NCBI GenBank assembly: GCA_040388625.1
Contig: JAZKBK010000005.1
Coordinates: 223,478-287,477, forward strand
Direction of reading: 5' to 3'
Length of the DNA stretch: 64,000 nt
Origin: Gemmatimonadota bacterium
GTDB lineage: Bacteria; Gemmatimonadota; Gemmatimonadetes; Gemmatimonadales; Gemmatimonadaceae
Part shown: positions 1 through 64,000 of the stretch, one piece after another
Position numbering within the stretch: position 1 is the stretch's first letter
Layout: each line of letters starts with the position of its first letter
The notes under the pieces: generated by a model
Told to the model about the DNA's origin: nothing
Database searches by the model: none
Seen by the model: the letters and a program-made list of their open reading frames with translations, nothing else
Position numbers and translations under genes: made by a program

Positions 1-1497
1 GTTGGTGCGAGCGTCGAAAGCCACTCCGCCCCATGCCGCGCCGCCGACGTTGGATGGACGTTGAATCGTGCCGCGCAGGCTTGGCGGCGTGTACATCCCA
101 TCGTTGCGAAGAGACCGCGTCATGGCGCGACAGGCGGCAAGCGTCTCCGGTGTATCGCCCCATATCTCTGTCGAGTCGATTCCCTGGGGCGTGAGCGGAG
201 CAATGACAGTGTTGAAAGGCTGCGTTGGCCAGCTCTGCTCGCCAGGAACGTCGCTGCGTGGCACCGGGCGCTCCTCGACCGGAAAAACTGGTTTTCCAGT
301 AGCTCGATCGAGCACGAACAACTGACCCGTCTTGGTTGCCTCGACCACGACATCCTGCTTGCGCCCGTCCTTCGTGATGGTGACGAGCGCGGGCGGTGCT
401 GCATTGTCGTAATCCCACAGATCGTGGTGCACCGTCTGGAATTCCCACACCACCTTGCCGGTCGATCCACGCAGTGCAACTATGGAATTTGCGTAACGGT
501 TGTCACCCAGCCGCTCGCCGCCATAGTAATCGGGACTGGGACTCGTGGTGGGCAGAAAGACGAGATCCCGCGCCGAGTCGACCGCCATCACCGACCAGAC
601 GTTCGCTGCACCCGTGTTGTGGCCGTTCGGGCCGCCCCAGCTCTTGTAGTGCGGATCGGATGGATCCTGGGTGACAGGATCGAATCCCCACCGGCGCGCT
701 CCGGTCCGTGCGTCGAACGCGCGCACTTCCCCGCTTGGCTTGTCGACACGTCCGTTGTCGCCAATGCTCGAGCCGATTACAACGAGACCATCGATGATGA
801 CTGGCGGAGACGTCTCCACATATTCTCCCCAGTTCGTAAGCGGTGGATTGCGCAGCCCTTGCTTGAGATCGATCGTGCCGTGATCGCCGAAATCATCGCA
901 CACCTTTCCGGTGTGGCCATCGATCGCGATCAGACGTGCATCGACCGTCGCCAGGAAGATGCGCATCGCGCATGGAGCATCATGGTTGGCTGCCGCATCG
1001 ATCCATGCCGTGACGCCGCGGCTTGCGAAATCACCGGGATCGACCGCGCGATCGACGTGCGCATCGAACACCCATAACTCCGAGCCGCTCGTCGGATCGA
1101 GCGCGATTACTCTGCCGAGCGGAGTGTTCAGATACATGACTCCGTCGATCACGATCGGAGTCGTCTCGAACTCCGCGCGATTTTTCGCAGCGAGCTCGGG
1201 ACGTGTTTCGCCCGTGCGGTAGGTCCACGCAAGCGTGAGTGAATGCGCGTTCGCGGGAGTGATCTGCGACGCTGGCGAGAATCGTGTACCGGCGGCATCG
1301 TAGCCATAGGATGGCCAACCGATCGCGTGGAAGGCGGCGGAGCCCGCGACGCGTACGCCGCCGTCCGTCGTGGCCAGCTCCGCGGCTGTGTGCGGTGTTG
1401 TGGCGCACGCAGAGAGAGCGAGTGCGCCGGCAGCCGTCATCAGTGCAATCAACCGGTCGAGCACCCACGTCCTAGGATGAGATACAATCTGCATCAT
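1..1497 (-). CDS. PQQ-dependent dehydrogenase, lipoprotein, 3' end outside window
   Basis: Predicted quinoprotein alcohol/sugar dehydrogenase that would oxidise its substrate in the periplasm and pass electrons to the respiratory chain. About 499 codons are visible and the C-terminus lies beyond position 1. The N-terminus has a hydrophobic stretch ending in a lipobox (ALSAC, Cys about residue 31), so a lipid-anchored protein is likely. The mature part opens with the family signature around GWPSYGYDAAGTRFSP and QITPANAHSLTLAW, followed by repeated propeller blade motifs (VIALDPTSGSELWVF, LIAIDGHTGKVCDDFG, VRAFDARTGARRWGF, IVALRGSTGKVVWEFQ) and the conserved HHDLWDYD. Two adjacent ATGs (1497 and 1494) are possible starts. 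No haem-binding CXXCH is visible in the part present. The family is secure; the substrate is not. Confidence 0.9.
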   Translation of the reverse strand, partial: MMQIVSHPRTWVLDRLIALMTAAGALALSACATTPHTAAELATTDGGVRVAGSAAFHAIGWPSYGYDAAGTRFSPASQITPANAHSLTLAWTYRTGETRPELAAKNRAEFETTPIVIDGVMYLNTPLGRVIALDPTSGSELWVFDAHVDRAVDPGDFASRGVTAWIDAAANHDAPCAMRIFLATVDARLIAIDGHTGKVCDDFGDHGTIDLKQGLRNPPLTNWGEYVETSPPVIIDGLVVIGSSIGDNGRVDKPSGEVRAFDARTGARRWGFDPVTQDPSDPHYKSWGGPNGHNTGAANVWSVMAVDSARDLVFLPTTSPSPDYYGGERLGDNRYANSIVALRGSTGKVVWEFQTVHHDLWDYDNAAPPALVTITKDGRKQDVVVEATKTGQLFVLDRATGKPVFPVEERPVPRSDVPGEQSWPTQPFNTVIAPLTPQGIDSTEIWGDTPETLAACRAMTRSLRNDGMYTPPSLRGTIQRPSNVGGAAWGGVAFDARTN

Positions 1498-1872
1498 GAG
1501 TCGTGTTGGATTGAAGTTTTCCGGGACACGCCGCTACGCACCGAGCGCCCGTTACTGGTGAAACTCGCAGGGATGCCGACCCGCCAGCAACGGATTTGGG
1601 ACAGACGGGACTGGCACGGGAGGAAGGGGACTGAGGTCGGCAATTTTCGGGAGTCGCCAGCGAATTAGACTTTATCGCCAGACTAGCAGGTCAGGCCCCG
1701 TGTTGAGCCACGCGCGATGATGCGATCATGTTGTTGCACTGCCAGTTGGACTCAGCGATCACCGTCAACGCGGAGGGGCTCAGACGCAACACAAGACGGA
1801 TGAGGTAATCGCAACTTCCTTTGGCGTGCCTGCGGTATCCAATTACTCATCTACTATGGTGCATTCAGCTCT
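1498..1872. other. Intergenic stretch, no gene seen
   Basis: About 375 bases between the start of the quinoprotein gene and the end of the exported hypothetical. Short open frames here have no protein-like character and no ribosome binding site. I see no tRNA, repeat or convincing hairpin. Confidence 0.5.
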
Positions 1873-2421
1873 TCACCGTTGTACTGGATCCGCCGTAGAG
1901 TCGCCTGGTTCCGCGGGATGGCCAGGACCGATCGCCCCTGCATCTCGATTCCTACTGAATGCAACGATAACTGCGGCAGAGGAACCACGGTACAATGTTA
2001 CGCTAAAGCCGGCGTTTGATTTGGTACGGTGCTCTCGTGCATCCCCGACAATTACGATAACTGGCGAATGACTGACGACGATCCCGGAAATTGGTACTGA
2101 ATCTCGCGGGTCGATTCGGGTTCCGTGCAAGGAATCAGCTTTCATCCATGCGTAGCGCGCCCTCCACGAAACGGCGCACGCCTCAGCAGGTGAGAAGTCC
2201 TTCTTTGAAGGCCAAACTCGAATTGGAGCCAGCTTTGACGCGCTTTCAGGACAGTGATACTCTTTCACCCACGCACGGACGAGCGGTGTATCTCCAAATC
2301 TGGACGTCGTATGTCGATCTGTCGCAACAACTCTTTGCGTAACATCTTGGCTGATCGCAAAACTTGAAACGGCGATCAGCGATAGTACCGCAGCAGAGTT
2401 CAGGATGTACGCAATTGTCAT
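1873..2421 (-). CDS. Hypothetical exported protein
   Basis: A 182-residue protein of unrecognised family. Residues 1-23 form a good Sec signal (MTIAYILNSAAVLSLIAVSS then FAIS), which is the main reason to believe the gene; a GGTGG-like ribosome binding site precedes the ATG. The mature part is mixed and polar, with a hydrophobic strand-like stretch (ISGIVVSHSPVIVIVG, about residues 112-127) and a low-complexity Pro/Gly/Asp tail. Base composition is lower in GC than the surrounding operons. It lies alone in a gene-poor tract beside an IS element, so it may be recently acquired or decaying. No function is assigned. Confidence 0.5.
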   Translation of the reverse strand: MTIAYILNSAAVLSLIAVSSFAISQDVTQRVVATDRHTTSRFGDTPLVRAWVKEYHCPESASKLAPIRVWPSKKDFSPAEACAVSWRARYAWMKADSLHGTRIDPRDSVPISGIVVSHSPVIVIVGDAREHRTKSNAGFSVTLYRGSSAAVIVAFSRNRDAGAIGPGHPAEPGDSTADPVQR

Positions 2422-2431
2422 GTGGCCACCA

Positions 2432-2579
2432 TTAGTAGGCTGACCATATCAGCCCCGCCTCGACACCCGGATTAACTCCATCGTACGGGCGATAGTAGAG
2501 TTCACGATGCTGCGTGACTACAACTCCAATTTCATGGAGATTATTCCAGATCGCCTCGTCGTGCGCATCATAACGATCT
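2432..2579 (-). pseudogene. Possible gene fragment cut by the IS element
   Basis: On the minus strand an open frame runs out of the left IS end and stops at 2432. Its host part includes peptide-like text such as NNLHEIGVVVTQHRELYYRP. The frame has no start of its own outside the IS, so it could be the 3' remnant of a gene interrupted by the insertion. I could not find a matching 5' part right of the IS. It may equally be a chance open frame. Confidence 0.25.
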
Positions 2580-2604
2580 GAGCTATTCTCTAAACGTGTG
2601 GAAA
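2580..2604 (+). repeat. IS256-family left terminal inverted repeat
   Basis: Begins GAGCTATTCTC and ends GTGTGGAAA. It pairs with 3975-3999 read on the opposite strand, with five mismatches in 25. Confidence 0.75.
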
Positions 2605-2693
2605 TGGACATAAGCGAAAGGCGGTGACACCTTCTCTGGTGAGACCAATCACCACCGGCCTTGTGCCGGTCAAAGAAAAGGAGCCACCGCCCA

Positions 2694-3968
2694 ATGAGGA
2701 AGATCGTCACAGCAGCAGCGGAGTCAAGTAGCTCGTCAAGCCCAGCGGCAGGTCCGCCTGAGCTACGGTCGTGGGAGACGTTGGAAACATTCGCTAGAGG
2801 AGGGATTCAGCAGCTCCTTCAGCGCGTGCTCGAGGAAGAGGTTGATGAGCTACTGGGCCGGAAGAAATCAGAACGTCGGACGGAAGAAAGCGCACCAGGT
2901 TATCGGAATGGTGTTGGGCGGCCACGGAAGCTCACGTTGTCGAGCGGCACGATCACGGTACAGCGGCCACGCGTGAGCCACATGGAAGAGAAATTTGCGA
3001 GTCGCTTGCTTCCGTTGTTCAAGCGACGGACCGAGGAGGTCGGCGCGCTTTTGCCGGAGCTGTACTTGCACGGCTTGTCACTCGGCGATTTCGATCTCGC
3101 ACTGCGCGGCCTCTTGGGCGACGCTGCACCGCTCTCGCCGAGTTCGATCCTACGATTGAAGGCGGAATGGCAGGAGCAGTACAACATATGGAAGCGGCGT
3201 GATCTCTCCGACCTTGAGATCGTGTATCTCTGGGCCGACGGGATCTACGTGAAGGCCGGCCTGGAGAAGGAAAAGGCCGCGCTCCTGGTGCTGATAGGTG
3301 CGACTTCTAACGGTGAGAAAGTGATCCTCGCCGTCGAGAGCGGGCAGCGTGAATCGAGTGAGAGCTGGAGTGCCGCCCTCCGCGACCTGAAAGCTCGCGG
3401 GCTGCGCGCGCCGAAGCTTACGATTGCAGATGGACATCTCGGTATCTGGGCCGGGCTCGGCAGCGTGTATCCAACATCGGCCGAGCAGAGATGCTGGAAT
3501 CATAAGTTGCGCAACGTACTGGATGTGATCGCGCTCAAGCATCAGCCAGAGGTGAAGCTCAAGCTGCAAAAGATCGCTACGGCGGAAACGCAGAAGGAAT
3601 GCGAGCGGCTGAAGCGAGAGTTTCGGAAGTCATACGAGCGCGCGCATCCGAAAGCAGTCGAACGCCTCGAGCGCGACTGGGACCGCATGGTGACGTACTA
3701 CACATTTCCCCAGGAACACTGGGCGCACATCAGGACAACGAACGTGGTAGAATCACCATTTGCCGCGGTCCGACTTCGCACCGGCGCTGCGAAGAGATTC
3801 AAGAGGGTCGAGAATGCAACGGCCTTGATCTGGAAGATGCTGCTGGTCGTGCAGCAGAACTTTAGGAAACTGAACGCACCGCACCTGCTAGCCCACGTTT
3901 ATGCCGGCACTGAATACCAAGACGGGATTCGTGTCGTCAAACCAGCCAGAGAAAAGCTCGCCGCCTGA
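2694..3968 (+). CDS. IS256-family (mutator-type) transposase
   Basis: A 424-residue transposase that cuts and joins the ends of its own element. The RNase H-like core shows the expected acidic residues: WADGIYVKA (first Asp), TIADGHLGIW (second Asp) and the late TTNVVESPF Glu. It also has the family's RCWNHKLRNV and LARGGIQQLLQ-type N-terminal region (here FARGGIQQLLQRVLEEEVDELLGR). I chose the ATG at 2694 because AAAGGAG lies about 10 bases upstream; a longer frame opens at 2661 without such a site. The frame appears intact and full length, so the element may still be active. Confidence 0.93.
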   Translation: MRKIVTAAAESSSSSSPAAGPPELRSWETLETFARGGIQQLLQRVLEEEVDELLGRKKSERRTEESAPGYRNGVGRPRKLTLSSGTITVQRPRVSHMEEKFASRLLPLFKRRTEEVGALLPELYLHGLSLGDFDLALRGLLGDAAPLSPSSILRLKAEWQEQYNIWKRRDLSDLEIVYLWADGIYVKAGLEKEKAALLVLIGATSNGEKVILAVESGQRESSESWSAALRDLKARGLRAPKLTIADGHLGIWAGLGSVYPTSAEQRCWNHKLRNVLDVIALKHQPEVKLKLQKIATAETQKECERLKREFRKSYERAHPKAVERLERDWDRMVTYYTFPQEHWAHIRTTNVVESPFAAVRLRTGAAKRFKRVENATALIWKMLLVVQQNFRKLNAPHLLAHVYAGTEYQDGIRVVKPAREKLAA

Positions 3969-3974
3969 CGCGCG

Positions 3975-3999
3975 TTTCCACACAATTTGACAAGAGCTC
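3975..3999 (-). repeat. IS256-family right terminal inverted repeat
   Basis: Reads TTTCCACACAATTTGACAAG then AGCTC on the plus strand. It is the imperfect reverse complement of 2580-2604 and begins 6 bases after the transposase stop codon. Confidence 0.75.
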
Positions 4000-4411
4000 C
4001 ACACACAGCTTCAACTCAACAAACGCTTAGGGCGATACATGTTACCAATCGTGATGCGCGTGACCACGTAGGCACAGTTACGAGCCGGAGACAACATATC
4101 TCCGTTTGAGTTCTGCGCAAGAGCAAATATGAATCGTCGCAAATTTCAAGGAATCTCTGAGATCCCATCGAACACGCTGACTCATTGGGTAAGCAGACGG
4201 CTAGACGGTGCCTCATCCCCGTACTGCCCTGCCGACTCGACTCGGCTGATTTCCGCGAGGTTCGATCACATAACCCCGTCTGACCCGGGCGACGAAGACG
4301 CCACGCGATGTCGTACGAGGCCGCTCAGACAGTGTAGGATCGCCTAAGCTCGCGCCGTCCCCCATTCCTATCCGTACTTAACGCCAATTCATCCCACAAT
4401 TCATCCCAGTC
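4000..4411. other. Intergenic tract right of the IS, no gene seen
   Basis: About 410 bases with two short overlapping open frames on opposite strands (4016-4216 and 4129-4347). Neither has a signal, motif or clear ribosome binding site, so I treat both as chance. The regulatory region of the metal regulator begins at 4412. Confidence 0.45.
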
Positions 4412-4458
4412 TTGACGACACTTAACCGTGGGTATAGACTAGAATTAACCAAGGTTAA
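4412..4458 (+). promoter_or_regulatory. Promoter and paired operator-like repeats before mntR
   Basis: TTGACG (4412-4417), 17 bases, then TAGACT (4435-4440) form a sigma70-type promoter. Two related inverted repeats overlap it: TTAACC-GTG-GGTATA (4422-4436) inside the spacer, and TTAACC-AA-GGTTAA (4445-4458) at about +1. DtxR/MntR-family repressors bind AT-rich inverted repeats in such positions. The layout suggests self-repression of the mntR-mntH pair by metal-loaded regulator (inference). Confidence 0.6.
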
Positions 4459-4487
4459 AAGACCACATCGGGTCAATACGCACAAAA

Positions 4488-5162
4488 ATGCTCTCCCCGT
4501 CCGTCGAAGACTATATAAAGGCTATCTACAAGGCCCGCAGCGATAAAGGCACCATCACAACGCAGGATCTGGCCGACCGGCTCGGCGTCAGCGCGCCCGC
4601 GGTCAGCAAGATGATGCGGCGCCTGACGGAGCTCCGGCTCATCTCGCATGCCCCGTATCAGGCGGTCGAGCTGACCGAAGCCGGCGAGAAGATGGCGCTC
4701 GAGATCATCCGGCATCACAGGCTGCTGGAGCTCTACCTAGTACGGGCGATGGGCTTCACGTGGGACAACGTGCACGAGGAAGCCGAACGGCTGGAGCACC
4801 ACATCAGCGAGGAGTTCGAGGACAGGATCGACGAGCTGCTGGGTCATCCGGCTGCCTGTCCGCATGGCGATCCGATTCCGACGCGCGCCGGCGCCATCGC
4901 ACGCAGCTCCAATCGCTCGCTTGCGGTGCAGCGTGAGCCCGAGCGTCTCGTGGTCCAGCGCGTAAGCGACGAGGACGCGGACCTGTTGCGTCACTTCAAG
5001 TCACTCGGCGTCGTTCCCGGCACGGCGTTCGAGTTCGTTCGACAGGAGCCATTCGAGGGGCCGCTCGTGCTCCGGATCGGCGGCAAGCTGGTGCGCATCA
5101 CGCCGCAGGCCGCGCGCGAGGTATTCGTCGATCCCGTGTCGAGAGAGGATTCACACTCATGA
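4488..5162 (+). CDS. mntR: DtxR/MntR-family metal-dependent repressor with FeoA-like domain
   Basis: A 224-residue metal-sensing transcriptional regulator. Residues 1-65 are the winged helix (QDLADRLGVSAPAVSKMMRR is the recognition region). Residues 66-130 are the dimerisation and metal-binding region, with the family's ligand-type residues in RHHRLLELYL (His76, His77, Glu81), VHEEAERLEHH (His96, Glu97, Glu100, His104) and a later Cys/His (ACPHGDPIP). Residues 155-220 look like the SH3-like FeoA domain found in DtxR-type proteins. The stop overlaps the start of the Nramp transporter gene (ATGA at 5159), so the two are co-translated. Manganese is the likelier ligand because the partner is an Nramp protein, but iron cannot be excluded. 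Confidence 0.88.
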   Translation: MLSPSVEDYIKAIYKARSDKGTITTQDLADRLGVSAPAVSKMMRRLTELRLISHAPYQAVELTEAGEKMALEIIRHHRLLELYLVRAMGFTWDNVHEEAERLEHHISEEFEDRIDELLGHPAACPHGDPIPTRAGAIARSSNRSLAVQREPERLVVQRVSDEDADLLRHFKSLGVVPGTAFEFVRQEPFEGPLVLRIGGKLVRITPQAAREVFVDPVSREDSHS

Positions 5163-6526
5163 CCCTCACCTCGACGGAACCCGAGCTCGATCCCGAAGAC
5201 ACGGGCGTTAGAAAGCACGGTTGGAAGCGGCTCAGCATCATACCAAGCCTTCCCGAAGTCAACCGCTCGATCCACGTACCGGACAAGCGGTACATCTGGC
5301 GGCGTGCACTCGCATTTGCGGGCCCTGGCTACCTCATTGCCGTCGGATACATGGATCCCGGCAACTGGGCCACCGACATCGCGGCGGGAAGTCTATATAA
5401 CTACTCGCTGCTTTCTGTCGTTCTCATCGCGAACTTCATCGCGATCTTTCTGCAGGCGCTCTCCGCCAAGCTCGGCATCGTGTCGGAGCGCGACCTGGCG
5501 CAGGCGTGCCGCGACGCATATCCACGCCCGGTATCGATCGGCTTGTGGCTTTCCGCCGAGATCGGGATCATAGCATGCGACATCGCCGAAGTGCTCGGGG
5601 CCGCGATCGCGCTGAACCTGTTGTTTCATCTGCCGCTCGTGTGGGGAGTGGCCCTGACCGCGCTCGACGTTCTGATAGTCCTCGCGCTGCAGAACAAGGG
5701 ATTCAGACTGATCGAAGCCTTTGTCGTGACGCTGATCATAACGATGATGGTGATATTCGGGTTCGAGATCGCGTACTCGAAACCCGACTGGGCTGCGACC
5801 ATGCGCGGATTCATACCTACGTCGCAGATCGTGACCGATCCAAAGATGCTGTACATCGCGCTCGGCATACTCGGCGCGACGGTCATGCCGCACAATCTGT
5901 ATCTGCACTCGTCGATCGTGCAGACGCGCCGGCATGGACGGAGCGTTTCCGATCTGCGCGACGCGCTCAAGTATTCGTACACCGATTCAACAGTGGCGCT
6001 GATGCTCGCGCTCTTCGTGAACGCGGCGATCCTCGTCGTATCCGCGGCGACGTTCTACAGGACCGGTCACCACGAGGTTGGCGAGATCCAGGATGCGTAC
6101 AAGCTGTTGTCGCCATTGCTCGGCGTCGCGGTCGCCACGCCATTGTTCGCGGTTGCTCTGCTCGCGTCCGGGCAGAATTCCACACTGACCGGAACGCTCG
6201 CGGGCCAGATCGTGCTCGAAGGCTTCACCGAGTTCCGCATTCCGGCGTGGCTGCGCCGGATGATCTCGCGAATGCTCGCGATCGTTCCGTCGATTTTCGT
6301 TGTCGCGTGGTATGGCGACCGTGGAATGGGGGCGCTGCTTCTGTTCAGCCAGGTGATACTCTCGGCGCAGCTCTCCTTTGCGGTGATTCCACTGGTCCAG
6401 TTCACGAGCGACCGTACCAAGATGGGCGAGTTCGTGAACGGTACCGTGACCAGATGGATCGGGTGGGGACTTTCGGCCCTGATTGCGGGTCTCAATGCGT
6501 ATCTGATCGTCACGGCGCTCAAATAA
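5159..6526 (+). CDS. mntH: Nramp-family Mn2+/divalent metal transporter
   Basis: A 455-residue inner-membrane proton-coupled importer of Mn2+ (possibly Fe2+). It carries both hallmark metal-site motifs of the family: DPGN in TM1 (residues 66-69, GYMDPGNWATDIAAG) and MPHN in TM6 (residues 243-246, VMPHNLYLHSS). About eleven hydrophobic segments follow a soluble N-terminus of about 48 residues. Length and motif order match bacterial MntH. The start codon overlaps the mntR stop, and both would be switched from the promoter at 4412. Confidence 0.95.
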   Translation: MTLTSTEPELDPEDTGVRKHGWKRLSIIPSLPEVNRSIHVPDKRYIWRRALAFAGPGYLIAVGYMDPGNWATDIAAGSLYNYSLLSVVLIANFIAIFLQALSAKLGIVSERDLAQACRDAYPRPVSIGLWLSAEIGIIACDIAEVLGAAIALNLLFHLPLVWGVALTALDVLIVLALQNKGFRLIEAFVVTLIITMMVIFGFEIAYSKPDWAATMRGFIPTSQIVTDPKMLYIALGILGATVMPHNLYLHSSIVQTRRHGRSVSDLRDALKYSYTDSTVALMLALFVNAAILVVSAATFYRTGHHEVGEIQDAYKLLSPLLGVAVATPLFAVALLASGQNSTLTGTLAGQIVLEGFTEFRIPAWLRRMISRMLAIVPSIFVVAWYGDRGMGALLLFSQVILSAQLSFAVIPLVQFTSDRTKMGEFVNGTVTRWIGWGLSALIAGLNAYLIVTALK

Positions 6527-6544
6527 CGTGAACGGTCCGGCGTC

Positions 6545-6598
6545 TTGACATAGGGGTGGGGGGTATATAACGTTCACGCAGATACCCGTCCAGGGTAT
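6545..6598 (+). promoter_or_regulatory. Promoter and CsoR-type operator of the copper operon
   Basis: TTGACA (6545-6550) precedes TATAAC (6566-6571) with a short 15-base spacer filled by a G-run (TAGGGGTGGGGGGTATA). Just downstream lies the inverted repeat ATACCC-GTCCA-GGGTAT (6582-6598). This matches the known shape of CsoR operators, a T/A-flanked C-run facing a G-run. A CsoR gene ends this operon, so copper-relieved autorepression is the likely control. Confidence 0.72.
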
Positions 6599-6622
6599 GT
6601 TCCGTCAAATCTGGAGTCCACC

Positions 6623-6862
6623 ATGACAGCACCGGCCGCGAGCCGCGATGAATCCCTCGTTCTCGACATCACGGGAATGAGCTGTGACCACTGTGTAGCC
6701 CGAGTCAAGAAGGCCGTCGACAGTGTGACTGGCGTTCACGCGAGCGACGTCGGGATCGGAATAGCCACCGTCAACTTCGATCCATCAACCGTATCGGCAG
6801 ATGACATAGCCGCCTCAGTCACACGTGCCGGTTATCCGGCGCGCGCCAGGGGTGCGGCGTAA
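6623..6862 (+). CDS. copZ: CopZ-like copper chaperone (single HMA domain)
   Basis: A 79-residue cytoplasmic metallochaperone. The whole protein is one heavy-metal-associated domain with the Cu(I) loop GMSCDHC (about residues 18-24) and the usual VNFDP strand near residue 52. It would carry Cu(I) to the ATPase encoded 12 bases downstream or to CsoR. It is first in the operon directly after the CsoR-type operator. The N-terminal dozen residues are a short unstructured extension. Confidence 0.88.
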   Translation: MTAPAASRDESLVLDITGMSCDHCVARVKKAVDSVTGVHASDVGIGIATVNFDPSTVSADDIAASVTRAGYPARARGAA

Positions 6863-6874
6863 AGGGTTCCGATC

Positions 6875-9298
6875 GTGACCAACGCAACAAGGGTCGCGCC
6901 GGCAGGGCGCAATCGCGCCACCGCCGACGGCGATCGCAGCGCGATCCGGATACCCGTGTCGGGTATGACCTGCGCCGCGTGCCAGGCGCACGTGCAGCGT
7001 GCGCTCGAGGGCGAGCCGGGTGTTCTCGACGCGTCCGTGAATCTCATGATGAACAGCGCCGATGTGAGATACGATCCGGCGGTCGTCACGCCCGACAGAC
7101 TCGTTGCCGCGATTGTCGATTCGGGATATGGCGCGGAGTTGGCTTCACCGGACCAGACGGCGTTCGAGGAGCAGGAAGCGAGGGAGCGCGCGCAGGACGA
7201 GGAGTTTCGCGATCTGCGTCTCAAGGCGATAGTGAGCGGAGTCGTAGCCGTCATCGCGATGCTGCTCTCGATGCCGTTGATGCAGGCCAACGCGATGATC
7301 GTGCATGGTCCCGTCGCCGATCCGTTCATGCGCTGGGTGATGACGTCGCTCACTCCGGCGTTGCAGACAGTTGCGCCGTGGGCGTACGCGATCGATCCCG
7401 AGGTGCTCTCATACGCGCTGCTGATCGTCACGCTCGCGATCATGGCATGGGCGGGCCGTCGCTTCTATACGGGTGCATGGAGCGGATTGCGTCACCGCAC
7501 GTCGGACATGAACACGCTGATCGCGGTTGGTACCGGCGCGGCGTTCATCTATTCGACGATCGCAACGGTAATGCCTGGATTCTTCATCAGTCACGGTGTT
7601 GCGCCAGACGTCTACTACGAAGCCGTCGTCTTCATCATTGCACTGATTCTCACCGGCAACGCATTCGAGGCGCGAGCGAAGCGGCAGACTGCGGGTGCTC
7701 TTCGCGCCCTCGTCGATCTCCAGCCAAAGAACGCCCGCGTTCTACGTGGCGATGCAGAGGTGGCCGTTCCAATCGATTCGATTCAGCACGGCGATACGAT
7801 AGTGGTACGCCCGGGCGAGCGGGTCCCCGTGGATGGGCAGATTATCTCCGGCCACAGCGCGGTGGACGAATCGATGCTCACCGGCGAATCGCTGCCGATC
7901 GAGAAGACCACTGGCGATCGCGTGATCGGTGGTACCATCAATCGCACCGGCAGTTTCCGCTACGCCGCAACGTCGTTGGGCCAGAACAGTGTCCTCGCGC
8001 AGATAGTGCGGCTGATGCGCGATGCGCAGAGCTCGCGCGCCCCGATACAGCGCCTCGCAGATCGCGTGAGCGCCGTGTTCGTGCCGGTCGTGATAGCGCT
8101 TGCCGTCGTAACGTTCATCACGTGGTTCGCGGTCGTGAGTGTGCACGGCGGGTCCGCGCCTCTCGTGCGCGCGTTCGCTGCGTCCGTAGCGGTACTGATC
8201 ATCGCATGCCCGTGCGCGATGGGACTTGCCGTCCCGACGGCTGTAATGGTCGCAAGTGGACGGGGGGCCGCGCTCGGCATTCTCATCAAGGGCGGCGAAG
8301 CGTTGCAACGTGCCGCGGATGTGACGACTGTCGTGCTGGACAAGACGGGAACGGTGACCGAAGGGCGTCCGTCCGTCACCGATGTCGTCCTGCGTCCGGC
8401 AACTGATGGCGGCGCTGCGATCGACGAAGCTGAATTTCTGGCGCTGGTGGCGTCGATCGAAGCACAGTCCGAGCATCCGCTCGCGGAGGCGATACTGCGG
8501 CATGCTGGTGAGAAGGCGATTCGCGGCACCACACCCGAGGCGTTCCAGTCCGTCACCGGACAGGGCGCACTGGGCGCCGTAGGCGGTACCGCCGTGATCG
8601 TCGGTAACGAAACATTGATGCGTGAGTACGCGATAGATGTTTCGTCGTTGCGCCCGGAAGCGCAGCGACTGTCGGGCGACGGAAAGACGTCGATCTATGT
8701 CGCCATCGATGGCAGATTGTCGGGTCTCGTTGCAGTTGCGGACCGCGTCCGCGATACTTCACGCGAGGCAATCGCATCGCTTCATGAGATGGGACTGGAG
8801 GTGGCGATGTTGACGGGCGACGATCAACGTACCGCCGACGCAGTCGCTCGCGCAGCGGGAATATCGCGCGTCGTTGCCGGTGTCCTGCCTGATGGAAAGG
8901 TAGCGGAAATTGTACGATTGCAGTCCGCAGGGAACATCGTAGCCATGGTCGGGGACGGCATCAATGACGCACCGGCGCTGAGCCAGGCCGACATCTCGTT
9001 CGGCATCGGCACCGGTACCGACATAGCAATGGAAGCAGCAGATGTCGTGCTGATGCGCGGCGATCTGCGAAGCGTCGTCGATGCCATCACGTTGTCGCGC
9101 CGTACGCTTGCGACGATGAAGCAGAACCTGTTCTGGGCATTCATCTACAACGTGGTCGGAATCCCCATAGCTGCCGGAGTGCTCTACCCGAGCTTCGGAA
9201 TCCTGCTCAGTCCCATCCTCGCGAGCGCCGCAATGGCGTTCAGCTCGGTGAGCGTGGTGAGCAACAGTCTCCGGTTGCGCCATGTTCGGATCGCGTGA
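6875..9298 (+). CDS. copA: Cu(+)-exporting P1B-type ATPase
   Basis: An 807-residue copper-exporting ATPase of the inner membrane. Domain order: one N-terminal HMA domain with GMTCAAC (about 30-36), four TM helices, actuator loop with TGES ([15 protein letters not shown]), the transport motif CPC in [15 protein letters not shown], the phosphorylated Asp in DKTGTVTEG, the nucleotide-domain SEHPLAEAI and the hinge GDGINDAP. The CPC motif and MTCAAC loop specify Cu(I)/Ag(I). Translation begins at a GTG (6875) with an AAGGG site upstream. The family often has one or two HMA domains; one is present here and the neighbouring chaperone supplies another as a separate protein. Confidence 0.95.
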
Positions 9299-9337
9299 CA
9301 TGAACGGGCCAACAATTACATCAACAAGACTTGATTG

Positions 9338-9691
9338 ATGCCAACATCCGCGAAAACACCCGCCAACACGACACGGAAGGCGCCGGCTTCACCGAGTTCC
9401 GGTCGAAAGGCAGTCGGCGTGGACTCCGACGCCAAGTCCAGAAACCTCCTCCGGCTGCGCAGGATCGAGGGTCAGGTGCGCGGGCTGCAGAAGATGGTCG
9501 AGGATGACCGCTACTGCGCCGACATCATGACGCAGATAGCGTCCACGCACGAGGCGTTGCGCGCGGTCGGTCGCGAGTTGATGCGTAACCATCTCAAGCA
9601 CTGTGCGGCGTCGGCGATCCGTACGGGCGGTGAGGAAGCGTCCGAGATGTACGACGAGCTGGTGGACATGATGTACAAGCACAGCCGGTGA
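9338..9691 (+). CDS. csoR: CsoR-family copper-sensing repressor
   Basis: A 117-residue all-helical repressor. The core reads NLLRLRRIEGQVRGLQKMV, and the Cu(I) ligand set of the family is present: Cys in DDRYCADI, then His and Cys in RNHLKHC. The N-terminal 35 residues are a basic, Pro/Ser/Thr-rich tail longer than in typical CsoR. The start is the ATG at 9338, with an in-frame TTG three bases before it. It sits 39 bases after copA and would act on the operator at 6582-6598. The downstream side passes directly into a repeat array that starts within its stop codon. Confidence 0.92.
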   Translation: MPTSAKTPANTTRKAPASPSSGRKAVGVDSDAKSRNLLRLRRIEGQVRGLQKMVEDDRYCADIMTQIASTHEALRAVGRELMRNHLKHCAASAIRTGGEEASEMYDELVDMMYKHSR

Positions 9692-9804
9692 CGACGCCAA
9701 CCACGCGCCGAATTGGTGGGCATTTCCGACGACGCCATCCGCGCGCCGAATTGGTACGCGTTTCCGACGACGCCATCCACGCGCCGAATTGGTACGCATG
9801 CGTA
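9691..9804. repeat. 38-bp tandem repeat, three copies
   Basis: Three head-to-tail units of 38 bp (9691-9728, 9729-9766, 9767-9804), each containing CGCGCCGAATTGGT (first copy CACGCGCCGAATTGGT). The first base of the array is the last base of the csoR stop codon. Later copies form the outer part of the left arm of the large inverted repeat. Confidence 0.8.
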
Positions 9805-10294
9805 GGGCGCGGATCCTTCCGCGCCTGACCCCGTTACACGCGATCGGAATCCGATAAACGCGGTATATATCCGCGCGTGACCCCGTTACACGCGATCGGA
9901 ATCCGATAAACGCGGTATATATCCGCGCGTGGCCCCTGTCGGCGCGATCGGAATCGGATAACCGCGCCGCCGATTTCGGAATGCCGCGTATCGGATCATT
10001 ATGATGGATGGAATTCGGATCGCGTGCCGTATCGTGATGCCGACAGCCGACAATTTCGGCGTTTCTGAATTACAACGATTACATCGGGCGCCGACCAGAA
10101 CGATCACGACGATCGGCGTCGGTCGGATACCCCATTCCGGTTGCGCGTAACGGGGCCAGCCGTGGATATATACCGCGTTTATCCGATTCCGATTCCACGT
10201 AAATGGGCCAGGCGCGGAAGGATCCGCGCCCTACGCATGACCACCAATCCGGCGCGTGGGTAGGATCATCGGAAGCGCGTACCAATTCCGCGCG
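9741..10294. repeat. Large inverted repeat, about 160-bp arms and 230-bp centre
   Basis: 9741-9902 and 10134-10294 are imperfect reverse complements over about 160 bp. Shared blocks include GAATTGGTACGCG, CATGCGTAGGGCGCGGATCC, TCCGCGCC, GATAAACGCGGTATATATCC and CCCCGTTAC. Inside each arm is a smaller hairpin (GGCGCGGA/TCCGCGCC). The centre (9903-10133) holds no convincing gene and carries further degenerate copies of ATCGGAATCGGATAA. The right arm ends 14 bases before the hexosaminidase start codon. It may be a non-autonomous element or a repeat expansion; no transposase or target duplication is seen. Confidence 0.8.
9826..9929. repeat. 52-bp tandem repeat, two near-identical copies plus a degenerate third
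   Basis: Units 9826-9877 and 9878-9929 both begin TGACCCCGTTACACGCGATC and include GATAAACGCGGTATATATCC. A third, decayed copy follows to about 9970 (TGGCCCCTGTCGGCGCGATC). The same text appears inverted at 10134-10230. Confidence 0.85.
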
Positions 10295-10307
10295 TTAGAA
10301 TATCCCG

Positions 10308-12341
10308 ATGACCCGACTCGATCTCATCGTCGCCGTGACTATCGTGTGCGCCACCGCACCGGGAATCGCTCGCGCTCAGGCACCAGCCACGCTCAACCTG
10401 ATGCCTGTTCCGAGCAGTGTAGCGGTTCAAAACGGATCAATAAATATTGATTCGACATTCCGTGTCGCAGTCGTGCATGGCGACGATGCGCGACTGATGC
10501 ACGCTGTAGAGCGAATGATACCGCGCCTGGAGTATAGAACAGGTATCGCGATGTCCCACGCAATCGCACACGATTCCACCGGCGCGACGCTCGTGATCGA
10601 TTGCGACGGTCCCGGCGAACGAGTGCAGGGTATCGACGAAAATGAATCGTACACGCTCACAAGCGGCAACGGATCCCTGACCCTGCACGCAGCGACGACC
10701 GTCGGTGTGATCCGCGGACTCGAGACCGTCCTCCAGCTCGTCGACGGCGACGCGCAGCACTACTTCATCCCCAATGTCAGCATCACCGACACGCCGCGCT
10801 TCAAGTGGCGTGGACTGCTCGTCGACGTGAGCCGCCACTTCGAGCCGGTATCCGAGATCGAGCGAACGCTGGATGGCATGTCGGCCGTCAAGCTCAACGT
10901 TCTGCACTGGCACCTGTCCGACGATCAGGGCATTCGTGTCGAGAGCAAGCGTTATCCCAAACTGCAAGGCGTGGGCTCGGACAGTCTCTACTACACGCAG
11001 GCGCAGATCCGCGAAGTCGTGGCATATGCGCGCGATCGCGGCATTCGCGTGGTGCCCGAGTTCGACATGCCGGGACATTCGAGCGCCTGGTTCGTCGGAT
11101 ATCCGCAGTACGCCAGCGGACCGGGGCCGTACGCGATCGGTCGACGCTGGACAGGCTACGCTGGCGTGTTCGATCCGACGCGCGAGACGGTCTACAAATT
11201 CATCGACCGCTTCATTGGCGAGATGTCCACGTTGTTCCCCGATGCGTACTGGCACATCGGTGGCGACGAGGTAAATGCAACACAGTGGAAACAGAGTGCG
11301 CGCATTCAGAAGTTCATGGCAGCACGCCATCTCGCGGATCACGCTGCACTGCAGGCGTACTTCAACCAGCGCCTGTCGCGCATTCTCACAAAGCATCACA
11401 AGCACATGATCGGCTGGGACGAAATCCTGCACCCCGATCTGCCGCGCACCACGGTCGTTCAATCGTGGCGCGGCACGCAGTACCTCGGTCAGGCGGTCTC
11501 GCAGGGTTTCAGCGGAATTCTCTCGGCGCCCTACTACCTGGATGCGATGAAGTCGTCGGAGCAGATGTATCTCGCCGATCCACTCGCCGGCGACAGCACG
11601 CTTACTCCGGACCAGGTCGCGCGCGTGCTCGGTGGCGAGGCGTGCATGTGGTCCGAGCTCATCGCTCCCGAGAGCATCGACTCGCGCATCTGGCCGCGGT
11701 TGGCTGCGATCGCCGAGCGTTTCTGGTCGCCGAGGAGCGTGACCGACGTGGGAGACATGTATCGCAGACTCGCCATTCAGGACGTGCGCCTGGAGCAGCT
11801 TGGGCTGGGACAGGAGTCGCATACCGACCGATTCCTGCGACGCATCATGAATGGTCCTGATATCGCGCCGCTCGCGCATTTGCTCCGGTTCGCCGAACCG
11901 GTGACATTGGGCCAGCGCGTGCACGGCGGGCCGACCACGCAGATGACACCGCTGGTGCAGGTTGTGGATGCAGCGCAGCCCGATCCACCGAATAGATGGC
12001 GCATTCAGCAGTTGGTTGCCGACGTCATCGCTTCGCCCAGGACAAACGTTGCTGCGCACGATACACTTGCGAAGTGGTTCTCCGACTGGCGCGCGCTCGC
12101 ACCGCGCGTGCATGATGCCGGGAATCGGTCGCCGCTCGCGCAGGGTGCGATTCCAGCAGCTGACGCGCTTGCACGTGTTGGCACGATCGGGCTCGCGGCG
12201 CTCGAGGCGCGCAAGAGTGGCATGCCGTTATCGCAGGCCTGGACTGACTCGGCGAAGGTGATTCTGACTGCGGCTGACAAGCCGCAGGGGTTGCTGCATC
12301 TGGTCGTGGTGCCGGCAGTGCGGCGGTTGTTGACGCAGTAG
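10308..12341 (+). CDS. Exported GH20 beta-N-acetylhexosaminidase
   Basis: A 677-residue exported glycosidase that would release terminal N-acetylglucosamine from chitin fragments or peptidoglycan-derived sugars. Signal peptide residues 1-23 (ending ARAQA). The GH20b-type N-terminal domain spans roughly 28-160. The TIM barrel starts at RFKWRGLLVDVSRHF and shows LNVLHWHLSDDQG, PEFDMPGHSSA and the catalytic pair in HIGGDE (Asp320-Glu321), used in substrate-assisted catalysis. Residues beyond about 520 form a helical C-terminal extension. The ATG at 10308 lies 14 bases from the large inverted repeat, so its 5' leader is unusually short or lies in the repeat. Confidence 0.93.
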   Translation: MTRLDLIVAVTIVCATAPGIARAQAPATLNLMPVPSSVAVQNGSINIDSTFRVAVVHGDDARLMHAVERMIPRLEYRTGIAMSHAIAHDSTGATLVIDCDGPGERVQGIDENESYTLTSGNGSLTLHAATTVGVIRGLETVLQLVDGDAQHYFIPNVSITDTPRFKWRGLLVDVSRHFEPVSEIERTLDGMSAVKLNVLHWHLSDDQGIRVESKRYPKLQGVGSDSLYYTQAQIREVVAYARDRGIRVVPEFDMPGHSSAWFVGYPQYASGPGPYAIGRRWTGYAGVFDPTRETVYKFIDRFIGEMSTLFPDAYWHIGGDEVNATQWKQSARIQKFMAARHLADHAALQAYFNQRLSRILTKHHKHMIGWDEILHPDLPRTTVVQSWRGTQYLGQAVSQGFSGILSAPYYLDAMKSSEQMYLADPLAGDSTLTPDQVARVLGGEACMWSELIAPESIDSRIWPRLAAIAERFWSPRSVTDVGDMYRRLAIQDVRLEQLGLGQESHTDRFLRRIMNGPDIAPLAHLLRFAEPVTLGQRVHGGPTTQMTPLVQVVDAAQPDPPNRWRIQQLVADVIASPRTNVAAHDTLAKWFSDWRALAPRVHDAGNRSPLAQGAIPAADALARVGTIGLAALEARKSGMPLSQAWTDSAKVILTAADKPQGLLHLVVVPAVRRLLTQ

Positions 12342-12373
12342 GTTGGAGGCAGTTGCCGCAGCCGGCCAACTAC

Positions 12374-12410
12374 TGTCCGGAAATGGGACGCCCTATCCCG
12401 ATTCCGGACA
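12374..12410 (+). promoter_or_regulatory. Paired palindromic sites, enhancer-like, before the efflux operon
   Basis: Two related half-palindromes lie 20 bp apart: TGTCC-N7-GGACG (12374-12390) and TATCC-N7-GGACA (12394-12410). Together they also form a larger inverted repeat (TGTCCGGAA facing TTCCGGACA). Tandem palindromes spaced by two helical turns and about 90 bp upstream of a -24/-12-like element are typical binding sites of NtrC-type activators. Because TTTT follows, the structure could instead be the terminator of the hexosaminidase gene. Confidence 0.5.
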
Positions 12411-12485
12411 TTTTCCCATTGAATCAAGCGTCATTATAATCGACTAACTCGTTGTCCCACAACGAGATATGCCTATCCGCGCCCG

Positions 12486-12501
12486 TGGCACGCTTGTTCC
12501 C
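12486..12501 (+). promoter_or_regulatory. Sigma54-like -24/-12 element (imperfect)
   Basis: TGGCACG-CTTG-TTCCC: the -24 block equals the sigma54 consensus, the spacing is right, but the -12 block reads TTCC instead of TTGC. The operon it would drive ends just before an NtrC-type regulator gene. The call is weak because the missing G is normally well conserved. Confidence 0.35.
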
Positions 12502-12529
12502 TTAGGACGGGCACCACAACGGGGGCAAA

Positions 12530-15031
12530 ATGGGCGTAGGTGACTCGCTGAAACGTGAAACCGGGCGTGCGATCCGCTCGCTCGCGCGTAGTCCCGGCTT
12601 CACGCTGATCGTGGTCATCACGCTCGCGCTCGGGATCGGAGCGACGACGGCGATCTTCACGATGCTGGACCGGGTGGTGTTGCACGCGCTGCCGTACGCG
12701 GATTCTGACCGGCTCGTTTGGTTGGACTCGCCGACGCCGGGGATCAAGCCCGACTCGAGATGGGGACTTTCTTCCGCCGGCTTCTTCTACTTCCAGAAGA
12801 ATGCGCACACCCTCGAAAATGCCGCCGCACTCATGCCGGAGCGGATGACGATTACCGGCAACCGGGCCGCAGAGCGCGTTCCGGCTGCGCTGGTAAGCGG
12901 GAGCATCTTCGACGTCCTTCGTCTGCGTCCGATGCTGGGACGCGCGCTCAGTCACACGGACAATCTGCCGAATGCGCAACCCGTGGTTGTGATCAGCTAC
13001 AACTACTGGAAGACGCGTCTCGATAGCGACCCGCACGTGGTTGGCCGATTGATCACCGTGAATACGATTCCGATGCAGGTGGTCGGAGTGATGGGCCCGG
13101 ACGCGACCGTCCCCGACGTGACTTCTCCGAATATCGACCTGTGGCTACCGGCGGAGCTCGATCCCAATGCGACGCCGCAAAATCATCACTATCTCCCAGT
13201 AGTTGCACGCCTGGCGCCCGGTGCAACGGTGGCGTCAGCACAAGCAGAGCTCGCGCAGATCACGAAACGTTTTCCGGTCATGTTCCCTACTGCCTACAGC
13301 GATGGTTTTCTCAAGGGCACCGGGTTCACTACCGCCGTAACGCCGCTTCGGACACGCATCATTGGCGACGTATCAACACGGCTGTGGATCCTGCTCGGTG
13401 CGGTGGCGCTCGTGTTGGTAATTGCATGCGGGAATGTCGCCAATCTGTTTCTCGTGCGTGCAGAATCGCGTCAGCGAGAAGTCGCGATCCGGACAGCTCT
13501 GGGAGCGAAACGGGCGGACCTTGCACGGCACTACTTCGCTGAGACGATACTGCTCGCGTTGATCGGCGGCGCCGCGGCGTTTGGACTCGCCGCGATCGGA
13601 TTGCATGTAATAGTTGTGCTCGCCCCACCTGATCTGCCCCGCATGAGCGAGGTTCATCCCGGATGGCTGAGCTTGCTGTTCACCATGGGGGTGTCGCTAG
13701 CCGCCGGCATTCTGTTCGGAGCGCTGGCTCTGATGGGTGCGGAGTCCGCCGATGATGCAATGATGTTGCGTGAGGGCGGACGCGGCATGTCGTCGTCGGC
13801 GAGGCAACATTTCACGCGCGGCATGCTCGTCGCCGCGCAAACCGCCCTCGCGCTCGTGCTGCTCGCAGCAGCCGGCCTCATGTTGCAGAGTTTTCGAAAT
13901 CTCCGTGGCGTCTCACCCGGGTTTGACCCTTCGAACGTACTGACTGCGGAGTTGAGCCTGCCTGCCGCTCGGTACTCGACGATGGAGCAGGTGGAGGGCT
14001 TCTATCACGATCTGCTGACACGCACCGCCGCGATCCCCGGAGTTCAGGTTGCAGGCGCGGGTGAAGTGGTTCCGCTCGGCCCGTCCAATGACGGTACTGC
14101 AATCGGCGGGTTCAGCGGCTGCTCTGGAATGGCGATCGAGAATCCTGGCGAGGATGGAGGACGATCGGTCGGCTGCATCGGCGCCAAGACGATTTCACCT
14201 GGGTATTTCAGTGCACTCGGCATCAAGCTGCGGGGCTCCGAGCCGAAATGGAGCGACGTCGAGTCGCATACGGCTGGCGTCGTCGTCACCAGGGCGCTGG
14301 CCGCGCGCCTCTGGCCAGGCCAGGACGCGATCGGAAAGGGAATCAAACTCGGTACGCGCAAGCCACCCTTCTATCGTGTCGTAGGAGTTAGTGACGACAT
14401 TCACGGCTCGGCGTTGAGCGATCCGCCGGCCGAGGCAGTCTTCTTTCCGTTGCTGCCCATTGCGAATACATACCTGGAAGGACCGGTGAGGACGATGACG
14501 GTCGTGCTTCGGTCGACCGGCGTACCACCAACTGTGCTCGCCGGATCTCTCCGACGTATCCTCCGGCAGATGGATCCCGATGTTCCTCTCGGTAATGTCA
14601 GACCGATGGAAGACATAGTCGCGCGCTCGATGATCCGGCTCTCGTTCACAATGACGCTACTCGGGATCGCAGCTTCGATGGCGTTGATCCTGAGCGCGAT
14701 CGGTATCTACGGCGTGATCTCGTACATCGTCGGCAGGCGTCGCGGCGAGATCGGAATTCGCATGGCACTCGGCGCACATGCGTCACGTGTCGGTACGATG
14801 GTGGTAAGACAATCCGTACAGTTCGCCGTGGCGGGGATCGTCATTGGCATCCTCGCGACGGTCGCGATAACGCGCGTACTCAGCTCTGTACTGTACGGCG
14901 TAAGCCCCACCGATCCAACGACGTTGGTCGTCGTCTCCATAATCATGCTGCTCATCGCAGTTCTCGCGAGCTACGTTCCCGCGCAACGCGCAATGAGCGT
15001 CGATCCGGTCGAAGCACTTCGAGCGGATTAG
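12530..15031 (+). CDS. ABC efflux permease, ADOP/MacB type
   Basis: An 833-residue inner-membrane permease of the large FtsX/MacB type (ADOP). The N-terminus carries the ADOP motif RSLARSPGFTLIVVITLALG leading into TM1. A MacB-type periplasmic domain follows (about 60-270), then a first FtsX block (about 280-400), a further TM near 430, a second periplasmic domain, and a C-terminal FtsX block with IGIYGVISYIVGRRRGEIGI. It lacks an ATPase domain, so it must use the ATPase encoded at 18754. First gene of the efflux operon; GGGGGC precedes the ATG. Substrate unknown (drugs, peptides or lipids are usual for MacB relatives). Confidence 0.88.
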   Translation: MGVGDSLKRETGRAIRSLARSPGFTLIVVITLALGIGATTAIFTMLDRVVLHALPYADSDRLVWLDSPTPGIKPDSRWGLSSAGFFYFQKNAHTLENAAALMPERMTITGNRAAERVPAALVSGSIFDVLRLRPMLGRALSHTDNLPNAQPVVVISYNYWKTRLDSDPHVVGRLITVNTIPMQVVGVMGPDATVPDVTSPNIDLWLPAELDPNATPQNHHYLPVVARLAPGATVASAQAELAQITKRFPVMFPTAYSDGFLKGTGFTTAVTPLRTRIIGDVSTRLWILLGAVALVLVIACGNVANLFLVRAESRQREVAIRTALGAKRADLARHYFAETILLALIGGAAAFGLAAIGLHVIVVLAPPDLPRMSEVHPGWLSLLFTMGVSLAAGILFGALALMGAESADDAMMLREGGRGMSSSARQHFTRGMLVAAQTALALVLLAAAGLMLQSFRNLRGVSPGFDPSNVLTAELSLPAARYSTMEQVEGFYHDLLTRTAAIPGVQVAGAGEVVPLGPSNDGTAIGGFSGCSGMAIENPGEDGGRSVGCIGAKTISPGYFSALGIKLRGSEPKWSDVESHTAGVVVTRALAARLWPGQDAIGKGIKLGTRKPPFYRVVGVSDDIHGSALSDPPAEAVFFPLLPIANTYLEGPVRTMTVVLRSTGVPPTVLAGSLRRILRQMDPDVPLGNVRPMEDIVARSMIRLSFTMTLLGIAASMALILSAIGIYGVISYIVGRRRGEIGIRMALGAHASRVGTMVVRQSVQFAVAGIVIGILATVAITRVLSSVLYGVSPTDPTTLVVVSIIMLLIAVLASYVPAQRAMSVDPVEALRAD

Positions 15032-15068
15032 TGGCTGTTCAAACAATATGACAGAGCAAAGAATCTAA

Positions 15069-16328
15069 GTGGACATTCCGCGAGAACGCGCGCCGAACAG
15101 ACAGCGCTACATATATGGAGGAGTCGGACTGGCCGCGATCATCGCGGTTGTCATCGGAGTCGCGAGCCTCAAGCCCGCGGCGCCGAGCGTCGACAGGTCA
15201 TCGGTCGTGATTGATTCGGTGCGCCGCGGCGACATGGTGATCGATGTGCGTGGCCCTGGCTCACTCGTGCCAGAGCAGATTCGCTGGGTATCGGCGATAA
15301 CCGCCGGTCGTGTGGATCGCATCGACGTGCGCCCTGGTGCGACGGTCACAGATACGACTACGCTGCTCGAGCTGAGCAATCCCGACGTGCAGCTCGAGGC
15401 TCTGAGCGCACAACAGCAGTTGAATGCCGCCGAGGGTGCGCTTGTTACGCTCCGGATCAACCTGTCGACACAGAAGCTCGCGCAGGAGGGAGTCGTCGCG
15501 ACGACGACGTCCGACTACAACGACGCGATGCGAAACGCGACGGCATTCGACGAGCTGGAGAAGAAAGGATTTCTCGCAAAGGGTCTTCTTGCTCCGATGG
15601 ATGTCAGCAAGGCAAAGGACAAGGCCGTCGAGCTCAAGGCGAGGATGGCGATCGAGAAGCAGCGGCTCGATGTGATGTCGCAGTCGATCGCACAACAGAT
15701 CGAATTGCAGAAATCACAGGTCGACAAGTTGCGCGATATCGCGCAGTTCCAGCAGAGTCGCATAGCGTCAATGCAGGTTCGTGCCGGTGCTGCCGGCCAG
15801 GTAACCGAATTGTCCCTCGAGCCCGGTCAATACGTGCTGCCGGGAACCAATCTCGCGAAAGTCGCGCAGCCTGGCCGCCTGAAGGCGGTGCTGCACATTC
15901 CCGAGACGCAGGCGAAGGACATCCAGATCGGTCAGCTCGCGTCGATTGATACGCGCAATGGAATCATTCCAGGTCACGTCATACGCATCGATCCGGGTGC
16001 GGTGAATGGGACAGTCGAGGTGGACGTCGGGCTCGATGGAGCGCTGCCGAAGGGTGCGCGGCCCGACCTCAGCGTTGATGGCACGATCGAGTTGGATCGC
16101 CTGAAAAACGTTCTCTACGTGGGGCGTCCGGCGTATGGCGAGCCGGAGAGCACCGTAGGCCTGTTCAAGGTGACCAACGGTGGCAAGGAAGCACAGCGAG
16201 TGAACGTGAAGCTGGGACGCGCCTCGGTCAACATGATCGAGGTCGTTCAGGGATTGAGCGCAGGCGACAAGATCATCACATCAGACATGTCCGGCTCGGA
16301 TACGCAGAGCCGAGTGAGACTGCAATGA
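15069..16328 (+). CDS. Periplasmic adaptor (membrane fusion) protein, HlyD/MacA type
   Basis: A 419-residue adaptor that links the inner-membrane permeases with the TolC channel. A single N-terminal TM helix (about residues 15-32) is followed by the barrel-sandwich half-motif (VVIDSVRRGDMVIDVRGPG), a long helical coiled-coil hairpin (about 105-240, rich in Gln/Ala/Lys/Asp) and the second half with AGQVTELSLEPGQYVLPG. It starts at GTG (15069), with no better start nearby. The stop overlaps the next permease start (ATGA, 16325), which argues for translational coupling. Confidence 0.88.
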   Translation: MDIPRERAPNRQRYIYGGVGLAAIIAVVIGVASLKPAAPSVDRSSVVIDSVRRGDMVIDVRGPGSLVPEQIRWVSAITAGRVDRIDVRPGATVTDTTTLLELSNPDVQLEALSAQQQLNAAEGALVTLRINLSTQKLAQEGVVATTTSDYNDAMRNATAFDELEKKGFLAKGLLAPMDVSKAKDKAVELKARMAIEKQRLDVMSQSIAQQIELQKSQVDKLRDIAQFQQSRIASMQVRAGAAGQVTELSLEPGQYVLPGTNLAKVAQPGRLKAVLHIPETQAKDIQIGQLASIDTRNGIIPGHVIRIDPGAVNGTVEVDVGLDGALPKGARPDLSVDGTIELDRLKNVLYVGRPAYGEPESTVGLFKVTNGGKEAQRVNVKLGRASVNMIEVVQGLSAGDKIITSDMSGSDTQSRVRLQ

Positions 16329-18757
16329 CTTCACAACAGGTGGACGGAGCCCAGGACCGGCTACTCGAATCATTTCTGCGCGATCTGCGCTACGCCGGAC
16401 GGCGGCTGCGCAACAACTGGGGCTTCACGGCGCTAGCCGTGCTCACGCTTGCGCTCGGTATCGGCGCCACAACTGCTGTGTTCAGTGTCGTCAACGGCGT
16501 GTTGCTGAGACCGTTGCCGTATCCCGAATCCGACCGGATAGTAACGCTCGCCGAGCGTACAAAGTCCGGTGGTAGCATGCGCGTCGCGAATCCCAACTTC
16601 GCCGATATACGAGATCAGAGTCGAAGCTTCAGCAGAATTGCGTTTTACGGCGACTGGCAAACCACAGTGGTTGGCGGAAGCGAACCAGTGCTCGCCGGAG
16701 TCGCCCACGTCTCGACGGATTTCATTCCGGTAATGCGCGTGAGCCCAGTAATGGGTCGCTCCTTCACGCGCGAGGAAACATCGCAGGGCGGGCCAGCAGC
16801 AGCGCTGGTGAGTTCCGATTACTGGCGTGATCATCTGGGCAGCGCGGCGAACCTCGATGGTCACACGCTCAAGATCGAAGGTGCCAGTTACCAGATCGTT
16901 GGTGTAATGCCCAGGGGGTTTCACTTCCCGGACGCTACCGAAGTGTGGATTCCGGACCCGTTGGATCTTGGGCCAACGAGAACGGCTCATAACCTTCAAG
17001 TCGTCGCACGACTTCGGGATGGCGTGACAGTCTCGCAGGCGCAGAGCGACCTTGATCTCATCTACAGGCGTCTCAAGGGTACGTATGGCACGGGGATGGA
17101 TGCCCACGGCTTCAGCGTCAAGACGCTGCACGACGATCTCGTCGGGTCCGTGCGGAGTCCGCTGCTCCTGTTGCTCGGTGCAGCTGCGCTCGTGCTGCTC
17201 GTTGCATGCACGAACGTCGCGAGCACGCTGCTTGCCGCTGGTGCTGCGCGGCGTGGCGAGATAGCGATTCGTGCCGCGCTCGGCGCAAAGCGTGCGAGAA
17301 TGCTGCGCCAGCTTACCACGGAAGGTTTGCTACTGGCGATGCTTGGCGCCATGGCCGGACTGGCGCTCGCGGCGTCCGTGCTCAAGATGATGCAGCTGCT
17401 CGCGCCGTCCGGCGCGCTGCCGCAAACCGGTGACATTGGTCTGGACGGAAGAGTGGTCACGTTCGCGCTCGCGGTTGGAATTCTCGCGGCGGTCGTGTCC
17501 AGCCTGTTTCCAGCGCTCCGCACGTCGAGTGTGAGTATCACCCAGGATCTGGTGACGCGTGGCGACGTTGGCGGTCGCGGACGGATATGGGGATTGCTCG
17601 TCGCGACCGAGGTGGCAATGGCGTTGCTGTTGCTCGTTGGTTGCGGGTTGCTCGTCCGCAGCTTCGCCAAGGTGGCGAGCATCGATCCTGGCTTTCACAC
17701 CGATCACGTGCTCACGGCGGATATCGCGCTACCAGAGGCGAACTACCCGGATACGACTTCAGTCGCAACGTTCTACGATCAGATGCTTCCTCAGCTGACC
17801 CGGTTGGCCGGCGTACAGGAGGCCGGTATGACCCACCATATCCCGCTGACCGGCTCGGCTGAGAACGGTGGCTTCGAGATAGAAGGCGTCGGCAAGGCGA
17901 AGAGTTATACCGATTATGGAATAGCAACCAGCGGGTATTTCCGGGCACTGAAGATCCCACTCAAGAGCGGCCGACTGTTCGACGACAGGGACCGAGCCGG
18001 CACGCAGGACGTGGCGGTCGTGAACGAAACGTTCGCTAAGGAGTTCTTCCCGGGCGTGAATCCAGTCGGAAAACGCGTTCGCAATCTGGCCAACGACGAC
18101 TGGATCTATGGTGCAGATCGCTGGGTCACCATCGTCGGAGTCGTCGGTGACATTCACGAAGCGAGCCTGACAGCGCCGGCGACACCAGCCATCTTCGTAA
18201 ATCCGCTCCAGCGTCCGTTCAAGGCGCGATACGCTTCACTCGTGGTGCGGAGCACGGTCCCGCCGGAATCACTCGTGCCGGCGATGCGCGCCATTCTCAA
18301 GCAACGTGGCGTCCCAGCGACGTTTCTGACCATGGATGCGCGAATGTCAGGGTCGGTCGCCGGCCGCAAGTTCAGCACGTCGGTGCTCAGCTTCTTCGCT
18401 GTAGTAGCGCTGGTGCTCGCGGCAATCGGCATATACGGCGTGGTATCGTACCAGGTCGTGCAGCGGACCCGAGAGATGGGCATCCGCATGGCGCTGGGCG
18501 CGCAACCCGCTCAGGTGCGAGGGCTGATCGTGCGCAATTCGATGCGAGTCGTGGCGCTCGGTCTCATTGCAGGCGTGCTGGCAACGCCGCTGCTGACACA
18601 CGCATTGCAGACGCTGTTGTTCGGGATCAGCGCAGCAGATCCCGGGACGTTCGCGATCGTGTTGCTGATCTTCGCGGCGGTCGCGATGCTCGCGAGCCTC
18701 ATACCGGCTCATCGCGCGACGCGTATAGATCCCGTGCTGGCACTGAGAAGTGAATGA
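16325..18757 (+). CDS. ABC efflux permease, ADOP/MacB type
   Basis: An 810-residue permease built like the one at 12530: ADOP N-terminus RDLRYAGRRLRNNWGFTALA, MacB periplasmic domain (about 60-265), first FtsX block with TNVASTLLAAGAARRGEIAI, second periplasmic domain, and C-terminal FtsX block with IGIYGVVSYQVVQRTREMGI. It overlaps both neighbours by four bases (adaptor upstream, ATPase downstream), so these three products are probably made in fixed ratio and form the core complex. Confidence 0.88.
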   Translation: MTSQQVDGAQDRLLESFLRDLRYAGRRLRNNWGFTALAVLTLALGIGATTAVFSVVNGVLLRPLPYPESDRIVTLAERTKSGGSMRVANPNFADIRDQSRSFSRIAFYGDWQTTVVGGSEPVLAGVAHVSTDFIPVMRVSPVMGRSFTREETSQGGPAAALVSSDYWRDHLGSAANLDGHTLKIEGASYQIVGVMPRGFHFPDATEVWIPDPLDLGPTRTAHNLQVVARLRDGVTVSQAQSDLDLIYRRLKGTYGTGMDAHGFSVKTLHDDLVGSVRSPLLLLLGAAALVLLVACTNVASTLLAAGAARRGEIAIRAALGAKRARMLRQLTTEGLLLAMLGAMAGLALAASVLKMMQLLAPSGALPQTGDIGLDGRVVTFALAVGILAAVVSSLFPALRTSSVSITQDLVTRGDVGGRGRIWGLLVATEVAMALLLLVGCGLLVRSFAKVASIDPGFHTDHVLTADIALPEANYPDTTSVATFYDQMLPQLTRLAGVQEAGMTHHIPLTGSAENGGFEIEGVGKAKSYTDYGIATSGYFRALKIPLKSGRLFDDRDRAGTQDVAVVNETFAKEFFPGVNPVGKRVRNLANDDWIYGADRWVTIVGVVGDIHEASLTAPATPAIFVNPLQRPFKARYASLVVRSTVPPESLVPAMRAILKQRGVPATFLTMDARMSGSVAGRKFSTSVLSFFAVVALVLAAIGIYGVVSYQVVQRTREMGIRMALGAQPAQVRGLIVRNSMRVVALGLIAGVLATPLLTHALQTLLFGISAADPGTFAIVLLIFAAVAMLASLIPAHRATRIDPVLALRSE

Positions 18758-19584
18758 CTTTCAACCACCAACGACCTGAGAGCATCATGAACGACAATGC
18801 TACGGCTGGCCCGAAATCATCTTCCGCGACCGCCGGAATGCCCGCGACACAGTCTCTCATCAAGCTCGACGGCGTCACGAAAGTCTATTACACCGACGAG
18901 CTCGAGACGCACGCACTCTCAGGGATCCAGTTGGATATCCTGGAGGGAGAGTACGTCGCGATCGCCGGTCCATCCGGTGGCGGCAAGACAACGCTTCTAT
19001 CGATACTCGGCCTGCTCGATTCGCCTACACAGGGCGTGTATCTCCTCGGCGGGCAGCCGGTCGAATCGTTGAGCCGATCGCAACGCGCCGACGTTCGCAA
19101 CCAGCGGATCGGGTTCATCTTCCAGGCGTTCAATCTGATCGGCGATCTCACCGTCTACGAGAATGTAGAACTGCCACTCACCTATCGCGGAATGCCGTCG
19201 GACGAACGCAGGCAGCGAGTAAACGCTGCGCTGGAGCGGGTCGGTATGTCGCATCGAACCAACCACTATCCGGCGCAACTTTCAGGTGGTCAGCAACAAC
19301 GCGTCGCGGTCGCACGAGCCGTATCGGGCGATCCGCTCATTCTTCTCGCCGACGAGCCGACAGGAAATCTCGATTCCGCGAACGGCGAGGCGATTATGGA
19401 GTTGCTCGGCGAATTGCACGACAATGGCGCCACGATCTGCATGGTAACGCACGACCCACGCTTCGCGCGGCATGCCGATCGGTCGGTGCATCTGTTTGAC
19501 GGCAGGATTGTGGAAGAAGAGCGTGGTGAGCGGGCAGCTACGGATCAGCGCGAGCTGCGCGAGAGTGGTTTCGGCGTTGTGTAA
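18754..19584 (+). CDS. ABC transporter ATPase, MacB/LolD type
   Basis: A 276-residue ATPase that powers the neighbouring permeases. Walker A GPSGGGKTT (72-80), Q-loop in GFIFQAFNLIGDLT, signature LSGGQQQRVAVARA, Walker B LILLADEPTGNLDS and H-loop MVTHDPRFARHADR are all intact. The start at 18754 overlaps the preceding stop. An in-frame ATG at 18787 with GAGAG upstream is the alternative and would remove 11 residues. It is the only ATPase in an operon with three permeases. The C-terminal 25 residues beyond the core are polar. Confidence 0.92.
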   Translation: MTFNHQRPESIMNDNATAGPKSSSATAGMPATQSLIKLDGVTKVYYTDELETHALSGIQLDILEGEYVAIAGPSGGGKTTLLSILGLLDSPTQGVYLLGGQPVESLSRSQRADVRNQRIGFIFQAFNLIGDLTVYENVELPLTYRGMPSDERRQRVNAALERVGMSHRTNHYPAQLSGGQQQRVAVARAVSGDPLILLADEPTGNLDSANGEAIMELLGELHDNGATICMVTHDPRFARHADRSVHLFDGRIVEEERGERAATDQRELRESGFGVV

Positions 19585-19594
19585 TGAGCCCTCC

Positions 19595-19666
19595 GGGTTC
19601 GCGGCCGTCGCCTTGTTGCTCGGTGCTATCGGCATATACGGCGTCGTCAGCTACTCCGGCGAACAG
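19595..19666 (+). pseudogene. Remnant of a deleted ADOP permease gene
   Basis: A 24-codon stretch translates to GFAAVALLLGAIGIYGVVSY then SGEQ. This is the conserved start of the C-terminal FtsX block in ADOP permeases (compare IGIYGVVSYQVVQ at the end of the gene at 16325 and IGIYGVTSYGVLQ in the one at 19699). It has no start codon, and the frame ends soon after in unrelated sequence. It sits between the ATPase and the next permease and is best read as debris of a recombination or deletion between tandem permease genes. Confidence 0.7.
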
Positions 19667-19698
19667 CGGAATAGGGACAATCAACAGCTGGAACCTTC

Positions 19699-22122
19699 AT
19701 GAACACGCTGCTCAGTGACACCCGCTACGCGATCCGCGGTCTCGCACGAAGCCGTACCTTCACTATCGTTGCCATACTCGCGCTCGCCATGGGTGTCGGT
19801 GCGAACAGCGCTATCTTCTCGGTAGTCAACACAGTCCTGCTCCGCGCGTTGCCGTACCCGCAGCCGAATCGTATCGTGATGCTGTGGGAGCACAATCTGT
19901 CAAAGAGCGTCTCTCCACACAACGTGGTGAGTCCGGCGAATTTTCTCGCGTGGCGGGACGATGCAAAGTCGCTCCGCGCCATGGGTGCATGGTTTGACCA
20001 GCAGGGTGCCGTGAGCGGTGGAGGCCGAGATCCTGTCTCGGTGCCCATTCGACACGCCTCGGCGGCGACGTTTGCCGTCCTTCGCGTCAGCCCCGTCCTC
20101 GGTCGCACGTACACTCGCGACGAGGATGTACGAAACGGCCCGCGGCTGGCAGTCATCAGCTACGACTTCTGGCAGCAGTATTTCGGTGGTCGTGCGGATG
20201 TGATCGGTAGTCCGTTCCGGCTCGACGGTGAGAGCTTCACCGTGCTTGGCGTGATGCCGAGGGACTTTCGCTTCTTCGATCCGGTGAAGGTATGGGCACC
20301 GATGCAGTTCGACGACTCCGCTCGCACTTTCGGCGGACGATACCTGCACGTCGCAGCGCGTCTCGAGCCTGGCGTCACCGTCGATCAGGCAAACAGCGAG
20401 ATCCGGACGATCGCCGAGCGACGGGCTCGTGATGTCCCGCAACTCGACGCCAACTGGACCGCGAACGCGCAGCCGCTGCGGGATGCGCTCGTCGGCGATG
20501 TACGTACGGGATTGCTCGTGCTGTCGGGAGCGGTAGGATTCCTGCTGCTGATAGCGTGCGTAAACGTCGCGAACCTGATGCTGGCCCGAGCAAGCAATCG
20601 TCAGAAGGAGTTCGCGATCCGCGCGTCACTCGGCGCAACTCCCGCACGACTGGTGCGGCAACTGTTGACCGAAGGAGTGGTGCTCTCGGTTGTCGCATCG
20701 CTGGTGGGGATCGGTCTCGCGCTATTTGGCATCCGTGCAATCGTTGCGCTGGTTCCAAGCACGTTCCCCATACCATCGATCTCCGACGTTGCAATCGACT
20801 GGCGAGTCCTCGCCTTCACGCTGGTCATTGCAGTGCTGACCGGAATCGCATTCGGACTGTCGCCGGCGCGGACCGTCTCGCAAGTAGAGCTGCAGGATTC
20901 GCTGCGCGAAGGAGGACGGACCGGAACCGGGGCAGGTCGTGCCAGCACACGAGTGCGCGGCGCGCTCGTCATCGCCGAAATGTCGCTGGCGATCGTGCTG
21001 CTAGCTGGCGCCGGACTGATGATGCGATCGTTCTCCCAGTTGAATAGCGTGAACCTGGGCATCGAGCCCGACCATGCTCTCATGGCGGAAATCGCGCTTC
21101 CGAACGCGACCTACAGCAATGATACGACGCGCGTCGCGTTCTTCAATGAAGTGGAATCCCGGATCGCGAAGCTACCCGGTGTGAAATCGGTTGGCTCTAT
21201 CAGCTACCTGCCGCTGACCGGACTGCGCTCAGCTACGGGGTTCGCAGTCGCCGGACGGCCAAGACCGCCGAAAGGCCAGGAGCCGACGGGCGACATGCGA
21301 GCGGTGACCCCGGGATACTTCCGCGCGATCGGGACGACCATCAAGGCCGGCCGATCCTTCACTGACGCCGATATCGCCGGCAGACCTGAGGTAGCGATCA
21401 TCGGTGAGACGCTCGCACGAACGTACTGGCCAAATCAGAATCCGGTCGGCAAGTACATCGATTATGAGTGGGATGGAGATACACACGTCCGGATCGTGGG
21501 CGTTGCCAGCGACGTGCACGACGCGGGGGCGGGCAAGGATCCGTACATGGAGATCTATCGTCCACTGGCACAATTCCCGTACTCGGGAATGACGATGGTA
21601 GTCCGCGCATCGGGCGATCCGGCATTGCTCGAAGCTCCACTGCGCAACGTTGTGCGATCGGTCGATCCCAACCAGCCAATCGCGAAGCTGGAAACGATGG
21701 ACGCGCTCGTATCGCAATCGCTCGCCAACGGCAGGTTGAGCATGATGCTGTTCGGCATGTTCGGAGCCGTGGGGCTGCTGCTCGCGTGCATTGGCATATA
21801 CGGTGTCACATCCTACGGCGTGCTCCAGCGCACTCGAGAGTTCGGCATTCGAATGGCGCTCGGCGCGCAGCCGTCCGATGTACGAAATCTGGTAGTTCAG
21901 GGGGGTGCGAAGTTGACACTGATCGGAATCGGCATCGGACTCGTCGGCGCGATCCTGCTCACAAGGCTCATGCGCAGTTTGTTGTTCGGCGTCACGCCGA
22001 CCGATCCGATGACGTACGCAGGAAGCGTCGCCGTGCTCGCCCTCGTGTCGGTGGTCGCGTCGTATGTGCCCGCTCGCCGCGCGACCCAGGTGGATCCTGT
22101 AATCGCTCTGCGCAATGAATAG
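19699..22122 (+). CDS. ABC efflux permease, ADOP/MacB type
   Basis: An 807-residue permease, the third of this operon: ADOP start SDTRYAIRGLARSRTFTIVA, MacB periplasmic domain, FtsX block with VNVANLMLARASNRQKEFAI, second periplasmic domain, and C-terminal block IGIYGVTSYGVLQRTREFGI. It overlaps the TolC gene by eight bases. It is similar in plan to, but clearly diverged from, the permeases at 12530 and 16325. It may have its own substrate or form mixed dimers with them. Confidence 0.88.
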   Translation: MNTLLSDTRYAIRGLARSRTFTIVAILALAMGVGANSAIFSVVNTVLLRALPYPQPNRIVMLWEHNLSKSVSPHNVVSPANFLAWRDDAKSLRAMGAWFDQQGAVSGGGRDPVSVPIRHASAATFAVLRVSPVLGRTYTRDEDVRNGPRLAVISYDFWQQYFGGRADVIGSPFRLDGESFTVLGVMPRDFRFFDPVKVWAPMQFDDSARTFGGRYLHVAARLEPGVTVDQANSEIRTIAERRARDVPQLDANWTANAQPLRDALVGDVRTGLLVLSGAVGFLLLIACVNVANLMLARASNRQKEFAIRASLGATPARLVRQLLTEGVVLSVVASLVGIGLALFGIRAIVALVPSTFPIPSISDVAIDWRVLAFTLVIAVLTGIAFGLSPARTVSQVELQDSLREGGRTGTGAGRASTRVRGALVIAEMSLAIVLLAGAGLMMRSFSQLNSVNLGIEPDHALMAEIALPNATYSNDTTRVAFFNEVESRIAKLPGVKSVGSISYLPLTGLRSATGFAVAGRPRPPKGQEPTGDMRAVTPGYFRAIGTTIKAGRSFTDADIAGRPEVAIIGETLARTYWPNQNPVGKYIDYEWDGDTHVRIVGVASDVHDAGAGKDPYMEIYRPLAQFPYSGMTMVVRASGDPALLEAPLRNVVRSVDPNQPIAKLETMDALVSQSLANGRLSMMLFGMFGAVGLLLACIGIYGVTSYGVLQRTREFGIRMALGAQPSDVRNLVVQGGAKLTLIGIGIGLVGAILLTRLMRSLLFGVTPTDPMTYAGSVAVLALVSVVASYVPARRATQVDPVIALRNE

Positions 22123-23623
22123 AGTCATAGCTCGCACGATACTCGTCTGTACGTTCGCCGCACCTGCCAGCGCCAGTGCGCAGATCCCAACGACCGGCCG
22201 CACCCAGCTGCCCGACGCGTCGCCGACCACGTTGACGATGGATCAGGCAGTTACGCTGGCCCATCGAAACAACCCCGATTTCCTGGCGACGCGTAACAAT
22301 CGTCGCAATGCATCAGCGGAATTGCGGACCGCATACGGAGGGTTGCTGCCGCAGCTCAGCGCATCGCTCTCCGGCCAGTACCAGCAGGGCGGCCAGCAGT
22401 TCTTCAATGGTGTGTCGTTGAGCTCCAATAGCGATGTGATGCAATCACAGTATGACATCGGTCTCAACTATCGCATCAATGCCGCGACTTTCATCACGCC
22501 AAAAGTGCAGCGTGCCAACAGCGCTGCCGTGAACGCCGACATTGCCGGCGCATCGGAAAGCCTCACCGCGACAATCAAGCAGGATTACCTGACCGCGCTT
22601 CAGAGCCTGGCGCAGGCCCAGCTTCAGGACTCGCTCGTCACAAACGCCAGGGCGCAGCTGGAGCTGGCACAGGCGCGATCCCAGGTTGGTACTGGTACGC
22701 TGCTCGATGTGAGGCGCGCCGAAGTGGCGCTCAGTCAGCAGCAGGTAGCGCTGGTCAACGCACGCAATCAGAACGAGATCGACAAGCTGCGACTCTTTCA
22801 GCAGATGGGCGTGCCACAGCCACAGAACGTACAGCTCGTGAGCGATCTGAGGGTTGGCGACCCGTTACCTGCACTCGATACCATTCTTGCACTTGCGCAT
22901 CGACAGAATCCCGGTGTCGTCGCGCTGAGAGCACGCGAGCATGTTGCCGATCTCACCGTGGATCGCGAGCGCACCGAGTACACTCCCACACTCACGCTCA
23001 GCACCGGCATTGGCGGGTACACGTATCAGTATCGCGATCCCAACTTCCTCGTGAATCAGGCACAGGCGAATACAGCCAGTGCACGGTCGAGCTGCATCGC
23101 TACCCAGGAAGTACGGCAGGCGGTCGGGCTTCCGAACACGCTCGCGCAGTGTAGCACCATTCAGTTCACCGATGCGCAGGCCGCGCAGCTACGGGCACAG
23201 AACGCTCAGTTCCCGTTCTCGTTCACACGCGCTCCGGCGAGCGTGACCGCGCAACTGTCGCTTCCTATCTTCGATGGGTTTGCACGCGAGCAGCGTCTTC
23301 AGGAGTCGCAGGTGGCGCGGGAGAACGCCCGCTACAAGGTGAAGTCGAGCGAGCTGGCACTCAATGCCGATATCACGGCAGCGTATCTGTCGCTCCAGAC
23401 CGCGCAACAGACAGTCGCCCTCCAGGAGGCAAACGCCGCCAAGGCGCGCCAGGAGCTCGACTTCGTACAGAATGAATACGCCGTCGGTCTCTCTACGTTC
23501 ATCGATCTGTCGACGTCGCGAACTGCCTACGCACAGGCCGAGACCGACCACATCAACGCGATCTACAGCTACCACAAGGCATTCGCGGTCCTGGAGAGCG
23601 CTGTAGGGCGGCCGTTGCGGTGA
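22115..23623 (+). CDS. TolC-family outer-membrane efflux channel
   Basis: A 502-residue outer-membrane protein with a Sec signal (residues 1-23, ending ASASAQ). Two outer-membrane efflux repeats are visible: LTMDQAVTLAHRNNPDFLAT at the start of repeat 1 and the later LALAHRQNPGVVALRAREHV. Both have long Ala/Gln/Leu-rich helices and the typical end EYAVGLSTFIDLSTSRTAYA. It completes the tripartite system with the adaptor at 15069. A 100-base gap with AT-rich sequence follows before the response regulator, so that pair may also have its own promoter. Confidence 0.92.
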   Translation: MNRVIARTILVCTFAAPASASAQIPTTGRTQLPDASPTTLTMDQAVTLAHRNNPDFLATRNNRRNASAELRTAYGGLLPQLSASLSGQYQQGGQQFFNGVSLSSNSDVMQSQYDIGLNYRINAATFITPKVQRANSAAVNADIAGASESLTATIKQDYLTALQSLAQAQLQDSLVTNARAQLELAQARSQVGTGTLLDVRRAEVALSQQQVALVNARNQNEIDKLRLFQQMGVPQPQNVQLVSDLRVGDPLPALDTILALAHRQNPGVVALRAREHVADLTVDRERTEYTPTLTLSTGIGGYTYQYRDPNFLVNQAQANTASARSSCIATQEVRQAVGLPNTLAQCSTIQFTDAQAAQLRAQNAQFPFSFTRAPASVTAQLSLPIFDGFAREQRLQESQVARENARYKVKSSELALNADITAAYLSLQTAQQTVALQEANAAKARQELDFVQNEYAVGLSTFIDLSTSRTAYAQAETDHINAIYSYHKAFAVLESAVGRPLR

Positions 23624-23724
23624 TTGCGCAAATAGCCGCAACGCATAATCCCGCAATGTAAATTTGCATGGTGGGTATTTGCCGTATATTCAGGCAACGA
23701 ACCAACGCCGCCGCCAGGTCTTGA

Positions 23725-25077
23725 ATGCCCACAATCCTCGTAGCTGACGACCAGCCGGACATCATCGAGGCCCTCCGCCTCCTGCTCAAGGGCGCCGGCT
23801 ACAGCATCGAGACCGCGCGCTCCATCGCCGGCATCATTGCGGCCGTCGAGAGCAAGCCGCTCGATGTGGTGCTCATGGATCTCAACTACACGCGCGATAC
23901 CACCTCCGGGCGTGAAGGTCTGAGCGTGCTCGGCCGCATAAGAGAGATCGATGACTCGCTTCCGATCATCGTCATGACGGCGTGGGGAAGTGTCAATGGC
24001 GCGGTCGACGCGATCCGTCACGGTGCATCGGACTATATCGAGAAACCGTGGGACAACACCCGCCTGCTCACCACGATCAACACGCAGCTCGAGCTCGGCA
24101 AGGCAGTGCGCGCGGGACGCCAGCTCGAGCGCGAGAACCGCGCGCTCAAACGGACGGGCATGCCGGAGCTGATCGCGACGTCGCCACGCATGCGACCGAT
24201 CCTCGATCTCATGGAGCGCGTTGCTCCGTCGGACGCGAACGTGCTCATAACGGGCGAGCACGGAACGGGAAAGGAAGTGGTGGCACGCTGGCTGCACGCC
24301 GCATCGCCGCGCGCGCGCTCCGCGTTCGTAGCGGTCAACATGGGCGGGCTGTCCGACGGTGTCTTCGAGAGCGAGCTGTTCGGTCACGTGAAGGGCTCCT
24401 TCACCGATGCGAGAACCGATCGCGCCGGCCGCTTCGAGCTCGCCGACGGCGGAACGCTGTTCCTCGATGAGATCGCCAACGTCCCGCTGAATCTGCAGGC
24501 CAAGCTGCTGCGCGTTCTGCAGACACGCGAAGTCGAGCGCGTCGGCTCGTCGCGTCCGAAAGTAGTCAACGTGCGCGTCCTCTCCGCGACCAACGTCGAT
24601 CCGCACGAAGAGGTGTCCGCCGGTCGCTTCCGCGAAGACCTGCTGTTCCGTCTCAATACGATCGAGCTCAGACTGCCACCGCTGCGCGAGCGCCGCGAAG
24701 ACATTCCGGCACTTGCAGCTCACTTCCTCGAGCGCCAGTCTACGCGTTATGGCAAACATCTCACCGGCTTCGATCAGCCGGCGATGCAGACGCTGATGGA
24801 TCACCTCTGGCCCGGCAACATCAGGGAGCTGGAGCACACAATCGAGCGCGCAGTACTCCTCGCCAATGGAGACGTCGTGCGCACCTCCGACCTGGCATTG
24901 ACGGAGCGCGGCTCGACCAGTGCGCAGCGGCTCGAAGATCTCACTCTGAGTGAAGCCGAGCGTACTCTCATCCAGAAGGCACTCGCGCGCTTCGACGGCA
25001 ATGTGAGTCACGCCGCCAAGGCGCTTGGCGTCAGCCGCAGCGCACTCTACAGGCGCATGTCGGCGCATGGCCTCTGA
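23725..25077 (+). CDS. Sigma54-dependent response regulator, NtrC family
   Basis: A 450-residue activator: receiver domain 1-120 (phospho-acceptor Asp52 in [11 protein letters not shown], Lys107 in IEKPWD), AAA+ domain about 148-385 (Walker A GEHGTGKE, Walker B GTLFLDEI, sensor [10 protein letters not shown]) and a Fis-type helix-turn-helix at the end ([20 protein letters not shown]). The sigma54-contacting loop is GSFTDA at 224-229 instead of GAFTGA. The receiver has an insertion after the phospho-site ([13 protein letters not shown]). The kinase start lies inside its last codons, so they form a two-component pair, probably controlling the efflux operon upstream. Confidence 0.92.
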
Positions 25078-26416
25078 CGACAGACTGATCGGATCCGAGC
25101 GCGGCGCCGCACACTTCGAGCGCCGCGTTCTGCTGCTCGCTGCGGCCGTCGCCGTGCCGGGCACGACACTCGCACTCGTGCTGCTCTGGATCAGCAGCTA
25201 TTCGCTCGGCGCTCGCATCATGATTACCCTGGCGGTCGTGCTCGCGTGGATGCTGCTCGCGGCAGCTCTGCGTGCCTATGTGATCCATCCACTTCGCACG
25301 ATCTCGAATCTCGCAGCCGCACTGCGCGAAGGTGACTTCTCCGTGCGCGCACGCGGCGAGAGCACCAGCGACGCACTCGGCCTCGCACTGTTCGAGTTCA
25401 ACAGACTCGGTGCGATACTTCGCACTCAGCGGCTCACCGCGCTGGATGCCTCTGCCCTTGCACGGACAGTGATGCGCGAGATCAACGTCGCGGTTTTCGT
25501 GTTTGATGACGAAGACATCCTGCGCCTCGTAAACCGTGCTGGCGAGCGACTCATCCACTTGCCCTCCGAGCGCGCCATCGGCCGCTCCGCGGCTGCACTC
25601 GGACTCGCCGACTGTCTCGTTGGCGATCCCGACAGAGCGTTTGAAGCCGAGTTCGTTCCCGGTGAGAATCGGTGGCAACTACGCAGGACGACTTTTCGCC
25701 AGGGCGGGCGCCCACATCGGCTTGTGGTTCTCGCCGATCTGAGCCGCGCGCTGCGTGATGAGGAGCGCAGTGCGTGGCAACGGTTGCTTCGTGTTCTCGG
25801 TCACGAGATCAACAACTCACTCGCGCCGATTCAATCGCTGTCCGCCACGCTGCGCGAGCACGTCAAACGAACGCCGCGCGCGAATGACTGGGAAGAGGAT
25901 CTCGATCGCGGGCTGGAAGTAATCGGCGGGCGGTCAGCAGCACTCGCGCGCTTCATGGCGGCATATACTCTGCTCGCGCGCATGCCAGCCCCGACGCGTG
26001 CCCCCGTCGATGTCGCAGCGTGGATCGGCCGCATCGTTCAGATGGAGACACGTGTCCCGATCAGCGTTCAAACTGGCCCGCAAATCGTGATCGATGCCGA
26101 TGCCGATCAGCTGGATCAGATGCTCATCAATCTCGTGCGCAATGCAGCCGATGCATCACTCGAAACCGGCGGCGGCGTAACCGTCGGCTGGAGCGTCGAG
26201 GATTCGTTCGTGGATGTGTCGATTCAGGATGAGGGGTTTGGTCTGCCCGAGACGGCCAATCTCTTCGTCCCGTTCTTTACGACCAAGCCGGGCGGATCAG
26301 GTATCGGGCTTGTTCTCAGCAGGCAGATCGCCGAGGCGCATGGCGGCAGCCTTGCACTGATCGACGGACAGGGCTGCGAGGCGCGGGTGCGCCTTCCGAT
26401 CGCTCCTCTCTTATAG
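25067..26416 (+). CDS. Sensor histidine kinase (NtrY-like)
   Basis: A 449-residue membrane kinase. Two TM helices (about 20-42 and 50-68) with almost no periplasmic loop, a HAMP-like segment (about 72-125), a PAS-like domain (about 130-225), the H-box LGHEINNSLAPIQSLS (His246) and an ATPase domain with NLVRNAADAS (N-box), QDEGFGL (G1) and GGSGIGLVLSRQIAEAHGG (G2). The start ATG at 25067 overlaps the regulator gene by 11 bases and gives the cleanest N-terminus. With no sizeable extracytoplasmic loop it probably senses membrane or cytoplasmic cues. Confidence 0.9.
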   Translation: MASDDRLIGSERGAAHFERRVLLLAAAVAVPGTTLALVLLWISSYSLGARIMITLAVVLAWMLLAAALRAYVIHPLRTISNLAAALREGDFSVRARGESTSDALGLALFEFNRLGAILRTQRLTALDASALARTVMREINVAVFVFDDEDILRLVNRAGERLIHLPSERAIGRSAAALGLADCLVGDPDRAFEAEFVPGENRWQLRRTTFRQGGRPHRLVVLADLSRALRDEERSAWQRLLRVLGHEINNSLAPIQSLSATLREHVKRTPRANDWEEDLDRGLEVIGGRSAALARFMAAYTLLARMPAPTRAPVDVAAWIGRIVQMETRVPISVQTGPQIVIDADADQLDQMLINLVRNAADASLETGGGVTVGWSVEDSFVDVSIQDEGFGLPETANLFVPFFTTKPGGSGIGLVLSRQIAEAHGGSLALIDGQGCEARVRLPIAPLL

Positions 26417-26430
26417 AGGTAGATCGGTCA

Positions 26431-26446
26431 TCGAACGATCGTTCGA
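26431..26446. promoter_or_regulatory. Perfect 16-bp palindrome
   Basis: TCGAACGATCGTTCGA, 97 bases before the DGPF gene and 15 bases after the kinase stop. Size and symmetry fit an operator for a dimeric repressor such as a TetR-type protein, but no such regulator gene is nearby. Confidence 0.4.
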
Positions 26447-26543
26447 ATAATGCCCTCATCTGGTTCGGACCCCGCGTCGATTCTCACGCACCTCGCTCGA
26501 CGTGTATGTAGGGGACACACACGAACAATAGGAGATCAGGACA

Positions 26544-26957
26544 ATGCGATTCATGATCATCGTAAAGGCGACCAGGGAGTCCGAGGCTGGCGTGATGCCG
26601 ACCCGTGAGATGCTGGCAAGGATGGGTGCGTTCAACGAAGAGCTCGTGAACGCTGGCGTGATGCTGGCGGGTGACGGGCTCCTCTCCAGCGCGAAGGGCG
26701 CCCGTGTGAAGTTCGCGAACGGCAAGACTACGGTCATCGACGGGCCGTTCACCGAGACCAAGGAGCTCGTCGCAGGCTTCTGGATCTGGCAGGTCAAGTC
26801 GAGAGATGAAGCCATCGCCTGGCTCCGGCGAGCGCCATTCGATGACGCGGAGGTCGAGATCCGACAGGTGGCCGAAGCCGAGGATTTCGGTGATGAATTC
26901 ACGCCGGATCTGAGAGAGCAGGAAGACCAACTCCGGGCACAGATCGCACGCGGGTAG
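26544..26957 (+). CDS. YCII-related DGPF-domain protein
   Basis: A 137-residue small cytoplasmic protein of the YciI-like ferredoxin-fold family. The name-giving motif is present as VIDGPFTETKELVAGFWIWQ, after the usual start MRFMIIVKA and the MLAGDGLLSS strand. AGGAG lies about 10 bases upstream of the ATG. Proteins of this family are regularly encoded next to ECF42-group sigma factors, and one follows here. The biochemical role of DGPF proteins is not established. Confidence 0.88.
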   Translation: MRFMIIVKATRESEAGVMPTREMLARMGAFNEELVNAGVMLAGDGLLSSAKGARVKFANGKTTVIDGPFTETKELVAGFWIWQVKSRDEAIAWLRRAPFDDAEVEIRQVAEAEDFGDEFTPDLREQEDQLRAQIARG

Positions 26958-26964
26958 CGGTCAT

Positions 26965-26993
26965 CGTCATCCCCGCCGTCGGCGGTGATGACG
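26965..26993 (+). promoter_or_regulatory. Strong hairpin between DGPF and sigma factor genes
   Basis: A 13-bp stem with one mismatch and a 3-base loop: CGTCATCCCCGCC, GTC, GGCGGTGATGACG. No T-run follows, so an intrinsic terminator is not certain. It could lower sigma factor expression relative to the DGPF gene or protect the upstream mRNA end. Confidence 0.5.
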
Positions 26994-27038
26994 ACTCTCG
27001 ACTTGAACAACGGGCCGTGCATGCCCTGATTTGTATGC

Positions 27039-28385
27039 GTGACAGAATCCGCTACGCATCGCGCAATCGACGCAGTCTGGAGAATCGAATCCGCGAAACT
27101 CATCGCGGGCCTGACACGCATGGTACGCGACGTCGGCCTCGCCGAGGACCTCGCTCAGGATGCACTTGTCGCCGCGCTCGACCAGTGGCCCCAATCGGGA
27201 GTTCCTGACAATCCCGGCGCATGGCTCATGGCGACCGCCAAACGTCGCGCGATCGACGCCATGCGTCATGGCAAGGTCGTCGAGCGAAAGCAGGATGACG
27301 TCGGGCACGAGATCAGGGCGCAGCACGATGCGGCCGCTGTCGATCTCGACGCGACCATCGATGACGATGTCGGTGATGATCTGCTTCGTCTCATCTTCAT
27401 CGCCTGCCATCCAGTCCTTTCAGCCGAAGCGCGCGTCGCGCTCACTCTGCGTCTCCTCGGCGGGCTCACCACCGACGAGATAGCGCGCGCCTTTCTCGTT
27501 TCGGAGCCGACGATCGCACAGAGAATCGTTCGTGCCAAGCGCACGCTCCGTGATGCCGAAGTGCCGTTCGAGCTCCCCCGGGGAGAGGCGCGCACCGCGC
27601 GCCTTGCGTCGGTGCTCGAGGTCATCTACCTCATCTTCAACGAAGGCTACGCTGCGACCGCCGGAGATGACTGGATGCGGCCTGCGCTATGCGAGGATGC
27701 GCTGAAGCTTGGTCGCATTCTGGCGGAGCTTGCGCCTCAAGAGCCGGAGGTTCACGGACTGGTCGCCTTGATGGAGATCCAGGCGTCACGCGCACACGCA
27801 CGCGTCGATCAGCATGGCGATCCCGTGCTTCTCCTGGAACAGAATCGTGCGCGCTGGGATCAGCTTCTCATACGTCGCGGACTCGCCGCGCTCGAGCGCG
27901 CCGAGCGACTCGGCAGTCCCGGATCATATACGTTGCAGGCCGCGATCGCAGCGTGTCACGCGCGCGCACGAACAGCTGAAGAGACGGACTGGAATCGCAT
28001 CGCGTCGCTGTATGCACTGCTCGTGCAACTCGTTCCGTCTCCGGTGATCGAGCTCAATCGCGCAGTCGCAGTATCGATGGCGTTCGGCCCCGCAGCTGGT
28101 CTGGAAGTAGTTGACGCACTCATGTCGGAGCCGTCACTACTGAACTATCACCTGTTGCCCGCGGTCCGGGGCGACCTGCTCGCCAAGCTTGGCCGCCGCG
28201 ACGAAGCGAGATCCGAGTTCGAGCGCGCCGCCTCGCTCACGCGCAACATACGAGAGCGCAATCTGCTCGACGGCCGCGCCGCGGCGATGACGACCTACGA
28301 CACGACGTCCACCAGCGCTATTTCCCGGCCGCCAGCGCGTGAGTCAGCCGATACAGAAACTCCAGACCATCATAGTACGACTTGA
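27039..28385 (+). CDS. ECF sigma factor with long C-terminal extension (ECF42-like)
   Basis: A 448-residue sigma-70-type factor. Region 2 covers about residues 15-85 (LAEDLAQDALVAAL, then PGAWLMATAKRRAIDAMR) and region 4 about 120-180 (LTLRLLGGLTTDEIARAFLV, then SEPTIAQRIVRAKRTL). A long helical extension follows (about 190-420, with TPR-like Ala-rich helices such as LLEQNRARWDQLLIRRGLAA). This extension plus a DGPF neighbour define the ECF42 group, in which the C-terminus takes part in activity control and no classical anti-sigma factor is encoded. The start is GTG at 27039. The last 68 bases overlap the convergent M20 gene. Confidence 0.9.
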   Translation: MTESATHRAIDAVWRIESAKLIAGLTRMVRDVGLAEDLAQDALVAALDQWPQSGVPDNPGAWLMATAKRRAIDAMRHGKVVERKQDDVGHEIRAQHDAAAVDLDATIDDDVGDDLLRLIFIACHPVLSAEARVALTLRLLGGLTTDEIARAFLVSEPTIAQRIVRAKRTLRDAEVPFELPRGEARTARLASVLEVIYLIFNEGYAATAGDDWMRPALCEDALKLGRILAELAPQEPEVHGLVALMEIQASRAHARVDQHGDPVLLLEQNRARWDQLLIRRGLAALERAERLGSPGSYTLQAAIAACHARARTAEETDWNRIASLYALLVQLVPSPVIELNRAVAVSMAFGPAAGLEVVDALMSEPSLLNYHLLPAVRGDLLAKLGRRDEARSEFERAASLTRNIRERNLLDGRAAAMTTYDTTSTSAISRPPARESADTETPDHHSTT

Positions 28386-29757
28386 TCCACATCCGCTCGT
28401 CTCTCCCGTGAGCGTGCGAGTCACCGTTGCTGAGAATGCCGCTTACACCATAAGTGGGAATTCCAGCAGCACGAAGGAATCGACCGTCGGTCGCACCGGT
28501 CGACATCACCGGAACCACGAGCACATTTGAGCCGAACATGTCGTGAGTGATTTTCGTCACGGCGTTCATCAGCTCCGGTGTCAGAGGACTCGGAGCAGCC
28601 CTGGCCTTGGGCAATGGAAACAGTGGCGTGATCTTGACGCCGGTGTCGGCGATGACTCTGGCGAGCGTCGCCTCGACCTCCTGGGGATCCTGCGTCGGGA
28701 CGATGCGGCAATTCACATTTGCAGTGGCGGTCTGTGGAAGTGCGTTGTACGCATGCCCACCCGCCAGCCTCGTCGCGACACAGGTGGTGCGCAACATCGA
28801 GTTGTAGCGTGGCTCCGCGGAGAGTGTCGCCGCTGCCGCACGATCGTTTGGGTTCGCAACTATTGCACGCATTGCCGCACCCGCCGCTGAAGTGTCCGAC
28901 GCGCCCGTCTGACTCAGGTATGCGCGCGACACTTCGTTCAGCTCGACGGGAAACTGGAAGTGCTCGAGTTTGAGGAGCGCGTGCGCCAGCTCGTAGATCG
29001 CGTTGTCCGGACGCGGCACCGACGAGTGCCCGCCGCTGTTGGTTGTCGAAACCGTGAAATGAACCGAGACTTTCTCGGCCGCCTGAATGTTGTTGGAGAA
29101 TGGCTTGCCGTTGCGAATGGACCCGCCGCCACCCTCGTTTATGGCATAGGCGGCGTCGATCAGATCCTTGTGGTTCGCGACCAGCCAGTCGACCCCGTTC
29201 GCGTCACCGCTTTCCTCGTCCGATGTGAGCGCCAGGATCACGTCACGATCTGGCTTCCAACCCGCCGCCTTGTCGCGCAGAAGATTCGCGACGAAGATCG
29301 ATGCCATCGCCTTGTCGTCACTGCTGCCACGCCCGTAGTAGTAACCATCCTTCTCGGTGAGAACGAACGGATCCATGCTCCAGTCCGAGCGCAGCGCCGC
29401 AACGACGTCCAGATGCGCCAGCAGAAGCAGGGGCTTCTTGTCGTGCCCCGTGCCGCGATAACGCACGACGAGGTTGGCCTTTGTCGGATGCCCCTCCGGC
29501 GTCAGGATCTGGACGTCGGCCGCGGGAAAGCCGGCGGCGCGAAAGCGAGCTGCCATCGCGTCGACCGCCGTCGTCACCGAGCCGACGCTGTCCGCAGTGT
29601 TGATCTCGATCAACTGCTTGTAGATGTCGTGCGCCCGTGCCTGATTCGGCGTGAGCGGTGTCTGTTGGGCACGGACGGCGGTGGGGCAGAGTCCGGCCAG
29701 CATCGCTGCAGATGCTGCCGCAGATACCATGGTCGTACGAACGAAAAGAGAGCGCAT
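28318..29757 (-). CDS. Exported M20-family zinc peptidase
   Basis: A 479-residue metallopeptidase or amidohydrolase. The ATG at 29757 gives a signal peptide (MRSLFVRTTMVSAAASAAML, ending VRAQQ). Metal ligands of the family are visible: LLAHLDVV (His and Asp), GRGSSDDKA (bridging Asp), TSDEESG (catalytic Glu and Glu ligand), a late Asp in TGATDGRFLRAAG and His in SHAHGRDE. The dimerisation domain lies between, near NSGGHSSVPRP. It is likely a dipeptidase or carboxypeptidase acting in the periplasm. Its end overlaps the ECF gene by 68 bases in convergent orientation. Confidence 0.92.
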   Translation of the reverse strand: MRSLFVRTTMVSAAASAAMLAGLCPTAVRAQQTPLTPNQARAHDIYKQLIEINTADSVGSVTTAVDAMAARFRAAGFPAADVQILTPEGHPTKANLVVRYRGTGHDKKPLLLLAHLDVVAALRSDWSMDPFVLTEKDGYYYGRGSSDDKAMASIFVANLLRDKAAGWKPDRDVILALTSDEESGDANGVDWLVANHKDLIDAAYAINEGGGGSIRNGKPFSNNIQAAEKVSVHFTVSTTNSGGHSSVPRPDNAIYELAHALLKLEHFQFPVELNEVSRAYLSQTGASDTSAAGAAMRAIVANPNDRAAAATLSAEPRYNSMLRTTCVATRLAGGHAYNALPQTATANVNCRIVPTQDPQEVEATLARVIADTGVKITPLFPLPKARAAPSPLTPELMNAVTKITHDMFGSNVLVVPVMSTGATDGRFLRAAGIPTYGVSGILSNGDSHAHGRDERMWIKSYYDGLEFLYRLTHALAAGK

Positions 29758-29887
29758 CGTGGGTTCCCTGTGTGAGCTGCAGACGTAGCGAGAGGTGGTA
29801 ATGTTGATCGTGCTAGTCGGGTTGTCAAACGACCGCCCGGCGATCAGCTTCCGACAGGACACCAATTCGATCAAACCAGAGATTCCA

Positions 29888-30934
29888 ATGCCCACAACTC
29901 GTGGCTACGCTGCAAAGTCTGCAACCCTTCCGCTGGAACCATTTTCATTCGAGCGCCGCGAACCTCGCGCGCACGACGTGGTCATCGACATCGCATACTG
30001 CGGCGTCTGTCACAGTGACATCCATACGGCGCGCAACGAATGGGGCGGCACCATCTACCCCGTCGTACCAGGTCACGAGATAGTCGGCCGCATCGTACAG
30101 ACCGGGTCGGAGGTCAAGCGATTCGCGGTCGGCGATCTCGCGGGAGTCGGGTGCTTCGTGGACTCGTGCCGGGAATGCGATAGTTGCCGCGACGGCGAGG
30201 AGCAATTCTGTGAGCGGCACCTCGTGATGACCTACAATAGCGTCGAGCACGATGGAAAGACGCCGACTTACGGCGGCTACTCGTCCCGAATCGTTGTCGA
30301 CGAGAATTACGTGCTCACGATTCCGGATAATCTTCCGCTTGAAGGGGTTGCACCGCTGCTGTGCGCCGGAATCACGACCTATTCGCCACTTCGTCGCTTC
30401 AAGGTCGGACCGGGCCAGAAGGTCGGCGTGGTTGGACTGGGCGGCCTCGGTCACATGGCTGTCAAACTGGCCTCTGCGATGGGTGCGCACGTGACGGTGT
30501 TGAGCACGTCCAAATCAAAGGAAAAAGATGCGCGCCGCCTCGGCGCCGATGACTTCGTCGTGACGAAGGAGCCAAAGAATCTGGCGCCGCTGGCCGCGAC
30601 TTTCGACTTCATCATCGACACGGTATCAGCGCCGCACGATCTGAACATGTACCTCGGCCTGCTCAAGCGACGTGCGGTGATGGTACTGGTCGGTGCACCG
30701 CCAGAGCCAACGGCGGTTGCGTCGTTCTCACTCATCATGAAAGGCCGGATGCTGGCAGGCTCTCTCATCGGCGGAATTCGCGAAACGCAGGAGATGCTCG
30801 ATTACTGTTCGCAGCACGGAATCACGTCCGACGTCGAAGTGATTCCGATTCAGGAGATCGAGCGCGCGTACGATCGCACTGTCAAGGGTGACGTTCGTTA
30901 TCGATTCGTGATCGACATGAAGTCGCTTGCGTAG
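29888..30934 (+). CDS. Zinc-dependent NAD(P)H alcohol/aldehyde dehydrogenase (YahK-like)
   Basis: A 348-residue cytoplasmic medium-chain dehydrogenase that would reduce aldehydes, probably with NADPH. Catalytic zinc residues lie in YCGVCHSDIHTARNEW and VPGHEIVGRI. The structural zinc cysteines lie in DSCRECDSCRDGEEQFC. The Rossmann motif is GVVGLGGLGHMAVKLA, followed by STSKSKEKDARRLGAD. The start (29888) gives an N-terminus like E. coli YahK, to which it reads as closely similar throughout (VPGHEIVGR, LCAGITTYSPLR, GSLIGGIRETQEMLD). It is transcribed divergently from the M20 peptidase. Confidence 0.93.
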   Translation: MPTTRGYAAKSATLPLEPFSFERREPRAHDVVIDIAYCGVCHSDIHTARNEWGGTIYPVVPGHEIVGRIVQTGSEVKRFAVGDLAGVGCFVDSCRECDSCRDGEEQFCERHLVMTYNSVEHDGKTPTYGGYSSRIVVDENYVLTIPDNLPLEGVAPLLCAGITTYSPLRRFKVGPGQKVGVVGLGGLGHMAVKLASAMGAHVTVLSTSKSKEKDARRLGADDFVVTKEPKNLAPLAATFDFIIDTVSAPHDLNMYLGLLKRRAVMVLVGAPPEPTAVASFSLIMKGRMLAGSLIGGIRETQEMLDYCSQHGITSDVEVIPIQEIERAYDRTVKGDVRYRFVIDMKSLA

Positions 30935-30958
30935 CTGCCGGTCTGGTTGCCGGTGTAG

Positions 30959-31609
30959 TTATCGCTTGCAGTAACCAACAGATATCGCCTGAATGGTTTC
31001 CGGCTTTGGCGCCTGGTTTCGCACCGGCTTTCGGGCAATGCTGTCGGGACTCAGCGCTATCGAGTCGGTGGCGAATTCGACGCCGCACAGGCGGCTGAGT
31101 GTGGCTATTTTTGCGGCGCCGCGCTTCACGATCGTCGCTCCCGAATCAGCGGCAACAGTCGCGAATGGCGTTCCGACGGCTATGCCACCGGTAGTGTGTG
31201 GCCCCGTGTGGGTTATGAATACCCTTCGCAGCGTGTCGTTCTGGAATGTGAGAGTCACCGTATCCTTGCCCATGCCGCGAACGACGATGATATCCTCACT
31301 GTCGCGGCCGGCGCGCGCACTGATCGCGTACACGAACGACATCACCGGCCGTCTCCACTCGCCGACGTGCAACGGGCCGACAGCTTCCCGTCGGATGATC
31401 GAATGATCTCCTTCCATCAGAGGGCCTTCATCTACCGGCTTCGCTACCGGGCCCGTGTCCGTTGTGCGTTGCGCAACGGTTTGCCCGGAAGGAGTGGATG
31501 ACGCGCCTTTGGTGACGTCCTTCGCCCCGCCGCCGCACGCCACAAATCCAGACACGGCCGCCGCAATGCCTATCGCCCGGATTCTGGCGTGCAAGACTGC
31601 GCGCATCAT
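30959..31609 (-). CDS. Hypothetical lipoprotein
   Basis: A 216-residue protein of no recognised family. The N-terminus MMRAVLHARIRAIGIAAAVS then GFVAC carries a lipobox, so it is probably lipid-anchored. A short Thr/Pro/Ser linker follows, then a compact domain with strand-like segments (IIVVRGMGKDTVTLTFQ, ATLSRLCGVEFATDSIAL). The start is uncertain: a GTG at 31618 would overlap the stop of the upstream gene (GTGA), while ATG at 31609 is used here. Co-transcribed with the small membrane protein upstream. Confidence 0.65.
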   Translation of the reverse strand: MMRAVLHARIRAIGIAAAVSGFVACGGGAKDVTKGASSTPSGQTVAQRTTDTGPVAKPVDEGPLMEGDHSIIRREAVGPLHVGEWRRPVMSFVYAISARAGRDSEDIIVVRGMGKDTVTLTFQNDTLRRVFITHTGPHTTGGIAVGTPFATVAADSGATIVKRGAAKIATLSRLCGVEFATDSIALSPDSIARKPVRNQAPKPETIQAISVGYCKR

Positions 31610-31614
31610 TTCCG

Positions 31615-31995
31615 TCACGCTCGCTCGCGCGCCTTCTGTGCACGCTCGGCGCCATACTGGCGTCCGTAATTCGACGACGCCCAGATGACCAGAAGGATTG
31701 CGCCGACCACGATGTAGTAACCCCTTGCGACTCCGCTCCAGTTTACGATCCATGGCAGGACTATAAGCACGATTCCGACCACCAGCTCTATGAGCCCATG
31801 ATTTCGGAGCGATAGCGGCTTGTGTCCGGTGTCGGGGAATTTTGTCGATAGCGTGACGATGAGATGGATTGCCGCCAGAACGTACGACACGATCGCTGGA
31901 GGCCCGCTCATGCCGAGCAGGATGGGAGCCGCGATCAGGCCGATCACGGCAACCATGTCGAGGGAGCGGTGCACGGACGCCGGTATGAGTTTCAT
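31615..31995 (-). CDS. Small four-helix membrane protein
   Basis: A 126-residue inner-membrane protein with four predicted helices, among them MVAVIGLIAAPILLGMSG, AIVSYVLAAIHLIVTLS, LIELVVGIVLIVLPWIV and GYYIVVGAILLVIWAS, and a basic C-terminus. The ATG at 31995 has AGGATC a few bases upstream; longer frames lack one. It resembles the small SPW/DUF-type membrane proteins common near stress genes, but I cannot name a family. It is transcribed divergently from the RNB exonuclease, about 107 bases apart. Confidence 0.65.
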   Translation of the reverse strand: MKLIPASVHRSLDMVAVIGLIAAPILLGMSGPPAIVSYVLAAIHLIVTLSTKFPDTGHKPLSLRNHGLIELVVGIVLIVLPWIVNWSGVARGYYIVVGAILLVIWASSNYGRQYGAERAQKARERA

Positions 31996-32102
31996 CTGAG
32001 ATCCTGATGGAGACGCCTCCAACATACCAAATCTGCGCCGGACTGGCACGGCCGACCGCCGTACCGGCTTGTGGCGGCTCACGCCGGCAGACACGTTATG
32101 GC

Positions 32103-33572
32103 ATGTCAAAATCCTTCGACTTGCGTGCCGCGGCTCATCAGGCAATGCTGGATAACGGCTTCATCCCCGACGTGCCCGCTCAGGTTACGGCCGAGGTCGC
32201 CGCCGCGATCGAGCCGAACGGCGCGGTGGCCGCCGGTGTGTTCGACCTTCGCGGCCTCCCCTGGTCCTCGATCGATAACGATAACTCCAGAGATCTGGAC
32301 CAGCTGGAGATCGCGGAAAAACTTCCCGACGGAACGGTGCGCGTCCGCGTTGCGATCGCGGACGTCGATACCACCGTGCCGAAGGACTCGGCCACCGATC
32401 GCTTTGCGGGCGCAAACTCTACATCGGTGTACACCGGCATCATCACGTACCCGATGCTCCCGGATCGACTGTCGACCGACCTCACCTCGCTTGGTCAGGA
32501 CGACGATCGCATGTCGGTTGTAATCGAGTTCGTCGTTGCTGTGGATGGAGGCATCGTGTCGCACAACGTGTACATGGCGCGCGTCTTCAATCACGCCAAG
32601 CTCGCCTACAACAACGTCGGTGCGTGGCTCGACGGCAGCGGGAGCCTGCCAGCCAGCGGCACAGCAGCAATTCAGGATCAGCTTCGCCTTCAGGACAGCG
32701 TTGCACAGACGCTCCGTGCCGTTCGCGCCCGCAATGGCGCACTGGATCTCGAGACGATAGAAGCGGAGCCCGTGGTGCATCCGGACAATTCCGTGGACGT
32801 CGAGCTCGTGCAGAAGAGTCGCGCCGGCCGCCTGATCGAGGATTTCATGATCGCTGCCAACGTGGCGATGGCGCGATTTCTGGACGAGCATAATTCGCCG
32901 ACGATTCGACGCATCGTGCGATCGCCGGAACGATGGAATCGGATAGTCGCGCTCGCCGCCAAGCTTGGAACGACGCTTCCGGATCAGCCGGATTCCCTGG
33001 CGCTATCCGAATTCCTCGTCGCACGACGGAATGCGGATCCCGACCACTTCGCCGATCTGTCGCTCACAGTCGTCAAGCTGATCGGCCCCGGAGAGTACGC
33101 CGCGCATGTGCCGGGCGAGACGGACGTCGGTCATTTCGGGCTCGCAACCAATGACTACACCCACTCGACCGCGCCCAACCGCCGGTTCGCGGATCTGGTT
33201 ACGCAGCGACTTCTGAAGGCCGCGCTGGCCGGAAAGCCGTCGCCCTACACGCGGGACGAGCTCGTGTCGATCGCCGCGCACTGCACCGAACGCGAGGATA
33301 GCGCGCGCAAGGTCGAGCGTCAGGTGCGCAAGTCAGCTGCCGCGGTATCGATGTCGTCCCGCGTAGGTGAGGACTTCGATGCGATAGTAACAGGCGTCAA
33401 TCCCAACGGCACCTTCGTCCGCCTGATCCACCCGCCGGTGGAAGGACGAGTCCTTCGCGGCGAGGCCAATCTGGACGTCGGAGACAGGATACGGGTCCGG
33501 CTCCTGTCCACCGATCCGAACCGTGGCTTCATCGACTTTTCCGCGGAATCCCGTGACGGCGCCGCCCACTGA
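32103..33572 (+). CDS. RNB-domain exoribonuclease (RNase II/R type, short form)
   Basis: A 489-residue 3'-5' exoribonuclease. The catalytic Mg2+ site of the RNB domain is visible in IDNDNSRDLDQLEIAEKL (Asp residues of the conserved cluster), followed by the family's VAIADVD and FADLVTQRLL, and YTHSTAPNRRFADLV near the 3'-end channel. Residues about 405-485 form an S1-like barrel (DFDAIVTGVNPNGTFVRL). It lacks the N-terminal cold-shock domains of E. coli RNase II and R, as in other short bacterial RNB proteins. The start ATG at 32103 was preferred over longer frames because the sequence before it has no domain character. Confidence 0.9.
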   Translation: MSKSFDLRAAAHQAMLDNGFIPDVPAQVTAEVAAAIEPNGAVAAGVFDLRGLPWSSIDNDNSRDLDQLEIAEKLPDGTVRVRVAIADVDTTVPKDSATDRFAGANSTSVYTGIITYPMLPDRLSTDLTSLGQDDDRMSVVIEFVVAVDGGIVSHNVYMARVFNHAKLAYNNVGAWLDGSGSLPASGTAAIQDQLRLQDSVAQTLRAVRARNGALDLETIEAEPVVHPDNSVDVELVQKSRAGRLIEDFMIAANVAMARFLDEHNSPTIRRIVRSPERWNRIVALAAKLGTTLPDQPDSLALSEFLVARRNADPDHFADLSLTVVKLIGPGEYAAHVPGETDVGHFGLATNDYTHSTAPNRRFADLVTQRLLKAALAGKPSPYTRDELVSIAAHCTEREDSARKVERQVRKSAAAVSMSSRVGEDFDAIVTGVNPNGTFVRLIHPPVEGRVLRGEANLDVGDRIRVRLLSTDPNRGFIDFSAESRDGAAH

Positions 33573-33648
33573 TCGCGCCGCTCTGGTCACCCGGCTGACC
33601 CGGAGTTACGATATCCGCATAATCCTCCGACCTCCGAACAACTCAGCG

Positions 33649-35766
33649 ATGCCAAACAGACGCATCCCGGCCGTGGCCATGCACATTGCGAGCGCACGCT
33701 TCGTAACCACGCTCACGCTTACCATAATTGCGATTGGAATCGGTGCGCCTTCACTCCGCGCACAAGCGACCGCCAGCTCTGCGGTGCCGATTCCGCCAGT
33801 ACTCAAGGTCTTCGACCCATCGTTTATCGATACGACCGCTCATGCGTGTCGCGACTTTTTCGCGTTCGCCAACGGCGCGTGGCTCAAGCGCGATACGATT
33901 CCCGCGGCATTTTCGACGTCGGGTGTCGGCAAGGACATGACCGACGCGAACGAACTCGTAGTGCGCTCGGTTCTGGACGAGGCGATGGCATCGCGCCACA
34001 GCGAGCCGGCGACCAGCACCCGCGCGAAGCTTGGCACTTTCTACGCGACGTGCATGGACTCGACGCTCGCTGAGAAACAAGGCGTGAGCCCGATTCGCGC
34101 GCAGCTCGACGGCATCTCAGCGATCAAAACGCGCAGCGAGCTCGTACGACAGATTGGCGAGTTGCAGAAATCAGGCGTCGGAGCGCTCTTCGAATTCGGT
34201 CCCGGCGCCGATCCGAAGGACGCGAACCACTATATAGTGTGGGTCAGCCAAGGCGGGCTCGGCATGCCGGATCGCGACTACTACACGAAACCCGATCCCG
34301 CGTCGGATTCGCTCCGCAGGAAATACGTGGCTCACGTCGAACGGTCGCTTGTGCTCGCGGGTGAATCAGCCGCTGACGCGGCGACCGACGCACAGCGTGT
34401 GATGACGCTGGAGACCGAGCTCGCAAAGGCATCGATGACACGCGTAGCGATGCGCGATCCAAACGCGACCTATCACAAGACCGCGCTCGCGGATCTCGAG
34501 CGTACAGCGCCGGCAATCGAGTGGCCGAGCTATTTCCGGACTGTCGGACTCACCGTTCCGGTGCAGTTCGTCAACGTCGCGCAGCCGGAGTTCATTCAGA
34601 AGGCGAGCGCCCTCGTCCAGACCGCTCCAATGGAGGAATGGCGCGCGTATCTCAGGTACCATCTCATCTCCAGTGCGTCGCCATGGCTCAGCTCGCCATT
34701 CGCGAACGAGAGCTTTGCCTACTCGTCGCTCTACAGCGGCGCGAAGGAGATGCTCCCGCGCTGGAAGCGCTGCCTCCGTGCCGCCGATCGCCAGATCGGT
34801 GAGGCGCTGGGCCAGGCGTACGTCGACAGGACGTTCCCGCCAGCGGCCAAGGCCGCGGCGAAGCAGGTGATCGATGACATTCGCTCGTCGTTCCACGATC
34901 GTCTCCTCGCGCTTACGTGGATGTCCGATTCCACACGAAAGTATGCGCTTACCAAGCTCGCGAAGATGAACGAGAAGGTCGGATATCCAGACCACTGGCG
35001 CGACTATACCGCGCTGCGCGTCTCCGACGGCGCGTTCGTACACAATGTGTTCAACGCAAACGTGTTCGAGTGGAACCGCGTCATCAATCGCCCCGGAAAG
35101 GTTGTCGACAAAACCGAGTGGGGAATGACTGTGCCGACCGTCAATGCGTACTACGATCCGTCGGTGAATGAAATGGTCTTTCCTGCGGGTGCTCTGCTCC
35201 CGCAGACGTTCGACGCGAGTGGCGACATGGCTGCCAACTACGGCGCGCTCGGCGGAAGCTGGGCTGGTCACGAGCTCACGCACGGCTTCGACGACGAGGG
35301 CCGCCACTACGACGCCGACGGCAACCTGCGCGACTGGTGGGTCGCGAGCGACACGTCACGGTTCGACGAACAGGCACAACGTATAGTCGATCAGTTCAAC
35401 GGCTACATCCAGGTCGATACGACGCACGTGAATGGCAAGCTGACGCTCGGCGAGAACATCGCTGATTACGGCGGCCTGCTCACTGCCTACGACGCGATGG
35501 AACGCGCGCTCAACCGCACCGGAAAGCGCGAAACCATCGACGGTTACACTCCGGAGCAGCGCTTCTTCATCGCCTACGCTCAGACCTGGCGCGAGCATTC
35601 CCGGCCCCAGACGATGCTCACCAGAGTGACAGTCGACCCGCATGCACCCGCGGAATGGCGCACCAACGGTCCGGTTTCGAACATGCCGGCCTTCGCGAAG
35701 GCGTTCAACTGCAAGCCAGGCGATCCCATGGTTCGCCCGAAGGACCTCGTGCCACAGATCTGGTGA
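33649..35766 (+). CDS. Exported M13-family (neprilysin-like) zinc endopeptidase
   Basis: A 705-residue peptidase that would cleave oligopeptides in the periplasm or at the surface. The signal peptide ends at SLRAQA. The N-terminal M13 domain starts at HACRDFFAFANGAW. The catalytic part has VNAYYDPSVNEMVFPAGAL, the zinc site HELTH in WAGHELTHGFDDEG, the third ligand in GENIADYGG and the C-terminal substrate-binding R in VDPHAPAEWRTNGPVSN. Start: ATG 33649 or, as likely, ATG 33679, which gives a shorter signal peptide. A family member with all catalytic parts present. Confidence 0.93.
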   Translation: MPNRRIPAVAMHIASARFVTTLTLTIIAIGIGAPSLRAQATASSAVPIPPVLKVFDPSFIDTTAHACRDFFAFANGAWLKRDTIPAAFSTSGVGKDMTDANELVVRSVLDEAMASRHSEPATSTRAKLGTFYATCMDSTLAEKQGVSPIRAQLDGISAIKTRSELVRQIGELQKSGVGALFEFGPGADPKDANHYIVWVSQGGLGMPDRDYYTKPDPASDSLRRKYVAHVERSLVLAGESAADAATDAQRVMTLETELAKASMTRVAMRDPNATYHKTALADLERTAPAIEWPSYFRTVGLTVPVQFVNVAQPEFIQKASALVQTAPMEEWRAYLRYHLISSASPWLSSPFANESFAYSSLYSGAKEMLPRWKRCLRAADRQIGEALGQAYVDRTFPPAAKAAAKQVIDDIRSSFHDRLLALTWMSDSTRKYALTKLAKMNEKVGYPDHWRDYTALRVSDGAFVHNVFNANVFEWNRVINRPGKVVDKTEWGMTVPTVNAYYDPSVNEMVFPAGALLPQTFDASGDMAANYGALGGSWAGHELTHGFDDEGRHYDADGNLRDWWVASDTSRFDEQAQRIVDQFNGYIQVDTTHVNGKLTLGENIADYGGLLTAYDAMERALNRTGKRETIDGYTPEQRFFIAYAQTWREHSRPQTMLTRVTVDPHAPAEWRTNGPVSNMPAFAKAFNCKPGDPMVRPKDLVPQIW

Positions 35767-35772
35767 TCACTG

Positions 35773-35791
35773 CCGGCGCCACTGGCGCCGG
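35773..35791 (+). terminator. Hairpin after the M13 gene
   Basis: CCGGCGCCA-C-TGGCGCCGG, a perfect 9-bp stem with a single central base, 7 bases after the stop codon. No T-run follows, so this may be an mRNA 3'-end stabiliser or a weak terminator. Confidence 0.45.
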
Positions 35792-35871
35792 TCGTCCGCT
35801 CGCGCCACGTTATCCGCTCGCCCGCCGTATGTAGGGCAACGATCCGGGTGCCTCCATCGCGCCCACAGACC

Positions 35872-35891
35872 GCCCGCTCGAAAGAGCGGGC
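35872..35891 (+). promoter_or_regulatory. Leader hairpin with GAAA tetraloop
   Basis: GCCCGCTC-GAAA-GAGCGGGC: an 8-bp stem closed by a stable GNRA-type loop, ending 20 bases before the start codon of the M28 gene. It may shape the leader and access to the ribosome. Confidence 0.45.
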
Positions 35892-35911
35892 TCACTCCAG
35901 CTCTGGTCAGC

Positions 35912-37537
35912 ATGCTTCGTAAGACACTGTTTCTTGGCGCGCTCCTCGTCGCGCCGTACATCCCGCTGCACGCCCAATCCTTCCCAACCGATGACCCGAT
36001 CATCAAGCGAATCTGGGCGCTCGGTATGGACAGCACGCACGTTTATGAGCTGTCCCAGGCACTCTTCGATTCCGTAGGCCCGCGACTGCAGGGCGGCGAC
36101 GAGCTTCGCGCCGGCAACGACTGGCTCGTGAGCAAGTACAAGTCGTGGGGCATCGAAGCCCACAACGAGCAGTATGGCACCTGGCGTGGATGGCGTCGTG
36201 GTTACTCCCACATCGACCTGATCTCACCACGCGTTCGCTCGCTCGAAGGACAGATGGTGGGCTACAGCCCGGGTACCGGCAAGAAGGACCTCACGGCGAC
36301 CACGATCATTCTGCCTCGCTTTGCCGACAGCACCGAATTCGTCAAATGGCTCCCCAACGCCCGCGGGAAGTTCATCCTCGTCTCCGCGCCGCAGCCGACC
36401 TGCCGTCCCCGCGAGGACTGGGCGACCAACGCCACGCCCGAGTCCAGGGCTCGCATGGACAGCCTCCGCACGGCGATCAACGCCGAGTGGGGCGGCCGCA
36501 ACGTTCGCGGAACCGGCTACAGCCTCGCACTCGGCGGCGGTGAGCTCGGCAAGCGCCTCGAAGAAGGCGGAGTTGCCGGCCTCATCACGTCACGCCCGAA
36601 GGACGGCTGGGGGACGATCGAGGTCTTCGAGACCTACAACACCCGGGCGCCAACCGTTGCGCTGAGCTGCGAGGACTACGGTCTCGTCTTCCGTCTTACG
36701 GAAAACAAGCAGAACCCGCAGGTTCGGATGAACCTCGACGCCGATCTGCTTGGTGAGCGTCCTGTGTTCAACACGATCGCCGAGATCAAGGGAACGGAGA
36801 AGCCGAACGAGTACGTGATGCTCTCGGCGCACTTCGATTCGTGGGATGGCTCCTCCGGCGCGACCGATAATGGAACGGGCACCATCACCATGCTGGAAGC
36901 GATGCGGATTCTCAAGCAGGTATATCCGCACCCCAAGCGCACGATTCTCGTCGGCCACTGGAGCGGTGAGGAAGAGGGCGAAGTAGGATCCAAGGCCTTT
37001 ACCGAGGATCATCCTGAAGTCCTCAAGGGACTGCAGGCGCTCTTCAACCAGGACAACGGAACAGGTCGCGTCGTTCGCATGGGCGGCGCTGGTCTTCCGA
37101 ATGCCGCTGTCCACATCGAGCAGTGGCTGTCCAAGCTTCCGACGGTCTTCCAGGAGCAGGTCAAGTTCAACGGACCTGGCTTCCCGGCCGGCGGCGGAAG
37201 CGATGACTTCTCCTTCGGCTGCAATGGTCTGCCAGCCTTCGGACTCGGCGCCCTCAACTGGGACTACGGGAACTACACCTGGCACACCAACCGCGACACG
37301 TACGACAAGATCGTCTTCGACGACCTCAAGTCCAACGCGACGCTCACGGCGATGCTGGCCTACCTCGCCTCGGAAGATCCGACGATGATCACGCGCGAGC
37401 GTGTCGATCTCGTCGCCGAGGCAGCTCGCATGGCAGCGCAGAATCCCGCAGCTACCGGCAACGGGCGGTTCCGTGCGCCGACGACCTGGCCCGCGTGCGT
37501 CAAGGCGCCGCGGACGACGAACCCGCGTCTCAAGTAA
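35912..37537 (+). CDS. Exported M28-family zinc peptidase
   Basis: A 541-residue aminopeptidase-type enzyme. Signal peptide MLRKTLFLGALLVAPYIPLH, AQ. A PA-like inserted domain spans about 120-240. The M28 catalytic core has the first zinc His and the bridging Asp in LSAHFDSWDGSSGATDNGTG, the catalytic Glu pair in HWSGEEEGEVGS, and further ligands in FNQDNGTG and WHTNRDTYD. The ATG at 35912 gives the signal peptide. It is one of two M28 enzymes in the window; this one is the simpler form without the transferrin-receptor-like dimerisation domain. Confidence 0.92.
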   Translation: MLRKTLFLGALLVAPYIPLHAQSFPTDDPIIKRIWALGMDSTHVYELSQALFDSVGPRLQGGDELRAGNDWLVSKYKSWGIEAHNEQYGTWRGWRRGYSHIDLISPRVRSLEGQMVGYSPGTGKKDLTATTIILPRFADSTEFVKWLPNARGKFILVSAPQPTCRPREDWATNATPESRARMDSLRTAINAEWGGRNVRGTGYSLALGGGELGKRLEEGGVAGLITSRPKDGWGTIEVFETYNTRAPTVALSCEDYGLVFRLTENKQNPQVRMNLDADLLGERPVFNTIAEIKGTEKPNEYVMLSAHFDSWDGSSGATDNGTGTITMLEAMRILKQVYPHPKRTILVGHWSGEEEGEVGSKAFTEDHPEVLKGLQALFNQDNGTGRVVRMGGAGLPNAAVHIEQWLSKLPTVFQEQVKFNGPGFPAGGGSDDFSFGCNGLPAFGLGALNWDYGNYTWHTNRDTYDKIVFDDLKSNATLTAMLAYLASEDPTMITRERVDLVAEAARMAAQNPAATGNGRFRAPTTWPACVKAPRTTNPRLK

Positions 37538-37559
37538 TCAGATCGCGGTCTGAAACAAG

Positions 37560-37596
37560 GATCCCCGGCTGCGCAACCGATGCGCAGCCGGGGATC
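37560..37596 (+). terminator. Strong stem-loop after the M28 gene
   Basis: A perfect 16-bp stem (GATCCCCGGCTGCGCA facing its complement at 37581-37596) with the 5-base loop ACCGA, 22 bases after the stop codon. TGCTTATG follows. It lies between convergent genes and can terminate from both sides. Confidence 0.75.
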
Positions 37597-37622
37597 TGCT
37601 TATGTGGGCGTCGCGGTGGACT

Positions 37623-37877
37623 TTAATCGTTGTCCAGCATTGCTTCCGGATGCGGCTGCGCCGGTCCGTCGATCAGCGCCAGCAGCGCACGATCGCTCAG
37701 CTCCTGCCATCCAGCCGGAAAGCTCCAGAATCGCCGAATGACCATCTCGTTGAGAGCGATGAGCGACTTTCGGGCGACCGATCCGTCGCTTTCGGACATC
37801 TCCATCTCGCGCACCCGCCATTTCTTTCCCTGAGCGTCGGCCACGTCGCGGCACGCCCCCTGATGCTGGGTGTTCAC
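37623..37877 (-). CDS. Short hypothetical protein (WRVRE...FPAGWQELSD family)
   Basis: An 84-residue soluble protein. The core GKKWRVREMEM, then SLIALNEMVIRRFWSFPAGW and QELSDRALLALID, recalls a short protein that I associate with Gemmatimonadota genomes (from memory, not checked). The start is a GTG at 37877, with a possible later ATG. Function unknown; the small size and the central Trp/Arg-rich motif may mean a protein-interaction module. Confidence 0.65.
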   Translation of the reverse strand: MNTQHQGACRDVADAQGKKWRVREMEMSESDGSVARKSLIALNEMVIRRFWSFPAGWQELSDRALLALIDGPAQPHPEAMLDND

Positions 37878-38209
37878 TGTTCAGCGCATGATTTGGCGAA
37901 CGACCGATTCATCAGAACCCACAGTTCAGAGATAGCTGCATAATTCACGGCACTTCGGACGTATCCGAATTGGCAAGCCAGCGAATCACCGCGAATTGCG
38001 AGCCAGTCTGGCGCAAATCGTGGCGATCAGCCCTACTTTGATTATCGCGGTGCGTAAATGCATTTCTTGAGTTTGCAGGCGACTGGATGAATCAACGCCG
38101 TGCATATGGATCGAACAAGCGTTCCAGCCCGATGAATTCCGCCGCCAGCGCGGCTAATTTTTGATGTGAGCCGGACTTCCGGCACCTGAATCGCAACCTG
38201 AATCCGACC
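37878..38209. other. Intergenic tract before yajQ
   Basis: About 330 bases. It must hold the promoter for yajQ, but no strong -35/-10 pair stands out. I see no RNA gene or repeat. Confidence 0.4.
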
Positions 38210-38710
38210 ATGGCACAACTGAATTCATTCGACGTGACGACGGGCGTAGATATGCAGGAAGTCGACAACGCAGTCAATCAGTCGCAGAAGGAGATCGGCC
38301 AGCGGTATGATTTCAAGGGCTCCAAATCGACGATCGAGTTCAAGCGCGCCGAAGAGATGTTGGTGCTTGTTGCAGACAGCGAGTATCAGATGAAGGCACT
38401 TACCGACGTGTTGTGGGGCAAGCTCGTGAAGCGCGGCGTTCCGGTAAAGAACCTCGACATTGGTGAAGTTAAGCCTGCCGGCGGTGATACTGTGCGGTGC
38501 GAGATAAAGCTCAAGACCGCGCTCGACACTGACACGGCAAAGAAAGTCGCTGCAGCGATCAAGGAAGCCAGGATTCCCAAAGTTCAGGCAGCGATTCAGG
38601 CGGACCAGGTGCGCGTGAGCTCGCCATCGCGAGACGATTTGCAGAATGCCATGGGTGTACTTCGCGCCGGCGACTTCGGCGTCGAGTTAAAGTTCGGCAA
38701 CTATCGCTGA
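38210..38710 (+). CDS. yajQ: YajQ-family nucleotide-binding protein (UPF0234)
   Basis: A 166-residue cytoplasmic protein with the two-domain ferredoxin-like fold of YajQ. Diagnostic text: SFDVTTGVDMQEVDNAVNQS, QRYDFKGSKS, the central LVKRGVPVKNLDIG and the C-terminal VRVSSPSRDDLQ plus DFGVELKFGNYR. Family members bind nucleotides, and some (Xanthomonas) bind cyclic di-GMP and act with a transcription factor; whether this one does is unknown. Full length. The GNAT gene follows 3 bases later, so they are probably co-transcribed. Confidence 0.95.
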   Translation: MAQLNSFDVTTGVDMQEVDNAVNQSQKEIGQRYDFKGSKSTIEFKRAEEMLVLVADSEYQMKALTDVLWGKLVKRGVPVKNLDIGEVKPAGGDTVRCEIKLKTALDTDTAKKVAAAIKEARIPKVQAAIQADQVRVSSPSRDDLQNAMGVLRAGDFGVELKFGNYR

Positions 38711-38713
38711 GCG

Positions 38714-39262
38714 ATGGTGTTATCTGTCACAAACGTCGATCAGCTGACAATTCGCGCCGCGACGTGCGAAGACGCTCCCGCACTCGCGGAATTTGCAGAG
38801 CGATCGTTTCGCGATACGTTCGGATGCGACAATGTGGAGTCCGACATGGCGCAGTACGTCGCGCGTGCGTTCGGTGAAGAGACTCAGCGTGCCGAGCTTG
38901 CCGACTCGCACCGCGTCGTCCTGTTGGCGGAAATCGGCGGCGTGATTGCGGGCTATGCGCAGCTGATGAATGACTCCGCGCCGGACGATATCGCGATGGA
39001 GCGATCGGTGATCGAGCTTGAACGGTTTTATGTCGCGCACGAGTGGCATGGGCGCGGAATCGCGCAGCAGCTCATGGCGCGTGCGACGGAGGCGGCAGAT
39101 CGGTCGGGTGCCGCGACGTTATGGCTGGCCGTGTGGGAGCGTAATCCCAGAGCGATAGCTTTCTATCGCAAATCCGGATTTGTGGACGTTGGGTCCAGGC
39201 TTTTTCTGCTTGGCAGCGACCGTCAGACGGATCGTGTAATGAGCCGGCTACTGCCGAGCTGA
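38714..39262 (+). CDS. GNAT-family N-acetyltransferase
   Basis: A 182-residue acetyltransferase that uses acetyl-CoA. The fold starts at LTIRAATCEDAPALAEFAER. Motif A is ELERFYVAHEWHGRGIAQQL (the R/Q-x-x-G-x-G/A pyrophosphate loop as HGRGIA), and motif B is ATLWLAVWERNPRAIAFYRK then SGFVDVG. The acceptor cannot be told from sequence. It follows yajQ with a 3-base gap. Confidence 0.9.
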   Translation: MVLSVTNVDQLTIRAATCEDAPALAEFAERSFRDTFGCDNVESDMAQYVARAFGEETQRAELADSHRVVLLAEIGGVIAGYAQLMNDSAPDDIAMERSVIELERFYVAHEWHGRGIAQQLMARATEAADRSGAATLWLAVWERNPRAIAFYRKSGFVDVGSRLFLLGSDRQTDRVMSRLLPS

Positions 39263-39276
39263 GCTGCCACAGATAG

Positions 39277-39690
<414 letters not shown>

Positions 39691-39740
39691 GTTGACAGGT
39701 CTCCGGTAAGCGTTGCGTTCTGACGGACACCACTGGACTT

Positions 39741-39756
39741 GGCAACGCCCGCGCCA
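39741..39756 (-). promoter_or_regulatory. Sigma54-type (-24/-12) promoter of the pilin gene
   Basis: Read on the minus strand: TGGCGCGGGCGTTGCC, against the consensus TGGCACG-N4-TTGCW. GG and GC are at the correct spacing, with one change in the -24 block (A to G) and C as the last base. The predicted transcript start is near 39729, about 40 bases before the GTG. Confidence 0.6.
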
Positions 39757-39886
39757 CGTTGTGGCACGGATCGTAAGACCTTGCTGCGTAACGCTTTAGG
39801 TCGCTGCCCGGGCTCGGCCAAACGTTTGATGCCCGTTGTAATCCGCAACCACTATTGCGTTTCGCGGCTGTGTCGGCCGATCTTCG

Positions 39887-41065
39887 TCAGCTGCCCGCAG
39901 GCACCTTGACCGGCTTGATAGCGTGACCGTCGCGGATGTCGTCCGAGGGGTTGAGCGCGACCGTCGCTCCCTCGTCCACACCCGATAGAATCTCTACCGT
40001 GGCGCCGTAATCACGTCCAACGGCGACCTTGTGATAGTGCGCGACGTTATGGTCATCTATCACGATCACCTGAGTGCCGCCGGCATTGAAGAGAAGCGCA
40101 TTGGCCGGCACCACAACCGGCGCGACCATTCCGCCGGTCGCAAGATCTACCTGCACGAAGCTTCCGGAGAGCAGCGAATGATCGGTATTCGCGACGTCCA
40201 CTTCTACGAGGAGAGTCCGCGTGCCGGGATCGAGTGCTGCAGCAGTGCGTGCAACCTTGCCGGTAAATACATGGTCGTGCTGCTCGGCCAGCGACACGCT
40301 TGCCTTCTGTCCGATCTGAATGGAAGGCGCGAGCGATTGCGGCACGTTCACGTAAACGCGCATTGTGTCCGTCTGCGATACGCGAAATAGGCCAAGTCCG
40401 CCGGTGCCGGCGCCACTGGTGCCTGGACTCACGAGGGTGCCGACATCGACATTGCGCGCGGTAACCACGCCGGCGAACGGCGCAGTGACCTTGCTGAATC
40501 CCTGCACGCTCGTGAGGCGCTGAACGTTGGCGCGTTGTGCATTCGCCGTAGCGGCGCTCGCCTCGTACGCCGCTGTCTTCTCATCCAGTTCCTGCTGGCT
40601 CACTGCACTGTCGCGCGCGAGTGACTTCCATCGGTCCAGGTCGCTCTTCGCAAGCGCGAGTGACGCGTTTGCCTGACTCAGCTGCGCCTTCGCTTGCTGT
40701 ACTTCCTGATCCACTTCGGGTGCTTCTATGGTTGCGAGCACCTGTCCGTCCTTCACGCGGGCACCGATGTCGGCATACCACTGGCGGACGTATCCAGCTG
40801 ACCGCGCATAGACGACGGCCTCGTGCAGTGGCTGAAGTGTGCCGGGCAGAACGAGCGGCGAGCTCTTTGCTCGCACGGCTGTAGAGACCGAGGTCGGCAT
40901 GGCGGTGTCGGAAACCGCGCGGACTTCGTCAGCCAGCGCGCGTCGCTGCGCGATGCGGGGAATGATTCCGATCGCCAGCAGGATCATGATGATGGCGGCG
41001 AAGACCGGCAGTGTCGCGCGTGAGCGGCGTAGCGGGGCGGGGGAATGCGATGATGAGTGCGTCAT
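39887..41065 (-). CDS. RND efflux periplasmic adaptor
   Basis: A 392-residue membrane fusion protein: N-terminal TM (about 20-38), lipoyl half-motif YVRQWYADIGARVKDGQVLA, alpha-hairpin about 115-180 (Gln/Ala/Leu rich), second half-motif FSKVTAPFAGVVTARNVDVG, then a beta-barrel and membrane-proximal domain. It has no lipobox, so it is anchored by its helix. The start ATG overlaps the RND pump stop (41062-41065). Third gene of the pump operon. Confidence 0.92.
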   Translation of the reverse strand: MTHSSSHSPAPLRRSRATLPVFAAIIMILLAIGIIPRIAQRRALADEVRAVSDTAMPTSVSTAVRAKSSPLVLPGTLQPLHEAVVYARSAGYVRQWYADIGARVKDGQVLATIEAPEVDQEVQQAKAQLSQANASLALAKSDLDRWKSLARDSAVSQQELDEKTAAYEASAATANAQRANVQRLTSVQGFSKVTAPFAGVVTARNVDVGTLVSPGTSGAGTGGLGLFRVSQTDTMRVYVNVPQSLAPSIQIGQKASVSLAEQHDHVFTGKVARTAAALDPGTRTLLVEVDVANTDHSLLSGSFVQVDLATGGMVAPVVVPANALLFNAGGTQVIVIDDHNVAHYHKVAVGRDYGATVEILSGVDEGATVALNPSDDIRDGHAIKPVKVPAGS

Positions 41066-44000
41066 GAGTGCAACAGTGGGTCATCCACGCCACCCGGTGG
41101 TCGGATGCGCAGAACGCTGTAAACAACGGGAACGAGCACGAGTGTCGCGACTGTCGCGATGATCAATCCACCTATCACCGCTCTGCCAAGTGGTGCATTC
41201 TGCTCACCGCCCTCACCGAAGCCGAGCGCCATGGGAAGCATGCCGATTATCATCGCGAGCGCAGTCATGAGTACCGGCCGAAGACGAGTCTTGCCTGCAT
41301 CCAGAGCCGCCTCGACAGCATCGAGCCCGTCTGCCCGGCGGGAATTTGCAAAGGTGACGACGAGGATACTGTTGGCGGTCGCAACGCCCATCGCCATCAC
41401 CGCGCCCATGAGCGACGGAACACTGAAAGTCGTGCGCGTGACGAAGAGCATCCATACGATTCCGACCAGCGCGGCTGGAAGCGCCATGATGATAATGAAG
41501 GGATCCAGCCACGACTGAAAGTTCACGACCATCAGGAAGTACACGAGCAGAATCGCGAAGGCCAGACCAAAACCCAGTCCGGTGAACGCCTCGCGCATGC
41601 TGGACACCTGTCCCCGCATCACGATAGTCGTCCCGAGAGGCATCTTTTTCTGTATCTGTGCGACGACGTGATCGATGTCGCGCGCGACGCTGCCAAGGTC
41701 GCGGCCTTCCGCGCCGGCGTAGACATCGTACACGCGCTGCACATTATAGTGGTCCACCACCGCCACGCCACTTCGCCGCGATCCGGTGGCGAGGTTGCCG
41801 AAGAGCTGTGGTGCCACACCAGCGGCGATCACTGGCGTCGATTCCAGATCACTGAGCGATGACAGGCGATATTCCGGCGTCTGCACTGCAACCTTGTACG
41901 ACACGCCGTTCTGGGGATTGAGGAAGAAGTTGGGAGCCGTCTGGCCGCTCGAGCTGAGCGAGATCAGCAGACTGTTCGCAACGTCGCGCTGCGTGAGGCC
42001 GAGTTGGGAGGCACGCGTGCGGTCGACGGTGAAGTACAGCTCCGGAGCGTCGATGACCTGTTGCTGGCGTACGTCCACCGCTCCCGGGATGTGCCGCATG
42101 GAGTCGGCGATCTGGCTCGCGACCGCATACCCGTCGACGTTCTTGCCAGGCACCACCTGCACGTCGATTGCTGCTGGAAGACCAAGGTTGAGTATGCGAT
42201 TGACTATGTCGGCCGGCTGGAACGCGAACGTGACACCGGGAAACCGCTGTCTGAAGTCGTCACGAAGCATGTTCATGTATTCGGCGGTCGAGCGAGCGCG
42301 GCCCTCATTGAGCGAGATCAGCAGCTCTGCATCCGCCGGCCCGATCGTCGCGTTGTCGCCCGTCGACAGGTTGATGCTGCTGGACGGAACTCCGACGTTC
42401 GCGAGGATCAGCCCGAGATCGCGGGGCGGAACGTCTTCGCGAATCGCGTGCTCGACCTGCGCTATGATGGCGTCGGTCTCCTCGAGTCGCGTCCCCGCCG
42501 GCGCACGGACATGAACTCGAAACTGGCCCGCGTCCACACGAGGAAAGAAATCCTGGCCTACGAACGGGAGCAACACCAGCGATGCGAGTACGGCAGCCGT
42601 TGCACCCATGGCGACGCGACGCCGATGCTGCAGCGCCGTCGCCAACACGTTGCTGTACCATGCGCGCATGCGGTCGAAATGCGTCTCGAACCAGCGATTC
42701 ACGCGCCAGAAGATGTCCGACACGGCCGCACCGCCGTGGTGCGCCGCGTACATCGTGACTTCAGCTGGCAGCAGATACCGCACCATCAACGGTACGAGAG
42801 TACGCGACAGAACGTACGAGGCGAGCATCGCGAATATGACCGCCATCGCGAGCGGTTGAAACAGCGCGCCTGTGACGCCTCCGAGGAAGAACACCGGCGT
42901 GAACACGACACAGATGGCGAGAGTCGAGACGAATGCGGGTACAGCTATCTCGTCGGCACCATCGAGAATCGCCTGCATGAGCGGCTTGCCCGTTCCCAGA
43001 TTTCGATGAATGCTTTCTATCGTGACCGTAGCGTCATCCACCAGGATTCCGACTGCGAGCGCGAAGCCGCCAAGAGTCATGACGTTGAGACTCTGACCGA
43101 GCGCGGCGAGGCAGATCATCGAAACGAGGATGGACAGCGGGATCGACGTCGCCACCACCAGCGTGCTGCGCCAACTGCCGAGGAAGAGCAGTATCATCGC
43201 TGCCGTCAGCAATCCGGCGATGATCGCTTCGCGAAGCACCCCGTGCAACGACGCGCGCACGTACAGCGACTCGTCCAGCATGAGGTTGAGCGATACACCC
43301 GCGGGAAGGGCCGCCTTGACGGCCGGCAGCGCAGCCTTGATGCGCGCGACGACGTCCAGCGTCGAGGCGTTGCCGTTCTTTACGACGCTCTGATAGACAC
43401 CGCGATGCCCGTTCTCCCGTACGAGATTCGTCTGCACTGCATAGCCGTCGCGAACCTGCGCCACATCCTTGATGTAGACCGTGGTTCCGTGCACCGTCTT
43501 GATCGGCATGTCGTTGAGCATCGCCGCGACGTCAGGAGTGGAGTTCAGTCGTATGTAATACTCACGACTTCCGAACTTCGCCGTCCCGGAAGGCAGTACG
43601 AGATTCTGTACGTTGATTGCGTCGCTGACATCCGATGGTGAGACGCCTTTTGCGTACATCGCCGCCGGATCCAGGTCGACCATTACCTGGCGTGCCTTGC
43701 CCCCGTACGGCAAGGGAAGCGATGCACCCTGCACGGTGGCAAGCTTGAGCCGCATCGTGTTGGTCGCCAGATCGTAGAGCTGAGTCTCTGACAGAGTCTT
43801 GCTGTCGACGCCGATCTGCAGCACCGGAACGTCCGTCGCGTTGAAGCGAAGGATGATCGGCGGCTGAATTCCCGGTGGGAGATTCTTGACCGCGGTCTGT
43901 GAGGCGGAGGTGATCTCCGCGAGTGCGGTCGGTATGTCGGTGCCGGGCTGGAAATAGACCTTGATGACGCCAACGCCGTTGATCGACTGCGATTCGATGT

Positions 44001-44238
44001 GCTCGATGCTTCCGACGGTCGCGCTGTAGTAGCGTTCCGCAGTCGAGACGATTCGGCGTTCCATCTCTTCCGGCGGCATTCCACCGTACTGCCACACCAC
44101 CGTCACGAGCGGAATGTTGATGGCGGGGAAGATGTCGGTCGGCATCCTGAGCGCCGAGACGACTCCGAACAGCGCGATCAGTATCGAAACCACGACGAAA
44201 GTGTATGGCCTCCGAAGTGCCAGCTTGACGATCCACAT
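41062..44238 (-). CDS. RND-family efflux pump (HAE1-type)
   Basis: A 1058-residue inner-membrane proton/drug antiporter with the internal duplication of twelve TMs and two large periplasmic loops. The start MWIVKLALRRPYTFVVVSIL and PTDIFPAINIPLV is typical. The proton-relay Asp pair is in FALAVGILVDDATVTIES (TM4), followed by FTPVFFLGGVTGALFQPLA; the C-terminal half has VMAMGVATANSILVVTFANS in place of the second Asp pair. The Asp pair places it with drug/organics pumps and not heavy-metal CusA pumps. Start one base after the TolC gene stop. Confidence 0.94.
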   Translation of the reverse strand: MWIVKLALRRPYTFVVVSILIALFGVVSALRMPTDIFPAINIPLVTVVWQYGGMPPEEMERRIVSTAERYYSATVGSIEHIESQSINGVGVIKVYFQPGTDIPTALAEITSASQTAVKNLPPGIQPPIILRFNATDVPVLQIGVDSKTLSETQLYDLATNTMRLKLATVQGASLPLPYGGKARQVMVDLDPAAMYAKGVSPSDVSDAINVQNLVLPSGTAKFGSREYYIRLNSTPDVAAMLNDMPIKTVHGTTVYIKDVAQVRDGYAVQTNLVRENGHRGVYQSVVKNGNASTLDVVARIKAALPAVKAALPAGVSLNLMLDESLYVRASLHGVLREAIIAGLLTAAMILLFLGSWRSTLVVATSIPLSILVSMICLAALGQSLNVMTLGGFALAVGILVDDATVTIESIHRNLGTGKPLMQAILDGADEIAVPAFVSTLAICVVFTPVFFLGGVTGALFQPLAMAVIFAMLASYVLSRTLVPLMVRYLLPAEVTMYAAHHGGAAVSDIFWRVNRWFETHFDRMRAWYSNVLATALQHRRRVAMGATAAVLASLVLLPFVGQDFFPRVDAGQFRVHVRAPAGTRLEETDAIIAQVEHAIREDVPPRDLGLILANVGVPSSSINLSTGDNATIGPADAELLISLNEGRARSTAEYMNMLRDDFRQRFPGVTFAFQPADIVNRILNLGLPAAIDVQVVPGKNVDGYAVASQIADSMRHIPGAVDVRQQQVIDAPELYFTVDRTRASQLGLTQRDVANSLLISLSSSGQTAPNFFLNPQNGVSYKVAVQTPEYRLSSLSDLESTPVIAAGVAPQLFGNLATGSRRSGVAVVDHYNVQRVYDVYAGAEGRDLGSVARDIDHVVAQIQKKMPLGTTIVMRGQVSSMREAFTGLGFGLAFAILLVYFLMVVNFQSWLDPFIIIMALPAALVGIVWMLFVTRTTFSVPSLMGAVMAMGVATANSILVVTFANSRRADGLDAVEAALDAGKTRLRPVLMTALAMIIGMLPMALGFGEGGEQNAPLGRAVIGGLIIATVATLVLVPVVYSVLRIRPPGGVDDPLLHS

Positions 44239-45549
44239 CTATCTGAGCTCCCGGCCGAGCACGCGCTCGAGTCTGGCTCGCGCGATCTGATAATCGTAGC
44301 GTGCCTGGACGAGCGAAGTTTCTGCCTGCGCGAGATTGAGCTGCGATGTTACCTCATCGAGAAAGGTCGACGCGCCGGCTCTGTACCGCAGCTCCTGCAC
44401 GCGTAGATCCTCGCGCGCAGCATCGACTGCCTCGCGCGCGAATCCGATTCTCTGCGCCGCCACTGTCGCGTCGTCGTACGACTTCACCGCGTCGGCGCGC
44501 ACACCGCGCTCGGTATCGACGGCTGTCGAGTGTGCTGCCACCGCATCCGCCTCTGCACGAGTCACGGAAGCGCCACGCTGGAATCCGTTGAACAGCGGGT
44601 AGGAAATCCCGAGCTGCAACGTCCATCCGCCAACCGGGCGCGGATTCACCGAGCGTTGTTCCAGCCATCCGTAACCGCCGCTCGCAAGAACGGTGGGAAG
44701 GTACTGTGCGCGCGCTGCCGTAATCGCCGCGTCCGCCGATTGCGCGGCGGCTGTCGCGGCACGTGCCACCGGCGCTGCGCTCACTGCATTCCTCACCAGC
44801 GAATCGCGAGAGACCGGAAGCGGAAGCGAATCGTCGCCGGGCACCGGCGCGGCATCTACAGGTACGTCGCTGCCGATCGCTCGGGCCAGTGCGAACTGGC
44901 TCGCCGTCTTCTGCGATCCAGCCGTTGCAAGCGCGTCTCGCGCCGTGGCCAGTGCGACCCGCGCGCGAAGTACGTCGGAGCGTGTCGTCGTGCCCGCGCG
45001 CAGCCGACTGTCGGCGTCCCGCATTGCGAGCTGTGCCTGTGCAACCTGCGCTGTAGCGACATCGACGAGCTCGCTCGCCCGCAACACGTCGAAGTAAGCC
45101 TGCTTGGTCGCGAGCCGCACGTCGTATTCACTCGCGGTGAGCCCTGCATCCGCAGCGACCTGTTGCGCATCGGCGCTCTGGCGCTCTGCACCCCGTCGTC
45201 CACCCGTGAAGACCGGAACCGCCGCCGAAATCCCGGAGCCGTACGTATCGTCCAGAGGGCGGACGGAAGACGACACCGGAATCCCGTTGGTGACGCTACT
45301 TCCTCCTTGAACAGTCGTTCCACGACCGGCGCTGGAGGCGACGCCGAGTGATGGGAGGTATTCGCCGGTAACAACGCGGCGGTTTGCTCGGGCAGTCGTG
45401 ACCGCTGCCTTGCCCGCCGCGAGCGCCGGATTGACACGCGCGGCCATCGCCAACGCCTCGGGCAGTGTTACGGTGCGAAGAGAGTCGGCCGGCTGCTGGG
45501 CGCGCATCAGCGCGGGTAACATCACGGCGGCGGCAAGAAGAGCGCGCAC
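44239..45549 (-). CDS. TolC-family outer-membrane channel of the RND pump
   Basis: A 436-residue outer-membrane channel if started at the GTG at 45549, which yields a compact signal peptide (RALLAAAVMLPALMRAQQ). A longer open frame runs to 45795, but the added text is proline-rich, not protein-like, and would overlap the divergent permease gene. Two efflux repeats are visible: TLPEALAMAARVNPALAAGK and later SVTRAEADAVAAHSTAVDTE, with long coiled coils. The C-terminal EVTSQLNLAQAETSLVQARY is typical. First gene of the three-gene pump operon. Confidence 0.85.
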   Translation of the reverse strand: MRALLAAAVMLPALMRAQQPADSLRTVTLPEALAMAARVNPALAAGKAAVTTARANRRVVTGEYLPSLGVASSAGRGTTVQGGSSVTNGIPVSSSVRPLDDTYGSGISAAVPVFTGGRRGAERQSADAQQVAADAGLTASEYDVRLATKQAYFDVLRASELVDVATAQVAQAQLAMRDADSRLRAGTTTRSDVLRARVALATARDALATAGSQKTASQFALARAIGSDVPVDAAPVPGDDSLPLPVSRDSLVRNAVSAAPVARAATAAAQSADAAITAARAQYLPTVLASGGYGWLEQRSVNPRPVGGWTLQLGISYPLFNGFQRGASVTRAEADAVAAHSTAVDTERGVRADAVKSYDDATVAAQRIGFAREAVDAAREDLRVQELRYRAGASTFLDEVTSQLNLAQAETSLVQARYDYQIARARLERVLGRELR

Positions 45550-45728
45550 CCTGAGAGAAAGTGGAACCGGAATGTTGGTTGGAGCTGGGATGGTACGACT
45601 TGATGGCGGCTTGAGCGGCGGCGGTGCCCTGCCAGGACAGATACGCCCTGGTCCCGCCGCCTGTTGCGGCGGGTGGCGGCTGGAGTCCCGATCAACTAAG
45701 CTACGCGTTCCATGACTTTGTGTCCTCC

Positions 45729-46565
45729 ATGAGTGTTCTTGCCATGACGGGGCTGGTCGCGATTGGCTCATTCGCGGCTGGCATGCTTGGAGCACTCACG
45801 GGGCTCGGCGGTGGCATGATCATCGTGCCCATGCTCACCCTGGTGTTCGGAGTGGATATCAGGTATGCGATCGGCGCTTCACTGATTTCGGTGATAGCGA
45901 CGTCGTCCGGTGCGGCCGCCGCGTATGTCCGCGAGGGCTACACCAACATTCGAATCGGAATGTTCCTGGAAGTAGCGACCACGCTCGGCGCGCTGGGCGG
46001 AGCCTACATTGCCGGACTCATCTCGACGAGCGCCATAGCGGTAATCTTCTCCCTGGTCCTGGCATACTCGGCCTACCGGTCGTTTCAGCCGCGGGAAGAA
46101 CATTCCATCGACGGCCCGCCGGACAAGTGGGCCACGCGCCTCAGGATGGACGGCACATATCCTACCGCCGAAGGGCTGCAGGCGTACACCGTCCACGCAG
46201 TGCCGACCGGCTTCTCGCTCATGTTCCTCGCCGGAATCCTGTCCGGGCTGCTTGGCATCGGATCGGGAGCCGTGAAGGTGCTCGCAATGGATCAGGCGAT
46301 GCGTCTTCCGTTCAAGGTCTCGACGACGACGAGCAACTTCATGATCGGCGTGACCGCGGCGGCGAGCGCGGGCGTCTATCTGCATCGCGGGTACATCGAT
46401 CCTGTGCTCGCGTTCCCCGTCATGCTCGGCGTGCTTGCCGGTGCGCTTACGGGTGCACGAGTTCTTGCCGGCGCGAAGGTGCGCGCACTGCGCACGATAT
46501 TCACCGTCGTGATAGTGTTCCTCGCTGTGGAAATGGCTTACAAGGGTCTGCGAGGCGGCATATGA
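45729..46565 (+). CDS. TauE/SafE-family anion permease
   Basis: A 278-residue membrane protein with eight or nine TMs and the family's two-fold repeat: FAAGMLGALTGLGGGMIIVP in the first half and SLMFLAGILSGLLGIGSGAV in the second. Members export or import sulfite, sulfoacetate or other organosulfur anions. The ATG at 45729 starts directly before TM1; an upstream extension to 45624 would overlap the divergent TolC region. The next gene overlaps its stop (ATGA), and DUF1634 proteins commonly accompany these permeases. Confidence 0.9.
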   Translation: MSVLAMTGLVAIGSFAAGMLGALTGLGGGMIIVPMLTLVFGVDIRYAIGASLISVIATSSGAAAAYVREGYTNIRIGMFLEVATTLGALGGAYIAGLISTSAIAVIFSLVLAYSAYRSFQPREEHSIDGPPDKWATRLRMDGTYPTAEGLQAYTVHAVPTGFSLMFLAGILSGLLGIGSGAVKVLAMDQAMRLPFKVSTTTSNFMIGVTAAASAGVYLHRGYIDPVLAFPVMLGVLAGALTGARVLAGAKVRALRTIFTVVIVFLAVEMAYKGLRGGI

Positions 46566-46960
46566 GTGAGCCGCTGTGGCGCACCGGTCGCTGGAGCGAC
46601 GAGCACGTAGAGCTCTTCGTCGGAAATCTCCTGCGTTGGGGAGTGATCATAGCCGCTGCCGTGACTGTTGTCGGTGGCGCGCTCTTCCTCTCGCTGCATG
46701 GCGGAAGAATCGCGGATTACCACGTATTCCATGGACAACCGGATGCGCTCAAATCCGTCTCCGAGGTTGTGGCCAAGGCGCTGCGGTTCCAGCCTGAGGC
46801 GGTGATCCAGCTCGGGCTGCTGCTGTTGATCGCAACCCCGATCGCCCGCGTCGCACTGTCCCTGCTCGCCTTCGTGAAGCAGCACGACCGTACCTACATC
46901 GTAGTCACGGCGATCGTGCTGGGCTTGCTTCTCTACAGCTTGACGGGAGCGGGCGCCTAG
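46562..46960 (+). CDS. DUF1634-family membrane protein
   Basis: A 132-residue protein with three TM helices (about 25-48, 80-103 and 110-130) and the family feature LLRWGVIIAAAVTVVGGALF near the start, then AVIQLGLLLLIATPIARVAL. It overlaps the TauE/SafE gene by four bases. DUF1634 proteins are typically found beside TauE/SafE permeases and are presumed to be subunits, though the role is unproven. Confidence 0.85.
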   Translation: MSEPLWRTGRWSDEHVELFVGNLLRWGVIIAAAVTVVGGALFLSLHGGRIADYHVFHGQPDALKSVSEVVAKALRFQPEAVIQLGLLLLIATPIARVALSLLAFVKQHDRTYIVVTAIVLGLLLYSLTGAGA

Positions 46961-46999
46961 CCTGCCCACCGAAACCGTTCTCCGCAACAGGTCACGTCA

Positions 47000-48577
47000 A
47001 TGTTAGCGTCGATTGTCACCCTCCTGACGTTGCTCGGCACGATATCACCTGCGCACGTCGCTCCGGCGCCTGTCGCGCAGATTCACTACACGGTAGCGAT
47101 GCCGGATCCGGCGTCGCACCTGTACACCGTCACCATCGATGTCGATGGCGTGAAGGGTTCTGTCCTGAAGCTGCAGATGCCGGTCTGGTCGCCCGGACGG
47201 TACGCGCGCATGGATTTCGCCAAGAATGTACAGGAGTTCTCCGTAACCGATGGTAACGGCAAGGCGCTCAAATGGGATCGCGAGAACGGATCGCTGTGGC
47301 GCGTTTATCCCGGTGCTGCGCATCGCGTTGTAGCTCACTATCGCGTATTCGGCGACGATCTGTCCGGAACATTCAGCGTGCTCGACACGTTGCACGCGAA
47401 CTGGAATGGTGCATCGCTCTTCATGTACGTCGAGGGCCGCAAGCCCTCGCCGGTTACGTTGCATGTCGATGCACCCGATGGGTGGCACATCATCAACGGC
47501 GACGCGCAGAAGCTCGACCAGACCGATTATTCATTCGAGAACTACGACCGCCTGATCGACACGCCGACCGAAGTCGCGCCTGGTTTCATGGTCGATTCAT
47601 TCACGGTCGACAACAGACTGTATCGCACGGTCGTTCATCACAACGGACCGACCACTCCCGAAGAACGCGCCCGCTTCGTGGCCTCGATTCGCAGGATCGT
47701 CGAGGCTCACAACCGCGTGATCGGACCGCCGCCGCTGCGCATGTACACATTCCTGTTCCACATCGGCTTCCCCGGCGGCGATGGCATGGAGCACCTGTAC
47801 TCGACGCAGATCATCGATCGCAAACCGTGGGTGGATACTGCCTCCGTTCTTGCGGGAGTCGAGACGGCCGCGCACGAATACTTCCACGTGTGGAACGTCA
47901 AGCGCATCCGGCCGTTCGCGCTCGGGCCGTTCGACTACACGCGCGAGCAGTATCAGCCGAGTCTCTGGGTGGCGGAGGGCTGGACGCAGTACTACGGCGA
48001 GATGGCGACGTCGCGCGCGAAGCTTGGCTCGACCGAAGACACGTATGCGATGATGGCGGGAATCGTCCAGGCAAACCTCACCGCGCCGGGCCGCAAGGAA
48101 GTCTCCGCGCGCATGGCCTCGTTCGAGGCTCCGTTCTTCGATGGCGCACCGCGTGCTCAGAAGACGAATGCGTCGCAAACATTCTTCACCTATTACTTCA
48201 AGGGTGCTGGCATTGCGCTCGCGCTCGATCTGATGATCCGCGACCAGAGCAACAACGTGCGCTCGCTGGACGATGCCCTGCGTGCGCTCAAGAAGCTTTC
48301 GTGGGATCAGCCGAACGCGTCCTACTACCTGCAGGGACGCGGCTACACCGAGGCCGACGTGGAGCACGCGGTATCGCAGGTGATGGGCAAGGACATGCAT
48401 CCCTGGTTCGAGCGCTACGTGGGCGGAAAGGAAGACATGGACTTCGACAGCATCCTCGCTCTGGCCGGTCTGAAGCTGAACCGCGACGCCACGCGCTGGA
48501 CGATTACTGCCGATCCGGGCGCATCGTCAAGACAGATCGCGATACGGGACTCGTGGCTGGCGGACTCCCAGCAGTAG
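47000..48577 (+). CDS. Exported M61-family aminopeptidase, PDZ domain apparently missing
   Basis: A 525-residue glycyl-aminopeptidase-like zinc enzyme. It has a Sec signal (about 1-20), an N-terminal beta domain (about 28-210), and the catalytic domain with GMEH (262-265), the zinc site HEYFH (292-296, in AAHEYFHVWNVKRIRP) and the third ligand Glu in WVAEGWTQYYGE. Usual M61 proteins are about 600 residues and end in a PDZ domain. Here only about 40 residues follow the catalytic part (FDSILALAGLKLNRDATRWT), which look like the edge of such a domain. The frame has no internal break. Confidence 0.9.
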   Translation: MLASIVTLLTLLGTISPAHVAPAPVAQIHYTVAMPDPASHLYTVTIDVDGVKGSVLKLQMPVWSPGRYARMDFAKNVQEFSVTDGNGKALKWDRENGSLWRVYPGAAHRVVAHYRVFGDDLSGTFSVLDTLHANWNGASLFMYVEGRKPSPVTLHVDAPDGWHIINGDAQKLDQTDYSFENYDRLIDTPTEVAPGFMVDSFTVDNRLYRTVVHHNGPTTPEERARFVASIRRIVEAHNRVIGPPPLRMYTFLFHIGFPGGDGMEHLYSTQIIDRKPWVDTASVLAGVETAAHEYFHVWNVKRIRPFALGPFDYTREQYQPSLWVAEGWTQYYGEMATSRAKLGSTEDTYAMMAGIVQANLTAPGRKEVSARMASFEAPFFDGAPRAQKTNASQTFFTYYFKGAGIALALDLMIRDQSNNVRSLDDALRALKKLSWDQPNASYYLQGRGYTEADVEHAVSQVMGKDMHPWFERYVGGKEDMDFDSILALAGLKLNRDATRWTITADPGASSRQIAIRDSWLADSQQ

Positions 48578-48644
48578 CTCGCCAATGGTAGCGCTGGCGT
48601 CCTAGCGCGCCGCCTCGAACCGCGTCCTCTTGCCGATCCACGAA

Positions 48645-48669
48645 GCGATGGCAGTGACACTGCCATCGC
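48645..48669. promoter_or_regulatory. Perfect 25-bp palindrome with one central base
   Basis: GCGATGGCAGTG-A-CACTGCCATCGC, 33 bases before the start of the kinase-like gene at 48703 and 67 bases after the M61 stop. It could be an operator or an M61 terminator hairpin; no T-run follows. Confidence 0.5.
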
Positions 48670-48702
48670 AGGATCGTCATTTGTCAACCTCAACGACGTG
48701 TA

Positions 48703-49977
48703 ATGCAACCTGGGTCCCCCTCACCTGCACGGTCATGGCGCGCTGCGCTAGTCGTCGCCTGCCTTGCCGGCACGACGGTTGTGTGCGCCATCCTGGCAAC
48801 TGAGGTACGGCAGGTCAATGCCGCCCTCGACACGACTACATCGCAGACACTCCGGGACTACGCGACTTCGGCGGGCCGGATCCTGGGCACGGAGGCGATC
48901 CGACGGTCGGAGGGGTTCAGGTCGAGACTCTACGGTCCGTTGATGGGCACCATAGTCGTGGATGGAGCAGCGCCGCCATTGGCCACCTTCGCGCACCGCG
49001 CCGACTCTCTCTACGCCGCAGAGAAATACGACCCTGATTCGCTTCGCGGCTATATCCGCGTCGATGTGCGAACCCATAGTTGGGAAGGCGTGGGCTCGAT
49101 GGCCGATTCCAGCCGTGCGGCTGCGGTGGTGGCCAAGGCCCTGGCGAGAGCGAGACTGGATACGGCACGAACGCCGCTCCTCGTGCTTCCCGGCGCGCAC
49201 GAGCCCATAATCGTCTCGGCCGCGGCGGTCGCCGACTCGGCCGGGCGTCAGTACATGTATATCGTCGTTCAGGCGCGTGCAACGAATTTTCGCCACGCGA
49301 TGCAGGCGACAATGCAGTCGGTACCGCTTCTGCCGCCGTCATTCGCGGGATCTGCGTGGAACCTGGACAAGTCCGCCGCTGCCAATCACGTCTCGAACGA
49401 TTCACTCATCGGTGTACGGATCACCGCAGTCGATGGAACGGTGCTCTACGTATCACCCCATTCCTACGACAGTCCCTACCGCGGAGAGTACCACTTCCAG
49501 AGCGGACCGGACGGCTTCACCATTGAAACCGTGCTTCGTCCGAGTCTCGCTACGGCGCTCGTGCCCGCAGTCGTTCGCACCGCCAGCCGGTCGCTTTACA
49601 TCGGGCTCGGACTTGTAGGCTGCTTTCTTCTGGCCGTTTCCTTCATCGCCTTCTGGGGCGAGATGTCGCATCAGACGGCCGAGCGGGCCAAATCGCTGCA
49701 GCAACTCACGACAGGACTTCGGCATGAGCTGAACAATGCGCTCGCGAGCGTCATGCTCGAATCTCAGATGCTCGCGGCGTCCGACGACGCATCGCTCGAT
49801 GCGCGCTATGCGGGTGCCGCGATCGCTGAACAGGCGGAGCGGATGCGGAAAGCTCTGCGGCGGCTCGACAACGTCGATCACCTGCCGGTGGTCAACTACT
49901 TCGAGGGAAAGTCGATGCTGGATCTCACCGGCTCGCACCCTACGGAGCAGGAGCGCGAAGCCGCACGCGCAAGCTGA
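48703..49977 (+). CDS. Membrane protein with extracytoplasmic sensor and HisKA-like domain, no ATPase domain
   Basis: A 424-residue protein built like the front half of a sensor kinase. TM1 about 13-33, a large extracytoplasmic domain (about 35-295) with strand-rich text (IGVRITAVDGTVLYVSPHSY), TM2 about 297-317, then a helical DHp-like segment with the H-box-like LRHELNNALASVMLESQMLA (His341) and a second helix up to about 395. The protein ends about 30 residues later; no N-box or GxGxG ATP-binding domain follows, and the frame ends with a normal stop before the convergent hrpB gene. It may be a phosphate receiver for another kinase, a phosphatase, or a decayed kinase. Confidence 0.75.
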   Translation: MQPGSPSPARSWRAALVVACLAGTTVVCAILATEVRQVNAALDTTTSQTLRDYATSAGRILGTEAIRRSEGFRSRLYGPLMGTIVVDGAAPPLATFAHRADSLYAAEKYDPDSLRGYIRVDVRTHSWEGVGSMADSSRAAAVVAKALARARLDTARTPLLVLPGAHEPIIVSAAAVADSAGRQYMYIVVQARATNFRHAMQATMQSVPLLPPSFAGSAWNLDKSAAANHVSNDSLIGVRITAVDGTVLYVSPHSYDSPYRGEYHFQSGPDGFTIETVLRPSLATALVPAVVRTASRSLYIGLGLVGCFLLAVSFIAFWGEMSHQTAERAKSLQQLTTGLRHELNNALASVMLESQMLAASDDASLDARYAGAAIAEQAERMRKALRRLDNVDHLPVVNYFEGKSMLDLTGSHPTEQEREAARAS

Positions 49978-49995
49978 CCTAGGCTCGGAACGGCG

Positions 49996-52539
49996 TTACT
50001 CTCCCCTCCGTTTTGCCCTCGCCGTCGGCGCTGCAGTCAGGGGATCTTCCGGCCAGACATGCTTTGGATACCGTCCGCGCAGCTCCTTCCGTACCTCGAA
50101 ATAACTCCCGCGCCAGAAACCTTCCAGATCACGCGTGACCTGCACTGGCCTGCGCGCTGGCGATAGCAGCTCGAGCGTCAAGGGAACGCTTCCGGCATCG
50201 ACAGTCGGTGTCTGCTTCACGCCGAACATCTCCTGTAGTCTCACGGCAATGCTTGGCGCGTCCGGCTTGCCGTAGTCGATTGCGACACGCGTGCCCGTCG
50301 GCGCGACATAATGAAGTGGTGCGAGTCTGTCGAGATCGCTGCGCTGCCGCCAGTCCATCATCGCCATCAATGCACGGTCGAGATCGTCGTCCAGATCTCG
50401 CAGAGACGTGCGTCCGTCCAGAATGGGCGCCAGCCAGTCGTCGAGCGTCGCCGTGAGGAACTCGTCGGACATGTCGGGCCAATCCGCGTGTCTCGCTCGC
50501 ACGAATGCGACACGCTCGCGGACTGTCTTCGCGGCGCCACTCCATGGAAGCGTCTGAATCCCTTCGCGGCGCACTATGTTCAGCATCAGCTGCGCCGCGC
50601 CTTTCATTCCAGAATCGGTAACTAGCGATTCACTGAGTGTGATCGCGCCGAGTCGCGTTCGCATTCGCGCGCGAACGCTGCGCGCGCGATCATCCCACTC
50701 CAGAACCTCCTCGACCTCGATCTGATCTGCGAACAGCGCATCGATCTCCGATTGCGTCAACGATGCACCTAGAAATATTCGCGACGATCGCGCATCACCG
50801 TCGAGCTCGGCGGCTACTATGTATTCGGCTGACGACAGTCCCTGCGGGTGTGTGAGCGCTGCGCCGCGCCCGTTTCGAAGCAGGAAGCGCCCGTCCATCA
50901 CGTCGCCCCGCGCCTGACCGATGCGGTCGGGGTATGCGAGCGCCAGAACCACTCCCGCGTTCGCTGTCTCACCCGCGGAATGACTGGCAACACCCAGCTG
51001 ACGTCTAAGCGCCATGCTTTCTGCCGCAATCCGTCGCAGTTGCGTCCCGTCGACCTGCGCGCCGTGCAGTGCGACGCGACCAGCCGGCGCGTGCAGCAAC
51101 TCCAGACGAATCCCGATGTCGGCGTCGGCAGCTCCATCGACGCCACGTACGAAGTCACGCTCGCCGAGTATCGCGGCAATGTCACATGCGATCGCACCAT
51201 TGCCGATAGCGATCGATCTTATCAGCATGTGCGCGATGCGTGGATGAACCGGCAGCGCCGCCATCGCGCGACCATGATGCGTGATGGCACCGGACTGATC
51301 GAGCGCGCCGAGCATCGTCAGCAGTTGCGCTCCCTGCTCCAGCGCCGATAGTGGTGGAGCATCGAGCCAGCGAAGCTCGTCCACATCCTTTATCCCGGCA
51401 ACTGCAAGCTCGAGAACAAGCGGCGCGAGATCAGCCTGAAGAATCTCCGGACTCGTGTGCTCCAGAAGATGATGCTGCTCGTGCTCCGGCCAGAGACGGT
51501 AGCACCTGCCCGGCGCCGTTCGTCCCGCGCGTCCCGCGCGTTGGTCGGCAGAAGAGCGTGATGTGCGGACGGTTTCGAGGCGCGTCATTCCGCTTCGTGG
51601 CGAAAAGCGGGGTGCGCGCGCGAGTCCGCTGTCGATCACGACCCGGACACCTTCGATCGTGAGACTCGTTTCCGCGATTGGCGTCGAGAGCACGACCTTG
51701 CGCGAGCCGCGCGGTGCGGGTGCAATCGCCGCATCCTGTGCCTGCTGCGACAGATCGCCATACAGCGGCTCGACGTGCACGTTGTCCGGCACGCGCCCCG
51801 CGAGCAGTGCGGCGACACGCCGTATCTCCGCTCCGCCGGGAAGAAATACCAGAATGTCGCCGTCGTTATCGTCGAGTGCAGCCACGACTCTGGATGCAAC
51901 CGCCGCTGCCAGGCTCCGTGCGTCCGGCCGCGCCGAGTACGCCAGCTCGACCGGGAAGATCCGCCCTTCGCTTCTGATCACAGGAGCACTATCCAGAAGC
52001 GTTGCGACCCGCGCGCCGTCCAGCGTGGCCGACATGACGAGTATTCTGAGATCAGGTCGTATCAATGACTGCGATTGCAGCGCGAGTGCGAGCCCGGTAT
52101 CGGCGTGAATACTGCGTTCGTGAAACTCATCGAAGATGAGAAGCCCCACGCGCTCCAGCGTTGCATCGCTCTGCAACATTCGCGTGAGGATTCCCTCCGT
52201 CACTACTTCGATCCTCGTTCTCGGCCCTATTCGCGTGTCGCGCCGCACCCTGTATCCAACAGTGTCGCCGGCGCGCTCACCGAGCAGCTGAGACATGCGA
52301 TGCGTTACCGCGCGCGCGGCCAGCCGGCGCGGCTCCAGCATCACGATCCTGGAGTTGCCGAGCCACGGCTCGTCGATCAGAGCGAGAGGGACGTGAGTCG
52401 TCTTTCCGGCGCCGGGAGGGGCCTGCAGTACGGCGCCGTTCCCGCTCGCCAGCGCCGCGCGCAGGGCGGGGATCGCCTCGTCCACGGGAAGCCGCGCTCC
52501 AGGTAGTTCTTCGCCGCCGGCGTCGACTGGTCGAGTCAT
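49996..52539 (-). CDS. hrpB: ATP-dependent RNA helicase HrpB (DEAH-family)
   Basis: An 847-residue helicase. RecA-like domain 1 has QAPPGAGKTTHVPLAL (Walker A), DEFH in LLIFDEFHERSIHAD (HrpB has DEFH where other members have DEAH) and SAT in LVMSATLDG. Domain 2 has STPIAETSLTIEGVRVVIDSG and the QRAGRAGRTAPG arginine-finger motif. The helicase-associated domain and the long HrpB-specific C-terminal part follow to a basic tail. In E. coli the role is unclear; in other bacteria HrpB affects mRNA processing and surface properties. Divergent from the PSMA-like gene, with a 17-bp inverted repeat between them. Confidence 0.94.
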   Translation of the reverse strand: MTRPVDAGGEELPGARLPVDEAIPALRAALASGNGAVLQAPPGAGKTTHVPLALIDEPWLGNSRIVMLEPRRLAARAVTHRMSQLLGERAGDTVGYRVRRDTRIGPRTRIEVVTEGILTRMLQSDATLERVGLLIFDEFHERSIHADTGLALALQSQSLIRPDLRILVMSATLDGARVATLLDSAPVIRSEGRIFPVELAYSARPDARSLAAAVASRVVAALDDNDGDILVFLPGGAEIRRVAALLAGRVPDNVHVEPLYGDLSQQAQDAAIAPAPRGSRKVVLSTPIAETSLTIEGVRVVIDSGLARAPRFSPRSGMTRLETVRTSRSSADQRAGRAGRTAPGRCYRLWPEHEQHHLLEHTSPEILQADLAPLVLELAVAGIKDVDELRWLDAPPLSALEQGAQLLTMLGALDQSGAITHHGRAMAALPVHPRIAHMLIRSIAIGNGAIACDIAAILGERDFVRGVDGAADADIGIRLELLHAPAGRVALHGAQVDGTQLRRIAAESMALRRQLGVASHSAGETANAGVVLALAYPDRIGQARGDVMDGRFLLRNGRGAALTHPQGLSSAEYIVAAELDGDARSSRIFLGASLTQSEIDALFADQIEVEEVLEWDDRARSVRARMRTRLGAITLSESLVTDSGMKGAAQLMLNIVRREGIQTLPWSGAAKTVRERVAFVRARHADWPDMSDEFLTATLDDWLAPILDGRTSLRDLDDDLDRALMAMMDWRQRSDLDRLAPLHYVAPTGTRVAIDYGKPDAPSIAVRLQEMFGVKQTPTVDAGSVPLTLELLSPARRPVQVTRDLEGFWRGSYFEVRKELRGRYPKHVWPEDPLTAAPTARAKRRGE

Positions 52540-52558
52540 TCACAGTTGAAGTTAACGA

Positions 52559-52630
52559 CACCCGGCATGTTCCCGGTCGCGCCGTCGCTGGCGTACGGCA
52601 CGGGCGCGGCGATCGGGAACATGCCGGGTG
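52559..52630. promoter_or_regulatory. Perfect 17-bp inverted repeat in the hrpB/M28 divergent region
   Basis: CACCCGGCATGTTCCCG (52559-52575) faces CGGGAACATGCCGGGTG (52614-52630). The 38-base centre continues the pairing in part (GTCGC-GCCG facing CGGC-GAT). It begins 20 bases upstream of the hrpB start codon and lies 140 bases before the M28 start. It may be a two-site operator for both genes or a leader hairpin of hrpB. Confidence 0.55.
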
Positions 52631-52770
52631 ATCCGAGTGGAACGGTGTGAACACGCCTTCGAACATGTGATCCGACAACCGGTGCGCCTGTCAGCCCACG
52701 CGGGCGACCTGTGAACCGTATATTCGGCGACTGGCTCGTGTCGGTCGTCAACCACTGCTGTGAGGGCTAC

Positions 52771-55026
52771 ATGCGATTTTTCAGTCTCCCGTTTCTCGCT
52801 TCGCTTGGCGTGCTCGCCGTCCCGCTGGTCGCGGCGTCTCCGCCTCCATCGGGCGACATCCTCGGCTTCACTCCAGCATCGTCGCGAATTCAACGCGACT
52901 GGGAGAACAAGTTTCGCGCGTTACCCGATCCAGCGCGCATGCGCGCGGACATGAAACTGCTCGCCGCGCGTCCACATCACGTTGGCTCGCCGTACGACAA
53001 GCAGAACGCGGAATGGATCCTCAAACAGTTCAAGGATGCCGGATGGGATGCGCACATCGAGACGTTCAACGTGCTCTTCCCGACACCAAAGCAGCGACTC
53101 GTCGAGCTCGTCGCGCCGACACGCTTCACGGCGAAGCTTCAGGAACCACCGGTACCGGGAGACCCGACGTCGTTCCAGACATCGGAGCAACTTCCGACTT
53201 ATAACGCGTACTCGATCGACGGCGACGTCACGGGTCCACTCGTCTACGTCAACTATGGAATCCCTTCGGACTACGATGAGCTTGCACGGCGCGGTGTATC
53301 GGTCAAGGGCGCGATAGTCATCGCGCGTTACGGGCAGTCGTGGAGAGGCATCAAGCCGAAAGTCGCCGCGGAGCACGGCGCGATCGGTTGTCTGATCTAT
53401 TCCGATCCTGGCGATGACGGTTACAACGATGGCGACGTCTTTCCGAAAGGACCGATGCGTCCGGCCGACGGCGTCCAGCGTGGCAGTGTGATGGACATGC
53501 CAACCTATCCAGGTGATCCGTTGACTCCGGGTGTCGGCGCTACGAAGGATGCAAAGCGTCTCGCACTCAAGGACGTGAAAGTACTCACGAAGATCCCCGT
53601 GCTTCCCATCTCGTACGGTGATGCGAAGCCACTGCTCGCGGCCATTGGCGGTGACGTTGCGCCGAACGGCTGGCGTGGTGCGCTCCCGATCACGTACAAG
53701 GTTGGACCCGGACCTGCGCGAGTCCATCTCGTCGTCAAGTCCAACTGGGACATCAAGCCGATTTACGATGTGATCGGCCAGTTGCGCGGAAGCTCGTCGC
53801 CGGATGAATGGGTGGTTCGTGGAAATCATCACGACGCATGGGTGAACGGCGCGGACGATCCGATCGCCGGTCAGGTTGCGCTGCTGGAGGAAGTCCGCGC
53901 AATGGGCGCGCTCGTCAAACAGGGCTGGCACCCCAAGCGCACGATCATCTACGCCGCCTGGGATGGAGAGGAACCCGGTCTGCTGGGTTCGACCGAATGG
54001 GCTGAAACACACGCGAAGGAGCTCGCGGCACATGCAGTTGCGTATCTCAACAGCGACACTAACGGACGCGGTTATCTCGGCGTCAGCGGCTCGCACGTGC
54101 TGGAGAAGTTCATCAACGGTGTGATGCGCGACATAACCGATCCCGAAACCGGCGCGAGCGTTGCAAGCCGGTCTCGCGCGCGTTCGCTCCTGCATGCGTC
54201 CGCCGCCGCGCGCAAGGATATTCGGAACCGCGCCGATCTTCACATCGGCGCACTTGGCTCCGGCTCCGACTACACTGCGTTCCTGCAGCACGTCGGCGTT
54301 CCATCGATGAACCTGGGCTTCGGCGGCGAGGATCAGGGTGGTGTGTACCATTCGGTGTACGATGACTTCTACTGGTACACGCACTTCTCCGATACGTCGT
54401 TCGTATATGGCAAGGCGCTCGCGCAGACTGCCGGCACCGCCGTGATGCGCCTCGCTGACGCTGACGTGATTCCGTATGACTTCACCGATCTTGCGCAGAC
54501 CGTCGGCACCTACGTGACCGAGCTCAAGACGCTTCACAAGACGATGGCATCGGATGTCGTCGAGCACAACCGTGAAGTTGCCGACAGTGGATTCTTCCTC
54601 ACCAACGATCCGCGTCATCCGCTCACGCTTCCGAACGCTGAAGCGGCGATACCGGATCTAGACTTTGCGCCGCTGGACAGCGCGACTGCTGCATTGACCC
54701 GGGCCGCTGAGCGCTATCAGGCGGCATTCGCGCAATCGATGGACGGCGCAGCCACGGAGAGCTTCGTCAAGCTCAACGCAGATCTGCTGCAGAGCGAGCG
54801 CGTGCTCCTGTCGGATGCCGGACTCCCGAACCGTCCCTGGTTCAAGCACCTGCTGTATGCGCCCGGTTACTACACTGGCTACGGCGTCAAGACGATCCCC
54901 GGCGTGCGCGAGGCGATCGAACAGAAGGAGTGGCCACTGGCAACAACCGAGATCGGACGTGTGTCAGCGGCACTGAACGCCGAGGCCGCGTTGGTTGACA
55001 GAGCCGCAACGGAATTGGGCCACTGA
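52771..55026 (+). CDS. Exported M28B-family carboxypeptidase (PSMA/NAALADase-like)
   Basis: A 751-residue zinc peptidase like human glutamate carboxypeptidase II. Sec signal about 1-23. A PA domain is inserted about 120-300 (GPLVYVNYGIPSDYDELARR, then GVSVKGAIVIARYG). The M28 core has HHDAWVNGADDPIAG (first zinc His and bridging Asp), AAWDGEEPGLLGSTEW (catalytic Glu-Glu), YLNSDTNGRG (Asp), GSGSDYTAFLQHVG and the last His in YHSVYDDFYWY. The C-terminal dimerisation domain of the transferrin-receptor type (about 590-745) is present. Full length. It could remove C-terminal glutamate or aspartate from peptides outside the inner membrane. Confidence 0.94.
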   Translation: MRFFSLPFLASLGVLAVPLVAASPPPSGDILGFTPASSRIQRDWENKFRALPDPARMRADMKLLAARPHHVGSPYDKQNAEWILKQFKDAGWDAHIETFNVLFPTPKQRLVELVAPTRFTAKLQEPPVPGDPTSFQTSEQLPTYNAYSIDGDVTGPLVYVNYGIPSDYDELARRGVSVKGAIVIARYGQSWRGIKPKVAAEHGAIGCLIYSDPGDDGYNDGDVFPKGPMRPADGVQRGSVMDMPTYPGDPLTPGVGATKDAKRLALKDVKVLTKIPVLPISYGDAKPLLAAIGGDVAPNGWRGALPITYKVGPGPARVHLVVKSNWDIKPIYDVIGQLRGSSSPDEWVVRGNHHDAWVNGADDPIAGQVALLEEVRAMGALVKQGWHPKRTIIYAAWDGEEPGLLGSTEWAETHAKELAAHAVAYLNSDTNGRGYLGVSGSHVLEKFINGVMRDITDPETGASVASRSRARSLLHASAAARKDIRNRADLHIGALGSGSDYTAFLQHVGVPSMNLGFGGEDQGGVYHSVYDDFYWYTHFSDTSFVYGKALAQTAGTAVMRLADADVIPYDFTDLAQTVGTYVTELKTLHKTMASDVVEHNREVADSGFFLTNDPRHPLTLPNAEAAIPDLDFAPLDSATAALTRAAERYQAAFAQSMDGAATESFVKLNADLLQSERVLLSDAGLPNRPWFKHLLYAPGYYTGYGVKTIPGVREAIEQKEWPLATTEIGRVSAALNAEAALVDRAATELGH

Positions 55027-55047
55027 TAGAGCGATAGGCGTGATGTT

Positions 55048-55151
55048 CGTCATTCCCGCGAAAGCGGGAATCCATGTTGTCGATCTCTGGTTGCGATGAC
55101 ACCAGGAAGTTGATCGGCATCAGATGGATTCCCGCTTTCGCGGGAATGACG
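55048..55151. terminator. Paired 28-bp inverted repeats (ATTCCCGC...GCGGGAAT type) between convergent genes
   Basis: 55048-55075 contains CATTCCCGCGAAAGCGGGAA and is itself a small palindrome. Its exact reverse complement occupies 55124-55151, so the 48-base centre is closed by a perfect 28-bp stem. The core resembles the dispersed repeats known from Neisseria (dRS3) and many other bacterial genomes. Placed between the ends of two convergent genes, it can act as a two-way terminator. Confidence 0.75.
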
Positions 55152-55174
55152 AGTCTACAACGTAGTATCCCTGC

Positions 55175-56767
55175 TCAGAGCCCCGACGTCTTGTCGATGA
55201 ACGCCGCTACGTTGCTCTTGAATTGCGCGAGTGACGGAACATTGACATAGATCATGTGCCCCGACATGTACTCGGCTTCGGTGATCTGACTGCGTACCTG
55301 CTTCGGAACGCCGAGATGATCCATTGTCCACTCGGCGGCAAAGTACGGCGTCGCAAGATCGAAGAGGCCGCTGTTGAGCATCACGTGCAACTTGGGGTTC
55401 GTGCTCAATGTGTTCGCGAGATCCACCGCAACGTTGGTATGGCCCGGCCAGCCGCGTCTGTCGCCATGCGTCCAATCCCATGGATTCACCCTGCCGGAGA
55501 TCGCGTAGAGCTTGTCGCGGCCGTAGTTGAGTTCCTCGTGCATGTACTGGTTGAACAGCGACACGTACGCCGAACTGATGTCTGCCGACTGCGGATCGTA
55601 CTCGGCGTTTTCCGCGAGCAGGTCCCCGGTCTCACCGACAAAGCGCGCATCGAGACGACCGACTGTCTGGCCGTGCTCGCGCAGCAGCTCCTTCTCGAAC
55701 TGTCCAGCGTTCACCCGAAGGTTCGCCTTGTCGATGTACGCACCGTTGAGTCCCGTGTACTGCTGCAGCTTGGCGATGATTCTCGCGCGATCCGCGCTCG
55801 AGAGATTGTCGCCCGCCATCAGAGCCTGCGCATAGTCAGTCGTGGCGAAGTGCTCGACTTCCTTGAGAAACGGGCGCAGCTCGGCCGGTCGATTCGCCAG
55901 TGCGTTGTGATACCACGCAACCGCCGCATACGATGGCAGATACATGACGTACGGCATGTCGTTTCCGGCGTCGAACGTGATTGTCTGGAAGTCCAGCACC
56001 GACGACAGCAGAATCACACCATTCAGATCGATGTTGTAGCGATTCTGCAACACGGCCGATAGCGCCGCGGAGCGCGTGGTTCCGTAACTCTCGCCCATCA
56101 GATAGCGCGGCGAGTTCCATCGCCCCGACTCGCTCAGATAACGACTCACAAATTCGCCGAGAGAGCTGGCATCCTGATCCACGCCCCAGAAATTCTTTCC
56201 CTTCGCCTTGCCGACCGGCTTGCTGTATCCCGTTCCCACCGGGTCGATGAAAACGAGATCCGCCTTGTCCAGCATGCTGTACTGATTGTCCACCAGATGA
56301 TAAGGTGGCGGCGCTGAATGCACGGTGTCGGGAATGTCGACGCGTTTGGGCCCGAGCAATCCCATGTGAACCCACACGGACGACGATCCCGGTCCACCGT
56401 TGTACGCGAACATGATCGGTCTGCGAGAGCGGTCTGTTACGCCACGTTGCGTATACGCCGTGTAATAGATCTCCGCCGTCGGCTCGTCTGTGCTGTCGCG
56501 CAGAATTATGTTGCCAACCGTAGCGTCGTAATCGATTCGCTTGCCGCCGATCGTCGCCGAGTGATGCGTAACCACATGCACCTCTCTCGCGGGTGCTGGC
56601 GCGCGGGAGCCTTGCAGGATGGTGGTTTCGACCGTTGTGTCGGCGCGCCCCCGAACCGTCGTGTCGCGGCTGCTGTCCGGACGTGCTTCCCCGCGTCGCG
56701 TGGCACGCTGGCCGAACGCGGCGGCTGGAATCAATACTGCCGCGACAAGAAAGGCGGCTCTCTTCAT
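55175..56767 (-). CDS. Exported S10-family serine carboxypeptidase-like protein
   Basis: A 530-residue alpha/beta hydrolase of the carboxypeptidase Y type. The ATG at 56767 gives a signal peptide (MKRAAFLVAAVLIPAAAFGQ). Oxyanion/specificity motif FAYNGGPGSSSVW, nucleophile elbow GESYGTTR (Ser), Asp in LNSGLFDLATPY and His in EYMSGHMIYV complete the triad. It would remove C-terminal residues from peptides in the periplasm at acidic pH, as known for the family. A second in-frame ATG at 56797 would lengthen the leader by ten residues. Confidence 0.92.
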   Translation of the reverse strand: MKRAAFLVAAVLIPAAAFGQRATRRGEARPDSSRDTTVRGRADTTVETTILQGSRAPAPAREVHVVTHHSATIGGKRIDYDATVGNIILRDSTDEPTAEIYYTAYTQRGVTDRSRRPIMFAYNGGPGSSSVWVHMGLLGPKRVDIPDTVHSAPPPYHLVDNQYSMLDKADLVFIDPVGTGYSKPVGKAKGKNFWGVDQDASSLGEFVSRYLSESGRWNSPRYLMGESYGTTRSAALSAVLQNRYNIDLNGVILLSSVLDFQTITFDAGNDMPYVMYLPSYAAVAWYHNALANRPAELRPFLKEVEHFATTDYAQALMAGDNLSSADRARIIAKLQQYTGLNGAYIDKANLRVNAGQFEKELLREHGQTVGRLDARFVGETGDLLAENAEYDPQSADISSAYVSLFNQYMHEELNYGRDKLYAISGRVNPWDWTHGDRRGWPGHTNVAVDLANTLSTNPKLHVMLNSGLFDLATPYFAAEWTMDHLGVPKQVRSQITEAEYMSGHMIYVNVPSLAQFKSNVAAFIDKTSGL

Positions 56768-56939
56768 GTTGGAATTCCGGTTTTGGCTGAATTTCATGGG
56801 CTGTGTCAGATTCGCACGGCGGCGGGTAACAGAGGCAGATATTACACACACGATCGCGCTCCGCTAGCCGCCATCCGCTGATAACGGGCCGCAACCGGAA
56901 TCCCTGCTCGCTCATTACCTATATTTCAGCCCTACGCCC

Positions 56940-57431
56940 ATGAAGACCGCATTCATATATACGGCTGCAGTCGTCGCCCTCGGCGCCTGCTCCCAGACGC
57001 CCGGGGTTGCGGCGCAAACACCTGTTCACTGGTCAATTGCCCCGGTTCGGGGTGCGATCACCAATGGTACGGTATCGACCGTAAGGGTCGATGGCACCAT
57101 TCAGGCCGGCTGGCACATTTACTCCATCAGCCAGCCGCCCGGCGGACCGTATGCCACCCGGATCTCCGTTCCAGATGGGCAGTCGTTCGTCGCCGCCGGC
57201 AGCCCCGAGGCGGTCCTGCCGCCGCACGTCGCATTCGACAGCGCCTTCAAGATGAATGTGCAGTTGCATGAAAACGCGGCCAGCTTCGACGTACCTGTGC
57301 GCTTCACCGGAAAGTCCGCCGCTGGCGACTCCGTCCACGTGAACGTCAGGTACCAGGTCTGCAACGCATCGCTCTGCCTCCCGCCGCAGACCGCGAAGCT
57401 CGTGGCGCCGGTCGTAACAACGGCCAGGTAG
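56940..57431 (+). CDS. DsbD N-terminal-domain protein (periplasmic thiol:disulfide reductase part)
   Basis: A 163-residue exported protein equal to the first domain of DsbD. It carries a lipobox-like LGACSQ near residue 17, so it may be lipid-anchored, or the signal may extend to AAQ (about 26). The immunoglobulin-like fold includes GWHIYSISQPPGGP and ends with the redox pair C141 and C146 in YQVCNASLCLPP, matching the Cys pair of nDsbD. It would hand electrons from the membrane protein encoded 34 bases downstream to periplasmic thiol proteins. DsbD is usually one polypeptide; here it is split. Confidence 0.87.
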   Translation: MKTAFIYTAAVVALGACSQTPGVAAQTPVHWSIAPVRGAITNGTVSTVRVDGTIQAGWHIYSISQPPGGPYATRISVPDGQSFVAAGSPEAVLPPHVAFDSAFKMNVQLHENAASFDVPVRFTGKSAAGDSVHVNVRYQVCNASLCLPPQTAKLVAPVVTTAR

Positions 57432-57465
57432 TCACCGCCGATGATTCTCAGCGTCGGATGAATCC

Positions 57466-58836
57466 GTGATCCAGGCACCGGCGGGAGTTTCTCCTGCCTT
57501 TCTCTGGCTTGCTGCGACCGCAGGTGCGTTGTCGCTGCTCACACCGTGCGTCTTTCCCATGGTGCCGATCACGGTATCGTATTTCCTGCGTCACGCCCAG
57601 ACTAGCCGAGCCCGAGCGTTCACCGCGGTCGCGATCTTCGGACTCGGCATCATCGTCACCTTTACCGCACTCGGCGTTACCGTCGCCGCGCTCGTTGGAG
57701 CTGCGGGGCTGACGCGCTTCGCCGCCAACGCATGGGTGAACCTCGCGATTGCAGCAATCTTTCTCGCTCTCGCGCTCAACCTGCTTGGCTTCTATCAGTT
57801 GAACGTGTCGAGCCGAGTGCTGAGCGGCATCGATTCGGCCACGCGGGGCAGGAAAGAATCCGACGCAACGACCACGCTGCTCATGGGTGTGCTGTTCACG
57901 CTCACGAGCTTCACGTGCACCGCGCCGTTCATCGGCACGCTGCTGGTCGCCGCATCACAGGGCGAATGGCAACGGCCGATTGTCGGAATGCTGGTTTATG
58001 CCATCGTATTCGCGCTTCCATTCATCGTTCTCGCGACTGTTCCTCGCTGGATCAACAGTCTGCCCAGCTCCGGCGCATGGCTGAATCGCGTCAAGGTCGT
58101 GATGGGCTTCGTCGAGATCGCCGCGGTGGCGAAGTTCATATCCAACGCGGATCTGGTCTGGCACTGGAATATCTTCACGCACGATGTCGTGCTCGCGATC
58201 TGGGTAGCGCTCGCGCTGATCGCCACGTTCTACCTGTTGGGCGCATTTCGTCTGCCGCACGAGCCGCCGCTCGCGCGTTCGGAAGCAACCCGGACATCGC
58301 AGCGCGCCCTGCCGCACATCAGTGCCTCGCAGGCGATTCCGGCGCTGGTGTTTCTCGCGATTGGCATGTGGCTGGCCACCGGCCTGACGGGTAGCACGCT
58401 CGGTACGCTGGAATCATTCCTTCCTCCCGTCGGCGGCGCACCGGCTCCGGTAAACGCCGCCGATGTCCCAGCCGAGCTCAACTGGCGGCTCAACGATCTT
58501 CCCGCCGCGCTCGCCGTAGCGCGTCAGGAGAACAGGCGTGTATTCATCGATTTCACTGGATACACCTGCACCAATTGTCGCTGGATGGAAGCCAACATGT
58601 TCACTCGACCCGAGATAAGAGTCGCGATGAACCGCTTCGTCCTCGCGCGTCTCTACACCGACGGCGACGGCGATATCTACGACAGGCAGCAGCAGATGCA
58701 ACAGCAGCGCTTCGGAACCATTGCCCTGCCGCTCTATGCGATAGTCGATCCCGACGGCAAGACCGTCACAACATTCGCCGGGCTTACACGGAGCCCGAAT
58801 GATTTTCTTTCCTTCCTGTCCGACGGCCTGAATTAG
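57466..58836 (+). CDS. dsbD: DsbD membrane and thioredoxin-like domains
   Basis: A 456-residue inner-membrane electron carrier. Eight TM helices with the two redox cysteines C28 (LLTPCVFPMVP) and C151 (TSFTCTAPF) of the DsbD/CcdA family, a second hydrophobic block, then a C-terminal thioredoxin fold with the active site C368-T-N-C371 (GYTCTNCRWME). It brings reducing power from cytoplasmic thioredoxin to the periplasm. It starts with GTG at 57466. Together with the preceding gene it makes a complete DsbD in two polypeptides. Confidence 0.92.
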   Translation: MIQAPAGVSPAFLWLAATAGALSLLTPCVFPMVPITVSYFLRHAQTSRARAFTAVAIFGLGIIVTFTALGVTVAALVGAAGLTRFAANAWVNLAIAAIFLALALNLLGFYQLNVSSRVLSGIDSATRGRKESDATTTLLMGVLFTLTSFTCTAPFIGTLLVAASQGEWQRPIVGMLVYAIVFALPFIVLATVPRWINSLPSSGAWLNRVKVVMGFVEIAAVAKFISNADLVWHWNIFTHDVVLAIWVALALIATFYLLGAFRLPHEPPLARSEATRTSQRALPHISASQAIPALVFLAIGMWLATGLTGSTLGTLESFLPPVGGAPAPVNAADVPAELNWRLNDLPAALAVARQENRRVFIDFTGYTCTNCRWMEANMFTRPEIRVAMNRFVLARLYTDGDGDIYDRQQQMQQQRFGTIALPLYAIVDPDGKTVTTFAGLTRSPNDFLSFLSDGLN

Positions 58837-58946
58837 TCTTTTCCCGTCGATTTGTCCGGTACGGATCGTACCATGCTGTAAGTCAGATGTTGTATTTCTT
58901 GCCAGGCGAAAATCGCCGATTACCAACCCATGGGCGGCTCGTCCTA

Positions 58947-58969
58947 ATGGGACGCACGCGATCGCGTGC
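58947..58969 (+). promoter_or_regulatory. Palindromes in the leader of the TolB-like gene
   Basis: GCACGCGATCGCGTGC (58954-58969) is a perfect 16-bp palindrome. Beside it CGTCC-TAATG-GGACG (58940-58954) forms a small stem. Further upstream GGTACG-GAT-CGTACC (58858-58872) and GGCGA-AAA-TCGCC (58905-58917) also pair. The series suggests an operator or a folded leader; I matched it to no known riboswitch. Confidence 0.4.
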
Positions 58970-59036
58970 TGGGGAATTCGGGCGGAATCAGCTGTATGGG
59001 ATACGTCCCTGTGGCGCACCTTTTGGAGGCTCGACC

Positions 59037-60671
59037 ATGTTGTCCCATCGCTCGTTGTGCATTGGGCTCCTGCTGCTGCCGGCGCTTCCTGCGTTCGGCC
59101 AGAAACCCGCCGCGTCGCATCGTCCCGCGCGGGCGCACTCGCAACAAACGTCGGCATCTCTTGCTACACCGCAGGTACGCGCAGTCGTGCTTCCGGTCGA
59201 CGGACTCGAGAGTGATTCGGTGCAGACGATCATCTCGCGCGATCTGAATTTCGGCGATCGCGTACAGGTCGTATCCGATCTGACACCTGCCATTCCGTCC
59301 ACCAAGAAGGCGCAACAGCCAACTACTGTGGTCAGGACAGTCGCCACTGCGACCGGAGTGACCGTGTCGCTCGTCGATCCGCTGAGCGGTACAGTCAGGC
59401 AGCAGCATGATTTTGCGCTTCCTCAGGTGCCGCATCGCACGGAGCAGGCGATTGCCGATTCGCTGAACCAGGCCTTCGACGCACGCGATCTCATGCGTCG
59501 CACGCGCATAGTTCGCGCAGAGACAGTTCGCGACTCGCTCCAGGTGGAGATGGCGAAAAAGGCGCCCAGGCTGCGCAACAAGGAGGCGAAGTCGCAGTAC
59601 GCCGAGCTCGTCGCTCAGCGCAACAATATGCTCATCGGCGCGCTGGGAGAGCTCGCGATAATCCGTGGCGAGCGTGAGCGTGACGAGGCTGCGCGCGCCG
59701 GAGTCCAGCGCGATGCGATCGCACGTGAAGCAGTGATTCGCGATTCAGCGACCGCGGCCCGCCGCTGGGCAATCCACGGTGTTTCTGACGCTGTCGAGGA
59801 ATGGATGACCGGCCACCGCGGCATCGCGCAGTCACGCGTGGCATACGTATCGAACGGTGTGATTCGTGTCGTCGATTTCGATGGCGCCAACGATCATCCC
59901 GTAACGCGTATCGACAAGGAAGGCGACAAGGCGATGTCGCCTGCATGGCGCCGCGACGGCACCGGCATCGTTTACAGCGAGATGAGTGATGCAGGTACGC
60001 AGATCGCCCTGGTCAATCTGGTTACCGGAAAGACTCGCACGTTGGCGGCAACGCCGCGCGGCCTCAACATCACGCCGATCTTCTCCTCCGATGACAAGTC
60101 GGTCATATACGCGAACGGCTCCGATTTCCACACGGGTCTTGTCTCGGTCCAGCTCGACGCCGCCACGACGGCCAGGCCGCTTCCCGTGAACCGCGCCTTC
60201 GACGTCGATGAGCCGATTCTGAGCCCCGATGGTACGCGCATCGCCTACGTCTCCTCCCGTCCCAAGACTCCGCAGATCTATTCCGCCAATCTCGACGGAA
60301 CGGACGAGCGTGTCGAAGCACCGGCTCCCCCAAAGACACGGGTCTATCACACCAGCCCGGACTGGAGCCCTGACGGACGGATGATCGCGTACCAGCAGCA
60401 GAATGGCGATTTCCAGGTCTGGGTAGTAAACCGGGACAATCACAACGTCCGCCGCCTCACCTCGGTTGGAGAAAACGAGGACCCGTCTTGGGCACCGGAC
60501 GCGCGCCACATCGCTCTCACATCCAACCGTGGCGGTTCCAAGGCCATCTGGGTTCTGGATATCCAGACCGGTCGCTCCCGGCAGCTCACGGCAGCCGGCG
60601 ACGCTCGGCTGGCAGCATGGTCCGGTCCGCTCGGCTCCAACGCTCCAGGACCCCTGGCGATAGCGCGGTAA
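59037..60671 (+). CDS. Exported TolB-like beta-propeller protein
   Basis: A 544-residue protein. The ATG at 59037 has a near-perfect ribosome site (GGAGG about 8 bases upstream) and opens a signal peptide (MLSHRSLCIGLLLLPALPAF, GQ). A TolB-like N-terminal domain (about 40-140, VVLPVDGLESDSVQTIISRD) is followed by a charged helical stretch (about 150-250, rich in Arg/Glu/Ala) and a propeller with repeats of the form SPDGTRIAYVSSRP, SPDWSPDGRMIAY, DPSWAPDARHIALTS. The coiled region between the two is unusual for TolB. Probably an envelope scaffold rather than an enzyme; no Tol-Pal genes are nearby. Confidence 0.85.
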   Translation: MLSHRSLCIGLLLLPALPAFGQKPAASHRPARAHSQQTSASLATPQVRAVVLPVDGLESDSVQTIISRDLNFGDRVQVVSDLTPAIPSTKKAQQPTTVVRTVATATGVTVSLVDPLSGTVRQQHDFALPQVPHRTEQAIADSLNQAFDARDLMRRTRIVRAETVRDSLQVEMAKKAPRLRNKEAKSQYAELVAQRNNMLIGALGELAIIRGERERDEAARAGVQRDAIAREAVIRDSATAARRWAIHGVSDAVEEWMTGHRGIAQSRVAYVSNGVIRVVDFDGANDHPVTRIDKEGDKAMSPAWRRDGTGIVYSEMSDAGTQIALVNLVTGKTRTLAATPRGLNITPIFSSDDKSVIYANGSDFHTGLVSVQLDAATTARPLPVNRAFDVDEPILSPDGTRIAYVSSRPKTPQIYSANLDGTDERVEAPAPPKTRVYHTSPDWSPDGRMIAYQQQNGDFQVWVVNRDNHNVRRLTSVGENEDPSWAPDARHIALTSNRGGSKAIWVLDIQTGRSRQLTAAGDARLAAWSGPLGSNAPGPLAIAR

Positions 60672-60703
60672 TCGAATGTTCATCATGGGCTGAAGCGTTG
60701 CAC

Positions 60704-60722
60704 CTGTAACGCTACGTTACAG
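60704..60722 (+). promoter_or_regulatory. Palindrome, enhancer-like, upstream of the sigma54 promoter
   Basis: CTGTAACG-CTA-CGTTACAG, a perfect 8-bp inverted repeat centred about 80 bases before the -24 element at 60786. NtrC-type activators bind such sites at 80-150 bases upstream. It is also 33 bases after the stop of the TolB-like gene, so a terminator role is the alternative. Confidence 0.5.
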
Positions 60723-60785
60723 CCATTTCGTTTCGTAAACCGGCGGGTCGCATCGTAAGTCGTTGCTATTCAACGATTTAGCTTG

Positions 60786-60801
60786 TGGCCCGCCGGTTGC
60801 T
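60786..60801 (+). promoter_or_regulatory. Sigma54-type (-24/-12) promoter before the ZU5-like lipoprotein
   Basis: TGGCCCGCCGGTTGCT matches the consensus TGGCACG-N4-TTGCW at all fixed positions but one (A to C in the -24 block). The expected transcript start is near 60813, leaving a 35-base leader with GGAG before the ATG at 60848. A nested inverted repeat (AACCGGCGGG at 60738-60747 and CCCGCCGGTT at 60789-60798) overlaps the promoter. Confidence 0.68.
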
Positions 60802-60847
60802 TTAGAGCCCGGTGCAAGAACCTTCGCACATTACTGGAGCCAAGCAC

Positions 60848-61534
60848 ATGTTTCGTACTTCGATCGTTCGCTCTACCATATTCGGTCTCGGCGTCGCGCT
60901 CATCGCGACAGGGTGCACACCGGAGAACCTTTCCGGCCCCCAGGCATCGCTGACCCCGCCGAATGCTGCAGTGGCGGCAACGCCTGGAGCCAATGCCAAC
61001 CTGCTTGGTGGAGTCATCAATCTTACTGGAACGGTCGTTCAGACAGTCGTTCAAACTGTGAATGACCTGCTTTACCCGGTCGTTCAGCGCCAGCAGGCGC
61101 TGGCTCATCCGATCACGGTCACCCACACAATCGGCACCGCCGGTGGGTCGATCTCGATTCCCGAGGCAGGTTTCACCATAACGTTCGCCCGCGGCGCGGT
61201 GCTCACGCCCACGCCGATCACCGTCACCGCCGACTCTGGCAAGGCGATCTCATACGAGTTTGGTCCGCACGGCACGCAGTTCTATGCGCCCGTAACGATC
61301 AAGCAGGACATGAGTCTGACGACGCTGGTGGACAATCCCGGCGCCGCATCAGGCATCCATGGCGGTTACACCGCAAACGGCCTGCAGGACATCATCAACG
61401 GATTGCTGGCACGTGTCGCTGAGATTATCAACGCCACGACAACGATCATCATTGGCCCCGATGGCAAGGCGCACCTCGGCACTTCCAGCTTCATAATCAA
61501 GCACTTCTCGGGCTATATCCTCATCAGCACCTGA
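60848..61534 (+). CDS. Lipoprotein with ZU5-like domain
   Basis: A 228-residue lipoprotein: lipobox LIATGC (Cys23), a Pro/Ala linker, a hydrophobic repeat (VVQTVVQTVNDLL, about 75-87), then a domain reading IGTAGGSISIPEAGFTITFA, RGAVLTPTPITVTADSG and EFGPHGTQFYAPVTIKQ. This order (G-G-x-I/L, P-x-G-A-L/V, E-F-x-P-x-G-x-x-F-x-x-P-V) is the ZU5 pattern known from eukaryotic ankyrin/netrin receptors and some bacterial surface proteins. The remaining part ends in a strand-rich tail (SSFIIKHFSGYILIST). It is the first gene after the sigma54 promoter; the TPR gene starts 8 bases later. Confidence 0.75.
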   Translation: MFRTSIVRSTIFGLGVALIATGCTPENLSGPQASLTPPNAAVAATPGANANLLGGVINLTGTVVQTVVQTVNDLLYPVVQRQQALAHPITVTHTIGTAGGSISIPEAGFTITFARGAVLTPTPITVTADSGKAISYEFGPHGTQFYAPVTIKQDMSLTTLVDNPGAASGIHGGYTANGLQDIINGLLARVAEIINATTTIIIGPDGKAHLGTSSFIIKHFSGYILIST

Positions 61535-61542
61535 GGCGCCCA

Positions 61543-62592
61543 ATGAACTCCGAAGCGATGCACTTTCCACCCACACCCTTCGATGAGCTGCGCGCACGCG
61601 CAGCTCAGTTCATTGAAAAGGCCAAGACAGCGCAACGCCATGGCGACGCGGACAGTGCGTTGGCGCACTACGACGACGCGCTCTCGTTGATGGAGGATGA
61701 GGGCGATTCCCCCATGGCTGCCGATGCGCTCAGATGGAAGGGCTGGGTGCTCAGCGAACGAGGGGATACACCTGCCGCGTACAGGTTCTTCAATCGAAGT
61801 CTCGCAATGGCGGAGCGGCTCGACTACGTGAACGGCCAGGCGCATGCGCTCAACTGCCTCGGCACCATTGCACAGCGTCGAGGAGAGTTGAAGAACGCCG
61901 AGCGGCTGTACAGCCAGGCCGCATTTCGCGCCGAAGCGAGCGCAGACCGGCGGTTGCTCGGGATGGTCGAGCTGAATCAGGGAGTGATCGCATCGTCGTT
62001 GGGTGACTGGGACACTTCGATAGTGCGGTTGCGCTTGAGCCTCAAGGCGTTCGAGAGCGTCGGCGACAAGGAAGGAGCGTCCTACGCGCACAACAACATC
62101 GGACTGCATTACGTCGCAAGGAAGCGTTATGCACAGGCGGTCGAATCGTTTGAGATGGCTCTTGCCATCGCGTACGCGCGGGAAGACATGGTGGTCGAGG
62201 CAACGGTCGAGCTGAACCTCGGCGACGTGCGGATACGGCAGGGGGAGCTTGACAGTGCGACGCGGTCCGTTGCCCGGGCGCTCAAGATCGCCGAGATCCG
62301 GCGGGACCGCCTTCGTATGGCCGAGGCGCTACGGCTCAAGGCACGGATCGAGCGGTTGCGGGGACAGTTGGCGACAGCGGTGGAGACACTGCGGCAGGCT
62401 CGCTATCAGGCCCGGGAGGGCGAGGACGCCCTGCTTCAGCTGGAGCTCCTGACCGAGCTGGGCGAGCTTTGCCGGGAGCAGGGCGATTCGGAGCGAACCA
62501 GGGATGTTCTCCGAGAAGCCCTGGTCGGCTTTACCGAGATAGGAGCGATCAGACGAGCCGAAGCAATTGCGGAGGAATTGGCCGCTTTGTAG
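61543..62592 (+). CDS. Tetratricopeptide repeat protein
   Basis: A 349-residue cytoplasmic protein made almost wholly of TPR helices, with repeats such as ALRWKGWVLSERGDTPAAYR, ALNCLGTIAQRRGELKNAER, SYAHNNIGLHYVARKRYAQA and VELNLGDVRIRQGELDSATR. It has no signal peptide, DNA-binding domain or enzyme motif. TPR folds bind partner proteins. Because the next gene encodes an activator without a sensing domain, control of that activator by this protein is a reasonable guess. It is co-transcribed with the lipoprotein gene. Confidence 0.9.
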   Translation: MNSEAMHFPPTPFDELRARAAQFIEKAKTAQRHGDADSALAHYDDALSLMEDEGDSPMAADALRWKGWVLSERGDTPAAYRFFNRSLAMAERLDYVNGQAHALNCLGTIAQRRGELKNAERLYSQAAFRAEASADRRLLGMVELNQGVIASSLGDWDTSIVRLRLSLKAFESVGDKEGASYAHNNIGLHYVARKRYAQAVESFEMALAIAYAREDMVVEATVELNLGDVRIRQGELDSATRSVARALKIAEIRRDRLRMAEALRLKARIERLRGQLATAVETLRQARYQAREGEDALLQLELLTELGELCREQGDSERTRDVLREALVGFTEIGAIRRAEAIAEELAAL

Positions 62593-62624
62593 CCCTCTCG
62601 GGGGGCGCCATTTGGTTACAGCTT

Positions 62625-62670
62625 GATGCGAGGCTGGCCGACACTCTGAGAGTGTCACCTACCTCGCATC
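62625..62670 (+). promoter_or_regulatory. Two-part hairpin directly before the enhancer-binding protein gene
   Basis: Outer stem GATGCGAGG (62625-62633) with CCTCGCATC (62662-62670); inner stem GACACTCT-G-AGAGTGTC (62640-62656, a perfect 17-bp palindrome). It ends 4 bases before the proposed TTG start at 62675 and covers the place of the ribosome site. It could be an operator, an attenuator or a translational lock. Confidence 0.55.
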
Positions 62671-62674
62671 CGCA

Positions 62675-63759
<1,085 letters not shown>

Positions 63760-63763
<4 letters not shown>

Positions 63764-64000
63764 CGACGGCGACAATGGCGCAGATCGACGCAGTACCGCA
63801 TGCTGTTTCTACCGTTTCGTTCGACGACGTGGTCAGCGAGGCGAGGAGTCTCGAGCGGAATGGCAGATGGGCGGCGGCGCGCGCGTGCTACGAGAGTCTG
63901 CTGGATGATGACGCACTCACTCCGGCGGCGCGCTCGTCGTTGTTACGCTGGATCGGACGCACGCACGCCGAGGAGGGGAATCCGGACACGGCCTTCTCCG
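63760..64000 (+). CDS. Second TPR-like protein, 3' end outside window
   Basis: About 80 residues are visible from the GTG at 63760, whose last two bases overlap the activator's stop codon (GTGA); ATG at 63775 is an alternative. The text [20 protein letters not shown] and [20 protein letters not shown] has TPR helix character and parallels the start of the TPR protein at 61543 (KAKTAQRHGDADSALAHYDD and ALRWKGWVLSERGDTPAAYR). The overlap means coupled translation with the activator. Confidence 0.7.

Follow-up and report, generated by a model that had tools for sequence, protein, structure and literature searches.

A head-to-head dimer of GTAG-tagged REPs with tandem modules, probably part of a REP/RAYT system in a Gemmatimonadota genus

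Results

Inverted arms and tandem modules between a csoR-like gene and a hexosaminidase gene

We analysed a 64,000-nucleotide stretch of DNA (the window) from a Gemmatimonadota host genome of 3.84 Mb. In it, a csoR-like gene is followed co-directionally by a GH20 hexosaminidase gene, and the gap between them holds the following features.

9335..9691, + strand: CsoR-like metal-sensitive repressor gene (PF02583), upstream of the structure; the array starts at its stop codon
9690..9799, + strand: three tandem 38-bp upstream modules (2.9 copies), with CGCGCCGAATTGGT at 9704, 9742 and 9780
9742..9902, + strand: left inverted arm, 84% complementary to the right arm
9802..9825, + strand: REP 1, GTAG followed by an 8-bp stem, TCCT loop and 8-bp stem
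9818..9973, + strand: three downstream 52-bp units, each beginning in the REP 3' half-stem; third copy 71% identical
9974..10133, no strand: single-copy spacer separating the arrays, with no second copy in the genome
10134..10294, - strand: right inverted arm, 84% complementary to the left arm
10211..10234, - strand: REP 2, GTAG and stem, with the TCCT loop of REP 1
10243..10294, - strand: two upstream modules of the right arm at 38-bp spacing (10243-10256 and 10281-10294)
10308..12341, + strand: GH20 beta-hexosaminidase gene, downstream; start codon 13 bp after the right arm

A sequence-only reading had described non-coding inverted arms at about 9741-10294. The arms are indeed present, 161 nt each with 231 nt between them, and no long open reading frame crosses the structure. 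Their pairing is imperfect yet spans the entire arm length, and as single-stranded DNA the structure folds with z = -14.8, none of 20 shuffles being equally good. The same reading placed tandem units of 38 and 52 bp in the left arm; both are there, but the right arm also has its two 38-bp modules, and the left 38-bp array extends beyond 9741 to 9690, beginning 51 bp further left at the csoR-like stop codon. The 52-bp array comprises 2.9 copies from 9818 to 9966. Each arm contains one REP consisting of GTAG, an 8-bp stem with a 4-nt loop (GGCGCGGA-TCCT-TCCGCGCC) and then TGRCCC, and the GTAG ends of the two cores point outward, giving a head-head pair with 385 bp between the REPs. An Rfam scan of the structure returned no match.

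The arms carry members of a dispersed REP family

Searching the host genome with the structure as query gave 109 matches, and aligning them revealed a shared core of GTAG, GGCGCGGA-nnnn-TCCGCGCC and TGGCCC. A scan for this REP passed 52 palindromes with 8-bp stems, 43 of them with an exact GTAG, and the GTAG family amounts to 49 copies in the scanned stretches of the host genome; REP counts refer to genome stretches around search matches, and the count for the congener is a lower bound. In 77 copies from two species, the conserved stretch extends from about -28 to +50 relative to the core, so what is dispersed is this unit rather than the 554-bp structure. REP arms are found singly at many genome sites, whereas neither the 160-bp middle of the window structure nor the dimer as a whole recurs in the genome; because the spacer is single-copy, the arms are the dispersed unit. 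CGCGCCGAATTGGT has 36 sites genome-wide at one mismatch or fewer, 20 of them exact (a reversed control pattern has 1), and GATAAACGCGGTATATAT occurs three times, all at the window locus and nowhere else in the genome.

By a crude gene model, 43 of the 49 REPs are intergenic, 4 overlap a predicted open reading frame and 2 lie at edges; 25 sit between convergent genes, 18 between tandem, co-directional genes and none between divergent genes. A like placement has been reported for other REPs (PMC3733652). In one region of the host genome (C2:345-403 kb, L078-L081), ten GTAG REPs occur within 58 kb, all on the minus strand and with no inverted pair.

Tandem modules recur around the REPs of both species: 0-5 upstream modules per REP, mostly at 38-42 bp spacing and with no REP inside, and 0-4 downstream modules per REP, mostly at 52 or 62-63 bp spacing. 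Tandem units within an inverted arm are therefore a property of the REP family and are not peculiar to the window site. The downstream unit begins in the REP 3' half-stem, a pattern that resembles tandem duplication with the palindrome as its anchor.

Adjacent REP pairs in the host genome agree in loop sequence in 12 of 13 cases against 1.5 expected, a level reached in 0 of 100,000 shuffles. Pairs in direct orientation mostly agree too, which means that hairpin pairing by itself does not explain the agreement. The TCCT loop of the window occurs elsewhere only at the REPs of one RAYT gene, described below.

RAYT genes lie between inverted REPs of the same family

The host genome has five Y1 transposase domains. 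Three of these genes encode similar proteins of 186-210 aa, each gene lying between two inverted REPs of the window family.

C1:535067/535682, inverted: REPs flanking the C1 RAYT, TCCT loops
C5:130387/131003, inverted: REPs flanking the C5 RAYT, TTTA loops
C6:330018/330673, inverted: REPs flanking the C6 RAYT, TGCA loops

A congener's C25 RAYT has the same arrangement. Two RAYT alignments show an invariant HUH motif, PDHVHA, and an invariant tyrosine in Y-x-x-x-N-P, and Pfam Y1_Tnp matches the proteins above its cut-off. Their best NCBIfam model is NF047646, REP-associated tyrosine transposase (E about 1e-21), at 74-77 bits, just under the curated cut-off of 80. The closest PDB entry by sequence is 4ER8, and an AlphaFold model of a congener RAYT (L156, Gemmatimonadetes bacterium isolate clean265), built with an alignment of relatives (pLDDT 86), has as its best fold match that same entry, a RAYT bound to a REP hairpin (E 1.2e-7).

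Work on other RAYTs showed that loop positions are crucial in perfect-palindrome REPs (PMC8266576). Given that importance, the TCCT loop common to the window REPs and the C1 RAYT's own REPs suggests that the C1 RAYT may be the source of the window REPs.

Two further repeats were encountered among the RAYT-like genes. A second REP family has a GTGG tag and the core GGCACGGATGCATCCGTGCC; its members flank a RAYT relative with two in-frame stops in the congener G002 (C23:16927-17547, L151), one lies at host C4:572851 (L091), and single GTGG copies sit in GTAG-REP loci. In the host, a 305-aa RAYT-like open reading frame (L101:1462-2379, C6, minus strand) carries in frame a different inverted repeat with 129-nt arms (80%) and a 51-bp tandem unit, an architecture like that of the window but inside a transposase gene.

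Orthologous loci differ in modules, loops and orientation

The closest comparison at the window site is with G002, in which the flanking proteins are ~95-96% identical and the flanking DNA 92-93%. Homology with the host resumes sharply at both gene edges of the csoR-hexosaminidase gap, and between them the content has been replaced: G002 has one GTAG REP (loop TGTA), four 39-bp modules and one GTGG-GGCACGGATGCATCCGTGCC REP. The earlier proposal that a repeat family is spreading or expanding at this site thus agrees with the ~49 dispersed REPs and with the altered array at the orthologous site, and the same two results contradict ordinary single-copy intergenic DNA conserved base by base. In the more distant G001 and G003 the csoR-like gene is not followed by the hexosaminidase gene, and the window site is undatable there.

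Module number also differs between species in orthologous arrays elsewhere. Loops agree in 7 of 20 orthologous comparisons versus 18 of 22 comparisons of neighbours within a locus (Fisher P 0.004, from a hand-made list of orthologs in which the points are not independent). Both loops of one orthologous dimer read TTTA in one species and TTCT in the other; at the C1 RAYT locus the corresponding pairs are TCCT/TCCT and TTCT/TTCT. Loops change in concert inside loci.

At two loci, the C1 RAYT and C3:214133-214479, the segment enclosed by inverted REPs lies in reverse orientation between flanks that are themselves collinear. It is conceivable, though we regard it as a long shot, that inverted REP pairs are recurrent sites of inversion and correction, possibly driven by RAYT, at which the inter-arm DNA flips and both arms are rewritten together. 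If so, RAYT would be a local rearranging enzyme, perhaps switching the expression of flanking genes, besides copying REPs.

Other loci differ in whether a REP is present. On C5 the congener lacks a 798-bp REPtron, and we considered its site as a virgin empty site; base-level alignment instead shows a module remnant and a junction with 5 bp of microhomology (ATCGG), so that the sequence difference looks like a deletion. At the C6 RAYT site the gap is short and free of REPs in two more distant congeners, and G002 has a REP at C33:17354-17497 where the host counterpart is ~49 bp with none. None of the compared loci proved to be a virgin insertion site with a clean boundary.

Discussion

Several lines of evidence indicate that in the window structure two GTAG-tagged REPs very probably form a head-head, BIME-like dimer. 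This dimer very probably belongs to a REP/RAYT (REPtron) system in the Gemmatimonadota genus studied here and has been enlarged by local copying of tandem modules on both sides. The family has GTAG directly 5' of the palindrome and many extragenic copies, as in the GTAG superfamily of REPs, whose palindromes measure 20-40 bp and follow a GTAG or GTGG tag, and its RAYT genes combine inverted same-family REPs on either side with the HUH motif and catalytic tyrosine. Counting against this reading are the failure to find a clean virgin insertion site among the compared loci, the deletion-like character of the C5 site in the congener, the 385 bp between the window REPs, the unrepeated dimer and the NF047646 score just below cut-off.

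In the mechanism that we infer, a RAYT, as an HUH/Tyr single-strand endonuclease, would recognise the folded REP (GTAG, 8-bp stem and loop) as single-stranded DNA and cut it, by analogy with other RAYTs (PMC8266576), and would rejoin it, thereby seeding REPs, for the most part downstream of genes. At a seeded site, upstream modules of 38-42 bp and downstream modules of 52 or 62-63 bp could then be added by replication slippage, recombination or RAYT action, which could also create inverted partners, keep loops alike within a locus, and sometimes flip or delete DNA between inverted arms. We attribute these local changes to recombination or slippage; RAYT may also be involved. The effect on the host is probably near-neutral, the structure acting at most as a hairpin in the mRNA between the two flanking genes.

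With the GTAG REPs, BIMEs and REPtrons of E. coli, Stenotrophomonas and Pseudomonas (PMC2817692, PMC3733652, PMC8266576), the family shares the GTAG tag and a perfect palindrome with a short loop, and, as in known REPtrons, a RAYT between inverted REPs, head-head dimers made up of like elements and a location downstream of genes. Known REP dimers are usually spaced by 20-100 bp (PMC3733652), whereas the spacers of host head-head dimers are 187-466 bp; unlike known GTAG REPs, the family also has repeated 38-42-bp upstream modules without a REP. REPINs (PMC3116915) similarly combine two inverted REPs into a single long hairpin and occur in genomes that carry a RAYT, but they are short doublets dispersed whole, whereas dispersal in the present family is limited to the arms; with its unique middle, the single-copy spacer 9974-10133, the window structure is not a REPIN. 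TIRYT elements (PMC3733652) likewise pair a tyrosine transposase gene with long inverted flanks, but those flanks are unrelated to GTAG repeats, which the flanks here contain. The HUH/Y1 transposase fold is common to IS200/IS605 elements (IS608, ISDra2) and the RAYTs here. IS200/IS605 transposases recognise hairpins. The present RAYTs, however, reach 19-26 bits with the NCBIfam IS200 model, whose cut-off is 55, far less than with the REP-associated model.

The strongest competing explanation, which we consider the less likely one but by no means negligible, is that the REPs are inert relics and that all present variation reflects host recombination and slippage in old palindromes with no RAYT activity. 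Host recombination can account for all of the differences between species, namely the changes in tandem number, the inversions and the deletion with 5 bp of microhomology, and two stops interrupt a RAYT relative in the congener. Set against this are the open RAYT genes (three in the host genome and one in a congener), the conservation of stems and GTAG in nearly all copies, and the congener REP at G002 C33:17354-17497 opposite ~49 bp in the host. It is improbable that the structure is mainly a selected regulatory element, such as an mRNA stabiliser, terminator or protein-binding site between the two genes: the hairpin is strong and REPs lie downstream of genes and never between divergent ones, but the array is replaced in a close congener despite the 92-93% identical flanks, and our scan of the structure found no sigma-70-like site and no intrinsic-terminator-like site with a T-run. 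A classical MITE, that is, a non-autonomous DDE transposon with terminal inverted repeats and a target duplication that moves as a 554-bp unit, would account for the long inverted arms and many copies but is highly implausible, in line with the earlier view of the structure as unlike a simple MITE, since the middle and thus the whole unit is single-copy, arms occur alone at many sites, the repeat flanks Y1/HUH transposases, and no target duplication was identified at the element ends, where the 38-bp tandem would mask one.

The type of system is well known; what is new is the family, its module architecture and the long and sometimes inverted dimers. The arms are unusually long and changeable, and the loci evolve fast. 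A literature search by titles and abstracts, with few subscription journals, turned up no report of REP/RAYT in Gemmatimonadota, and the family has apparently been undescribed until now. Two congeners with orthologous arrays provide snapshots of REP array growth, inversion and homogenisation, bearing on how REPs spread and why RAYTs are retained, and the loop-matched RAYT/REP pairs (TCCT-C1, TTTA-C5 and TGCA-C6) open cognate specificity to direct testing. Finally, G002 contigs C31 (at its end, L237) and C33 (at its start, L238) both stop within the same inverted REP-flank repeats; the assembly seems to have been broken by REP palindromes, and short-read genomes may undercount such dimers.
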